DNA from: Patiria pectinifera
Taxonomy: Eukaryota > Echinodermata > Asteroidea > Valvatida > Asterinidae
DNA: 64,000 nucleotides
Assembly: GCA_029964075.1 (NCBI GenBank)
Contig: CM057144.1
Location: 16,143,281 to 16,207,280, forward strand
Direction of reading: 5' to 3'
The translations under genes were made by a program, and so were the position numbers. Below, piece by piece: positions 1-64,000 of the stretch. The notes beneath the pieces were generated by a model that saw only the letters and a program-made list of their open reading frames with translations, was not told the origin of the DNA and searched no databases. Positions within the stretch are counted from its first letter, which is position 1, and each line of letters starts with the position of its first letter.

Positions 1-957
1 AGCTCACGAATTGCTTCACTTTTTTTAGGTTTTTTTTTTCTCTACAAAAAGCAAAATGCCTGTCAAAGTGTCATGCCAGCTTTTGGAAAATAATATTTCC
101 AGCTTTCAATTGTTTTCATTTTTCACAGCATTTTCAGCCGCCATATTTTTTTTTGCATTTTATTCATTGACAATGACTACCAGCTAACATGCAAGGGGGA
201 CATAGACTTAACAATGGTTTAAGTGAATACAATTTAAAGATCTCAAATCTTTGTCATTCTTTAATAAGTTCTTCCCTTTTTTGCATCAGAATCTAAAACG
301 ACTTTTAAATGCAACAGAATAACCCATAAAATATCTTGCATTCTGATTCAGTTTAAAATTCACATCACTTGTTTTTGACATGTTTGAGTCAACTGTGACT
401 TTTTGCAGTGAAGTATTCCTCTGGAGAAATCCACAGATGTTTAAAAAAAAAATCATCAGAATACGTATGTCCTTGAACTTAAACATCAAACACCAAATGA
501 AATTGTAATTGTAAAATATTCATTAAGTACATGTATTCACTTTTACCAGTAGGAATGCTGTGTTTAAGTGCTCCTTGCCAAATCAGGCTTCAAAGTTGAG
601 TAGTTTTTTTTTTTCTTGCTCATATTTTTCTTCGTTAACACTCCGTAAAATAGAAATACATTATTCAGTTTTGATGCCAGAAGTTTTGTTTCAATAATGT
701 GCTTCAATAGAATTTGATATGCACATTAAGTTACTATTTTCAATCATATCACACAAAAACACATTGGTATAGCTTGTCACATAAAACTATTTCTCTTGCA
801 ATGCTTCTTTTTTTTACACAGACTCCCTTTTTCTGTTTAAAACAAACTATGGAGTCACAAGGATAAATTATAGGATGTCCTGAACAACAACATGGCTTGT
901 AGTTTTTTTTAATCCAAATTTCCATCAAATTCTCTTCCCACTGTTTGGATTCTTTTT
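1..957 (-). other. AT-rich 3' UTR-like flank of the MBNL gene
   Basis: This stretch follows the last plausible coding sequence of the minus-strand gene. It is very AT-rich with many A/T homopolymer runs and has no convincing coding frame. A minus-strand AATAAA polyadenylation hexamer lies at 159-164. It may be 3' UTR or a further intron; the sequence alone does not decide. Confidence 0.3.
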
Positions 958-1035
958 TCAGGATTTATATTTCACAGTCCTGACTGTATTCCAAAATTCC
1001 AGTTTATCAAAATTTCTAACGGGGACAACAATCTC
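958..1035 (-). CDS. possible terminal coding exon of MBNL
   Basis: Exon 1151-1230 ends on a complete codon, so a last exon should start in phase 0. On the minus strand a pyrimidine-containing acceptor (CTCGCCCTTGAAG) is followed by 25 open codons (EIVVPVRNFDKLEFW and on) and a TGA at 958-960. A second AG three bases further on (GAAGGAG) would remove one residue. The peptide does not resemble the known vertebrate MBNL C-termini, so homology gives no support. Alternatives are an unspliced read-through of exon 1151-1230, which adds 26 residues ending in a Lys/Arg-rich tail before a TAG near 1070, or a last exon outside the window. Confidence 0.25.
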   Translation of the reverse strand, partial: EIVVPVRNFDKLEFWNTVRTVKYKS

Positions 1036-1150
1036 CTTCAAGGGCGAGCACGTAAACACATCACATCATCTACATTTGTTTCTCTTGTTTTTTTCTTTCT
1101 TTCAAAAAGGCAAAAAATTGAAACAAGGACTGCAGCACGTTTTTTTTTAC

Positions 1151-1230
1151 CTGCTGGGGCATAACTTGGTGTGTGTAGAAAGAAGGCATGGTAGCGGCGG
1201 CACCGGGAGGCACTGTTGGCATCATGGGAA
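1151..1230 (-). CDS. MBNL: MBNL exon, C-terminal region
   Basis: This 80-nt exon encodes PMMPTVPPGAAATMPSF then YTHQVMPQQ. It is the Pro/Ala/Thr-rich, low-complexity C-terminal segment that follows the zinc fingers in MBNL proteins (compare the vertebrate VPMVHGATPAT-type segment). The minus-strand acceptor is GGTAATGCAG/TT and the donor is CAGCAG/GTAAAA. Its first two bases (TT) complete the codon begun by the final A of exon 5294-5468, giving Ile; this exact phase match is the main evidence for the join. It ends in phase 0. The donor is only moderate, and the frame runs on for 26 more codons into the intron, so an intron-retained C-terminus is possible. Confidence 0.72.
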
Positions 1231-1292
1231 CTGCATTACCATGGCAACAAAGACAATCGTCATGGCAACAAGACATCGTCATGGCAACCAGC
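1231..1292. promoter_or_regulatory. X-box-like palindrome and GTTGCCATGAC repeats at the 3' splice site
   Basis: Three diverged tandem units containing GTTGCCATG lie just upstream of the exon at 1151-1230. The unit next to the splice site (plus strand ATTACCATGGCAAC, 1235-1248) is close to the RFX X-box palindrome. In the minus-strand RNA the same units each present UGCC, an MBNL-type YGCY motif. Either reading is inference. Confidence 0.35.
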
Positions 1293-1727
1293 CAGCCAGC
1301 CAAGCACAAGGTTGTACGGTGGTTGTGGATATTTGGGGAGGGGGTTTGATTTGGCATGCATGCGGTTTGGACATTTTGAGCATGCCACAATTTGTTGTTG
1401 TTGGTTGTCAAGCAGAGCACAGACGCAAGCATGGTGTTTTTGTTTTTCAAAATGGCAAACGGTGGGAAAGTTGGTAGAGGGAAGGAGAAAACAATAAAAA
1501 ACAGAAATTAGAACAATGTTCAGAAAAGTCTTTCTAAGTTTCCATGTTCAAGCGAATTCTATTTATACAAATATGAATATGTCTAAAATTCTGCGTATCT
1601 GTTGAAATGTAAATGATGGAAATGTAGATAGAATTAATGAAAGAAAGACTACCATTAATTAGAGACAAATGATCCACAATGTACTTGGAAACAACTGGGA
1701 ATATTTGAGACTATATCCCATTCGAAC

Positions 1728-1870
1728 TAGCCAGCTGACCCTGGCAAACTTGGCTGTTGAGTGGTAAGATGTCTTCACTAGTAAGCAGGAGGTCATGGGT
1801 TCAAGTCCCACCCGAGTAATCTTGTGGTTTTTTCTCATGCCCTTGGAAAATACTGAGGATACAGTATTGA
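1728..1870 (+). mobile_element. tRNA-derived SINE-like element (type S1)
   Basis: The unit runs from GGCTGTTGAGTGGTAAGATG through CACTAGTAAGCAGGAGGTCATG to GGTTCAAGTCCCACCCG. The last segment matches a pol III B box and the first resembles a Leu/Ser-type tRNA A-box region. It is followed by a conserved tail (CTCATGCCCTTGG). Related copies occur at 8520-8730, 9425-9605 and 54138-54300. Confidence 0.6.
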
Positions 1871-1904
1871 ATCTGAGAACAATGTTTCACACTCAGCAAT
1901 CAGT

Positions 1905-1946
1905 CCTCACGAGTCCATCATGAGTCCTCACAAGTCCATCACAAGC
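1905..1946. repeat. inverted copy of minisatellite motif
   Basis: AGTCCTCACGAGTCCATCATG followed by AGTCCTCACAAGTCCATC is close to the reverse complement of the downstream 21-bp unit (CTTGTGAGGACTTGTGATTGC). It could fold back on the array. Confidence 0.5.
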
Positions 1947-2028
1947 CATATGGGATGAAGAATAAGAAAGGAATGCTTTAATTGCAGTTCATTTGAATAG
2001 CTTGTGCCTTTACTTGGCGCTGGATGGC

Positions 2029-2262
2029 TTGTGTGGACTGGTGATTGCCTTGTGAGGACTTGTGATTGCCTTGTGAGGACTTGTGATTGCCTTGTGTGGA
2101 CTTGTGATTGCCTTGTGAGGACTTGTGATTGCCTTGTGTGGACTTGTGATTGCCTTGTGAGGACTTGTGATTGCCTTGTGAGGACTTGTGATTGCCTTGT
2201 GAGGACTTGTGATTGCCTTGTGAGGACTTGTGATTGCCTTGTGAGGACTTGTGATAGACTTG
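2029..2262. repeat. 21-bp minisatellite, about 11 units
   Basis: The unit CTTGTGAGGACTTGTGATTGC repeats about eleven times, with GTGAGG/GTGTGG as the main variant. Because 21 is a multiple of three and the unit has no stop in several frames, it produces long repetitive open frames on both strands. These are not genes. Confidence 0.9.
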
Positions 2263-2716
2263 ACCACAACACTGTTAATAGTTCCCTTTCCCTTAAACTA
2301 ATATGATAAAGCTCCTACTGTATCAGGAAGCCATGATTATGCAAGTCACTAGCAAAAATACAATTTATCCACAGGAATGTAAGAAAAGGAAAGCAGAGTG
2401 AATTAATGCAATTACAAAACAGCTTACAGAAGACTACAAATATGCAAAATACAATGATGATAAAAGCTAGATAAACATGACCATAAAATGCAATAAATGA
2501 ATATAAACAACCCATTAAATGAAGCACCAAGTTAGTACTCTCACTATGCTAGCTACATGCTATTTGGTAAGCGCATCTAAAATGAAAAAAAAAAGCAAAA
2601 AATTACAATGCCACATAACAAAGCATGCGTCTTGGTGAATTCTCTAAAAGGGGTTCCTTAAAGCAAATTCCTATCAAGTTAGTTCAGACCCCACACAATA
2701 GGTCTCATTCCTGGAC

Positions 2717-2885
2717 ATTGAGGGCGCTGTAGCCATACCACTTTGGGGTGCAAACAGATATGAATCTGAGGTTATTGACATATAGTTATGGCCAAAAAAT
2801 AACATTTGTACAATTTTTTTTTTTTTTTTTTATGAAGTAAAGTTTCTAAACTGCCTCAATGAATGGAACCTTTTGTGTTTTCTTT
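2717..2885 (+). repeat. dispersed repeat R2, copy a
   Basis: It shares, with divergence, the order CATACCACTTTGGGGTGCA, AACAGATATGAATCTGAGG, TTATTGACAT, a T run and AAACTGCCTCAATGAA with 24118-24285. The family is unidentified. A short related piece (TGAGGGCGCTGT) also occurs near 20155. Confidence 0.5.
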
Positions 2886-5293
2886 CCCAAATATTGGTCT
2901 TGGTACAGCACCCTATTGGGGCGACTCTTAAGAGCCACATAAAATGATTCCGGTTTTTGTGTGATGACGGCGAGATTTGGGTATTATTGGGAGTTTTGTC
3001 AATTTAACTCGAATTGACAAAATGTGACTGTGAAACAGCGTCAAGAGAAATCAAGCAAATAAAATCTGAAAGAGTAGGGAAATTGGAATGTGTTATGGGG
3101 TAAAATTAAGGATAAAGCATTTTTTTTTCAACAAAAAGATTAAACTGAATCATGAATAAAAGGGGGAGGAATATTGAGATTTGTAACCAAATCAGTTGAT
3201 TAATTTCCTCTGTAGGTAAATTTTCCTTCATAAAAATGTTCAGTTCTGATTTTTTCTATTGTCTGCGGTTAAGAATTTCTTAATGTTACATATTATTGCC
3301 AAGTATGTATGTTACTGGTGATGTTATTGTGCCCTTTTTTTAGGACTAGATCTAAAAGCAATGATATCTATCAGCAATTTACAGCAAATGCATACCACTC
3401 ATCAAAACTTAAGTAAATGAAATTTTGTTAGAAATTTTTATCTTAGCTACTCTGGATTACTCCGAGCACCTCACTTTAATTTTTCTTTCCGATAAAAAAT
3501 CATTTAAAAGTAAAAAACAGTTTGTCCATGAAAAAAGTTTGAATGAATCAATTTGTTTTTCAAAGACAAAAATGAAAACAAGTTTACACTACAGTCAAAT
3601 ATTTTCAAATATTTTTAAGCTTTTCGCTTTTGAATTTCACGGAAATTCAAAGAAGGGAAAAACACCAATTGTTATTTCCCAACCAAAACCTCACTTTTTA
3701 GGATATGGGAGAATTGTACGCCCTCTATGTCCATGCACTGAGTCCATAAGAGAGTTTTGATGAGTGGTACGGATCTGAAAACTACGTTAGGAAAAAAAAT
3801 TTATGTTGTAGCAATAGCTGTTTTTCTAGTGAAAATGTAAAATCATTACGATAGGAAAAAATGAGAAAAGACAGAGAGAGAATAAGACAAACTATGGCAC
3901 CTTCTGGGGCGGCTTTCGGCCATGTTTGGGCGGGGAGAGCAACCCAGCTGCCTCCACCTTGGTAGTGCCAATTCACTGACACTTCTGGAAAAATAAGACA
4001 GTTTGGGGGTTGGATTTTTTGGCTTTTCTTTTTCTTTGGGAAGTGAGATTTGAAAGCAAGAAATTTGGAGGTTAGAGCAACGAATCACTGAAGGCGGAGA
4101 GAGTCAGATTGTAAGGAAAATATTGAATATGTGCTTAAATTTGAGAGAGCAGTCTTAAGTTTGTACAAGTTTATTTGGAACGGGATGGTTGGGGTCAAAT
4201 GAATATTTGGAGATAACCAAGGGATAGAGGATAAAAGTGTTCTAGTCAACAGAGCTATGGACTCTGCCACCTCATTGCCAGAGTCCCCAACATGCAATGC
4301 AATGGTCAACATGGGGAAGTGGTAACAAGGTTGCAATGCTAGGTTTTTTTGTGATCGACAACAGCAACTATTAAAGATTTCTGCATGCAAATGTGCCTTT
4401 CCATTCCATGGGCTTTTTTTTTTTGGAACGATGCTTGAAAATTTAATTTCCATTTCCGCAAACTGACTAATTTCGGGCAGAAATAAGCTGTGAGCAGTTA
4501 GAGACAAAAAAATGAACAAAACGTCAAAAACGAACCAAACAAAAATCAAAATTGCAATCAGTTAAAAAAAAACCGCCCAAATGTTCAGGATTATCTGTGC
4601 ATAATCATACACAGGTCATCGTAGGAACAGCAAAGGGTAACACAGATGCTGAGGAAAACATGGGATCCAATTCAGATGGGAAAAATGGCCCCCCAAAAAA
4701 TGAAATTTGAAAAGAGAAATAAAGCAAAATTGATAAAATTAAGAATGCAAAGAAAACAAAGAAAAGGAAGCAAGCTTGAAAGCAAGACATGGTAGATCTT
4801 TAAGATGCAGACAAGTGTCAACATCTGCATGGCTAGTTGGCAAAATGCCAGATGTGTCACAAGTCTTGGCAGATCTGCATCACAGTGTACATGTATATGA
4901 GATGATTATATACACAATCATATTCTACTTTGTAAACCCGTTCCCCTTTTGTGCACCCCCAATCCATCTACATGTACACCCACCACTCATACATATTCAT
5001 TACTTATTATTCCAGTTATCTCTTGTCCCAACCTTTTTCACTCAATAATAAAGTACCCAAAGCTTTTAAAGAAATTACACAAGACTTGCAAACATATTTT
5101 AAAAAGGCAGATTTTTTTCTTCCCCTTTTGGGTTCTTGACAACTGTTGGATGGTTGGGGAATTTCAATTTGTTCACTTGAAAATGCAGAGCATAAAAAAA
5201 AAACACACAGAAAAAAGTGCAAAGAAATGGAAAAGGCAAAAGTACAGAAGTAGTCAAGCAAAATAAACAAGAACCTCAAGGGCTGTGACTTAC

Positions 5294-5468
5294 TTGGCGG
5301 TGGTAGGTAATGCGAGGGCTGGCCATTCATCTGCATGGACGTGGTCAGGGCCGGTTGGTACATAGCCGGGTGATGCTGGATCAGACTCTGTGCGGCTATG
5401 TGATGTGAATGTGAGATGGCCCCCACGCCTTTCTTGGGCGGCGGAATAAGCCCCGGCAACGCGGGATT
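5294..5468 (-). CDS. MBNL: MBNL exon, C-terminal Pro/His/Gln-rich segment
   Basis: This 175-nt exon encodes 58 residues plus one base: NPALPGLIPPPKKGVGAI, then SHSHHIAAQSLIQHH, then a Tyr/Gln/Met-rich stretch ending YLPPP. The LPGLIPPPKKG part lines up with the AVLPPLPKRPA segment of vertebrate MBNL1, which contributes to nuclear localisation. The minus-strand acceptor (TACCCAG/AAT) has a strong polypyrimidine tract with no AG for over 60 nt upstream; the donor is CCGCCAA/GTAAGT. It starts in phase 0, matching the ends of exons 7593-7658 and 13289-13513, so the small exon can be included or skipped without changing frame. It ends with one base that pairs with exon 1151-1230. Confidence 0.85.
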
Positions 5469-7592
5469 CTGGGTATGTGTGCGTTGAAGCGCAGACAACG
5501 GGAGGACAAAAAGAGAGAAAGACAAACATGCAATTGGCGCAAACTCGTTTGGAATTGTGACTGTTTACAAAACTCCTCGTTGGGGCTGTAATAAGATAAA
5601 TAAAACTCTACCTACTTGTATTTCTACCAAAATATATACATTAAATGTCCAAACTGTATACTGCTGATGAACGATGAACACTGTCTGTGTCCAACTTCAA
5701 AAGCTTTGTGAAATGATGGAACCATGAAATCCACGTTTTGTTGAAGCACTGATGATGAAACACTTCAACAAAGCAGACTTTTATTCCTGCTGGCGACTTT
5801 TCCTTCTTGAGACATTTGTGGTTTATTCAAGCAATAAACAAAACTTGCCATAAAACGGACTTGGTTTTGTGTGAACAGACTGAACACACATGTACATGTA
5901 GAACTCAAGTTTTTACTCAACACAGTATACATTTTAGACGACCAAAAACTTTTTTTCTCTAAATTTACTCAACCTGCTAAACTTGTATCTGATTTTAGAG
6001 AAGATTATTGAAACATATTATCAAGGTTTTTAAATTAGTAATGAGTTTATATACTATTAAGAAAAACCTGATATTTTTTAACTGACAATTTTCTTAATAG
6101 CCGATGTGCAAATTAGGACCGTACAAGGCTATAGCAGTTTGATTTTTTTCTGGTAAATGCCATTGTTTGAAAAAAAAAAACAACTTATGTTCACAGCACA
6201 AAGACATAGCAGAAGCCAAGGCGCGGACATCAACACAAAAAAGCGGAGAAAAAATGTGATAAAATTTGTTCTACGGCACACAGATGTCAACTGAACTACA
6301 ATGACCCTAATTCCAAAAAATAAAAAATAATTACCTACCTAAAACAGAAATCTGCCTACTATAGTTCTATTAATTTGGGAACAAGGAAATGTTGGTATTT
6401 TTTTTGGTAGTGAAATAATAAAATGCCCTCTCTTTCAGGAATGTAATGTAAAAAAAAACTAGATGCTGTAAAAAAAAAAAATGTTACCGACTTTTTCTTG
6501 GAAGGACCAAGCCATGAAATGTAATGACATAACAAAAATATTCCCACACTCTCAAAAGTCCAACATTTTCCAAGTTCGCCAGTTCATCAAAAATTAGACA
6601 AAAAATGAATTTTAGCTTGCTGCTGGATATAGACCGATTCAAATGCTACCTGAGTGCAACATTTTCTTGCAAACATGGGCAAAATATGAAAACTATGAAA
6701 CCAGTTTTACATCTCTGGTTATGTACAGGAAAAAAAGATCGAAGCAAAACAAATTATTTGGTTATCAATCTTTTGATTGCTTTTTTTCATATTCTGAAAA
6801 AATAAATTAAAAGTGTGGGACTTCCAATATAGTAACTAAACTAGTAAAACAAAATTCACCAGAGGAATGAAAATGCCAGGTTTTATCGAGCAGCAAGCTA
6901 ACATTCCAACCCTAAACTATGCTTATTTTTAATCAGTTTGCTTATAAACTGACTTCAGTGCACCAGTGAATGCTACTTAAACAAGAACTAAGATTACAGC
7001 AAGTTAAAACAATCCCCTTTTTTGTTTTGACAAAATTGCTCTCATTTAAAGGCAGAAAGAACATGGCCCTTTTTTTGCTATGAATTTCTCATTTGATGCG
7101 TTGTGTTCCCTTTGTATATATCTCAAAGGAGTTTTTTTGGGGAAACAGGAATTTCATTGGGGTCTGTGTCCTGTCGAGTTTGTTTTAATGACTGAAGCTT
7201 ACAAATAATTTGCATTTCATGTTATAAATGTAAGGAATAAAAACTATTTAGAGAGTTGACGTATAGGAATTGAGTTCAAAATGCAGTTTACAATGAGATT
7301 AGAAACTAATGTACATCATCCAATTGGGAGGAAAGTGTATTAATAAAATTGAAAGGCAGACAGTGTCTTGCGTTTTTTGGAGTGCTGAATATTTCAAACA
7401 TTGCCACCATTTTTTGAAAATGAAAAGGATGCAGGTGCCATCACCACGTGCACTGATTGGCCAGTTTGAAAAAAAGAACTACATGTACTTTAAATTAATT
7501 TACATAAAAATCAGAGACATTTACATAAATGAATAAATTATCGATAAGGCAAAGCAGTAAAAAAAGACAAACAACAAGACTACTTCCAGTAC
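5469..7592 (-). other. MBNL intron between exons 7593-7658 and 5294-5468
   Basis: This is AT-rich sequence with long A and T runs. I see no additional exon-like block with both splice sites. Just downstream of the small exon's donor the RNA strand contains TACTGCTTTGCC, two further YGCY motifs. Confidence 0.6.
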
Positions 7593-7658
7593 CAGAATGA
7601 TGTCATCGGCAGGCTCCCGGGCTCGTTTCTTGCTGATTGTTTCAGGCGTGGTCGGAAG
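7593..7658 (-). CDS. MBNL: MBNL cassette exon with basic nuclear-localisation motif
   Basis: This 66-nt, phase 0-0 exon encodes LPTTPETISKKRAREP then ADDIIL. It falls between the zinc-finger 3/4 exon and the LPGLIPPPKKG exon, where vertebrate MBNL1 has SAVKSLKRPLEATFDL; the SKKRAREPADDIIL segment aligns with it loosely. KKRAR is a good monopartite nuclear-localisation candidate. The acceptor is ACTAATAAG/CTT, with no local polypyrimidine tract. The donor is ATTCTG/GTACTG; a second donor nine bases on (GGAA/GTAGTC) would add VLE in frame. The weak local acceptor fits a regulated exon served by a distant branch site (see 7659-7804). The protein similarity is short, so a transcript is needed to prove use of the exon. 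Confidence 0.65.
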
Positions 7659-7804
7659 CTTATTAGTATGCGCAGCCATGATGGATTTTGGCCAATGGGA
7701 TTGCAGCATGGGACAGGCAGAGTCATTAACATAAACCAGCAAGCAGAGCGGCAAATGCATTGTGGGTGGAAAAACAAAAGAAGCAAAGGGTGGATGTCAG
7801 TGAC
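7659..7804 (-). promoter_or_regulatory. AG-exclusion zone with distant branch site and YGCY cluster
   Basis: On the minus strand no AG occurs between the AG at 7806-7805 and the acceptor AG at 7660-7659, 144 nt. A CTGAC branch-site match (7800-7796) is followed by the pyrimidine tract CCACCCTTTGCTTCTTTTG and TTTTTCCACCC. Seven YGCY motifs lie in the zone, four within TTGCCGCTCTGCTTGCTGG. MBNL proteins bind YGCY, and the vertebrate MBNL1 NLS exon is known to be autoregulated through such motifs upstream of a distant-branch-point 3' splice site. Confidence 0.65.
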
Positions 7805-7845
7805 CTCATGCATATATAATGAATTGAGAGAAGAGAGATAGAAAA

Positions 7846-7862
7846 ACACACACACACACAGC
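7846..7862. repeat. CA/TG dinucleotide repeat upstream of the cassette exon
   Basis: About eight CA units lie on the plus strand, so the minus-strand RNA carries a UG repeat followed by TTTTTCTATCTCTCTTCTCTC. UG repeats are typical CELF/CUGBP sites, and CELF proteins often oppose MBNL. The functional link is inference. Confidence 0.7.
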
Positions 7863-8519
7863 CGACTCTTCAACCCTTGTTTACCGTCTACTAGTCAGTT
7901 CATCAACCGGTTTAGCAGTCTATAAACCGGTTTATCATTCAAGAGCAGTTTTTGTACATACTATATGTAGTCCAATTTGAACATGCCAGAGTATACAAAG
8001 CAAAAACGGTACAAAAATGACATTTCAACTGAAGTTATGCAGAAAACAAACATTCAAAAGTGGCCAGTGTGTTTATGTTTTCATTTTTTTTTATAGTCAT
8101 TCTCTTAAATGAAGACATTTCATTAAAACCTTTGTTCATTTCCAAGCTGCTAAACATCCAATAAGTGACTCAACAAAAATAGGGGAGAATACAAACTTGG
8201 CTAGATGGTGCTACCGACATACACCGGGGCGTATAATGGTCCATTCAATCGAGTTATTAGCATAAACAGTAACATGAGAGAGAAGTAACATTCACGAGGA
8301 TGTGTTAACATTAACATACCATGAAGGGGACATCAATGTCAAACAAGATGAATTGGATTTCTAGTGGGAACTGTAACGGTTGGTCCAATAAGACTAGCGA
8401 TCAGACTAGTGAACATGCAATAGATTTGGTTCCGTTTGCCTGAAAAGCCCAGAAAGAAAATAGTGGGAGTTGTCCTTCACCGACATATTTCTATTTGTTT
8501 TTTTAAACAGTGTAGACTC

Positions 8520-8730
8520 ATTGGTGATCGAGGGCTTGCAATAAATCATTCACAAGCTTACTTGGGTGGGACTCGAACCCATGACCTCCCGCTTGCTAGT
8601 GCAGAGGTCTTACCACTCAACTGCCAAGCCTGCCGGGGTAGGCTGGCTGGTTCCAATCTGATATTGCAATTTGAACCAGCTAGCAGACCTCAAAAGCTCC
8701 TGCAAGCCCTCGGACTAGATTGAGTTTACA
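8520..8730 (-). mobile_element. tRNA-derived SINE-like element (type S1), reverse orientation
   Basis: On the minus strand it reads GGCAGTTGAGTGGTAAGAC, CACTAGCAAGCGGGAGGTCATG, GGTTCGAGTCCCACCC, then AGCTTGTGAAT and GCAAGCCCTCGATCACC. This is the best-preserved B box of the S1 copies here. An additional upstream segment ends TGCAAGCCCTC as well. Confidence 0.65.
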
Positions 8731-9424
8731 GTGTTAATAAACAACAAAACAAAAAATTGGTGAAGGGCAAACTCCAATATTGAATGTGCATCTCCCTCAC
8801 GTAAATTCCATCTTGTAAATAGTTCATTGTAGTACTGAGGCTTCGCAGCACAGTGACATACTGTTTATTATTTAGTTAACGATAGGACCACAAATTGTTT
8901 AAATATTCTTTAGACAAAATGTGATTATCTCTTGAAAACATGCCGTTTGTTTGCAGCAAGTTGTAGAAAGTAGCCACATTATTTTCATAAATTTTGTAGA
9001 AATTGAAATTAGGTTTTTTCCCCCTTCTTTCTCAAACCTGTTGAGAAGAGACAGTACTATAAAGAGAAGAGCAAATGATTTCCAGTTGGATTCAACGCCA
9101 CTGATATTTTTTTTTCAATTAAAAAACAAAAACCAGGAGGGCATTAAAAATATGGTGAGAAAAAAAAACAGTGACAGAAATACGACTTGCCATGCACATT
9201 AGACTACAGATGATTGATGTGTCAGAACAAATAGTGATTTTTGATTTTTTTTTTACAAAAATGAAGTCAATGACAAAAAAAGAGGGAACGGGAGACGAGG
9301 CAAACCGCTAAAATGTGCAAACTGCTCCGAGAACATGAATCACAACTGTGCATTTAATCTAGAAAATTCAATCATAAAATAGCAATTGGTTATGGTTTCC
9401 GCCGCTATCAGAACTGAACCAGCA

Positions 9425-9605
9425 TGATCCCAGGAAGCTTGGCGGTCCAGCGGTAAGTCGTCTGCGCTAGTAAACAGGAGGTCAATGAGTTCAAGTCCCA
9501 CCCAGGGAAGCCTGTGAATTTCTTTTCTCGCAAGCCCTCGAACACCACCGAGAAATTACGTTGGTGAAAGGCAAAAGTCAATGTAAAATTCACACTAGCG
9601 AAATT
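9425..9605 (+). mobile_element. tRNA-derived SINE-like element (type S1)
   Basis: It reads GCTTGGCGGTCCAGCGGTAAG, CGCTAGTAAACAGGAGGTCA, GTTCAAGTCCCACCCAG, followed by the family tail CTCGCAAGCCCTCGAACACC. The order of blocks is the same as in the copies at 1728, 8520 and 54138. Confidence 0.65.
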
Positions 9606-10235
9606 TGTCTTAACTTTTAAATCAAATTTGCGTTTTGTGCAACTTGTAAGCAAATAACTGAAATAAGCATGCTGGATACTTTGATGTACTTAATGCAATT
9701 TTTTTTTTGGTCAAAAGCTTGTGTTCTGCAATACTAGGATTATTATGTGTTCTTTTGAAACGAACGTCATAAATTTAAAATGTAATTTTTCATTTTGTGA
9801 TTCAATTTCACGGAGCAGATCACACGGCGCTGCAATTTGCGGGGCAAAAGCGAGGTTTATATCTCTACAAAACCACAGTCAACTAAATGAAGAGCGACTA
9901 ACAGTTATTTTGAGTATACTGAATTCGGCAAAGCTTCTTTTTTATTTTTTAAGCCTCTTTGTGATGGAACAAAAGACCACGAACCAAACACATTGCTTTC
10001 AGAAAGCATTCAAATGAGTCAGCCATTTTGTGTCCATTTTTTTTTCTTTATGCGAATGCTATTGCATGTTCACTCAACTGAGATTGCTTTTATACAATGG
10101 TGACACAAGTTCTGAAAAAAGCAATTTGGATGAAAAACTGCCGTAAGCTTCAAGTCCTAAGGATTTGAGTAATCAGTCATTTGAATAGCTTAAATTGTAC
10201 ACGTTGACAAAACTCCCTGGCAATACTACACATGT

Positions 10236-10512
10236 ACACGGAACTGTAAGGAACTGGTCCTAACTGGTTCTGGCTACTTCCAACTTGATCTCACCAAATC
10301 CAGTAGTTACTAATCTGGCTTCAACATGTACATGAAAATGTATAAGAGACTAGTTTTAACTAGTTTTGACTGCTTCCAGCCAGATCTCACCAATTCCAGT
10401 AGTTACTAATCTGGTTTCAACATTTACATGGAAACGCATGGAACTGGTTCTAACTGCTTCCAACCAGATCTCACCAGTTCCAGCAAAGTGACTAATCTGG
10501 TTTCAACTGGCT
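10236..10512. repeat. tandem array, three units of roughly 85-97 bp
   Basis: Each unit contains CTGSYTMCTTCC, then AGATCTCACCA or TGATCTCACCA, TTCCAG, ACTAATCTGG and TTTCAAC, followed by an ACATG-containing spacer and GGAACTGGTTCTAACTGC or its variants. Units have diverged by scattered substitutions. Confidence 0.75.
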
Positions 10513-11677
10513 GGTTATTAAAATCCTACCACCAAAAAGTGAGAACTGAGGACCACCGTGCAATAATCAAAAGGAGGGAAAGAAAAGGTGCTATTGACCT
10601 GAAATATGCCATTAAAGGCTTGGGCTAAATTGCCGTGCATTTGTGCAATAAAAAAAACAGTGAAAAATAAGATAAAAAATAAATAGGTAAAAACATTCAT
10701 CAAGCTACTTTCAGAATTTTTTTAACAGTGCTGCAGGTTTCAAACAACAGAATCTATTGATATCAGATTTTTAATTTGGTAAAAGACTGTTCATCTTTGT
10801 CTAAAAATTGGCATATTTAGAGTAAATTCTTAACAATATTCTACATCTAACTAGTTAATATTACAAACATACTAATTCACTTAAACATAAAAAAAAAAGT
10901 ATTTTACAAAAAAATAAAAATTGATTGGTGTAATCGGAGCACCATCTTGCTATTTTGTATTGTTTTAATTTTTTTATGGAAAAAAATTTGAATTCTCAAT
11001 AAAATTTAATTTGATCCGATAAACTCGCTTTCGGTAAAATATTGGAACTGCCTGCCCAATGCTGCAACCAACAACTCTGTAAACAGTAAAATATTTCTGT
11101 TAACACAAAGATACACCAATAGTTTGCAATCATAAAAAAAATAGAAAACAATGACCATAAAATATGGATAATTGTAAAATTTCAAAGAAAAAGTTGGGCA
11201 GTGTTTTGTTTGAATACATTCACTGAAGGGGCTATCACACGGAATATAAAACACATTGAAATAAATTTAAAACCTTTGAACGCACACAGACTGAAAAACA
11301 AAAATTGTGAAAGCATTTTATATATATGTCAACACAGAAGATTTGAAGCAGTAACGTTAACAGTATTTTGTACTGGTATCCAGAAACTGTATGTATTGCA
11401 ATCAATCCGGTCATTTGATACCAATTTGGAGAAATATGGCTTCCCAGCTGTAAGGCTATTATTATTATGCGCACCCAAGTTTTCCCATCTGCCAAAAAAT
11501 ATAACAAACCCCTTTTATGCAAAGCAATATCAACTCTGCCTGGAGTGTCCCATGCACTGATTGGCTAGAAGTGGGTCTGAGGGCTGTTCCATTATGCCAC
11601 ATAGGGGAGGGTAATGGTTGTGCAAGATGACACTACAGCTAAAGTGGTGGAATAAGTGGTTACATTATTGTACATAC

Positions 11678-11717
11678 TGTGGGTGGGGTTGGGTGGGGTA
11701 GGGTGGGGGGAGGGGTG
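11678..11717 (+). repeat. G-rich tract with quadruplex potential
   Basis: The plus strand reads GTGGGTGGGGTTGGGTGGGG then TAGGGTGGGGGGAGGGG, many runs of three or more G with one- or two-base loops. The transcribed RNA (minus strand) is C-rich instead. Confidence 0.6.
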
Positions 11718-12221
11718 GAACTTGGGAGGGGGATAAGGGTGGGGAACAGGTATAGGGAGAGAAAAGAACAAAAGGGAGGAGAAGTATGGGTATCATTGAG
11801 ATCATGACAAAAAGAGGAAGAAAGTATTGACTTTAAACAAACATTGTAAAGATGAGATGAAATGAAAAAGGGAAAGGTTACAAGACTACAGAAAATCATC
11901 TTTTTGGAAAGTCCCACTTCTAAATTCTCTTTCAATGAAAATACTTTTTTTTAATTATAAATTTGAACCATTCCTGGTGTGTTATACCCATCACCAATTC
12001 AAAGTTTTTGAAGAGTAATGTTTCTCATTCTCAAAGGTGACAGGCAACATTCACAGCCCAAATGTCATCTATCAATGTGCTGTTTGTTATTTGGAGTATG
12101 AAAGTTTACATATTTCAAAGGAAAATGAAAGGAAAAGAACTTCAATATTTCGAGCGAGAAAAATGTGGCAGTAGAGTTTTCTTACACTTTTAATCTCAGC
12201 CCCGACCCCAATCATACTCAC

Positions 12222-12384
12222 AAAAGTTCCCAACTGATGAGGAAGAATTAAAGTCAGAGTCAGTGGGATTAAAACGGCAGCCATCTTGGATGTCCTGCAC
12301 ACACAACTTGATGGAGGGTTCAAAAATTGAGGCTAAATAGTCTGGTGCCGATGATGCAGCGAGCAACTCCATAGTGATCCTCGC
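12222..12384 (-). CDS. exon-like open block, unassigned
   Basis: On the minus strand a pyrimidine-rich acceptor (AGCTCCCTGTGCTCCAG/GCG) leads into 54 open codons. They include ARITMELLAASSAPDYLAS and IKLCVQDIQDGCRFNPTDSD, and the block ends at an AACTTTT/GTGAGT donor. It enters in phase 0 but leaves in phase 1, so inclusion in the main MBNL chain would break the frame unless joined to exon 1151-1230. I do not recognise the peptide. It may be an alternative or poison exon, or a chance frame; CAAGATGGCTGCC inside it also resembles a YY1 site. Confidence 0.25.
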
Positions 12385-12989
12385 CTGGAGCACAGGGAGC
12401 TAGACAAACATGGCTGCCACAGTTTGTTTTTCTACTGGCTGAACCAGAATATTTGTATAATCCACCTTATCAAAGCATTTACGCGGCATTCTATCATGGA
12501 TGCAAGTGAAACTGCAGAAGCTAATCAAAAAAGGCCATTTCCCAAAAAATTGTGAGCATGATGGGTAAGTTCTTTCAGCTGCTCAAATTAAAAAAAAAAA
12601 ATTGCTATTTTAGTATTTGTACTTTTTTTTTTAAATCAGAGATGGCTTGTCTTATATCGTTAATTTAACCTCACCAGTTAACCAAGAATTGTTTTTATTT
12701 TTTTTGGTAACATCGAGCCGACTTTCAAGGCTGCATTGAAAGATCAAGCCAAGAGAAAAATGAATGTAATAGAGCAGACAAAGAGATAAGCTGTAAGAGA
12801 CGGGGACAGACACAGTGAGAGACAGGGGGACAGACACTTTGAGAGACAAGGGGACAGACACAGTGAGAGAAGTAGTGAGATACGGGGAAGTTGAAATTGA
12901 TGCAAGACTGCAGAGTAATGGTAGAGGTTTGCTTCGGAATGTTTTGACAGATATAGTGAGGATGAGAAGTAACGGATTTTGAGTTGGCA

Positions 12990-13060
12990 GAGATGGGAGG
13001 GTGTGGTTTAGGGTGGGGGTTGGGTAGGGTTGGGGTGGGGAGGGAGGTAAAGTGGTGGGA
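12990..13060 (+). repeat. G-rich tract with quadruplex potential
   Basis: It reads GGGAGGGTGTGGTTTAGGG, TGGGGGTTGGGTAGGGTTGG, then GGTGGGGAGGG. It lies about 230 nt downstream of the zinc-finger 3/4 exon in transcript direction, where the RNA is a long C-rich tract of the type bound by PCBP proteins. Confidence 0.6.
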
Positions 13061-13288
13061 ATGGGTAGATCATCAACATCAAATGCTACATGTGCTTCAA
13101 CAACCACAAGCTACATAGACGGGCTGGTAGGGGCAAGGGGCAGGTTTCTAACACTACAGATGACCCCACACAACATGAAAAAAAGGACATTTATTCTATC
13201 TAACGACGGGGAAAGATTGTTAGACGATACAGAAACGAGAGAATGACTAAGAGTAAAATATGAGCAGCACAGTGGCTGAGAGACTCAC

Positions 13289-13513
13289 CACAACGCTAGC
13301 TTGGCTGTTAGTGTGTTGGGCGGCCTTAATTTTGGTCTGGAGGTGCGCGGGCGGGTGGAAATATTTGCATTTGTCCCGACTACACCGCCCCTTGATGTAA
13401 TCCATACAGACCGTGACGGTGTTGTCGAGCTGGTCTATGGCCGCCCCCTCGGCAGGGTGAGCAAATTTGCACTCTGCCCGCGAGCAGTTGCCCCGCTGAA
13501 ACTCACGACAGAC
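13289..13513 (-). CDS. MBNL: MBNL exon encoding zinc fingers 3 and 4
   Basis: This 225-nt exon (75 codons, phase 0-0) encodes a tandem CCCH pair that binds YGCY-containing RNA in MBNL proteins. The third finger is [22 protein letters not shown]7-C-X4-C-X3-H. The fourth is [20 protein letters not shown], also C-X7-C-X4-C-X3-H, followed by [12 protein letters not shown]. In vertebrate MBNL the third finger has six residues between the second and third Cys; here there are four. The acceptor is CTCCTCCCCAG/GTC after a long C-rich tract; the donor is GTTGTG/GTGAGT. The VCREF start directly after a KLE-ending exon reproduces the vertebrate exon boundary. Identification is very strong. Confidence 0.97.
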
Positions 13514-14420
13514 CTGGGGAGGAGGTAGGGGGTTGGGGGGAAGTCATTGGAAGGGGGAGATGGTACAAAAAAAATACAAAAAAAAATATAAAAAGGGCAA
13601 GAGGTTTGGGATGGGAAAGGGGTAAGGAAAGCGCAGTGATAATGAAAAGTCGGGGGAAAAGGGGTAGAAGTGGACCGTGAGGCGATAGAAAAGAAGCACA
13701 AAAAGAAGAGACGATCAAACAGTTAATGTAGCAAGGCAATAACAAATGACGCCCCAGTACTACCAACATGGCACACAGAGTTTGTCGGGGGAGGGGATGG
13801 AATCTGACGTCAATCTGGAATGTTAAGCATGATGATTCTTGGAGTGTGTGATACAGACAGGCAATACGTCTTGAGACTAACATGACAAAAAGAGCTGACC
13901 AAAAAAACACCCCTCTATGCTTACTAGTTTTGACAAGCCATCTCACATTACATAAAATGGGTATAAACGGGTACAAAAGTCCCATTTAACAAACAAGTAT
14001 TCCGGCATTAACATGAATACAGCAAGAGTCAACTCCAACCTGAGAATTCAAATAATGTACCGGTATATTCCTTCACCATCAATGCCATTTATTTTGGGAA
14101 GTGGCCTTTTTGTGATCTAAATTTCTTTTGGATCATATACATGTATTTTATTTTACTCTGCATCCTGCTTTTTATGCTGTAGTATAAACAACAGCAAAAT
14201 TCAGAAATGTGCATTACGTTTTTGTCACATGGGTGCTTGCTATTTCTTGTGTTTCTTTTTACAATATGCTGCACTGCAACACTTGAAACAAATGGTCTCA
14301 AAGACCAAAAACACCACCACACTTTGGGAATTGGTCTAGACTGTCTCCTAAAACACTAAATTGAGTAAAATAAGGTGTAAGACTGACAAAGACAACAAGA
14401 CAGGGTTATTCTATTCTTAC
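13514..14420 (-). other. MBNL intron between exons 14421-14597 and 13289-13513
   Basis: A 0.9-kb intron with a strong C-rich polypyrimidine tract at its 3' end. No other feature is seen. The open frames at 13435-13985 are shadows of the coding exon and its pyrimidine tract. Confidence 0.8.
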
Positions 14421-14597
14421 TTCCAACTTGTCGTTCTTGGGGCGCTGTGGTAGGTAGGGTATGACGGCTCCGTTGGGGGTAAATATTTGGCCTGGCGTGG
14501 GGAAATCTTGAAGCTGATTGGCCGGTGCAATGTGCTGCGCCGGTAGGTACTGCGAGTACATGGAGTTGAGATGACTGGGCACTTGGTTTGCTGGGGG
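14421..14597 (-). CDS. MBNL: MBNL exon, linker before zinc finger 3
   Basis: This 177-nt exon (59 codons, phase 0-0) encodes PPANQVPSHLNSMYSQYLPA, then QHIAPANQLQDFPTPGQIF, ending YLPQRPKNDKLE. It is the Pro/Gln/Ala linker between the two zinc-finger pairs. The final DKLE directly before VCREF matches the RLE/VCREY junction of vertebrate MBNL proteins. The acceptor is CCTCTCCAAAG/CCC, the donor TTGGAA/GTAAGA. The tract YSQYLPAQHIAP recalls the NPYLGPVSPSLVPAE segment of MBNL1. Its length is a multiple of three, so skipping would preserve frame. Confidence 0.9.
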
Positions 14598-16838
14598 CTT
14601 TGGAGAGGACAAATCAAAAAGTTGAAAGTCATTTGAAAAAATGCATGTCAAGGAATTTGGACTCTGTGCATATACAGTAGATGGCTTTATGACTATTTTA
14701 GAGAGCCTTAAGTGGGAGGTACACACTGTGTGTCCATGGTTGTGTGCACTTGTATGACTTACAACGTATTTTACTAGGAATGTGCACACACCGATAGAGT
14801 CTTCGTACGAGCATGAGACGTCACCAGCAATGTGTCTGAATGTCCGTGCCAGTGGCCTCCCCCAACTCTCACTGTTGAGGGGGTACTTGTCTATGAGTAT
14901 AATGTTTGTGAAGGTTCGGTAATCTTGATTGCTTTGCCTTTCTGACAAAAATACGCATAAATATGGTGAACATTTTTTGGGGGAATAAAAAGATAAAATT
15001 TGACCTCTGATTACTTGTTAAAGTTCAATCTTGATAAAATAGTAAGCCATTTGGTATTAAGTACATTCCCATTTGCTCATCTAACGGCAGCAGCCTATGT
15101 CAATTTTATTCCTCTTTTCTGCAAACAGTTTTATACACATATTGAAACCGTCAAACAGACAGAAATCATAGTTCTGCTTGTCAGTCCAATGATCATTGTT
15201 CCACATGCTGAACGTACATGCTTACTTTGCAACAGGAACAAAATATACAACTCCACTTTTTTTTTTTGCAGGCAGTCATGCAACATTCATTGTTAACAAG
15301 TTGTACACATTCTCGCAATGGTAAGGTGTATTTGGCTCATTTTCTTACAAGCTTTAGCCATCAACATAAACTGCTTTCTGAAGGATTTTAAGCTTCAAAC
15401 ATGCACACCAACTTTTTTGTTAATTTTGTTTCAAACAAACAAAACAACATTTTCAACCTGTAATTTTCTTCTAAGTGTTAATATTTTTACTTAGTTTTTC
15501 CCTGCTTAAATTTGCTTTATTAATATAATATTGCCATGGTTATTGATGTAAGTATTCAAAAATTACATCTTCCATCTGGTGTTTAAGTTATAATCTTATG
15601 GAAGTTTGAATATCAAGCCTCATCCAGCCAGGAAACATAACATACCTGCTTGAACTCACATTATTATCATTTATTCATCTTTGCAAAAAGACATTCTTTT
15701 CAAAGCTTTTCCCCAGCGACATTGACTGTAATGTAACACCAAATCTAAGATACATGTACCATATTCTTAGAGAGCTGACCGTAATGTATTTTCTTCAGTC
15801 AAGGAAAAATATCTCAATGCAACAGGTTTACTTATATGAAGTGTGCACTTTGTAGCAGAGTGCCTACGATGTCAATTCACAAACAATTTCACCCGGGGGT
15901 GAAAATGTTTCACTCGTTGACATTTATCTCTAATCATTCAGTCAAACTGAATGAAGATGATGATTCACGCAAAACGTTGGGCACAAGATAATATATCTTG
16001 AGTTGGACAGATTAAGATGAGTTCTTTTGACACCTCTTTCGAGGGATTTAGTTGCGTTGGAGGAGAGATACATGAAAGCTATCTTTCTGCTTGAGGAATT
16101 AGCCAGATTTAGTAACATTTGCCGATCAATTTCTCTTGGACATCAAAATCCGTCGCAGGTGGAAAAGCCGGCAATTTTCTTTTTATGACGAAGATGAGAA
16201 TTTGTTTGAGGATCTTTCGTCATTCGGCTGCAATGTTGCCATGGTTACAAATCTCCCCACATTTGCGTTTCAAATTGTTTCACTTCAATCCTGAATTAAT
16301 GCCTAGATTTCCATCACAAATTTCACCGCGAATGAACAGAGATGGAATTACTGATGAAATTACCCATAACCTGTGATTTTTTTTTTTAAAATACCAAAAA
16401 AAAGAAAGAAATCAGTAGTCCATGTCATAACCAAAACATCTACGAAATGTCTAAGAGCAAATTTAAACACCTTTTTCAAATTACAATGGCTTTAGAAATT
16501 TATGACATCTACAAAACTGAATAAAACAAATAAATAAAAATATATCTAAATGAATTAAGTCTTAAAAAAAAAACCTGCACAAATTTCTTAAGATACACAT
16601 TGTTAACCATCCTTAAGAAATTTTTTTTTAGAATGAATTAAGTCGAAAAAAAGTCATGATTTCAAAAGTATACATTTTTAACCCTTCAAGAGAAAAGCAA
16701 AACATGTTTATCATTTGAATGAATTCCCCCCATAATTGTACGGATTTCTACAAGTATAAATTTGTAACTTTCCTTACGAAGAAAAAGAAAAATAGTCTAA
16801 AAGAGGGAGAAATGAACTTAAAAAACTTAAAAACTAAC
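14598..16838 (-). other. MBNL intron between exons 16839-16943 and 14421-14597
   Basis: A 2.2-kb AT-rich intron. The one notable site is an RFX-type X-box palindrome, GTTGCCATGGTTAC, at 16235-16248. No further exon is apparent. Confidence 0.7.
16235..16248. promoter_or_regulatory. X-box-like RFX motif
   Basis: GTTGCCATGGTTAC is a near-perfect palindromic match to the RFX X-box consensus (GTNRCC followed by GGYAAC-type half site). Only sequence similarity supports it. Confidence 0.35.
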
Positions 16839-16943
16839 CATGGAAACAGGCATGGGGTACAAGTAGGTACTGTAGAAGGACGATTCGGACACTGCGGGTG
16901 ACGTACTGAGGGCGGGAGAGGTACTCAATCCTGGGGACGGCGC
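16839..16943 (-). CDS. MBNL: MBNL exon, Ser/Thr/Pro linker
   Basis: This 105-nt exon (35 codons, phase 0-0) encodes APSPGLSTSPALSTSPAVSE then SSFYSTYLYPMPVSM. It contains a Ser-Thr-Ser-Pro repeat and sits between the zinc-finger 2 exon and the pre-finger-3 linker exon. The minus-strand acceptor is GTTGTTGCTGTAG/GCG with a long T-rich tract containing TGCC and TGCT; the donor is TCCATG/GTTAGT. Position, phase and composition all fit the MBNL inter-finger linker, but homology to a named vertebrate exon is weak. Its frame-neutral length makes it a possible cassette exon. Confidence 0.82.
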
Positions 16944-16989
16944 CTACAGCAACAACAAAAAACAAAGGCAACAGAACAAAAATAGAGGG

Positions 16990-17310
16990 AGATCATTGGC
17001 TGGATTGGTGGAGTGCTGCACGTTGAATATTCATCAGCAATCAGGTTGGTGGAGTTCTGAATGCTAAATATTCATCAGCAATCCGATTGGTGGAGTGCTG
17101 AATGTTGAATATTCAACAGTCATCCGATTGGTTTTTACTGCTAACGAATATGTAAAATCCACCCTGAGGGCAAGATTCTATTGGATAAGTGAGGTGAACT
17201 GAATTTTTCATGAGGAAAATGTGGGTTTTGTTTCCTGCATATGAATATTCATAGTCTGCGTGGATGGCACTGTCGGATTGGTTGAAAGTTGACTGAATAT
17301 TCATGAACAG
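16990..17310. repeat. degenerate tandem array of ~54-bp units with CCAAT and ATGAATATTCAT motifs
   Basis: Units read GATTGGTGGAGTGCTGAATG, TTGAATATTCATCAGCAATC with variation. Three clear copies (16990-17130) are followed by two weaker ones (17150-17310) that keep ATGAATATTCAT and GATTGG. It lies just upstream of exon 16839-16943 in transcript direction. Confidence 0.7.
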
Positions 17311-20300
17311 AAGGAGTCCTGATTCACATAATTTTTTTTAGTTCTTAAGCGGGAAAGTTCTATGTTATGTTCTGAGAAAAAGAGAAAACTGCTGTGGAGT
17401 AAACAGTTTAAATTTTGGGGCAACAAACTAAGAAAACACCGTATGTACAACATGTAAAACATTAGGTACCGGTAAATTCCAAATATTGCATGAATTTTAA
17501 ACATTGAGATGAGGTTTGAACAAAAAAATATTGCATAGCATTTTGAAGTGATTTTTTTTTTTTAGAAAAAAAAGGGAAAACCATTTGCCCGCTACACTAA
17601 ATATGTTTTTAAAACCAAAGTACTGTTGATTTTCATGATATAGAAGCTTGCCAAAAATAACAAGGAAACGAAGGGCCAGTGTTGGAAAATATTTTGTAGA
17701 AATGTAGCAACAAGGAACAGCTTAGCAGCTACAGACAGGAAACAGAATTCTAAAAAGAGAAAGACCATCAGATCCTACGATACATTTTCAGTCTTAGCAT
17801 AAACCCTTTGGCATCACCAGTAAAACTAAACATCCTTACCGACACAACCCAGAGAGGGCCAGCCATGTCGGCAAATAGATACCCCCTCAAGGGGTGTATT
17901 GTGGGGGTGGGGGGACAAAAACGACCCCCAACGGGGCATAATGAGAGACTTGACACTTGACGAGGGGAGATTGGTAAAGAAAACAAATCTGTCGTGAGCA
18001 AAACATAAAAGCGCGGTACAAAAACATCTTCCGGGCTCCACTGATGCTGGTCTAAATGTGTCACTGAAACAGGGACGGCAAAAAGTTGAATATGAAATAA
18101 ATAAAAAAATTGATGTGTGGGATCTGAATCTTGCAAAATGAGATGAATGTGGATCTACACTCAAGGAGGAGGGGGGGGGGGTAATACTACAAGTGGAATA
18201 TTATTTTGTACTCTTAAAAAATAATTAAAAACATTCAGCCAGGAGATTTATTGAATCTCGATAAGGAGGGGGGAGGTATATATCCATCTGGTTGATTTCA
18301 TCAACAGATCTGATCTACTTGTCAATACGTAAAAGCTAGTATGCAGACATTGACAGCCTACAATGTGTGCAAACAAATACTGGACATTTGATGTGACCAG
18401 AATCTTGACCCAAGGCAACAAATGTCTCCTACTCTAGCTGGAGAAAAAAGAACACCAGAAACTACCCAAATTAAACACTCTAAATCATTAAATTCCCTGG
18501 TTTCTAGCCAACCTCATATTTGGCAAAGAAAAAATTCAAATAGGAAACCCAATAACTGTTTGAAACTATATGCCAACGACACATTATGCAAATCCATCTG
18601 TTTAAAAAAATATAACATGTAGTTATTCCCGTCTCTCAGACTGGAAGTAAACACTCCTAGTACGGCTGCAAGAATACGACAAGAATCTCAACTAAATTGC
18701 AGCGGAACGAAACGGGAAAGGGGAAAAAAAATTCTTGTAAACTCTGAAACCAGAATGACGGTAATAACTGTCACGTCTTGAAAATTGCAGGCCCCGAAGT
18801 GGAGTGGTGAAGTGCAGGGCATTTTAGTCGTCTGAGAAGAGTGGTTCAACTTCACACAAGGTAAGACCGACGAAAGAAAAAAAACGGAATAATGCCATGA
18901 CTCATGCGCGAACGAATAAAAAGAACCAGAGAGCGGGGAAAAAGAAGAAGGTATCAAGGGCTAGTTTGATTGATTGCCCCGCGAGTGACAGGGTCACCTG
19001 AGTTCACCGGCTGGTCCACAAAAAAAGGCACCGTCGGTATAATTAATTCGAGCAGCTTTTGTCTGGAGGTGCGGAGTGCCCATTCAGTGTATCCTCGTGT
19101 GGATGCTCCCAGACGGACAGATCTCTAGTTCTTTTTCTCTTTCTTCTGTCTCGCATCTCGGTTCTTTCGTCGGCTGCGTTGGGTAATGATATCGGCCGTC
19201 TTGGCATTTAAGTGGATCAAGCGTGGCAATTCAGTCTAATGAAGATGAGCTCTTGTCTTCTTGGCGTTGTTGGGAGATGGGGAGGTTCTGTGTCCCCCAA
19301 GTGGCCCAGAGAGGCTGCTCATGTAAAGATTCCGTTTGCTTTTGTGCACTCTGTGAGTGCATGCAGTGACTGAACAAAGACACAATTTACTTGAATATGG
19401 TAACATAGACTTCTTAAAAACGTTTTGGGGCAAAAAATTAGAGTTAGAGTTAAATACTTTAAATACTGTTTCATTTGCAGTTTTCAATAGCATCTTAACA
19501 GTTTGACTTTGAGTAACTCCTAGACTTTTTAGACTAGAAATAGATTTAAAAGAGAATATATTTTCAAAGGTTGTGTTAATAACTTTTCACTGCTGTTTTA
19601 ACTTGACCAAAAAACAAATAAAAAAACACAAAAGAAAACAGGACGACTGTTCCATTTCCATTTTTAAAAAGTGACATATCAAAGTGCATTGCACATTACA
19701 TGAAAATTGAAACAGAAACTAGTTTGAACTAGTCTGTCAATGCTCGTCTTGTTTTTGACAAAATTATGAGTGACTTTTCATGGAAAACTGTACTTGTTCC
19801 TCCAGGGGTGGAGAACCTTCTGCCATATTATATTATAATTTATCAGCAATACGGGATGAAATGAGAGGGCTCATGATGAAAATGATTGTTTTCCTGAAAC
19901 TGAAACTAAGTTATGATGTACTCTAAACTCGGAGGCATGTACACGTACCGATACATGTACTGGTATATTCAGAACTTTAAGGACATCAGAACAAAAAAAT
20001 GAGCAATGAAGAAAGAAAGGCAATGCAAAGAAAAGACTGCAATAAATTCAACAACACAAAAAAGCATGGCAAAAAAAGGAAGTACAAACAGTAAAAACAA
20101 ACACAATAGCAAATGCTGTTATAATGGCACATGTCAATCATTCATTCAGACACTTGAGGGCGCTGTTTAGGGGTCCAGGCATTTGTCAATATCTTTGGTC
20201 CATTTTTCAAACTCTCTCCAGTTCCGGCTCAAGAATCAGTTTGAATGCTTTAATGTCTTCAACAAATGGACATGTTCTTAAATGTTACCTTATGTTGTAA

Positions 20301-23300
20301 GTATTTGAGGTTCCCAACTCAGAACATGGACTTAATATGGAGCTAAAATTGTACCTGCAAAAGTTTGGTCTTTTTCCCTTTAAGCCGAAAAAAAAAATCT
20401 TTTAGTTTCCCTACACTGATTCCCCTTGTCAAACACAAAACTTTAGCAGCAGTTTGTTTTGAACAGTGCCCGCAAGTTCCATGCCATTAGGGAGTATTAA
20501 GCAAAAAAATTCTCGATTGAATGAAATAGTTTGTAAGAAAAAGGCAACAAAAAAAACACACCAAAAAAAAAACACTAAGAAAGTGCATTACAAACAATGC
20601 AAGCATTTATGAAATGACTGCTGAATTCCATCTTGCAACATTGGTGTGGTTCACCAAATATTCAACATACAACAAGCATCAACAAGATACAGGTACAATC
20701 TTCAACTATCAAGCATATTTCTTTACAAATTCAAACACTCAAAATTTTCTAATCTAAATTCACATTTTTGGAAATGAAAAAAAAAAGAACCCGAAATTTT
20801 GATTAAGGAAACTAATCAGGTTGTAAAGCTATTTGGTTTGTGCAGTTGGCTTGTCCACTACCGTACTTTGAAATTGCAAAGACTCAGGTCAGAGCACTGC
20901 CCTGACATAGTTCTCCAAATTGTTCTGAGTTCAAAAAAATGTTATATTTACATTTCATTCTACTAAAAACGGCAGCTTAGGTTACAACCACTTCATAATA
21001 TCGTTTAGTCGCATTGATTAGTAAGTGCTACATAACAAAGCTTAAGCAATTTTTGCAACTGTAAGTTAGTAAACTTTTTGGGGGTGTAGGGGTGGGAGGG
21101 TGATTTAGGAAAAGGTGGTGGTGGGGGGGAGCAGGGGTGGTTTATGGGTGGCCATGTTAGTTGTGTTTGGACTAGGCTACGGAAGGGCAATTCCATAGTG
21201 TCACTCACATTGTTTTGTCCACATGGATGTAAACAAAATTGAATAACGGTAAAGTTTTAGCCAAAAAGCTGTAACAAACAGATTATACATAAGTAGCCGA
21301 ATGATGAAAATATGTGGACAAAATGTAATGCGAGTCACTGTGGAATTGCCATGGTGTGTGGGTGGTGGTGGTGGGTGTGGTTTCCTACCTCTGTCTGTAA
21401 GCATCTAGTGCAGCTGGTGTTGTATCGTCCCATGTCGTACGGGTATGACGGACAGCCAACCAACTCCTATGCCAAAGATAGAGGGTTGCTTGGTGTCAAA
21501 TTCAACAAACACATCGGGAGATTGATTGAAATGGGCAGACAGGTGGTCATGCAGTGGCCATTTTTGGGACTTTGTTACTTCCATGACTTCCCCACCCTCC
21601 CTTCCCCACTCCCCCACCCTCCCCAATTACCAAAAAAGGCTGGTGCGTGAAATACACTTCAAAGAGAATTTGAAGTATTGCTACAGGGAACATGACCAAG
21701 ATGGCAAAGAATCAGTAACTGCAATAGTGTTAGTCAAACTTCGTACAAAGCAAAGATCAACATGGTGGTGGGCGCTCCCATGAACATGGGGCGACGGCAA
21801 TATTATGCTTGGAAAGTCTGTCATTTTTCACTCATGGTCCCAGTCATTTGACTCATGTTGCATTTTGTTTAAGCACACACATACAACTTAACTGTACTGC
21901 CGACAGTTCTCCAAGACTCTCTGTGATGCTTTAACAATTCTTTTCCCCACGAGTTTGAAAGCATTTACCGCAAAATAAGTTTCTCAAAAATGGACTACCT
22001 CCCATTTTCCTTATACTGGTAATCAGCCCCATTATTCAGTCTAAGAAGACACGTGCGGTAATTTTGTTTTAGATTTTAGGCCTCAAGTACAAATGTACAG
22101 ATTGAAAAGGGAAAAAAAGCCCCCAAATAGCCAATGCATGATCAAGGTCTGTATGTATTTAAACTAATGCTTGATGCGGAAACTGAAACACACAAGTAGC
22201 AAATCAAAAATGGTCCCAGTGAAGACTACAATGACATTTATTCTTTACGAATTGGGATGATACAGTACCCTTAACCAACTCCCCACCCCCTCCCCCCAAA
22301 AAAGAAAGAAACAGCGCGTATAAGAAATGAAGTGGAAATGGGTCAGTGCAGTATATTTTGCCTCACACAAACAAAAACTGTGCCAGGAATACGGGACGAT
22401 GGCAATATGTTGTTTCAAGCTCACAAAGCATACAAGTGCACTTACACTAGAACGAAAAGGTAGCAGGACCAAATTTAAAAAAAATAAAAATCACAATTTA
22501 AAACTATATATTAAAATGGAGAAAGCACAAACTTTGTACAGTGCATGCAGCCTTTTTTAGCATTGTGAGTGCGATAACTACCTTCATTTTTATTTTTTTT
22601 AATCTAATGAAGTTTTCACCTCCAAAATGGAAACTTATTTACTACAATGTGCTTATAAATATGGTTATATTTTAAGCAAAAAAGCTGATATTTTTTTCCC
22701 CAAGGCAAAAAAAAACACAAAGCAACCAAAAGCATTGCGGCAACAACCCACACAATACTTTATTAGCAACAAAAACATGCTGTCCTGATGCAGGGGGCTT
22801 ACTTCTTACACCTGCTTACAAACGAACAAATTAGGAACAGCTTACGACCTTCTGAAAATGTCACACGATGATATATACATTTATACTAATCAGCACTATT
22901 TTTTGGGCTATTGATATTGCACAGACAGCAAATTCTTCTGCTTTGTGGCATAATAAAACTTGGTACTAGCAACGTAGCAATAGAACAAAGGAGATGGAAT
23001 ATAGTTATCGGAATACAACACAAAAAGAAAGTGCATATTTTTGGACTGTATCCCACGTATTACTCATGCACACAGTTGCGTTACTGCAATGAAAATGAAT
23101 TTAGCTTCCTACTTCCTACTAATTCAGCAAGGGTCCACACTATTGTAACAGCCACCAATTACGGAACTGATTTATCAAATCTCAAAATTAATTAATGTGG
23201 TTATGCACAAAAACAGACCCAGCTTTATCTAGCATTCTTCTTTTGGCCATGCAAAGTGGCTAGCTAGTTACAAGTTTTGGGTTGCTTTGATGGAACTGCT

Positions 23301-23648
23301 AACACAGAATTTGCTTTAACACTGCAAACAAAAACAAAACCTGTTTTGCTGAACAGAAAGTCAGTAACCAGTCTTATCACCACAAGGCCGTGCTTATGAC
23401 TGGTCAATATTGAATCATACACAAATAGTTGCTACATGAAATTGCAGCCCAGCTGCGGGAAAAACCAAATATAAATGGAACTTGCTGCTCAACAAAATTC
23501 AAAACAAGGTCAGTAATGCTTCTGAAAGGTTCTCAGCCACTTGGGGTTTTAATATATCTATAAACTACACGTACATTGTACAACCCAGCTTTGAGAAATG
23601 CCAACTAAAAAGAAAAAAGAAAAACAGAACATGGTTGTGTCTGCTTAC
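17311..23648 (-). other. MBNL intron between exons 23649-23867 and 16839-16943
   Basis: A 6.7-kb intron including the array at 16990-17310. A GC-richer block at about 18960-19240 contains a candidate alternative terminal exon (19125-19235). The rest is AT-rich. Frames near 17768-18164 and 21312-21783 arise from G/C-biased or simple sequence and lack good splice contexts. Confidence 0.6.
19125..19235 (-). CDS. candidate alternative terminal exon with basic tail
   Basis: On the minus strand the acceptor CATCTTCATTAG/ACT opens 36 codons ended by TAG at 19125-19127: TELPRLIHLNAKTADI, then ITQRSRRKNRDARQKK and EKKN. Entry in phase 0 matches the donor of the zinc-finger 2 exon. If used, it would end the protein after the first finger pair with a strongly basic, nuclear-localisation-like tail. 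Alternative 3' exons producing short isoforms are known for Drosophila muscleblind. No polyadenylation hexamer was seen close by, and polypurine DNA can mimic such a tail, so this is tentative. A CAG/GTGACC donor-like site lies about 110 nt past the stop. Confidence 0.3.
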   Translation of the reverse strand, partial: TELPRLIHLNAKTADIITQRSRRKNRDARQKKEKKN

Positions 23649-23867
23649 CAGTGAGTTGAGCGCCTGGTGGTGCGTAGGCAAGATGGTGGCGCCAGGCTGG
23701 TGCAGCTGCATGCTGGCGGCCGCGGCGGCCTGCAACTGCAGCTGGTGGTTGTGCAAATTCTGCAGCATCTTCTGGGCTGCGATGCTGTTCTTGCCACTGA
23801 TCTCCAGTTGGGTCTTCAAGTGGGGCGGCGGGTGTAGGTACTTACAGTCTTCACGCGTGCAGCGGCC
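23649..23867 (-). CDS. MBNL: MBNL exon with the end of zinc finger 2 and linker
   Basis: This 219-nt exon (73 codons, phase 0-0) encodes GRCTREDCKYLHPPPHLKTQ then LEISGKNSIAAQKM, followed by Gln/His/Ala-rich linker ending HHQALNSL. GRCxREDCKYLHPPPHLKTQLEI is almost identical to vertebrate MBNL zinc finger 2 after the conserved exon boundary ...CFDSLK/GRC. The last three ligands are present (C-X4-C-X3-H); the first Cys must come from the upstream exon. The acceptor is TTGTTTTTGCAG/GGC, the donor AACTCACTG/GTAAGC. Gln/Ala repeats in the linker are typical of invertebrate members. The identification is very strong. Confidence 0.97.
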
Positions 23868-24117
23868 CTGCAAAAACAAGCAAATAACAGGCATGAAACC
23901 GGGAAGTTACCACAAAAAAAACGGAGGAAGTTCCAAGCTTCAGAAGACTTCAGAATACAGTGTTTTTCAATTTTTAATGGCATCGGTGTAAAATGAAAAA
24001 TGAGGAAATCAGCTGATCCGAGTAAAATCTGCATATGGTACCTGAAAGAAACAAGCGGAAAAATGATGAAACTTCCATACTGGAATGGGCCATATTTTTG
24101 AGGGAATGACGACACTT

Positions 24118-24285
24118 CACCGACACCATTTTGGGGGCATAAACAGACTTGAATCTAAGGTTATTGGCGTAACTTTTCAAGCTGCTACGATTCAAAAATC
24201 ACATTTTAAGAACGTTTTTTTTTATAAATGTTAGACTGCTGTAAAGTTACTCAACTGCTTCAATAAACAAGATTTTTCTACTGTT
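24118..24285 (+). repeat. dispersed repeat R2, copy b
   Basis: CCGACACCATTTTGGGGGCA, AACAGACTTGAATCTAAGG, TTATTGGCGTAA, a T run and CAACTGCTTCAATAAAC follow the same order as in 2717-2885. Confidence 0.5.
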
Positions 24286-24379
24286 TGTAGCCAGACAACT
24301 GCACTCGTACAGTACCCTCACTCATTACAAATACTGCCTACTCAATTGGAGACATGAAACGAGTCTGTAAGGACTTTTA

Positions 24380-24560
24380 GCTGGTCCCAGAGGGCCAACC
24401 TTGTGTCTTCTTGGTATCGATCTCAATGACTGACTGACTGACTCCCCGTCTATTGTGAGCTGGGCAGTGCTATCATACAGGAGTATCCAAGAACTCCAGT
24501 GCCTTTCTGGATTAATTGAATATAATCTTGTGCACTCAGAGACCAGCTTTGCTATGCTTG
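24380..24560 (+). repeat. dispersed repeat R3, copy a
   Basis: CTGGTCCCAGAGGGCCAACC, ATCTCAATGACTGACTGACTG, GAGCTGGGCAGTGCTATCAT, ACTCCAGTGCC and TTGTGCACTCAGAGACCAGC are shared in order with 32706-32992. The family is unidentified. Confidence 0.55.
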
Positions 24561-26399
24561 CATTAATCAGGAGAGGACCTGACAATCTTAGATAGAAGTA
24601 AACCCATTTTTAAAAATAAATCTTGCCCTGCAAAGCAAATTTTAATGTCATCTTTAGCGAGCAGACAATGCAGGAACACATCTACCAGCAGGCTGTTATG
24701 GCAGAATAAAGTCTGAGCATAATCCCTAACTGTTTATTTACAATGAACAACGCACTCCTCCCGCGATAAATCACTTTCCTAATCACTAGGCCCACGACAA
24801 TATCAAACAACATCCAAGAAAAGAAAAGAAAAAGGAAACAAAAAAGAAAAAAATAATCTGAACAATTTACGATGCTTTTTTTTTGGCCTCCTTCTCTTAG
24901 AGTACTCTGCAAATTACAAAAGTCAGGGCGGAACGTTTAGGTTCAGTTGTAACGCCCAGCGCCAGCACAACGTGATTTCTGTCATCTGGCAAAGAGGCTA
25001 TAAATTTATCAAAGTCTTGCAATTTTTTTTGGGGGGGGGGAGGAATGATTTACAATTCATAGGATCAAGCGAGTATTGTTATTAGGAAGTTTTTACGAGA
25101 GGGTAGTGATTCAACGAACAATTTCTTTTTATGATATTTATACTCTGATTCACAGTGAGAAGTGCAGTGACTAATTCCTGGAAAGTCATATCCAACTTTT
25201 TGTAATCTTGTGGCTTATTTTGGGGGATACATACAGACCGCACAGTTCTGGTGCCCTTTCCTGAGGGAGAATTTGGGTATCGAATGACTTTTTTGTGTTA
25301 CTAAGTGATGCATCACTCAAAACCACTGTCATCGAAAATCATTAGAATCGCTGGTTTGGCATGTTCGGCAATTCCATGCTGGAATCAATTAGAATCACAA
25401 TCGTGATTCCACCTTTACGAGGAATCAATCTGCTGTAGTAGCGTTGAATGATGGAATCGTTTCTGAGAGATTGTGGGAAAATTACAATGCATGCTTGTTG
25501 GTTCAATAAGTCGAACAAATGTAGCTTTTATTTCAAATGAGCAACAGTCAAGTATATGGCGCTGTGAGGGTGTTCCTTTTTGTGTGTGTATCATGTAAAA
25601 GTCGCTGTATTTGTCTCAAATCGTGTGCTAAAACTTATAAATTCAAAATAACTTTCTCCAGGTAAATAATCATGCTACTACCGTACTACAGAGAGATTGC
25701 ATGAACAGGTCTTAACAACTTCTAATTTGATATTAATCACTATTCATGCAAACTTTTTAACTAAGCTTTTTCCAATGCTATTTTTGCCGAGGAAAATTGG
25801 AATTGATTCTGCATGGAGATGTAATTCCTGGATGGAATTGGAATCAATTCCCAAAATGTTGGAGTCGACCAAACATAATGTGTAGGAAATTGGACAGCGA
25901 CAAACAACCATTTTCTGAAAATACTCTCCCATTCTTTCAAAAAGCAAAAACCAAAAACAAACTCCCGTTATTAAAACTGCAATGGAGAATAACAATTTTT
26001 TTATACGATTGGAACTAAAAGTGTAACTAAATTGCCTTGAGAAAGTACCACATCCAATAATCAGCTCTGAATCAACGGCAATTTTAACACGTCAGCGTAT
26101 CCGCTCGTAAGCGTAATCTCCCAAAATACCCGCAGCAAACACGATACCTTAAAAACACATCTCGGAAAAACAGATCTCAATTACAGACGCGTGATCCCTC
26201 CGCAATTTATTTTGTTACAAGAAGTCATGCTGCAAATCCTGCCATTCACACAATGACAACGCTCGGCCTAATGCGGCTTCTGGCAAAACCTCATTAGTAA
26301 CCCTGCTGCCAATTCCAATTTCGTTAATAAACATTTGGCATAATTTTCCTCTGAGATTGAGGGGGGGGGGGGAAATAAAAATAGTCAAAAAGTATCTGT

Positions 26400-26900
26400 T
26401 TTTGCCGGCTCATGCGAGGTGACTGACCGGAACCTCTTCATGCTGATGAACATCGGCCGAGCGAAGAAAAAAAAGAGGATCAGACAGAAAGAGAGAGAGA
26501 CAGTGAGAGAGAAAGAACGAAAGGAAAAAAAAAAAAAACTAGTTGGGTCGCTTTTCGCTCGTGACGAGACAGGAAAGAACATATCGCCCCCGGCTGTCAC
26601 AAAATATCCCACACGAGAAATCGAGTCAGGAGCTTGACAGCCTGCTCAATTCCAAAGGGTGGCAGCGGCCACTGCGTTTTATCACCACTTGAAATGGAGG
26701 AAGACGAAGTTGGGCAAAGAGAAGCGAGAGCGAGAGAGCGAAAGAGAGAGAGAGCTGCGGCAGCGCTCGTTACGAACCCTGCGGGGGCTCAGCTGCGAGC
26801 CCACAATAACTGGCACTTACTATGCAGGAATTGGATACCGGCGACTTAATTTGATTTCAAGTAGTTTTTCAGACGGGCGCACCGGTGAACAACACATCAG
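26400..26900. promoter_or_regulatory. GC-rich island with GAGA repeats
   Basis: CpG-containing sequence with two GAGA tracts (about 26489-26520 and 26731-26753) lies 2.5 kb upstream of the zinc-finger 2 exon. It could be an alternative promoter or enhancer. GAGA tracts make long Arg/Glu/Lys open frames on the plus strand that are not genes. Confidence 0.25.
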
Positions 26901-29900
26901 CCTTCTTTGAGGACTCACCAAATAAACCCAAACCCTCCTTATGAACCCCCAAAAAAGTGGGTTTACTCTTAGGGTTTGTTAGTTTTCTGCACTGCATGGT
27001 ACCTTATTGTCACAGGCAGAATAAGTTGTTGATTTGGAATGAACATTTAACAGCTCCTGAGCCGGTATTATAAAGACCGGCCACGTCACTAACAGGTTGG
27101 CTGGGGCTCCAGACTACTTCTTTGCAATCCAACCCATGACTTCCCTCCGGCTAGGGAGAGGCATTTGCATACATATAACGATCCCTATCATTGGATACAT
27201 TTCTCAAGCCCTTATTTTTTTTTCTTTCTTAAAGATTTGAGCGTCACTGGAAACACAATATTATAGAGTGGTAAGCGCACACCGCTGCTCGGTAGTCTGG
27301 TCAGGGCCCAGTCTGTCTCCAGACTCACTTGATCAAATTAAGCGTGGGTATTGATCTCCGATTTCGCTCCATTCGTGTGTCCGTTCTTAAACAAACAAGT
27401 AATGTGACAGCCAAATTTAGACAATTAATAAATAGACGGGCATGTCATTTACTCTGGCAGCTACCTGCAATGCCATGTACATGACACGTGCGACTCCCGA
27501 AGGAGTGTAGTGTGTGCACTACACTTTGCCGTCCATATAATATACCGGTACTTCAGAAGCTTGTACACGTACAGTATTTTTCAAAAGGTACAGTTTAATT
27601 TGAAGAGTGATAGGACATTACCTCAGGAAGTCATCAACATAAAATTCAGCATATTATTATTCTTTCGGGGAAAACTCCTGAAACTGCCTCCTATAATAGC
27701 TATTTTTTTTACGTCTACCAGTATGTTTTTGAACTTTCCAGATAATTTCTAGACATTTCACAACCAGTGAGCAATGAGGTCTTCACACATGTAGCAGTTT
27801 CAGCATGTGGTCTTCTCACCTCCTCCAAACGGTCTACATACATGTGCACCTAAGCTAGACAACATGAAACAAAAACCTACAGCATTCTTTAGCCAATCAC
27901 CTCTACCAAAGCAACAAAAACACCCGCCGAGCTAAACTTCACGGAGGATTGTCATTTAAGCCTCCATACATTAACCCCGCTGTAGACCTGCACCCAAGCA
28001 GCACTCCTACAACATTCCAAAATACAAAAACAGCAGGACGTGACAAGAAAGTGTTTACATAAACATATCCAAGTGCGAATGCCCAGAAATACGGAATTCA
28101 CCATAAACAATTCCAAGTTCGCCATGTGTCAGATATTCTGTCTGACCTACGACTCCACACCTCATGCGGTGCCTTTTAATAATGGAAGACACGCACATGC
28201 ATGTAAGCAACCTAAACATGTTTGGAAAAAAAAATAACATAAGCCAGACTCACATCTTTTCTGCAGTTTCTACATTTTTTTCCCCTTCGGCCTGACAATG
28301 GTTGAAACATGACAAACAGGCTTGCAAAGAATACATTTCCTTAACCCACTTTTTTCAGGACCGCCCCCCCCCCCCCCCCCTGGTGGGGAAATTGGCTCCT
28401 CTCTCTCCAATTTTGTCACCTGAGAATGGGAACGGGGTGTGAGAGTGGCCGCAATTGGTTCCCCTCGGCCACCCCCCAAGGGGTGGGGGAGAAAGAGGTT
28501 TGGGATCCGACAACTAATCAACAACCCAATTCTGTCTGGGTTATGACGTTGTCGTTATGTGTGTGTGTGTGTGTGTGGTGGGCGATGCAGACTGTTTCGT
28601 CCAGTTTTTGTCCGTTGGGTTTTGGGGGATAATGTGGATCTGGATTAATCGAACGTTGGACCCAGACTGAATTATTGACGGGAATTAAGCACAGATAACC
28701 TAGGTTATGCATGCCGGTGCCTGGGTGTTTGTGCAGTTGAGCGGCGTATATTTACCAAAGATGACTAACGGTGTGTAAGCAATTGGTATTCCCTTAGAAC
28801 GACTGGAAATGGCAGAGAATGGAAGCTGACATGACATCCCTCACCCCCCCCCCAAAAAAAGCTTTATGTGAAAGCAGAAAACTGAATTTTATTTGAATTA
28901 ACTAGCAAATTATAAACCCAAAGTGTCTTTATTGCTAGTATCACCTGCTTCTTGCATAACAATATTTTTTTCACCATAAAAACGTCCAGACCAGAATATA
29001 AAGTTTCAACCAGTAAAATAACACCATCGCTTTGTCAGGTGTAAAAACCAATTTGAACGAACAACCAACTCAATATGTATTTACATTTCTTGATCAATAC
29101 CATTCAGTTTTAAACAATTTGTTCTCACACTCAGAGCAAAATAGTATTTGCCTTTAATGAACCCTAACAAATTGTATCCCAGCCAAATGTGGTCCTACTC
29201 AGCAATAGAGCAAGAACAATCATAGTTTAATTTAGCGAAAAACAGGACACCAGCCACAAATGTCACATGCTTTTAAATACTTGACTGGTACTCCGTTGAA
29301 TTTCCGCAAGGTGCTACTTTCTGCTTCAGCAGTTCAATATCCAACAAACCACGGAATCACTATTGCCACCATTGTGCTAAACACTCCCATGTATGGCAAA
29401 TAAAGAACAACAGAGGGCGCCCTTCATAAACCACCACATACCCGAAACAGACACATGTTATCTCAATCAAACCAGATGCTTTCAATTTTTTTTGTTTAAG
29501 TATTACTAGATAAAAAAAAAAGTCAGATGGCAAAATGTCAGCGTTTGTGCAAGCTCGCCACCGCGGACTGGTAATGCGATTTTATTAGTTCGGCCTGACC
29601 AGATGAATGAGTGGCATTATATCAATCTGGGCAAACCTCCGCGACCCTGTTTAGCGATTGTAATGATTGTAACAGGCGCAGCACATCACGTGGCAGCCAT
29701 TCCGCAAATCTGATAAAGATATCGATTGCAGCCCGGGCTGAAAAACGGTTTCAATGCGAGGGGGGAAGAAAGTGGAAACATCTTGCGCCGTCAACTGTTG
29801 GTCGATTCACGGAAGGGATTGGAGAAAAAAATGTGTTATGCTGACAAATGTGTTTTTCCTTTTAGGGAAATTTCAGTGCTTGGTTTTGGACTTGATCCAT

Positions 29901-29915
29901 TTCTGATTGAAACTG

Positions 29916-30307
29916 AAAGGCATATAGGATCATTTGCATTCATCCCAAAAGTAACCGCCCAAATTATTACCAAAAAGCTTACTTGGATTAAAGATTGTAT
30001 TGGTAGTTAACGCCCCATGAAATGATTCTGTCCGGCTTGCTGTCATTTAGAAGAAATCAAGAAATGTAGGTGATTTCCAGCAATCAGTCAAGTGACTGAT
30101 TTGGGATATATAGAGTGCTATGGATGGAATCGTGTTTCGTGATCAAAAGGTTGTGCATGGTTTTTCACTAACTTCTCGAAAAGTGTAATATCCACTGAGC
30201 TGAAACTCCAACAGGTTAGCCTTTGAACATTCTTCAGCCGATTTTGGGTGGTGTTATAATTGGAAACGAACAAAATGCATGAAAAGCAAGTGATCCTATA
30301 TGCCTTT
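29916..30307 (+). mobile_element. MITE-like element R1, intact copy
   Basis: Terminal inverted repeats AAAGGCATATAGGATCATTTGC (29916-29937) and GCAAGTGATCCTATATGCCTTT (30286-30307) bound a 392-bp element with no coding capacity. Internal landmarks are CTTGCTGTCATTTAGAAGAA, AGTGTAATATCCACTGAGCT and GAAACTCCAACAGGTTAG. Target-site duplication is not clear. It has the features of a non-autonomous DNA transposon. Confidence 0.75.
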
Positions 30308-30789
30308 AAAAGAAAAAGAAAATCGGTGAAATCTGCAAAAATGAACTTCTGTCACAGACATCTCCCATCCATCTGATCTTGACCTTTTACCTTTTTCGCT
30401 GTTCTGACCAGCAACGCAGGTCATTCAACTGCTCAGGTCTATTTCAGAATACACGCCACAGTGCCCCGACTGCGACAAGTCACATGGTTAATGGAGTTGG
30501 CTTTGTTTCCCTTGAATCAGGAAGGAAACGTCGATATTTTTGTTGCAGTTGCGGTACCGACTGCTTTTTCATTCATGCAAACACAATTGGATACATGCAT
30601 CTGCACATGACTTAGGCATTATACTAGACAACGTCTGTTCAAATCACTAATTGTATGAAGTAGAGCTTCACTGCAAGATTGGTCATGTAACCTTTCAGTA
30701 ATTCCTGAAACCCTTTTTTTGGGGGGCCTGTGCATGCCATCTTGCATCATTAGATGATAAAATGGATTGGAAGATTAAAAGTACATGTA

Positions 30790-31117
30790 CATACATGTAG
30801 GATCATTTGCTCTTGTGCTCTTTTTTTGCTTCAAATTGCTCAAAATCTTAAGAAGGGTGCATAAACAACTAACTTGTTGAAGTTTCAGCTCAGTGGATAC
30901 AATTGCACAATTTCTGGGATGTCGTAACTCGATTCCGTTGTTAAACATGTCCATTATTAAACCACATTCAATGATTGTTTTCTTCCGAATGATACCATTT
31001 CAGGCAGAATCATTTCACAGGGTATTTGGTACCTGTCCTATCTTCACTTTGAGCAAGGATTTTCTCATCAAATCGGTATGATTCTGGATAATTGCAAATG
31101 TTCCTAGTGCCTTTAAG
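30790..31117 (-). mobile_element. MITE-like element R1, reverse orientation
   Basis: TAGGATCATTTGC at the left and GCAAATGTTCCTAGTGCCTTT at the right mark diverged ends. The interior contains GTTGAAGTTTCAGCTCAGTGG, the reverse complement of the family landmark. It lies less than 500 bp from the intact copy, forming a large inverted pair. Confidence 0.65.
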
Positions 31118-31841
31118 AATAAGCTAGTGAAATCTTGAGCAACAGAAAGACTAGTTGGAATGAAGAAGTCCGCAGATTTCCAGGTTAATGTAAACACCCA
31201 CAGCACACAGAATCGACCATCAGCAGTTAAACCACATCCAGTGCCTCCCACAGATTTTCAAAACACCGAACTCGGCAAACAAAGTTTCATTCCACATTCA
31301 GAATGTTCCAATCACAAATTTTCCATGCATTAGACAAATATTACCTTGCAACTACAGGGTGCGTCATGAAATGTGAACTCCGCTGGTGTCCTGGTTCTGT
31401 AGGCACTGCACGTGTCTCCCAACCCCATTCCTACTAGCCTCACATGCAATGCATACCCCTAACGCTTCGGTCCTCCCACTAATGGACAGTTTATGCACAT
31501 GTAGACAGACCGGTTCCCTTTATGCCCCTAAGGACCAAGCACGGAGTACCAACTAAAAAGGCAGACTAGACTAAAGCATTCAAATGCTTTTCTGCTCCCC
31601 CTCCCTTTCTATAAATGCAAAAGCTCCATCTCCATTCACGTGTGACCAGGGAGCTGCCTAGGCCACGGTGCATTCAGGGATCGGAGTCCAGCACCAGCGA
31701 GGCGGCTAGCTTCAACGTCACTCCACGCCTGGCTACATCATGCATGCCAGCGCCACATTGACCTAGATAGTTGGGATGCAGGTTTGGTGGTGTGTGAACG
31801 CCCGCATTAGGCAGGCAAGCATGTAGCTGGGACTGGCTCAC

Positions 31842-31892
31842 CCATGGGGCCGGGTCTACTGGGGTTTGTGGAGGTGAATTGCTTGCATACAT
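31842..31892 (-). CDS. candidate alternative first coding exon
   Basis: On the minus strand a TATAAATA box (31921-31928) is followed about 30 nt later by a short open block: ATG at 31892 and MYASNSPPQTPVDPAPW, ending at a strong CCATGG/GTGAGC donor in phase 0. That phase fits the zinc-finger 2 exon. The leader would be only a few bases long, which is unusual, and the peptide has no recognised homologue. The downstream frame remains open into the intron for 50 more codons. Treat as a hypothesis for a tissue-specific start of MBNL or of an unrelated small gene. Confidence 0.25.
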
Positions 31893-31920
31893 TGGCCCTG
31901 AATATTGGTCATGATAAATG

Positions 31921-31928
31921 TATTTATA
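31921..31928 (-). promoter_or_regulatory. TATA box, candidate
   Basis: TATAAATA on the minus strand, 29 nt upstream of an ATG that opens a donor-terminated block. Confidence 0.3.
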
Positions 31929-32705
31929 CACGGATTGTTAAATAATGTATAATACAGTAATGATACATGAACACACATACAGTGCATATCACTGCTTCTG
32001 CATCAGTCAAAACAACCTATATTTGTCTAAATACAAACAAGTTAAAATTGCAAAGACACATTATAATAATCTTGACTATCACATCTGCAGCCAACTCTTC
32101 GGGAATCAAAGTTTTACTGCGTTCGCCTCGGCACTGCCGAGTATTGCATAATTGATCAAGAGAAGAAAAAGAAATCGCACCGAAATCCCGGTCAAATATG
32201 GAACGGTATAATCAACAAAATTCAGCCAATTGATATGCTGACAAATGGGGTCACAAAACCCCTCAGAATAATCCCCCCCCAACAATACACAGAAGATGAC
32301 CGCTCAGACATTCTGTCACCGTGTGCTAGGTGTGGAAACAAACCCAACTCGCCATCCATCACAACCGCTCTATTAAGCCCTCACGATTAATTCATTGAAA
32401 AAAAAAATAAAAAATGAAAAACACTTGCAACCAATGGTGCATGACCAGATCCCACTCCCAATACGCACTGTACATTTGATAAGACATCAGCAGTGAAAGT
32501 AGCAAGCCGGCCGGAACATGTGGAGTGAATTAAGCCCAGAGAAGTCGCCCCCGCGGTCACCGATCCGTGCTTGGTAATTGCGCGATTATGCTGCCAGTCT
32601 TAATGACGGTTCCGGGCAATAAAATGGGGATCACTGATCACCAAATGCAGCATTTGCCGCTCTTACCACAGCAAAATCTGTTTCTGAAAAAGTAAAAAAA
32701 AATTC

Positions 32706-32992
32706 TGCTGGGGCCAGAGATCCAGCCTAGAGTTCTCTTTGTACACCTTGTGATGTATCTCACTGACCGACTCATTGACTGACTGCCACATGAAACTATG
32801 ACGTGTGGAAGATTGGAAAAGACAGCTGGGCAGTGTTCTCGTATAGGATGACCCCATAACGCAAAAATGGGCTAAATCTGACCCATTGTGTTGATCAGAT
32901 GCACGTACATGTAAAGACTTCCAGTGAATGGCCAGTCTGAATCAACTGAATAGAACTGTGTGCACTTTGGGACCAACATTACCAGGCTTACC
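32706..32992 (+). repeat. dispersed repeat R3, copy b
   Basis: CTGGGGCCAGAGATCCAGCC, TATCTCACTGACCGACTCATTG, CAGCTGGGCAGTGTTCTCGT, TTCCAGTGAATGG and TGTGTGCACTTTGGGACCAAC match 24380-24560 in order, with an insertion in the middle. Confidence 0.55.
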
Positions 32993-35900
32993 TTGTTTTG
33001 TATTCCTCGAGAATTGCAAATTACAGAAAGGGCAGTTTTATGCATTTTAGCTTTTCGTGTAAATTTCCTTAGAAGTCATATTTGGCACTTTGCCAACTTC
33101 GAGTAATGCTAAATGAAGCAGCGTCCGATATATATGGCAGATCGTTGAGACACTCTACTTTAATAATGTCAACTATGCTAAGTATGAGCATTAAGCCACT
33201 ATGATCAATCCTGCTTAGCTAGGCATTTGTAACTGGACACTGACTGGGTACCGCCATCGGATTGATAAAAGGAGCATTGCTCGACTTTTTCCCATACTTG
33301 AACTTGGACATGAGGTGGGATAGTTGACAGTCGGCCATCAATCACACCCAGGAACAGATGCAGTATTAGCGGGCCCTGTGAGGCGTTAATGGGCCGCTGC
33401 GAAATATGAAACGAAACATGAATTTACAACTGTGCCTGTTGGGCACTGTCCGTCCCTACGACAAGCCTTATTGGCTAGTGACGGATTTACATTCAGGTTT
33501 GGCAAATGGAGACCTTTTCCCGAGATCGGTACAGTATTTTTCTCACCCCGTGGTTTGAGTGTGTACAGAAAACCTTATGTTCCTGGTAAAACATAAAAAT
33601 ACAGCCTCTGCAAGGTTACTAAACCCAAGATGTACAAATGTACATGATTTTTAGTAGGAAAAAAGTTTCCTTTCTTGACACATTATGCAATAAACAAACA
33701 GCGTAGGTCACTTTATGCACAGCTACCGTTACCATTAACTATCTAGTATTTGGAACAACCAGCACGACATGACTTTTTGTCATCAGATTTTGACAACTTT
33801 TACCAATCAAAGAAAGGTACAGCAAAATGTCACAGCATAATACAAATCAGAAGAGAGAGCTGTGAGACCAGTATCTGAAATGTAACCATGTCTACAAAAG
33901 TTAGAAGGGGAAGAAAAAAAAAATCAATCAGTTTGTTCACATCAATATTCCAATGTTCTGATAATTCCACCTACAGATTTTGAATCTAAAACCCAAGAAT
34001 ATAGCAGATATAACCATTCTTAAGAGCTAAACCTCTCATAACCCACGATATTCCAGGGGTGAGATCGGGAGAAACGAAAATTCCACGAAATAATCGGCAG
34101 AGGATCTTAGGGTTCACAGGACCCCAGAGCAGTGTAGGGTCTGTGGTATACGTTTGTATGTATTCGTCTATCAAGGCATCCCTTAAAATACCAATTTCTT
34201 TTATCAACTTTACCGGTAAAATATCTTTATTGTAAGACCTCAGGAATACCAGATTTTAAAAGAGATTCTATAAAAATCCTGACAAAACACTCCTCAAATC
34301 AGGAAAAATCTTTACAATCTCCCCCCTGATATTCAACATTTTTCCAACCTCTGCCTACCATTAACACAATCCTTTCAGGCATTCACAACACCAAAAAACA
34401 GTTAACAGTTCCACAAAAAGAACCAATCTCTCTAAACAATGACAACGAAAGAGCAGTTGACAGTTCACTATTCACACCTTGACCTGACAATCCTCAGACG
34501 AAAGTACATTTAATTTTTTTTTTTCTCTTCCAAATATCCTTGTTCACACTAACAATCCCTCACTGATCAGCTTACATTGGATTATCACACTTGGGGGAAG
34601 AGAGACTGTGTACAGACGTAATGTCATTAGGTTGCATTAACCTACTTATTGGCTGCCAGACTGATTGTGGAGAAAATTCAATATAAAAGTCCTTTGTTAG
34701 TAATGGAAAGGGAGGCTCCACTCAGGGAGCGGGAAGGCTCGCACTTAGCGAGTGGGATGGCACAAACCATTTCCATTTCTATTTGTCTAAATCAGAAAAT
34801 AATTGATTTGTAGGGTCTGTAATTTGGCTGGGAGAGACGTCACTCATGAAAGGTTCAAACGGAGTAATGAATTGGATGGTGAGTAATGGAACAAAACCAG
34901 TTGATTTCTAAACTTCTGGGTTGAAAAAAAAACAATCAGTTCTCTCTATTTTAAATTCAAAATATAGTTTTGTTGCAGTCTGTAATTATAGTATCATAAT
35001 GATTCTTACTCTTAGAGGAATGTAAGTTTCAATTGTTACTAAGTTCAAGACAGATGTAACTATTAAAATAACAAACAAAGCTACAAACAAACCGTCTAAT
35101 AAAAATGGCTAATAGAATACTTCTTCCTTTTTAAGAAGTAAACTAAAGAAATCTGCCAGTTCAGAACCAGTTTTGTGCCACTCCATTGAAACAGGTGGAT
35201 TGATATCTAGCTGTGACACGGCAGGTTAATTGCTAAATGTCTGGATACCTCTGGCAAAAAGAATTCCAAGAAATATTACAGTGGCTAATAAGCTCAGACC
35301 CTCGGCCAATCTCACCCAAAGAAACTGGTTGTTTTTGCCAGGAAAACTTCCCTCCCACGCAGCCTACAAGCAAAGGCGGAAATTGTTGAGGTGTCTCTTT
35401 GAATAACTCATACCAGAATGTAATCAGACGAATGTCATCACAAAGATACATTTCAACCTACTGTGTGCACTGGCAATTTGAAAACATCAGATGCTAGAAT
35501 GTTGTTTTTTCATCTTTCAAAACCTACGATGCATCTTTCACTGCTTTTGCCCCAATGCAGGATTGTTAAGCTGAAGTTAACCAGCTCAGAGGACGACCAA
35601 TAACATGGACTCTGCCTGCGCAAGAACATAAGAAGGTGCTTTGACATTACGCGCATCAGTTCACGAGTGCCAAAGTCACATGCATGTTGTACCGGTACAG
35701 TGTATACAAGTTACCTCTAACATGTACTGTACATGTATCGTAATTCACTATGCATCAACTACATGTACAAGAATACAAAATTACGACAGATGACATACTC
35801 AAGCTGCAAATAACAAAGTGCAGTGTAAGAAACAAATTCACTTGTAAGTTGTAACAACTAGACAACTCCAGAGCTGCAAGGCGGATTCACCACTACACCA

Positions 35901-36040
35901 TCTGTCCAGTTGCCTAAGACCGAACCCTTAACACAAAAGGACTCCTAAATGTAAAACAACCCCTCCCCAAACACAATACCCTAGACACAACAACTTTTTC
36001 CAAACACCGTCACTCCAACAAAAAATCTTGTCTGTCTTAC

Positions 36041-36245
36041 CTTCTCCACTGCCTACGGACCCTCTATCTACTGCACCGAGCCGGTCTGTCCAGGCAACAA
36101 CTACTTGCCAGCTCCGTGTTTGTCCCGTGAACTAGTCCACACAGTCTTTTCTCCCCCACACCTCAACCATCTACAGACCAGGGCTTAGTAACTGTATCCC
36201 ACCGTCCGCATTCCCACCAGCCGAACATTCTTTATGGTCTGCGCG
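36041..36245 (-). other. candidate noncoding first exon
   Basis: A GC-richer block on the minus strand ends in the excellent donor GGAGAAG/GTAAGA and has stops in all frames, as a 5' UTR exon would. TGAGTCAT (an AP-1-type site) and a weak CATAAAG TATA-like motif lie just upstream near 36230-36258. There is no direct link to MBNL beyond strand and position. Confidence 0.25.
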
Positions 36246-38336
36246 CTGTTATGACTCACATTTTTCACTCTTCTTTCGTCACATTCCTTCAAAACTCAAT
36301 TTTTTGGGGGGTTGTATTTTATTTTTTGTTTTACGAGGGAGTGCACGTACACTGTAACTGGCCATTATTTACAATCCTAAAAGAGGTCGCTATGGTCATA
36401 AATAATGTGCATTTCATCAAGGGAGCGCTGTTGAAAAAAAGGGAAAAGATTCATGTCGCTTTGTCTTACATGTTGATGACAAAGGCAGTTTGTCTTATAG
36501 GAAAATTTGTTGACAGAAAATTGTGCTCCTGAAATAAAATTGTTCATGTCAATTTGAATATTTTGACAAAGAATTCAAAGAACCGTCCACAATGAAACTG
36601 ACATTTATTGGCTCTTTATTTACGCAAAAATAGGAAATTTCCCAAACAGCAACGCAGTGTTGCAATGAAGGTTACAATTTTTACAAAGAAAGATAACGCA
36701 AGACTCGATATGTGATGTATCATCCAAGAACATGCACGTACATCACTAAGTAAATTCCAACCATATTTTGTAAGCATATCTCTTGAGTTGAACAATATAT
36801 TCTGATATTCCGCTCAACAAATGTCCTGATGTGCTTGACTGGAATTTTAGGCTATTACAAAAGGCAAAGATCTTTGGAGGTGGGTGAATCCCCAATCTGA
36901 GATCCATCTGCTCGTCCATCCAAATACCCCTTTTGCAAAAAGTAAATTCCGAATCAGTTTCGTTGTGATTTTAAAAATATACTGTTTCTTTCAAACCAAA
37001 AAATCCTGAAATGGTGAAAAGTACTCAAACAACAATTGAAGCCCCCGACCAAAGGACTTTGTGGTCTGGAGCCCCTTGGGGTAGTTTTAGAGGGGGGAGA
37101 GGTGGGTTGTGGTTCTATTTTGCAACTGTTTAGACAACATGCAAATTCTGAAAGACCATCCGATCGACAGGAATTCTTAGGAGAGCAATCTGACTGACAG
37201 TTATCCCGAGACAAAACAAACGATTGGTACAGGCAGGGTCAGAAGGTGTAACAATAGAGAGAACAGAAGGCAAAATGGGGGCAATCCTTGCAAACACAAA
37301 AGAGAACACGAAATCCTCGGGGACTGTTTAACCAAGCCAAAGCACTTGCAACAACTACAAATGTAACTCAAAACTTTAAAAAGTACAAGTTGGCATATTT
37401 TAGGCTTGCTTGAATCCTATGGAGAGTTGTTGTGAAGAAAAGTGGCAAGTTGTGATGGAAAGAAAAAAACTCACACAAATTCTGTTTGGCAAACAGTTTA
37501 ACATCACTTTTTTTCAAGGTTTTTTTCCCTTTCTTTTCAAAGTGTAAGCTGAATCAGTCTGCAAGGAAGTGGGGAGCAGTTTTGAAATGTCTTTTGTTTA
37601 TTTAAATAATTGAGTTCTACATGCCCCTAAGGAGAAATAAGGCCTATCACTAAAACAATATCCCGTAAGCTTGTGACAAATTTTGTTGGGTTACCGTAGG
37701 TTGCAAATGAGAACCATAAAATTTACAATTCGCTTGTTCCAACGATTCTTTTATAAAAAGTAAAAAATAACTACAAGTCTTGTAAAACCTTTGAAAAGTC
37801 ACAATTGTCCACACAAATAAATCAAACCTTTTGTAAGTTAAATATTACGCATACTTTCAACATGCGTCATGAGAGTGCCCGCAGAAATCTCACGAGTTTC
37901 CTCTTATAAAAGCGATGACAATACCTCATTTTTTCTATCACACCAAAGTGCCTGGATATACTACTGGTTTCCTCTCACAATTCCTACAAAGCGATCAACA
38001 CTTGGAACGAAACAGCCCCAAGGGGGTAAGACGCTGCACAAAAAGAAACTACCATTACACTGCAATATGTTATTCAAAACTAACGCCAAACGGTGTTCCG
38101 ATCAACAAAGCCTAAAAATCCACAAAAGCAAAGGGAAAAAACTTTCATGCGTCATGCTTCTCTGTCAAGAAACATAATACCGGGCTGTAACTATTGAATC
38201 AGCGTTGATCTCCATTCTCCAACACCTGAAAGTGTGCACTCTCAAACCCCATTCCCCCCCATTCTAAAAAAATACAGGGGACCGAAACCACCGATCCAAA
38301 TTAAGAAAGAATGACTGACAGTTTGCGGACAATTAC

Positions 38337-38431
38337 CGTTCACTTCCTTGTCGATCAGCCGAGCGTGGGAAGCTGTTCGGCCGAGCTGCGTAAGGAGTGG
38401 CTCTCGAGTCTCTTCCAGAGCGCTCTGCCAT
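38337..38431 (-). CDS. candidate first coding exon, unassigned
   Basis: On the minus strand AAAATGG opens 31 codons, MAERSGRDSRATPYAARPNS then FPRSADRQGSE, ending at GAACG/GTAATT. It is GC-richer than its surroundings and Arg/Ser-rich. It leaves in phase 2, so it does not fit the phase-0 start of the zinc-finger 2 exon. No homologue is recognised. Confidence 0.2.
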
Positions 38432-38897
38432 TTTCAAAAAATCCACAAAACCTTTAGATTTGACGTGACGGATCTAGTATTTCCAAAGCTTGGTTTTGGG
38501 TGCTGTTTCCACGGCTTCAAATTACTAAGGCTTCAATAATTTCTTTCTCTCTTTCTTTTTTTTTGGGGGGGGGGGGGTTTGGGGGGAGGGGGAGGTTTAA
38601 GCTTTAAATGCAATTCAGCCTTGCCTAAATTTGAAGAGTACACATGTACAATGGACTTGAGCAAAAAAACAACTTACCGATTTGCATATTCGCTTTAAAT
38701 ATTCATATAATGCAGCGGCAATGAAGGATTCTGTGAATTAAAGTTGCATGCTTTTGTTAATTAATACTTAATTTACTATACACGTACATGAATGGATACA
38801 AATTGCATAGATCCTAATGCCAAGCCTACAACATTGTAGTGCAATGCCACAAAATACATGCCATGGAGGGACAGTGTGAACCTCTTTAACGACATAA

Positions 38898-39274
38898 TCA
38901 GTTGCATTAATCCCAAAAGTAACCTACCTAATAACAGTGTATTATCAAAAAGCTTCCTTGGATTAAAGATCACACTGGTACTAAACACCCCGTGAAATTA
39001 TTCCGTCTGGCTTGCTGTCATTTAGAAGAAATCAACAAAAGTTGGTGATTTCCAACGATCAGTCAATTGGCTGCTTTTTAAAAATAAAGAGTTCATCATG
39101 TTTCGTGATCAACGGATTTTCCATGATTTTCACTGTTGTCTCGAAAAGTGTAATATCCACTGAGCTGAAACTTCAACAGGTTTGGTTTTGAACATTCTTC
39201 TTTGGATTTTGAGTGGTGTTATTATTGGAAATGAACTAAATGCACGAAAAGCAAATGATCCTATATGCCTTTAA
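38898..39274 (+). mobile_element. MITE-like element R1, left end degraded
   Basis: The interior (CTTGGATTAAAGATCACACT, GGCTTGCTGTCATTTAGAAG, GTGTAATATCCACTGAGCTG) and the right terminus GCAAATGATCCTATATGCCTTT (39251-39272) are well conserved. The left inverted repeat is eroded. Confidence 0.7.
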
Positions 39275-39689
39275 TCTGTTTGATTTCACAATCTTCCGAC
39301 GACAAATCATTCTAAATGTGACAATTTTTAATGGACCTTCTTTATCATGAAGTTAACAATCTACAAATCTGCCTCAGCCACAGGGTAGAAATTGTGGGGA
39401 AAAAAGGTCGGTGACTTTGTCCATGAGTTTGTTAGTTCACTGAGCCTTCTACAATAACAAAAGGAACTTGACAAAAGAAAAAAAAAGGGGGGAAGGAAGT
39501 AAAAAAAAAAAGAGTGAGTGGTGTTTGAACAATATCACCACCAGTACTGGTACATGTACATACATGTACATGGAATAAGAAACAAACTTCCCCATCAACT
39601 ATGAATGAATCACAAGGCTCCATCCCTGTCCCCCATCCACTGAGTTACTATTTTTCATTTTCCAAAGAAGAAATTTCTGGGGAAACCCA

Positions 39690-39800
39690 GAAATCCAGTA
39701 GGGACTGGAAACCCAATCAACATGAGGACCAGGGCAGGAATCGAACCCGGGCCATAGTGAAACTTGAAGGTGAGAAAATAACCATTGCCCCGGCTTGACT
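39690..39800 (-). mobile_element. tRNA-like SINE fragment
   Basis: GCAGGAATCGAACCCGGGCC is the reverse complement of a pol III B box (GGTTCGATTCC). The rest of a tRNA-like body is poorly preserved. Confidence 0.35.
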
Positions 39801-42749
39801 CCCCTACTGATAGGACAGGTCTCGGAGCCTAGTGCAAGGATCCCACAATGTTACACAATCCCTGTGCAATTCTTACTTTCTGAGTCGACAGGGTTAGTGC
39901 TGTTTTTGGCCGGGCAGGAACCCCTCCCTCACCATGGCAAGCCCAGGATCAGGCACATAAGCCTGCCGAACATGAAAACATTTCCTCCTGGACTTTACTC
40001 AGAAAGTGCCCCCCATAAATTCATCATCCACCGTGTCAATCAGACTGCTCCCTCAAAAAATCAGTGACTTTTAACCTGTGGAAAATGGAGTAGGCCTAGC
40101 TGAAAAAATCCAAACCAACTTTTGTTGGATAATAAAAGAAGTCTTTCAGTTTCATTTTTTATGACTGGAAAAGTCCAAGACTAAGAAGGGATCTCTCAGT
40201 TTCAATTCACCCATTTTCTTTCTCTTTGGGGACTGAGAATTGATGCGAAAAATGTTCATAATAATTTTGTTTCAAACACCTAACGTTAAATAACAAGCTG
40301 CCATTGCTCAAATGCTTGCTGCTACTTTTGGCTCAAATCTGGATTAAACTTTTTTTTAATGTGTTTAAGTCTTTTATTTTCATTTTCAAAAATGTCATAG
40401 TTAAAATTCAGAAGATCCAGAGAGAAATACACCATACGGACCCATAACAGCGCCAAGGTAATTGTTCCCAAATCGTCGTGGAAACACTTGCTTTCGCCCC
40501 CTCTCCCCGCTTGACCCACTTTAGCGAGTCATAGGGGAGCTATACCACCGTTTGCGACATGCTACCCCCCTCTCCCTCATAACATAATCCCTCCCCTGGT
40601 AGCGCAGACCCAGACATATCAGCACGTATGCAGGAATATTCATAAGCAGCGTCAATGTAATCCGTAACACCTGCTTTGGATTTAGGTACATGTGTACAAG
40701 CAACGGTCCAGCCAGAGAAAAAACACAACCAGACAAACAAGCCAGAAATAAGAAAGAAGACAAATATAACAGAAAACTGGCTGATGGTTCTTTGAAGGAA
40801 CATGATCTAAGGGCTGGTGGGCTCTGGAAAGAAGTAATGACAGCTTTGTGGACTTGGAATTCATAAATAACATGCGAAATGGGAAGAAGTGGGGAATGAG
40901 CTTGGAGTCACGTGACAAATCATGAAGTCATTGTTATATCTGACTAAAAACCCTCCCCGGTAAATATTAGACGGGAAAATCTTGCCAGAAAGTCAACCAA
41001 CTGAACTTGGAAATCAGACTCAAATTCAAGTTTCTTTACACAGGCAATAAAATGGTTTGTATGAGAAAGAAGCACCAATAATAAACACTACTTTAGACTA
41101 AGATAATACTTGCAATTGCAATTCAAATGTTTTGCTTCTTTTAATAGTAAGGAGTGTACAGAGAAAACCTAGCGGCTGCAATCGGAAATCGAAAACAACC
41201 CAAATGGAAAAACTTGGTCTCATGGAAAAGGAATTCTCGGGGAATAACGCACCCAAATTCAAGTATGTAAACACTAAAGGTATCTTGTGAATGTCGCTGT
41301 AAAAACAAAATACAATAACAGTGACGACTAGCCTGAATGGATGTGTCAATCTTGCTGTAACATCCTCGGGCACTTTTAAAAAGACTCATCATGCGAGCCA
41401 GGTACCTTAAACTTGACATGAATGATGCCCCTCAATTTAGAAGAAAGAAAGATGAGGAACAAACAAATTCTGAAATTACCTCTACTGCACGCACACCCTT
41501 CAAAAACGTGACCCGTTTGAGGTGAACCAACTGCACACCTAACAAGTTTTGGAAAGCTCATTTAACACCCAAAGCAGGAACTATTTTAGGGGGTTATTTT
41601 TCAGGGAACCCCAGGTTTAATGACTTTCAGAACTTCCTGGCCCTTGGCCTTTCCCAGAGCAGAATGGCTCTGAACTACACTTCACCGGAGAACACTGCTG
41701 CTTGGGGACACACCTTGACCTTGGCAATTAATTGCCTCCCCCTGTCTAGACAGACTATTAGCATGGGGGTCCTAGGGGAACTCAGCGACAGGGCTTCTTG
41801 GAGCCCAAAAACAGGAACCCAGAAAGCTCAGCTCTAACATAAACGACTCTGGAGTAGAACTCTTGACACGTTTTGTAAAACCACAAAGGTTGTAAATCTT
41901 TTTCACACAGTAAACAACATCTTAACTTTCCAAGAATGAAATCTGGAAATTGGTTCATTTGGAAAATTTGTAAAAAAAAGTTCCCCAACAATCAGTAAAA
42001 AGATCCCAAACAAAATAATTTGGAAGAGTACAGTTATGAAAAATGGTGAATCGTGCATTGTAGGGAATTTCCTGAATCAACAATAATGAAAGATTTCCTC
42101 ACAAATTAATTTGTGAAAAGTAGTCTAACTTAAATAGACTTACTTTAAGACCTCCCCCCAAAAATAAAGGCTTATATTTATGTGTTTAGTTTCCCCTAAG
42201 AATTTAATAACCAAAAGTGAAGTAACAGTCTACACACACAATAATAGATTAAAAATAGAAAATATTTCAATGCTTCCCAAAGTGGCTCTGCTGATAAAAG
42301 ATCTGACATTTTCAAAACTGTCCATTGTTTTCCCATCTGCGGATCAGAAACTGAAACTAAGCACAACAAATGTGCGAAGACAAGAGGGAACTATTCGTCA
42401 GAAATTGAAACTAGTGGCATGCCTCAGGGAATGACTTCCATTCTCAGAGGGCTCAATTCTTGGCAAGGCGTGATTCAATACCCAATACATTTAGTCATGT
42501 TAGAAGACACATTACTTGTTCTTGCAAAAGCTTAAAAAACTTTCAACTTGACACTGTCCGGGAACCTGACGATTAATGTGGTGGAAACGTGATCACCTTC
42601 TTTCGAAATAATATTGGGCTCAACTCCCAAAGTCAGATTTAAAAATCTGCCTGGATCTCTCAGTAACATAAAGTACCGGTAACTTTGTGCATGTATCAAA
42701 ATAGCTACTGTACCGCTATGCTTTTGTGAATGTTTTTCCGTTTGACGCA

Positions 42750-43134
42750 ACAAAATGCTCAAAATCTTAATTAAGAAGGGCGTACAACAACTACATTAAC
42801 TAGTTGAAGTTTTAGCTCAGTGAGTGGATATAACGTTTACATTTTGAGCAAACGAAGAACTGGGTTGCATAGCTAACGCCTAAAAAAATATAAAAAAATT
42901 AAACAATACCCCTCAGCCGAGAGGCTCGAGGGGTAAAAAACCGGCTTCAATGATTGTTTTCTTCTGAATGATACAATTTCAGGCAGAATAATTTGATAGG
43001 GTATTTGGTACCGTCCTATATCTACTGGTACTTTGAGCAAAGATTTTCCCTTACAATCGATAGCCTAGGTGCATGTTTTTGTACCGGTACGTTTCCGGGT
43101 AATACTTATAATCAAATGCTCCTATTACCTTTAA
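42750..43134 (-). mobile_element. MITE-like element R1, reverse orientation
   Basis: The order of motifs follows 30790-31117: TGCTCAAAATCTTAA, GTTGAAGTTTTAGCTCAGTG, CAATGATTGTTTTCTTCTGA, CAGGCAGAATAATTTGATAG and GGTATTTGGTACC. The right end is CAAATGCTCCTATTACCTTT. Confidence 0.65.
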
Positions 43135-46100
43135 GGAAAATATCTTCGCTTCATGGCTTTTAAAAAGGTCAGTGTTTACAAAATTTGGTTGAAATGTCAA
43201 CTTTAGTACAAAAAAAAAGAAAAAAGGAAGGAACACTTAAGCTAATCATTGATGTTATAAACGGCATTTGTCTGAAAAATATTCAACTTTAAAATTATTA
43301 TTACGCACCTAACAAACCCCACAATGCAAATAAGAGGGAATGGTGATTCAAACCGCAACGGGCTGAGCAGAGTATGATCAACGTCCCAATCACCTGCCTG
43401 TGTCTACTGCCGCTGAAAACTGATCACTCTACAGCTCAAAAACGATCATTACCGCAATCAATCAAGCTTAAATCAACAGCATACACCAGAAACACCTGTA
43501 CGTCAGAGAAGACAAAAAGTAGCCAAAACGAAAAAACAAACCTCGCAAAAACTAACAACGTCTCCCCAAAAACCCGTCTGACTCGACAATTGCATTGGAT
43601 TAAAGCATTGTGTTCCTTTGGATTGACTGAATCGGCCACTGCTCCCCAGTCTCATATTCCTACTGCGCTACAACTCACGGGCGATTTAACAATCGTTACA
43701 TCCACTCCGCTTCACCCAACTACAACCAAAATCCCCCTTCCTAGAACTTGATTCCTTTATGCTTCACATGCACTAACATGTAAAAGGAAAAAAAAAACAG
43801 TAAATAATGATACCTAAAAACAAACGAGGCATGCTTCAACTGCACAATTAAGTTGTCCGATGTCCAATACCTATTTTCTTCTAAGATTTTTTCCCTGTCA
43901 TACCTGTCACTTTATCTTTCTCACTTCCTCCGCGAGTTTGTTGGCTCAGATTTCGGAGAGAAGAGAGATGTTTGAAGGAAGGGGGGGGGGGCAAGAAACC
44001 AAAGCAACAGGGAGCGACGAGCTTTGCTACACAGGCGGCGAGCGTGCACATGCAAAGGGACAGCTTCACCGCGGTTATTTACCCACGCCGATGGGGAATT
44101 TTTTTTCTTCTTTTTTTTTCTAGCAAAATGCAGAGATTACTAAAAATGACAATCCCCTGGGTAGGTGTTGTTTGCGCCGGTCGTTCCCCAGGAGGGCAGA
44201 GATATCTCACTCTGATTAATACTGCTTCCCTGAGTCACTAGCTCGACTTTCGGTAATATGGTTGGACATGGGCAGGGAAAAAAAAAAAAAAAAGGATCAG
44301 AAATAAATTTCCAGATCTTTTGATTCAGAAGCGCCATGATTTCTCCATTATCCCTCAGTCCTTAAACAGATAAGGAAAATTAACTGTTATTCACGCAGAG
44401 TGCCAACTCGTTGGACGGTCGGGATTAGAATAAATTTTCTTCAGGCACCTTTGTGAAAAAAGAGGGATGTCTTTAAACTGTCTGCTTCTCTCTCTGCAGC
44501 AATCATTTGTACAACACACGAATCAACAGTGTGAATCTTCTACACATAACTCCTATACAGCCGTTACAAGAAAAATATCAACACAAAAACACAAACATTG
44601 ACCTAAAAATTTACCTGAACATTTTGGGAGAGCTCGGGACACAGCGATATGGGAAAATTATAGGCCACCCTTGAAGACATGGAGGGTAATCCAGACATCT
44701 TGAAGACACCAAATTTCCAAAGAAACAAAGAAATCACACTGACTACAGACTAATCGCTCCGATAATAAGCCAACGTCAGATATTCCCAACCTGTTGTACA
44801 TGTATAACAATTGTGTGAAACAGACTCATGATACATGTACTAAATTACAGTCCATGCATGTGAAATGCTTGGACAAGAACAGAAACTGGGAAAAACAATT
44901 ACTGGGGTTGGGGGATGGTTCCAAGACATTCTGAGGTCAACAAGAAATATTGTAAATGTATGCGTGTATAGAATGTCGGGGAAAATTCCACAGATGTTTC
45001 AAAATGAAACAAGAAATGCTCCTCCCTAAAAAATATTTTTTTAAAAATATTTTTATGTTTGTTTTTCAAACACAATTGTTTTTCTAAATCATTCCCTGAC
45101 ATTGATGCCACCCCTGTAAAAAAATGTTTCAAATTGAACTTGGAATAGCCCAAACAAGGAAGTGCGGCCAATAGGTCTGTAACGTCAACAATTACCGAGC
45201 CAATTTAGATACACACAACAAAGAGAAACCGAAAACGCGCCTAATCCAAATATCTGTAGTCAGTTCCCGAAGTGGATGATTTAACGCTCAACAACCCGAT
45301 GACAAGAATTACACTGTTGACATAGACTCTATGAAGGCATGGGTTTTTGTGCAACAGTTCCTCATATATGCTAAAAAAAAGGGACAGAGAGGCTGAAAAA
45401 AAAATATTAGAAAACTGTTATTGAATATCACTTCCTGTTTCCTGTTGCAGTCTATCTTGGGATGGAACGATGATTATACAGAATGATAACACCAGAAAGC
45501 ATATCCCAACTGTTATGATTGAAAGAAAGAAATACATGATCCTTAGGTAAAAGGTAAATGAAAGTTTCTTTATATGCCTCATGAACGTCCCCCTCCCCCT
45601 AAACAAACAAAACACACACAAACAAAAACAAAACAACACTAACTTGATGAAAAGACACATTCTAGGATCAGACTGACATCTATTTAGATAGAGAAGCTTC
45701 AGATTTTCTAAGTGCAGCTGCGAAAAACATGAACAGTTTCGATTTTTCCCTTTTATTCATATTCTATTTCCAAACACCGTCCTACCCAAAGTTTTAGAAA
45801 TTTGACGGAGAGGGAATGACGTTCGCGTAAAGATGTCCAACCGAGGAGAAAAAAAAACGAACGAATGACAGTAAGATAATTGAGCCTTCGCGTAACAAAA
45901 AACCCTACCCGTCTCCTTTTACGTCCACGAAAAAAGAAGAAAAAAGAAGAAGATACGATCCTCATTGAATCATCAACCTGCCCCATCACGTACTCATTAC
46001 AAACCACTTGATTACTTAATGACATCAGAGTGACTCGACAGTGAGCGCGAGAGTACAATTTCCGAGCGAAGAAAAAACAACATTGTAACGTTGGGTTCAC

Positions 46101-47491
46101 TTCAGGACAACGGACCATGCTCATGGCCGGCTGATTCTGTCCGCAAGGAAAACTTCTAGTTTCTTGGATATTCCACTTTACAATGACAGCTTTTACTTAT
46201 CCTTAGGGGAAAACACGTTATCTGTCTTTTCCTTACAAGGGGAACTGTTTGCTTTTTCTTCCTGTTCCAAAATAGACATCAAATTTTTTTTCTTCTTTTT
46301 TTACTTAAGTAGCAATGAAGCAAGTGAACCCTAAAAAGATTTAAACACAAAAAATTGCAATGTACACATTTTCGCCCGGAAAAGACTAAATACAAGTACA
46401 TTGTAAACCTTAAAAAGAAATCTCAACATGAAATTCCATGACTTTTCCAGAACAAAACTAGGGCTTTCAAAGACCACTTCCTACGCCATTTTGGCATCTT
46501 AGCCTATTTACAATACACTGGCCAGTCATCATACTGAAAATAAATCTCCCCCCCCTTCACAGCCATCCAATCCTGCCACTTTTTCAGGTTACATGTAAAC
46601 TTACATGTCAGCAAACACTTATTAAGGCATTCTTTCACCATCTTTCAAGTATATTAATTGGAATGCAAATTGAAAGTCGGGCCTAACTAAATATTTCCTG
46701 TGAAATATGCTTTGTGCAGTTCCTTGAATTTTTCCCTTGGAATTTCCATGATTCCTTGTAAAATAACAACATGCCATGACTTTTCCGTGATAGGTTTAAA
46801 TTCCAGGATTTTTATGGATTTTTCCATGACAGTGAACATCACTCTTTTGACTGCGTGACATGTCATTGAGTAAGACACACGGAGGATAAGGTATTTCCAT
46901 AAATGTGTAATTTTAATTTCAAACTGCCGTCTTAATGATCAACCACACTTCAGTAACCGTAATGTGATAATGCTACTCAAATTCTTATTTCAATAAATTA
47001 TTCTCCCACAATGATGGGCTTCTTTTATGAATTATTACAAAATTTAATAAACTTTCTCCAAAGCAAATGAAAAAAAAAATCAACTCAAAATGTCTTTTGC
47101 CAGCAATGACCCCAAGGGCTTGGATGAAAATAACACCACATTACAGTGAATGCCAGGAATGAGGTCAATTATGACAATGTTTGCACATAACGGTAGCATG
47201 TTTCCAGTATGTTCTTAATCCTCATGTCTTTCACTCAACAGGCAGAGTAAAAGTCCCCCGAATTCTTTTCCTGAGATTAGAATTTGATATGTGAAGCAAA
47301 TCAGAGCTAGGCTGTGCTACTTGTTGATAGTCAAACTACGGATAAGATAAAATACAGATACTCAGATGACATTAAAAAAACTCATTATACAGACCTTAGC
47401 TGAACTGAATAATTCTGGGAAGCTCTTGATGCTTTGAAGCTTTGCGTCTATCTCCCAAGGAAAAAATAATCCAAGAAATAGCGAGACTTAC

Positions 47492-47562
47492 CGTGCGTCC
47501 AACAAACAAGCTGCAGCTCATTAACTCATCAACTGCCTTGTCCGAATCGCTCAAACGGGCCG
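47492..47562 (-). CDS. candidate alternative 5' exon
   Basis: A 71-nt block on the minus strand lies between the acceptor TTTTTATTCCCTGTGAAG/CG and the donor GACGCACG/GTAAGT. One frame is fully open: ARLSDSDKAVDELMSCSLFV then GRT, leaving in phase 0, as the zinc-finger 2 exon requires. An internal ATG (47519-47521) would give MSCSLFVGRT as an N-terminus. The entry phase (two bases completing a codon) does not fit the exon at 55917, so use as an internal exon there is excluded. No homologue is recognised. Confidence 0.28.
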
Positions 47563-49667
47563 CTTCACAGGGAATAAAAACACCAGAACCTGGAGCCTGA
47601 TCCGAATTACGATGCCGATCCTAAAAATTCCACTTAGTGTAAATACGTAACGGCATGTGCGCGTGAGAGTCATGCCTCCCCACTAAAAGCGAGCAGGGTG
47701 ATTTTTGTGGGGAGGGCCATAATTGCTGGCTGATCGGTTGCCATCCCACTATTATTTCATTCCAGGAACATTTTTTTTTATTTTGCGGACGGATCAGAGT
47801 GGGCAAGAAAAAAAAATGTGAAGGAATGTTGACTTTGGGGAATCTTCATGAGAAAAGACGTCTGCACCTGGCCTGCCAATCATTGTTGGTATGTTCCATC
47901 TCCTCCTTTGAGAGCAACTCTAGTTTCTTCTACTTCTCTCTTTCTGCCGGCCTCCTCCTTGTTCAAGTGAGGACTATATTCTGCTATGGCACTCTAGGGA
48001 CCTGACCCTCACTGCTAGCATCTTCAGTAACTTTGCAATGAATGTACCATGTCATTTTGCAAAACTTTCTATCTGGCTAGCTGACCTTTTCGGAGGTGGT
48101 GCTGGAACACACTATAAATCACTTTTTCCTCTTTTTTTTATCTCTTCTCTGTTTGGATTCTCACGCAGGCCAAAGTTGACCTTTTCGCTGCCATAAAAGT
48201 TGGATCCATGGCAATGCATGTATTCATGCAATTTCCTTCAGTACTGTGGTCAGTCCAACGTTTCTGTGTCAATGTGAATGATGTCCATTTTTACCATACG
48301 ATTCTCATAATACTTTAAAACTGACACTGCTACGATCCTTCCTACCCTCTCCATCAGACTCAGAGAGTTTTAAACTTTCACTGCCCCCCCTCCCCCATAA
48401 TTTTGTAAATTTCTATCCCAATGAATGAATGCATGCAATTTTGGTCTTCGGTTCAGACTGACCGTTTCGCATGACGTGAGGCTTCGCCAATGAATACCGG
48501 AATTATTCATGGCCAAACCTCGGTCGTAAATGTCCTCACAATAGGACCAAAATCTGTTGAAAAAAAAGAGGCATGTCGAGATGATCGAGTGACTTTTCAT
48601 GCAGAAAAAAAAAATTACATCTGCAAAAAAAGGTTACCAGCCAAACTGATGTGTGATGAATAATGCTTGGGATTGGTCCCCAAACTATAAATTTGATAAG
48701 ATATAATTTCTGTCTTACTTTGCAAGAATATTGGACTTGGGGTGTTCGGAGAAGACTAAACACAACTGATTTCAAATGAAATGGATGAAAAATACCAATA
48801 ACAACTTGCTGCTAAATATCCAACTCTCAAACTCATTTTTAGAAAAGAGTGTGGAAAAAATCTGAGCAGTCACTGTCACCGAGCACAAGAGAGAGAAAAA
48901 AACATTGTTTAAAGGAGAAAGGGCAAATTGAGACAGTTATGAATTATGAATGGGAGTCCTGCGCGGCCCATATATCACCCAAGCCCAAGACAAAATAATC
49001 AAACGGCCACATTACAACCTTGGCGGGGTGCTACGGCCGCATGCACAGACAAACATACTGACTTCATGTTTGTCATTAGGCCGGCATCGGTGACATTTAT
49101 AAACATTAAAAAAAAAAATTAGGAGTAATAAAACTTGTTTGATTAGTCGAGATCATCTTCTGGCAGAGATGAAGTGATGTCTTTAACATTCCGTTCCGAC
49201 TTTCAAATTCAGCAGGCCAAAGCTTTCATTTCATATTAACGTTTTAGTTTGTTAACCACTGGTATTCTACCGAGGGGAAAAAGTAGGGCAATTTTTTTGT
49301 TCAAATTATGTACAGGTAAACATCTTTAAGAGGTCATTTTAAATAAAGAAATATAGTGGAATGTGAAGTATGTTTAATTCCAAGCTAAATATTTGTGGAA
49401 TTACTTGCACGTGTAACAAATGTTGCAAGTTTTTACGAATATCAGAATATTGAGCAAACTTACCTGTAAATCAGGAACAGTAAACTGGTGCAATTCTCAA
49501 AGTGACTTTCCAGCAAATTAGTCCTTCCAAACAAAACCAAGTTTTTCCCCTTGTTAATTCTGACGACAATTTCCAATTCAAATGCCCAAACAGAATCCTT
49601 TCCTATTTCTGCAATGTGTGATATTCCGTTCATTCCATCATCTTCTGTTGCTTTCTGTTTTTAGAAA

Positions 49668-49910
49668 TCACTGATAACTGAAATTTCTTATTGGGCTGTA
49701 GTCGACGATGAAACTGTCTTCCATCTGAAGCAACAGGACAACTTGAGCAAGCCTGGAGCTGTCAGACTCCATTAAGATCATCGCATCCCCGGCCAGCCGG
49801 GCCAAACATCCATCCTGCTCTGGTTCTCCTGTGCCCTCAATCCCTGCCCTACATTCCAAAAGACAGAAGATCTGTCGGATTCCCAGCACGAGTTTGACAA
49901 AAACCCTGTC
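49668..49910 (-). CDS. coding-like terminal exon candidate, unassigned
   Basis: On the minus strand the acceptor TTTTGTTTCTTTTGAAAG/GAC has a very good pyrimidine tract. It opens 80 codons ended by TGA: DRVFVKLVLGIRQIFCLLEC, RAGIEGTGEPEQDGCLARL, AGDAMILMESDSSRLAQVV, and on to IRNFSYQ. Codon use looks protein-like. Phase-0 entry would fit the donor at 55917. I do not recognise the protein, and a frame on the opposite strand (49942-50166) also looks coding-like, so the strand is uncertain. It may be a host gene fragment or a decayed element. Confidence 0.28.
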   Translation of the reverse strand, partial: DRVFVKLVLGIRQIFCLLECRAGIEGTGEPEQDGCLARLAGDAMILMESDSSRLAQVVLLLQMEDSFIVDYSPIRNFSYQ

Positions 49911-50944
49911 CTTTCAAAAGAAACAAAACAATACCGTCTGAATGGGTACCGATCCAGCCTCCGTCTTTCAAGAATCCCGAGATCCCGTGAACTGGTTTGG
50001 GTGGTTCAGAGCTAGCAGCAGTATCTTGCATGGATTCCAATCACCGAACGCAAAACCTGGCGTAGCTTTTTCAGCAAGCAGTCGGCAACCCCGCTGTTCC
50101 CTTGACAACTGTTGTGCTACAATGTACAACCCTCTCAAGACGAGTATAAAAAAATGGCTGTTGTGAAGACCGCGGGAGGTATGCAATCTGATTCCCTTGA
50201 TCAACACTTCAAATTATTTGTCGGTAAACTCCAGATTGATGTCGCTTTTTTTCTCTTTCTTTAAATGGTGTCCAAATATTGAAGAGAAACATACACAGGC
50301 CGCTTTAAAGAGTACATGTACCAGTCATTGTGATTGTTCTTGCAAACCGAAGGAAAAAATATCTTGATATGTAGCTTCAGATAAATGTTCGAGTACATTA
50401 AATTAAAGTGTTTATAATTCCACAACTCTGAAATACATTTATGATAAAGTTATTTTTTCTCCGGCATTACATGGAAAAGTAAGGGAGCATTTAAAATGAC
50501 CAACAAGAATAAAAGTTTGCAAACTGTTATTCGTGTTAGTCATTTGAAGTGTTTCTCCTACATACATGTACATGTAAGAGTTAAGAAATAAAACTGACAT
50601 TTGTTTTTTTAGCTGTATTTAACTGCACAGATGGGTCTATCTCGATCACAGACAACCGCAAAACCGACATGTGGTGAATTCAGTTATTTTTGTCAGTGAC
50701 GACTCAGTGTAAATACCATCTCTCTGACAAACAAAAAAGTACACAGCATCGTGTACATGTACACATAAAGGTTGCTCAGTTATTTCCAGAGTGACAAAAC
50801 TGTTGGATTACACATGTAATGTATGATGATCTTATAATGTACACATACATCATGTTAGAAATGTGAATTAATGATTTCTACATGTACTAGTCGATACATC
50901 CAATGTATGAATTTTTGCCTGACAGCACAAACTGCATACCGCAG

Positions 50945-51030
50945 GATACTAGGCTGGATAGCTCAGTTGGTAGAGCATTGGTGTGTGTTTTTATGAGGTT
51001 GCAGGTTACAATACTGCTGAAGTCTATCTG
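50945..51030 (+). mobile_element. tRNA-like SINE head (type S2), degraded
   Basis: GGCTGGATAGCTCAGTTGGTA then GAGCATTGG is a good A-box region; the B box (GGTTACAATACTGC) is damaged. Confidence 0.5.
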
Positions 51031-51165
51031 TTGTTGTTGAACATATTACCAAGGAAAAACGGACTGATTCAAAGGTTCATCCATTCAAATTGGCTATAAA
51101 TTCTGAAAAATATGTACTTGATGACTTTTCTAACAAGTTTCAACCGAGCTACTGGGTACGTGTAT

Positions 51166-51400
51166 GTTTGAAGCATTGCTAATGTTGCTAGCATCGTGAC
51201 TTTGGGCGTGATCCCTGGCTACATGGGTTTATGGCTTCTGACTAGCGCCCCTTGAACAAAGACATTGACAACACTCGGGCTGTATAGCGCAGTTGGTAGA
51301 GCACCGGAACCGCAATCCAGTGGTGGCAGGTTCAAACTCCGCTCCAGTCAATATCTTTGTTCAACCTAAATTAGTAACGTTCAACATTGCTAGCATACCG
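51166..51400 (+). mobile_element. composite tRNA-related SINE (type S2)
   Basis: A conserved leader (GCTAATGTTGCTAGCATC, TGGGTTTATGGCTTCTGACT, CCCCTTGAACAAAGACATTG) precedes a tRNA-like body: GCTGTATAGCGCAGTTGGTA, GAGCACCGG, and the B box GGCAGGTTCAAACTCCG. The whole unit, leader included, recurs in reverse at 59290-59510, so the leader belongs to the element. The body does not fold as a clean tRNA, so it is not called a tRNA gene. Confidence 0.65.
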
Positions 51401-52170
51401 GTAGGTGCATTTTTAAAATCTGTGTGACCTAAAAAAATTCAATAATAAAATCTGATTTTTCAAGTACTTTTCAAGTTATCCATGCAACTATGATTCCAAG
51501 TTTAATATACCAAAAATTCCAAGAGAGAGAGGCTGAAAATAGTTGCTACAGACACACGAAACTAATTATCCCGAGATACGCGACTAAGCCGCGATCCACA
51601 AGCATCTTTTCTTTGACGTAAGGGTAAATGTCAATGCTCAGATATGTAAGTGGTCTACTTGGCTATCTCTCAAGAGCTCCAACTATGTCTAGCTTTGCTA
51701 TACGTGTTTGAACACAGCTGTAACAGATGTCCGCGGATACTCTTCCCACCACCCCCCCTCCCCGAAAAAAAATCTTGGACATTTTTTTGCGGACAGGGAT
51801 ATGATTCCTTGAATTTGTCTGTAAATCTTCTTCTCACCTCCCCCGCTAAAACGTGCAGGAATGCCTTGCGAATACAAGTTTCTTCTCCTCCTGGACCCCC
51901 GGGGTAGATTTGTTTGGGAAGCGAAGACTGGTAATGGCGACCGGTTATTTGTTTTGAAACACAGGGTGGGCACGGCTGAGAACCAGTGTCGCTGGAAGAC
52001 TTTCGGCCTTTTTTAGTTTTCTACACATGCACTTTTCCTTCCACAAGTGACCTTAACAGGCTGTCATTGTGAGGGATTAAGGGTGATGTTATGTCGCCAT
52101 TTCTGGATACTAACGCTAAAAATGTCTCGTAGACTCCCGTTTATGGAAGCAGTTTAGTCACCTTATTTTC

Positions 52171-52515
52171 AAAGGCACATAGGATCATTTGGAAAACTTC
52201 AAAAACGAAACTGCCCAAAATATTACGAAATATCCTACTTGATCGTGAGTAAATAATACTCCTGTGAAATCATTTTGCCTATGCTGTCATGGCGACGGTT
52301 AGGACCTAACCAATAGAAACCAATGCTTTGCGTCAAGAAAAACGGAGATGCCTTTTCTCAGTTAGCTCAACAAGTGTAAAACCCGTTGAGCTGAAACTTC
52401 AGCAGGTTAGGTTTGAACGTTCTTCTTTTGGTTTTGAGTGGTGATATTGGAAACAAACAAAATACACGAACAGCAAATGATCCTACCAGTACATGCATAC
52501 ACCAGTATGCCTTTA
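52171..52515 (+). mobile_element. MITE-like element R1 with insertion in right terminus
   Basis: The left end AAAGGCACATAGGATCATTT and interior AACCCGTTGAGCTGAAACTT are conserved. The right inverted repeat GCAAATGATCCT is split from ATGCCTTTAA by about 22 bases. Confidence 0.65.
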
Positions 52516-53083
52516 AATCTTAGAAATAAAGATCATAACAAAATTCATTTTTTTTTAGCAGTAGCAATACATGTGTAAATTTACATATGTACATTAAAAA
52601 CCATGGATTCATGTCTATTTATACCACCATATGGCATTGTTACAGATGATAAACTTTTTTAATCTAAATCCTCTCCACTGAATTTGAGTTATCTGAAGAT
52701 TTGGAATTTCCAATGAGCTGCAATTTCAACAGATTGTGTTATTCAAAAAAGTTAGGTTGTTTACATAATTATTTTAAGTATACAGTTGTTGATTGTCACT
52801 AAAATCCCTACAAATCTATAGGTCTACATGTACCGGTCCACAGGCTAGACCTGTGTACAATGAATATCATTGCTGTAGTGTACTCCCACATACTGTATGT
52901 ATACGCACACATCTGGACTGGAGTTTGTCCTTTCTGTACACGGCAAAAACGTTTGATCGTTAGAAACCGACCCTACGTTGAAACCATAACAACGCCATCT
53001 TCCGTGAACGATGTGTACACACATGTACAGCCCCACTAACTCCCTAATGATTCGTAATCAGTTAACGATCAATGGGCCGCGTG

Positions 53084-53325
53084 GACCAATCGGTGAGCAG
53101 CAATGACCCCCCTGGTGGGCAGCATTGACCAATCAGAGGTCGGCGAGGGGAGGTGATAGACTTTACTTGTTGACAACTAACAGACCGGAGTTTAATGTAC
53201 TTTCCGGTCAAAGTGATTGTGCAGAATTATGGAAATCAACGTTGTTTTTTTTCTGATTGGAATTTTGGAGTCAGCAAAACTCTTCTGCTTTATAAATCTG
53301 ATTGGTCAATATTACAACAGCCAAT
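53084..53325. promoter_or_regulatory. cluster of five CCAAT-box motifs
   Basis: CCAAT or ATTGG pentamers in NF-Y-like context occur at 53085-53089, 53129-53133, 53256-53260, 53301-53305 and 53321-53325. The first two are embedded in a short imperfect duplication (GGTGAGCAGCAATGACC and GGTGGGCAGCATTGACC). Confidence 0.35.
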
Positions 53326-54137
53326 ATTAACCCTGAAAATCAACTTACCTACATTAGTACTGAGGATTATGATCATTTTGCTTACAAAATACTTCTACCA
53401 ATAAATGTGAGCAACGAAACAGAGTCTTGCATGAGCAAAAGCCACACTTACATGTACATGTAGCAGAAATGTTTTGCTTAAAAAATTGGACTGGTCATGT
53501 ACAGTACATGTACTGGTACAATTACATTTTGTAAAGTACCGGTAGGCTGCATATTATCTTAAAAGTCATTTTGAAACTTGTAAGTAGGGTTTACATGTAT
53601 GTATGTCTACATGTAACTACATTGTACATAATTTTACTTGTCAAATTTTACTTCAGCGCTAATATAAAGCAAATTCTTGTTTTTGCAAAATGAAGTATTT
53701 CCAGCATTTTGAGAAACCCAAATTTAGAAAGCGGAATTCCCAAGTGCCGATTTACCACGGCCAGCCATATTGGCGACAGTACTCATTTGTCCGTCTATAC
53801 ATGTACCTACAACTGAAACCTCATCATATAGGCCTAGTTAATGCTGCCGTAGTTTTGAAAGAGTCTGATTCAGCGTCAGATCAATAAAAACCTTGTTGGG
53901 TCATAAACAAAGATTTGTTACTTTCGGGGAAAATTGTCGACGACTGACAAAACCTTTATGTACATGTAATTCATCAAAGCACGTCCCGGATTTTGAAAAA
54001 AACAAACTACAAATGATTTATTTACGTGCAGAGTAACATCTATTATAAGAAAATAGCTGCAAGATACCTATACGTCAGCAGTAAAAGATAATTGTACTCA
54101 AACAAAAAATAACCTTGTATGCAATATCAGATTCGCA

Positions 54138-54300
54138 CCAGCCAACCCTGGCTAGCTCGGCGGTCGACTAGTACCGGTAAGTTGTCTGCACTAGCAAGCA
54201 GGAGGTTGAGGGTTCGAGTCCCAACCGAGTCAGCTTGTGAATTTATGTGGCAAGCCCTTGGGTAACACTGAGTATACAATCGCTGAAGAGCAAAACCCAT
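54138..54300 (+). mobile_element. tRNA-derived SINE-like element (type S1)
   Basis: GGCTAGCTCGGCGGTCGACT, TGCACTAGCAAGCAGGAGGT, GGGTTCGAGTCCCAACCGAG and the tail GCAAGCCCTTGGGTAACACT follow the same order as the other S1 copies. Confidence 0.65.
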
Positions 54301-54619
54301 TACTAAAGTAAATGTCATCATGGGATGTACGTAATTAAGTTTTTGATCAACTTCAGTCCATTCTCGGGAAACATGTAAAAGTTCAGGGCCTCCGTTAATT
54401 CTGCTAAGCCAGTCAAAAAGAGCAAACAACCGTAGAAAAAATATGACAATGTGTACCGGTATCTTGTCAATGATTGATGACTTGCTAATTGTTGGGATCC
54501 ACACCTATACAACAGATAATAATACCACAATGATAAATGACAGATATTTCGCAAGGGCTCTCTGCTTAAAAAAAAGAAAAAGAAAAAAAAGACAGACTGT
54601 GGGAACTCAATAAAGATTG

Positions 54620-54905
54620 TAGACATTTTTGGAATTTGCACGTAAGTGGCCTGTGGATTTTTTTGTTTAGAGTAGACTACACAAATTTTTGGAGCAGTTT
54701 TATAGGTAATGAAAATGGAGTATTTTGTAAATGCATGTAGGTATTTTGGAATTTGAACATACATCTACATTGTACGTGACTTGTAGTAACTTTTGACTGG
54801 ACCAGACAATAATTGCGGTAAGTTTTCTTGAGAAATGAAAATATAGTAGGCCTATTTTGCAGGTTTTTGGGAATTTGCACATGTATAAGTGACATGTAGG
54901 AATTC
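54620..54905. repeat. degenerate tandem array, ~120-bp units
   Basis: GGAATTTGCACGTAAGTGGC, GGAATTTGAACATACATCTA and GGAATTTGCACATGTATAAG begin three successive units that share GAAAAT and AGTA blocks. Overlapping minus-strand frames translate to similar VQIPK-containing repeats for this reason. Confidence 0.6.
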
Positions 54906-55552
54906 CTTACTAGAATAGGTGATTTTTAAGACAAGTTACTTGTATATTTTTATAAGGTTTTTTTTTTATTAGTTATGGGAATTTGTGGGAACCTGACCAA
55001 TACTGAGATGAGAAAAACTGTCAGATACTAAGGAAAGTGTTCCCTAAATTTGGTTACAACAATCTTTGAAGTTATCGGGGGAAAGTACAAGTACAACCTG
55101 TCTATTTTGTAACTTTAAACTATTAACTTAAATAGCATTTCATGCACGAAAGCAATAGGTTCCATGCTCTTCATTACAAGTGGAAATGTGTGCGTTTCTT
55201 GCGTCTGTTGTAAAATCTATGTCTGTCATGCATACACAACATCTACATGTAGCGGTAGTTCTAGTACACGAATGTAAACAAATTCCAAGGTTAATTTTGA
55301 CGGATCATAAAGACCTATTTATCAGAATTTTTTTCAGAATTGTCCAATCCAAACATGCTTTTTGAAAGCATCTCGTTGGAAATGTGAGTGCCTATAAAGG
55401 CCAGGCATAAAATCTGGTGCGACCTATTTCAATATTATAAACAAATAAATATTGTTGGTTTTGCCTTAACTATTTCAGCAAGAAACCTGCACATATGGCA
55501 TATTGTTAAGATCAATATTCCCATGCATACAATTACCGGTATGACAGACCGG

Positions 55553-55695
55553 TATTAACAATCAGTTTCCCTGTGATAACAAATATCACATATTAACAAT
55601 GAATACTTCCCTGAGATAAATGCACACACAAATACGACATATTAACAATAAGCATTTCCCCGAGATACAAATAAGGCATTTGAACAATAAAAACA
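55553..55695. repeat. degenerate tandem array, ~50-60-bp units
   Basis: ATTAACAATCAGTTTCCCTG, ATTAACAATGAATACTTCCC and ATTAACAATAAGCATTTCCC mark three units, each followed by GAGATA or GTGATA. Confidence 0.65.
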
Positions 55696-55916
55696 AGAAT
55701 ATATACACACAATGTACTTCGTGACTGAAGACAAAACTGTATTACCAGTTTGCCGGACATGTTTCCTCCAGTTTGTAAAGGCCAGTGCGTCACTACATGT
55801 ACCGTAGTAAAATTGCCATTCTGAACAACCGTACTCCTACGTATTATGTACAAAAGGCTAGGCTAGACAGTATTTAATGATGAAGTGCCGCTGCACATGT
55901 ACATATTAACACTCAC

Positions 55917-56003
55917 CTGTTCACAGTAATTTACAGGAGACTCATTCGGATCTGGTACAATGGTCGGTGGGGGTTGGATATAGTCGGGCGGCATGGAATA
56001 CAT
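55917..56003 (-). CDS. candidate alternative first coding exon of MBNL
   Basis: On the minus strand the ATG at 56003 opens MYSMPPDYIQPPPTIVPDPN then ESPVNYCEQ (29 codons), ending at GAACAG/GTGAGT in phase 0. The 5' part of the exon is noncoding from a tandem acceptor TTCCCACCAGCAG (start 56038 or 56035). The phase fits the zinc-finger 2 exon at 23867. Directly joined, the protein would lack zinc finger 1, and the Cys in NYCEQ would sit four rather than seven residues before the next zinc ligand, so a normal second finger would not form. It could instead precede an unseen exon, or belong to another gene. Splice sites, start context and an upstream TATA-box exon make this the best first-exon candidate in the window. 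Confidence 0.45.
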
Positions 56004-56038
56004 AGTGGTCAGGAAGGTCTCATATCACGCTCAAACTG
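56004..56038 (-). other. 5' UTR part of exon with NAGNAG acceptor
   Basis: Minus-strand TTCCCACCAGCAG/TTTGAG gives two acceptors three bases apart; both lie in the leader and do not alter the protein. Confidence 0.35.
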
Positions 56039-56350
56039 CTGGTGGGAACTCTCTCAGTATCTTGTCTGATGCAACATACATGTACAGTCCGTGAAGTAGC
56101 GCTGGTGATAATGTTGCTACGATCGGTTTTAGTATTCTGTTGGTTCTTGAAAAGGTGATACGATGAGTAAGCCTATCGCAGTTCACAGTGCATGTACGTG
56201 GGGGGTGTAGTGTACACACACACACACAGATGCAAGGTCTCTGCTGCAGACTCCAGCGCGTCTATACAGCGCAACAATGCCCAGACCTAGTCATCAGGGT
56301 CGCCGCGACGACAACCAATTGATGCCGGTGACGACACTGTGGCTGCTTAC

Positions 56351-56565
56351 CTATTGAGGAAACCGGTCCCCTTGCAAAACCCAAAACCACATCAAAATTG
56401 AAATTTCCTTTCTTTGAATACAAAAAATCTTTTTAGTATTCTTTCGACAATCCCCTTCGCGTTGGCAGCCGACCCTGTCTTTTGTGATCGTGCTCAGTCA
56501 AACTCAGCGAAGCGTTGCGAAAGGTGACTTTTCTGGCTGCGCGCACAATGCAGCCAGCGAGACCA
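56351..56565 (-). other. candidate noncoding first exon
   Basis: On the minus strand a GC-richer leader-like block runs from just below a TATA motif to the strong donor CTCAATAG/GTAAGC (56351). About 310 nt further on lies the acceptor of the exon at 56038/56035. No long frame is open, as expected for a 5' UTR exon. Confidence 0.4.
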
Positions 56566-56582
56566 ACTGCGACACGCTTGGC

Positions 56583-56594
56583 TATAAATATATA
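56583..56594 (-). promoter_or_regulatory. TATA box, candidate core promoter
   Basis: Minus-strand TATATATTTATA lies about 26-30 nt upstream of TCGCAGTTGG, an initiator-like sequence at about 56566-56570. The motif is nearly symmetrical and could also serve the plus strand. Confidence 0.35.
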
Positions 56595-57924
56595 TTTTCC
56601 TTTAGAAGGAGAAATATTTTAAAAAGACAGAGATAGGGAGTAGTATGCAACTTTCTGCTCACTGATTATCTGGGTTAGTGATGGGGTTTGATTCGGATCG
56701 ACAGTCGACGTCAACCTGAGTGGCACATGTGGGGCTGCCCTTCACTCATCCTCAGACACCTACAAAAGACAAATTATCACTGGACCCGCCCAAGTCGGCG
56801 TTATTAATGCACGTAGGGTGCCAGCCTCCCGACCTTCCAACTTGCCAATCAACGCAACTCCACAATCCAACGCAAACACTACCAGATTTTTAAAAATGAT
56901 TAAGAGCGATACATGTAATTTTCTGCCGGCTCGGCTCAAAAACACCCACCCAATCAAATAGGTTGGGAAGGCGGAGTGTCGACGATTACACGTCCGGCTT
57001 CAAATGCCCCGACGTTCTGCAATGCAAGGGGCTAACCAGTCCAATGAGCAAAGATTATTTTCCTTTCTTCTTGGTGTGTCACTCTCCCGATCGCGAAATG
57101 TTGTGATTGCAGTCACGTCATGTCAGCTCTAGACACCAAGTAAACACAGTTCAATTATTAACCATAATTGAGGTCTCGGCAATCAACGGCGAAAATTTTA
57201 TGTAAGTGGAGCAATATGATATTTAGAGAAGACTTTGACCAGAGAATCTGGGTCGTGCTTTTGTCCCAATCTAAAAAAAAAAAATTGAATCTACAGCTTG
57301 AACATTTAAGAAAACTCAATTTGGGTTGCTGCCTCTTGAAAACAAGAACGATGTCTGACTGTTCTCTTCAAAAGTACGTGTTCTCTGTTTAATATCGAGC
57401 CCCACTTCCCTGAAGCTTTGTATTGTTGATGGAGGTTTTGCTAACACTGTAATTCTTTCAAGTAACTTTTTGGGGTAACATTTTAACAGAGTCATTTGCG
57501 AATCTTGACGGTGCAATAAAAACAACTGCAGAAGTCAATGAGGTATTCTTCCCATTTTTTTCCCGAAACATTGCCTCAATTTGCTTCCTCGTAATGTATT
57601 CTCTCCGAAATCAAAACAAGAGATACAATAATGTGATGCTTCATACGGTACCGAAGTTCTAGCGCTTCACAATTGTTACCCCTGTTCATCAGGTCATGAG
57701 ACCATTACTTCTACAGCATGCTCTAGATCAGCACAATCTTGTCTTTACCTTCACAGGTACACGCATACATGTACTGGTACTTGTTCTGTAGTTGTTGGGA
57801 TTACACACGAGTTGTTCCATGGTACTATGGGGACCGAAGACGCTGCGGGGACAGCAGAAAGTCCCCATACATGTAACTCGGTCCTACTTTGCCTAACAAT
57901 AAAAAATTTCCCCTTAACGCGGTG

Positions 57925-58075
57925 ACCACTCGCACCCCTTGACAGAGAGAGGCAATTGTAGTAAAGTGTCTTGCCCAAGGACACAAATACCTTGTTCCCT
58001 GTCAGGGCTTGAACCCACAGACCATGGCACATGAGTCAAACACTGTAACCAATGGACCACAGCACCCCAGAGAAA
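57925..58075 (-). mobile_element. tRNA-related SINE with conserved CTTGCCCAAGGACAC segment
   Basis: Read on the plus strand it has TGTCTTGCCCAAGGACAC, then CAGGGCTTGAACCCACAGAC, then AACACTGTAACCAATGGACC. This block order (head in reverse) is characteristic of the widespread tRNA-derived SINE type with a conserved central segment found in many marine animals. Confidence 0.65.
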
Positions 58076-59289
58076 TTGATCTTTCTAATTGTAAATTTCT
58101 CTCAATTTTTTTTTTGATTTTTTTTTTACGACCCCTCTTTCTGTACCCCTCATTTCAGGGGCCCTTCATAACTACATGTACACGATCGGTGGATTCAATT
58201 TTTAAAAGATGTTGACTGAGCAAAAAAACTGCATAAAATACAATACTTTGTTCCTACAATATACAGGTACCTCTCCATTGAAACACAATTAGCAACAATG
58301 TAAACAGCTACAACATTTTGACAAATGTATTCCTGTATTTGTAAGCTGGCATTGTACCATCATAAATGGAGTAGAATGCTCAACGCCAAGTTTAACGTCG
58401 ATATACACCGTACGCGTGTATGATTATTTTTGCTGGTAGGTCGATGGCAGTATGGCAGAACACACCAAATATACAAAAAAATAACACTGAATGGAAAATG
58501 TAGCCAATATGCTTCGCAACTTTTTCAACAACGATGTTACTCAATGATTATATTCTGCAGATTCTAAAAGCTAGACAACCGCCGATCTATGGGGAGAGCG
58601 ACAAATGATAAATAGCAGTTAGGAAAATTGGGCAGACATGAAAATCGATGTTTCAGAGGGAGAAAAAAAACAGTTATCAATCAAGTATCTTTTTATGACC
58701 TAAATAACTAGAGTAAACAAGAATGGGATTGAAATTTGTTTTCAGGGCATAAGAGACTTTATTGTCCCCGTTTCTGGCCTGATTCCCAAAAAAATATTTG
58801 GGTGTTTTTTTATCGTAAAGTTTCAAATGATCAATGTTCCTGTCACCACTTTACAAAAAAGGCTGGGCAGAAGGACAATGGGTGTAAGGAAAGTTGTGTA
58901 AATCCTTTGAAGTGGACATTGGATTTGAAGCTGGGAACATGAACGTTAAACCCCAGTGTAAAAAAATGTTCTTTGTCAGCAAACAACTTGTGGTTTAAAT
59001 TCTTGTTTGTGTATTTGTGCATATTGATGTAGTCAAGAATTTGGCACGCACACAGTGAATTAAGTTTATGTGTCCTGCTGTCTGGGCTGATATGATACAT
59101 TGCACATGTATACGTGTAAATGTACTGTAAATGTATGGTTTGAAAATCAAACTTTAATTGTAAGTTTTTTAAATTTTTTTGTTGTGTCTTCTAGACCTTT
59201 AACTCTACTGAAATACCCGGTAGTTCATACACAGAGAGTTTAACAGCATCTTATTGGTACAAGTTATAACCTTACTTTTAAAGTGGAAC

Positions 59290-59510
59290 ACAGAAATTGA
59301 ATGCAGTGAGGTTTGAACCTGCAAGCTCCGGATTGCTGTTCCAGTGCTCTACTGACTGAGCCAGCCAGCCCTGTGCCGATGGTTCCCCGTTTTGTCAATG
59401 TCTTTGTTCAAGGGGTGCTAGTCAGAAGCCATAAACCTGTATATGCCATGTAGATGCTAGCAACATTAGCAATGCTGCCAACCAGGGAAATAGCAAATGA
59501 TGATCACTCA
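59290..59510 (-). mobile_element. composite tRNA-related SINE (type S2), reverse orientation
   Basis: On the minus strand it has TAATGTTGCTAGCATCTACA, GGTTTATGGCTTCTGACTAG, CCCCTTGAACAAAGACATTG, GGCTCAGTCAGTAGAGCACT and GCAGGTTCAAACCTCACTGC, the same order as at 51166-51400. Confidence 0.7.
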
Positions 59511-61002
59511 GAGAGAATACGACTTTGTATTACAAATATTATTACAAAACCTTTGTGGTTCATTTGAAGAAAAAAAAGGCTATTAATCTTGTACAAAATT
59601 TGTGTAATAAGGGACATTTAAAACTTTAATTTTTGTTCGAGCCAGAGTGATTCATACACATGTACACAACTGACATTAGAACATTGCTTCTACATTTCCA
59701 ACAACTTTTAGCAACAGAAATCCTCACATCTATATTTCAGAGATCGGCATTTTCCGGTCTGGTGAGTTGCGCCGCCACAGTTGACATTATTCCAACTGAT
59801 CATTCAAAGTCTTCTGCATGTACATTCCAGAGCAAACATGTAGAGTGGCATCATCCCAGATACCACAAATATTATTGGTGGACATTAATAGCGCTGTAAT
59901 CATGACCAAGATTCCTTGAACTCCCCCTCCCCCTCCCTCCCCCCCAGACAGACAAACATGACACCAACCCTGAGGAGTCAAGACCGACTATTAAAACTAG
60001 GCCCAAGTAAAGACCACAATTATGCCAGACTCCAAATGTCACAGAGATCTCTAATTACATGTCAACAATTTCCGCTGCAGACTTCATCACGGTCGTCAAT
60101 ATTGGCACCGGTTGTTCCAAAATTCCTACGTCCCAAAAACCAGTTGGGGGGAAATCCATTAAGGAAGGGTGCTCCCCTCCCCCCCCCCCCCCCGGAAAAA
60201 AAAAGGGAAAAAAGAAGAAGAAGGGAAGAAAGAAACTAGAAGTTTATCATGCAATTGGCAGAGGTTATTTCTTCAGAATGTGGGCGATGAGAGATGCAAG
60301 TAAGCCACGGTTGTTGATTCAGACTCCGTTCTCTTTTGTGGAGACTTCATGTTGGCCTGATTTTCTCAAAAGGAGGGGGGGGGTTTGCTTCATGGCCAAT
60401 GGCCCCAATAATGTTCCAAATGTGTTTTGAAATCATTCCTTGTCTGAGAGAACGCAGCGTTTCATTTTGTTATTTCAAATCAATTTTTCTCATTTTCTTT
60501 TTTATCCAGGACGGTAATACTTCAATCAATCATTAAACTCGGGACGTCATTTTGTTACGAAGTGAATGATTAAAAAAAAATGTAGAAACAATCTGGATGG
60601 GAAGTGAAGTGCACGTACCGGCATTTACCCAGACCTATTAACCCAGATACATACAAACGATTGACATATATATACATGCATGTACACAGCAACATAGTGC
60701 AACGTGCATTGAGTTTCAGACAAAAATTCAACCTACTGTTTACAGCTGAACGACAGACGGGAATGATACGCGCAGGAAAGAGTCACACTAAAGAAGGAAC
60801 ACTTTTTTTTTAGACAAAAGGTCAGGCTTTTGGTTTAAAGGTACCGTCAAAATAGATTCTACTGGAAAATTAGGGTCTAATTGCTTTTAAAAAAATGCAT
60901 GAATGGAAATATTTGAATTATTGAATGTAATCACAAACAACTAAATCTCATTAGAATGAAGAGAAAACTGTAATTATAACCATTAAATCTAGAATATATA
61001 CG

Positions 61003-61015
61003 TGACCTTTGACCC
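61003..61015. promoter_or_regulatory. DR1 nuclear-receptor motif
   Basis: TGACCTTTGACCC is two AGGTCA-type half sites spaced by one base, the HNF4/COUP-TF/RXR type. Confidence 0.3.
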
Positions 61016-61619
61016 AAACTTCCTGTCTGTTGACGGCTATGGTGAACTCCCTACAGCATAGGACTTCTACGAAAAACTGATCATCTGGCTGCTACATTAC
61101 TGACAAATTATTTATGGTTCGACCCGGTCGGTTCAAATACATATGTGCAGCTGTCGAATGAATTGGGAACATTTCTAAATATATTTATTGGGACTTGCGT
61201 AAGACATCACGAGTAACACCCCACCCCAAGAAAAAAAAAAGGGGGGGGGGGGGAAAAGAGGGGAATGTGATTAAAGAAAGAAACAGATGGATGCTGTGTT
61301 TTTTTTCTATGTCTAGAACATTTGTCACTGCTGGGACGTAATAATTACAACTACATATGCCAGACAATGAATTTGCCGTCGTAAAAGACACTGGTACATG
61401 TATGAACATTTGAACTTATAATTTTATCAGCTCATGTGGATAGGTTGGTGTTTAGTATTGAATACATGTAAAATATTCAATCTGCATTCTTACCCTATTT
61501 AGTAGCCAGCGTCATGTTACATGTACTGTACACACTAACATTGAGTTGAGTAAACGTTCCACGAAGGATCGTTGTTTTGTTTTTCTACTCTGTCTAGTCT
61601 AGTATGTCTCCCCTATTTA

Positions 61620-62100
61620 CTCACTTGTATTTACCACGGCACCAGGCTGCACGTACACACGTACCCGAACGGCAAAAAGGCTGAACTCGGATAAAGTCCA
61701 ACGGATTTGTGTATACAGGTATGTCTTGTTTGCTGTTTCTACCACCACGAGGGGGCAAATGCGAACACTGAGTGCAGCGATCTCGCCGGCACAATTGCCG
61801 TCAGGAGTTACAAGCGACAGCCGGTCCAAAGCTATGGTTGTTTGGCGGTCGGTATTCAGACCAGACTACGTATCCTTGAGCAAGTTATCATCTCTCAAAA
61901 ATATAATCTGACAAGGGCTGCTTTATGCGCCCACCAACCTTGCCAAGTTTGTTGGGGGATAAAAAAAACGTAGCCAGGCACAAAAGGTGGGTTAAAGTCT
62001 AGCGCAGTCTCACAAAAGGACATTGTCGCTCTGTCTGAATGGAGCGGCGCTCCCCTGCGACCATTAGCGCACAAACTTTGTGCTGCACCTAACAACTTGG
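61620..62100. promoter_or_regulatory. GC-richer island, possible promoter or exon
   Basis: This block is CpG-containing and more GC-rich than its surroundings. A minus-strand frame of about 90 codons (including LSLVTPDGNCAGEIAALSVR) ends near a good donor-like site, ACAA/GTGAGT, at about 61618-61624. A plus-strand frame is open as well. Neither peptide is recognised. Confidence 0.25.
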
Positions 62101-64000
62101 TAGGCCTTGGGGTTCAGGAGAAAAAATAATAAAACCTGAAACTTAATAGGATCCGGCAAGATATATTGTGCTGTCCATTTTTATACCATCAAGATTTAAA
62201 AAAAAAAAAAAAAAAAGTCTGTGGATGGTTATAGCTGTTTTGCTCTTGGCAAAAAAATGTTGTCCCAAAGATTAACTGCCTGTCAAACAGTATTTTGCAA
62301 TTAGGGATTTACCGGAACGTGTTGAATCAAAATTTATAGATTGAAAAAATCCCTGTTTGAAGCGTCTGTAAGTTGGCTGTAATAAACTGCTGTCAATCTT
62401 TGAACAGAAATCACCCTCTTTTTGGAGGGATGACAGTTAGGCATTCCTGGTAATATATTATTTCTAAGTTTTTCAAAACTGTGTCACCAATTCAATCAAT
62501 TTTTGTTTCAATGCCAACTTTGTAATCCATGTAACTTTTCTTTAAGGTGTGTTCAACTGTTTTGCATCGTATAAAGCTGTGATTCGAACAAGACGGAAAG
62601 TTACAGCGACTGTAATGGTTTTAAGCACCAAACACCAAAACTAACTTTTCGGGTCCTTTCAATCAAGTAGCATTTTCCTTTTATAAAACTAAAGCCGTGT
62701 GATATGGCAGATTTGGATGGAAGAAACTTTAACAGTATGAAATCAACTCTCACATACTTAAAAACACAAATTGAAACAGACTTACCAGTTGAAAAGACCT
62801 ACATGTACATTGTTATATCAGAAAGTTTGAAATTTTGTTTAATTTTTCTCACAAAAATGACGACCCGAACATGTACTGCTTTTTAGGGCAATTATTTACA
62901 TTTTGCAGTCTGCTTAATGTATCTCTCCTTCAATAAATTTCATGAAATGCCACTTACTACATGTACATGTAACTAACACCTGTAAGCGATCATGTTATAT
63001 ACTGGGTCGACAAGAAGGACTGCGGCTTTTCAAACAGCAAATCTTGGCTCACAAAATCACCTGCTTCACCCGGCAAAACTGAGTGGTGCAAAATTGTGCA
63101 TCACATTGTAGTTATTTGATTACATGTACTCCATCAGACTACGGCTTATATCTTACATTTTCTGATTTTTTTTTAAATTGAAATGGCACTGTGAAAATGA
63201 AGACTTCCTTTCAGAAAAACAAGAGTGCACAATAAATAATTCTGATGGCTAACATCTCAATAATGCCACGCAGGAAAGTCTTTCAAAAGGAAACAGGATG
63301 AACCCAACAAAACCAATGTGTAATTGGCGAAAATAATTTGAAGATTAATTTTCTGACAAGATGAGGGAGTTCTGGTCATTGAATCTTCTGATGTCGTCAT
63401 CATTTATGTCTACCAATTGTCATGAAATAAAAAAGCTGATCTGTTCCCCGTCTACGAAATATGACCCTCCATCACAAAATCAGTCGGAAGTCGCATGGCA
63501 GTATTTTCAGATACAGCCAATAATACACTGTGTTGCTGGCAAAAACTATCAATTTTAGATTTAGGCGTTAGAAGCTAAAATAATGAATATATTTCACTTT
63601 CAATGAAATTAATTTGCAAATTTCCTTAGGGGTTTATTTGGAAAACTTTATCCACAAATTTCTTGACTTTTAAAAACTTTTAGAGGCCCGAAAATCGGGA
63701 ATTGAAAATACCCGGTATCTGTAACTCCGTCAGATTGTGTCCGACTCCCATTGGACAGCTTATTCAATGTCCTTCCAAAGAGCCAAAATTCCCAGTTTTC
63801 AAAAATTGGTCCAAGTGACTGGTTTTTGTGCTAGAGGGCCAAACAATGATTAATGAAATAAAACAAATACTTGCATACTTGAGGGCCTTTCACTTTATCA
63901 AAATAAATGCCAAAAACATGCATCGAAAAGACAAGACAATATAACTTGAAATGAAAACAATTACATGAAAGTAAATCAAATCTGAAGATATGAGCTGGTT

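Follow-up and report, generated by a model that had tools for sequence, protein, structure and literature searches.

A probable sea star copy of the muscleblind autoregulatory exon with silencer sequence in common with human MBNL1

The vertebrate genes MBNL1 and MBNL2 contain a 54-nt exon accompanied by an ultraconserved intronic silencer (PMC5082313, PMC2991248, PMC8246264), and in the human gene the binding of muscleblind in an AG-free zone keeps the spliceosome off the acceptor (PMC4176163). A class of exons that combine an AG exclusion zone with a distant branch point has also been described and is defined on human examples (PMC1431707). A 64,000-nucleotide stretch of DNA from the sea star Patiria pectinifera, hereafter called the window, raises the question of whether an echinoderm muscleblind gene carries the same arrangement. 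An earlier note on this DNA had proposed, from a 66-nt exon and the intron preceding it, that the autoregulatory circuit and perhaps the opposition between MBNL and CELF proteins are older than vertebrates. The analysis described here indicates that this exon is quite probably the starfish counterpart of the autoregulatory exon of muscleblind, operating via a distant branch point and a YGCY silencer. The direct basis for this reading is the orthology of the exon, the included and skipped gene models of related species, the AG-free zone, the YGCY cluster, and the homology to the human silencer.

The muscleblind gene and its 66-nt exon

The gene features discussed below lie on the minus strand of the window, which carries a muscleblind (MBNL) gene. 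The best matches to the joined exon translations, among the best 120 of 4505 proteins, are P0001 from Patiria miniata (annotated as 'muscleblind-like protein 1 isoform X7') and P0002 from Acanthaster planci. Nine segments of P0001 are placed in the window by tblastn, eight of which are identical inside the exon borders, with one substitution in the linker; the C-terminal part of P0001 falls outside the window. The ZnF1 exon was not found within the window. Coding segments are located at 44698-44615, 23867-23649 (ZnF2), 21466-21389, 16943-16839 (matched by Asterias P0006 only, among three proteins compared), and 14597-14421. These are followed by the ZnF3/4 exon (13513-13289), the 66-nt exon (7658-7593), the exon with the second basic motif, PPPKKG (5468-5294), a segment near 3985-3902, and an 80-nt exon (1230-1151) that is likely the homologue of the human 95-nt exon. 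The segments at 16943-16839 and 21466-21389, between ZnF2 and the linker exon, appear in some starfish models only and are likely additional cassette exons. Also inside the gene, between two coding segments, is a 21-nt minisatellite (2028-2262; 11 copies, 96% matches). Separately, and outside the window, P0001, P0003, P0004, and P0011, representing starfish, brittle star, acorn worm, and amphioxus, have a third CCCH pair towards their C-terminal end (VCRDFKSGSCKRPNCRYAH...); invertebrate muscleblind is given one CCCH pair in a 2026 review (PMC13044900).

The frame-neutral cassette claimed in the earlier note is found at 7658-7593 (phase 0/0; acceptor AAG, donor GTACTG) and encodes LPTTPETISKKRAREPADDIIL, which includes the first basic motif. 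Both predicted junctions, 13289 to 7658 and 7593 to 5468, agree with P. miniata P0001, which is continuous across them and reads ...QASVV, LPTTPETISKKRAREPADDIIL, and NPALPG... in succession. The peptide is identical in P0001 and Acanthaster P0002 and differs by one residue in two Asterias species. Its counterparts are LPTTPPENSLKRQRDPADYILL in a brittle star, LPTTPDTPSLKRHRDPSDDALL in urchins, LPTTAETNRLKRTSDISEDLLM in crinoids, LPTTPDKSNKKRARDPADEIL in acorn worms, TPDKVQSLKRLRDPSDDLL in amphioxus, and TQSAVKSLKRPLEATFDL in a mammal (pig P0030). We take the pig peptide to be exactly the 54-nt exon, with which its length agrees. All 12 deuterostome proteins in the alignment, which were picked for having the exon, keep its K and R unchanged, and one lysine of the second basic motif is nearly invariant in the protein alignment. 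As a separate observation, Asterias models P0121 and P0122 have the same exon with a two-residue difference at its start (LQTTPE versus TTPE), which suggests acceptors 6 nt apart.

Directly following the ZnF3/4 exon, with a length that is a multiple of three and phase 0, the 66-nt exon is, as judged from sequence, orthologous to the nuclear-localisation exon of vertebrate MBNL1/2. It resembles the vertebrate 54-nt exon in its place after ZnF3/4, its frame-neutral length, its KR motif, and, upstream, a YGCY cluster and two collinear blocks of silencer sequence. Unlike the vertebrate exon, it is 66 nt long, and the second motif in the next exon is KK rather than KR, as it also is in urchins, brittle star, crinoids, and acorn worms. 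In encoding the first KR, the starfish exon also resembles exon 7 of C. elegans mbl-1, which is alternatively spliced and repressed by muscleblind itself. The worm exon differs in belonging to a 225-nt class (75 residues), and the paper describing it analyses neither branch points nor AG zones, the word 'branch' being absent from it (PMC10773944).

The exon occurs in 14 of 15 ambulacrarian species among the listed proteins, comprising four of four asteroids, the one brittle star, five of five urchins, two of two crinoids, and two of two acorn worms; it is missing from the single model of the one sea cucumber. These counts are biased towards the exon because the queries included it and the proteins were the top-ranked among the matches listed. 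According to a 2023 paper (PMC10773944), paired KR motifs on adjacent exons are found in all bilaterian phyla except Ambulacraria. This exception can be corrected, in that the exon is present there with KK as the second motif, and the KK may be why the exon was scored as absent.

Database gene models in which ZnF3/4 is retained and the exon is missing come from Ptychodera (P0009, P0010), Antedon (P0015), Diadema antillarum (P0136), Lytechinus pictus (P0134), and Branchiostoma (P0013, P0014), such that included and skipped models both exist in acorn worm, crinoids, urchins, and amphioxus. Anneissia P0129 and P0133 differ in the exon, and both are without ZnF3/4. Left out of the evidence for skipping were amphioxus P0022, which has a different insert in the place of the exon, and models lacking both the exon and ZnF3/4 (e.g., P0006, P0138, P0143). 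For Patiria and Acanthaster, the models listed are all including ones.

The upstream intron and its conserved silencer

The acceptor of the 66-nt exon is preceded by a 144-nt AG-free zone (7804-7661), as the earlier note had described, with the nearest AGs at -148 and in the acceptor itself (-2). The zone is thus longer than the threshold of at least 100 nt that was set for a distant-branch-point exon. Gaps between AGs that equal or exceed it number 6 of 3458 on the minus strand of the window and 1 of 3595 on the plus strand, and three of the six minus-strand gaps end directly at exons of the gene itself (7658, 13513, and 1230). From local composition, 4.5 AGs would be expected in the zone (P of none = 0.005).

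A consensus match far upstream, also correctly located before, is CTGAC (7800-7796), whose A at -139 is the candidate distant branch point. Behind it lies a polypyrimidine tract (7794-7764) that had been called the only good one; it is indeed the best 25-nt tract of the zone (88%), but a second consensus match, TTAAT (7729-7725; A at -68), also has a fair one (80% over 15 nt). Pyrimidines are less dense beside the acceptor, the final 25 nt before its AG being 56% pyrimidine. The exon is like the AG-exclusion-zone exons (PMC1431707) in having a long AG-free zone whose 5' part contains a candidate branch site followed by a pyrimidine tract, and probably in being a cassette; unlike that class of human exons, its branch point is a candidate from sequence. 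The human 54-nt exon has an AG-free zone of 173 nt and branch points mapped at -141 and -144 (PMC2991248), compared with 144 nt and a candidate at -139 in the starfish.

The earlier count of seven YGCY motifs in 146 nt is correct and above chance expectation. The mean is 1.5 per 146-nt window, and at least seven occur in 0.58% of such windows on the minus strand and 0.19% on the plus strand. Under composition shuffles, 2.9 are expected in the zone (P = 0.016). Because the composition-corrected P values are 0.005 for AG and 0.016 for YGCY, each of these counts is only moderately rare. Four of the seven form a cluster (7753-7738) that had been given a span of 19 nt and in fact occupies 16 nt; it is the sole stretch of 16 nt with four YGCYs on either strand of the window. 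Farther out, TGCATG (7812-7807; UGCAUG at -154) is a possible Rbfox site, the meaning of the motif being given in PMC10773944. It is a weak lead because the minus strand of the window holds 43 copies. The UG repeat reported upstream is present as (TG)7 at 7860-7847, about 190-200 nt upstream of the exon, and is one of three TG/GT runs of five or more in the window.

The human silencer is represented by mutagenesis primers for MBNL1 printed in PMC5082313. The mutants are substitutions and not deletions, and we infer from this that the primers abut; joined end to end, they give 67 nt with one base not known. A single starfish is thus compared with roughly 90 nt of human sequence as printed, all from close to the acceptor side. 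Within the starfish AG-free zone, the human stretch aligns as two collinear blocks. Block 1, CTCTGCTTGCTGGTTTATGTTAATG (7748-7724), is identical to the human silencer in 24 of 25 columns and aligns as CTCTGCTTGCTG[G]TTTATGTTAATG (blastn E 1.9e-5 for both strands of the 64 kb). Its score of 43 compares with a maximum of 30 among 3539 other windows on both strands, and none of 10000 dinucleotide shuffles of the zone reached 43 (maximum 34). Block 2, AATCCCATTGGCCAAAATCCATCATG (7702-7677), is identical in 20 of 26 columns and is not significant alone (blastn E 1.4; equalled by 4 of 3539 windows), but it carries weight because its order and orientation fit. Together the blocks score 65, and the best control window among the 3539 scores 42. 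By sequence, therefore, the intron holds a YGCY-rich upstream silencer homologous to the vertebrate one.

The correspondence is partial in several respects. The gap between the blocks measures 21 nt in the starfish but 6 nt in the human sequence. The printed human stretch has four YGCYs (the fourth deduced from a mutant), two of which are in block 1 at shared columns and two of which are off shared columns. The latter include the central YGCY (3M), the strongest in minigenes, whose mutation shifted the human minigene dose response most (PMC5082313). The longest exact run shared with human is the core TTTATGTTAATG, which contains no YGCY. The letters of the branch sites do not align. The acceptor ends are alike (CTGCTAATTAAG in a human primer from PMC2991248, CATACTAATAAG in starfish), but the resemblance is too brief to carry weight and was not selected by the local aligner. 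Human primer pieces from beside the 36-nt and 95-nt exons gave no alignment to starfish introns (scores 12-17), and a weaker match of a human piece at 14026-14005 (E 0.12) was left as chance. A coding origin of block 1 was rejected: a 1-nt gap between human and starfish argues against it, and the exon's own frame and one other have stops in the zone, the sole open frame not being that of the exon. In the first frame of the zone translation, a stop occurs near the start of the zone.

Searches elsewhere were of limited reach. The pattern CTCTGCTTGCTGN{0,1}TTTATGTTAATG had no matches in viral_contigs or genome_contigs, collections of viral and prokaryote DNA that are uninformative for other animals. 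Strings of the human element were not found in literature text, a search with little power given that published primers are mutated or broken by spaces. The AG-free zone is no more structured than its shuffles (z +0.58), of which 140 out of 200 fold equally well or better. In its minimum-energy fold (7659-7804), block 1 is base-paired with the candidate branch site, a feature given no weight because the human branch-site letters differ. For the human intron, a hairpin is mentioned in PMC4176163, and the intron is described as generally unstructured in PMC5082313.

A second AG-free zone (1529-1233; 297 nt) precedes the 80-nt exon. Composition predicts 11.4 AGs there, and none of 20000 shuffles was free of AG. 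The zone holds 10 YGCYs against an expectation of 4.8 (P = 0.013), and a CTAAT at -278 is accompanied by a pyrimidine tract. The peptide of the 80-nt exon, VPMMPTVPPG, aligns with the vertebrate segment VPM(M/V)HGATP, which by order and length is likely the human 95-nt exon. The two exons share this VPM(M/V) segment, a long AG-free zone, and lengths that are 2 modulo 3; they are equated on the strength of their order, their length, and a brief match between peptides. The human 95-nt exon has a predominant branch point at -229 and an AG zone of 224 nt (PMC2991248), and e5 and e8 are listed among exons under MBNL feedback in the 2026 review (PMC13044900). The starfish 80-nt exon may be regarded as a candidate second autoregulated exon, and no starfish model skips it among the models listed. 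A further AG-free stretch, 244 nt long and directly preceding the ZnF3/4 exon, was not counted because it is pyrimidine-rich (78%; 25 of 28 beside the acceptor), its P of none is 0.03, and YGCY is not in excess there (P 0.36). The human-shared silencer sequence, the UGCAUG at -154, and the zone at 1529-1233 were absent from the earlier note.

Alternative explanations and a likely mechanism

An autoregulated exon of the same identity might instead use the nearer branch point TTAAT at -68, with the long AG-free zone reflecting something else. This is rather doubtful but has to be treated as a real rival because branch-point prediction was misled for two human exons: a candidate at -84 outranked the true site of the 54-nt exon, and the 36-nt exon uses mapped branch points at -51 and -64 despite a strong consensus at -138 (PMC2991248). 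The latter case also means that the starfish match at -139 could mislead. In favour of TTAAT are its agreement with the consensus, its place within the block of highest conservation, and the 80% pyrimidine 15-mer behind it; however, the best tract follows -139 and not -68, and the orthologous human exon has mapped branch points at -141 and -144 only (PMC2991248). Another reader, Rbfox or some other factor, might chiefly recognize the core and UGCAUG of a regulated cassette, leaving muscleblind a minor role or none. The YGCY-free core, the UGCAUG at -154, and the co-regulation of the C. elegans mbl-1 exon by FOX-1 (PMC10773944) speak for this view. It is nevertheless unlikely, considering the two YGCYs at shared columns of block 1 within the only 16-nt stretch with four, the many copies of UGCAUG, and the fact that loss or altered dose of muscleblind affects the exon in human, zebrafish, and C. 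elegans. Zebrafish mbnl mutants have raised inclusion of the exon. In C. elegans, MBL-1 represses the inclusion of its own first-KR exon (PMC10773944).

Deep non-coding conservation studied in echinoderms concerns mostly accessible-chromatin elements (PMC13317027), and on that precedent the conserved blocks could be a DNA element such as an enhancer rather than a splicing element. This is very improbable, since the blocks sit between the candidate branch point and the acceptor of an orthologous exon, and deletions in the human region alter MBNL1-dependent splicing (PMC5082313). Coincidence is the most remote reading of all: the AG and YGCY counts, taken singly, and block 2, taken alone, could reflect base composition or chance, but block 1 has an E of 1.9e-5 and sits in the orthologous place and strand, with block 2 next in the right order.

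The likeliest mechanism is a vertebrate-like one, for which the starfish branch point, muscleblind binding, direction of regulation, and protein localisation are inferred. With the 66-nt exon included, its KKRAR and the KK encoded by the following exon would together make up a complete bipartite nuclear signal. Splicing would probably start far upstream, from the branch point at -139 and the pyrimidine tract belonging to it, and the spliceosome would pass 138 nt to reach the first AG. Muscleblind bound to YGCYs within the AG-free stretch would hinder use of the acceptor. When nuclear muscleblind is abundant, the nuclear-signal exon would be skipped, and newly made protein would shift towards the cytoplasm.

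Age and significance of the switch

Muscleblind autoregulation before vertebrates and the MBNL/CELF opposition are already published (PMC10773944; PMC4978528, which describes the antagonism in planarians). Also, a minigene of human MBNL1 exon 5 responds to distant muscleblind homologues, and the same paper says that specific target exons are not broadly conserved (PMC5041496). The earlier claim that the circuit predates vertebrates gains a cis-element homologous to the human silencer in an orthologous intron, and a pre-vertebrate origin of that element is well supported because the exon is orthologous and two silencer blocks are collinear. The claim about CELF stands as published knowledge, but the UG repeat alone is poor evidence, too weak to argue for CELF control of this exon. 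What appears to be new is the silencer sequence and layout common to human and starfish. Among the papers listed in searches of freely accessible main texts, none was found on the exon or silencer in echinoderms, nor on human-echinoderm conservation of the silencer sequence or distant-branch-point layout.

Human-echinoderm alignable non-coding sequence is rare. A 2026 study of accessible chromatin in starfish and urchin gives 45 elements shared with chordates (PMC13317027, in whose main text 'mbnl' is absent), and this rarity makes an intronic silencer with a known protein reader unusually informative. The ability of muscleblind to control itself through this exon was probably already present in the last ancestor that sea stars share with humans. 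A broader proposal, about evenly poised between right and wrong, is that the silencer is a pan-deuterostome non-coding RNA element retained since the echinoderm-vertebrate ancestor, that two YGCY-laden distant-branch-point exons were inherited and are the same two in starfish and human, and that the core TTTATGTTAATG, having no MBNL motif, points to a second reader. Silencer sequence common to human and starfish dates the feedback switch of muscleblind, one that is disrupted in myotonic dystrophy, at the level of an RNA element, and the comparison reveals which bases have been retained, among them a core for which MBNL binding offers no explanation.
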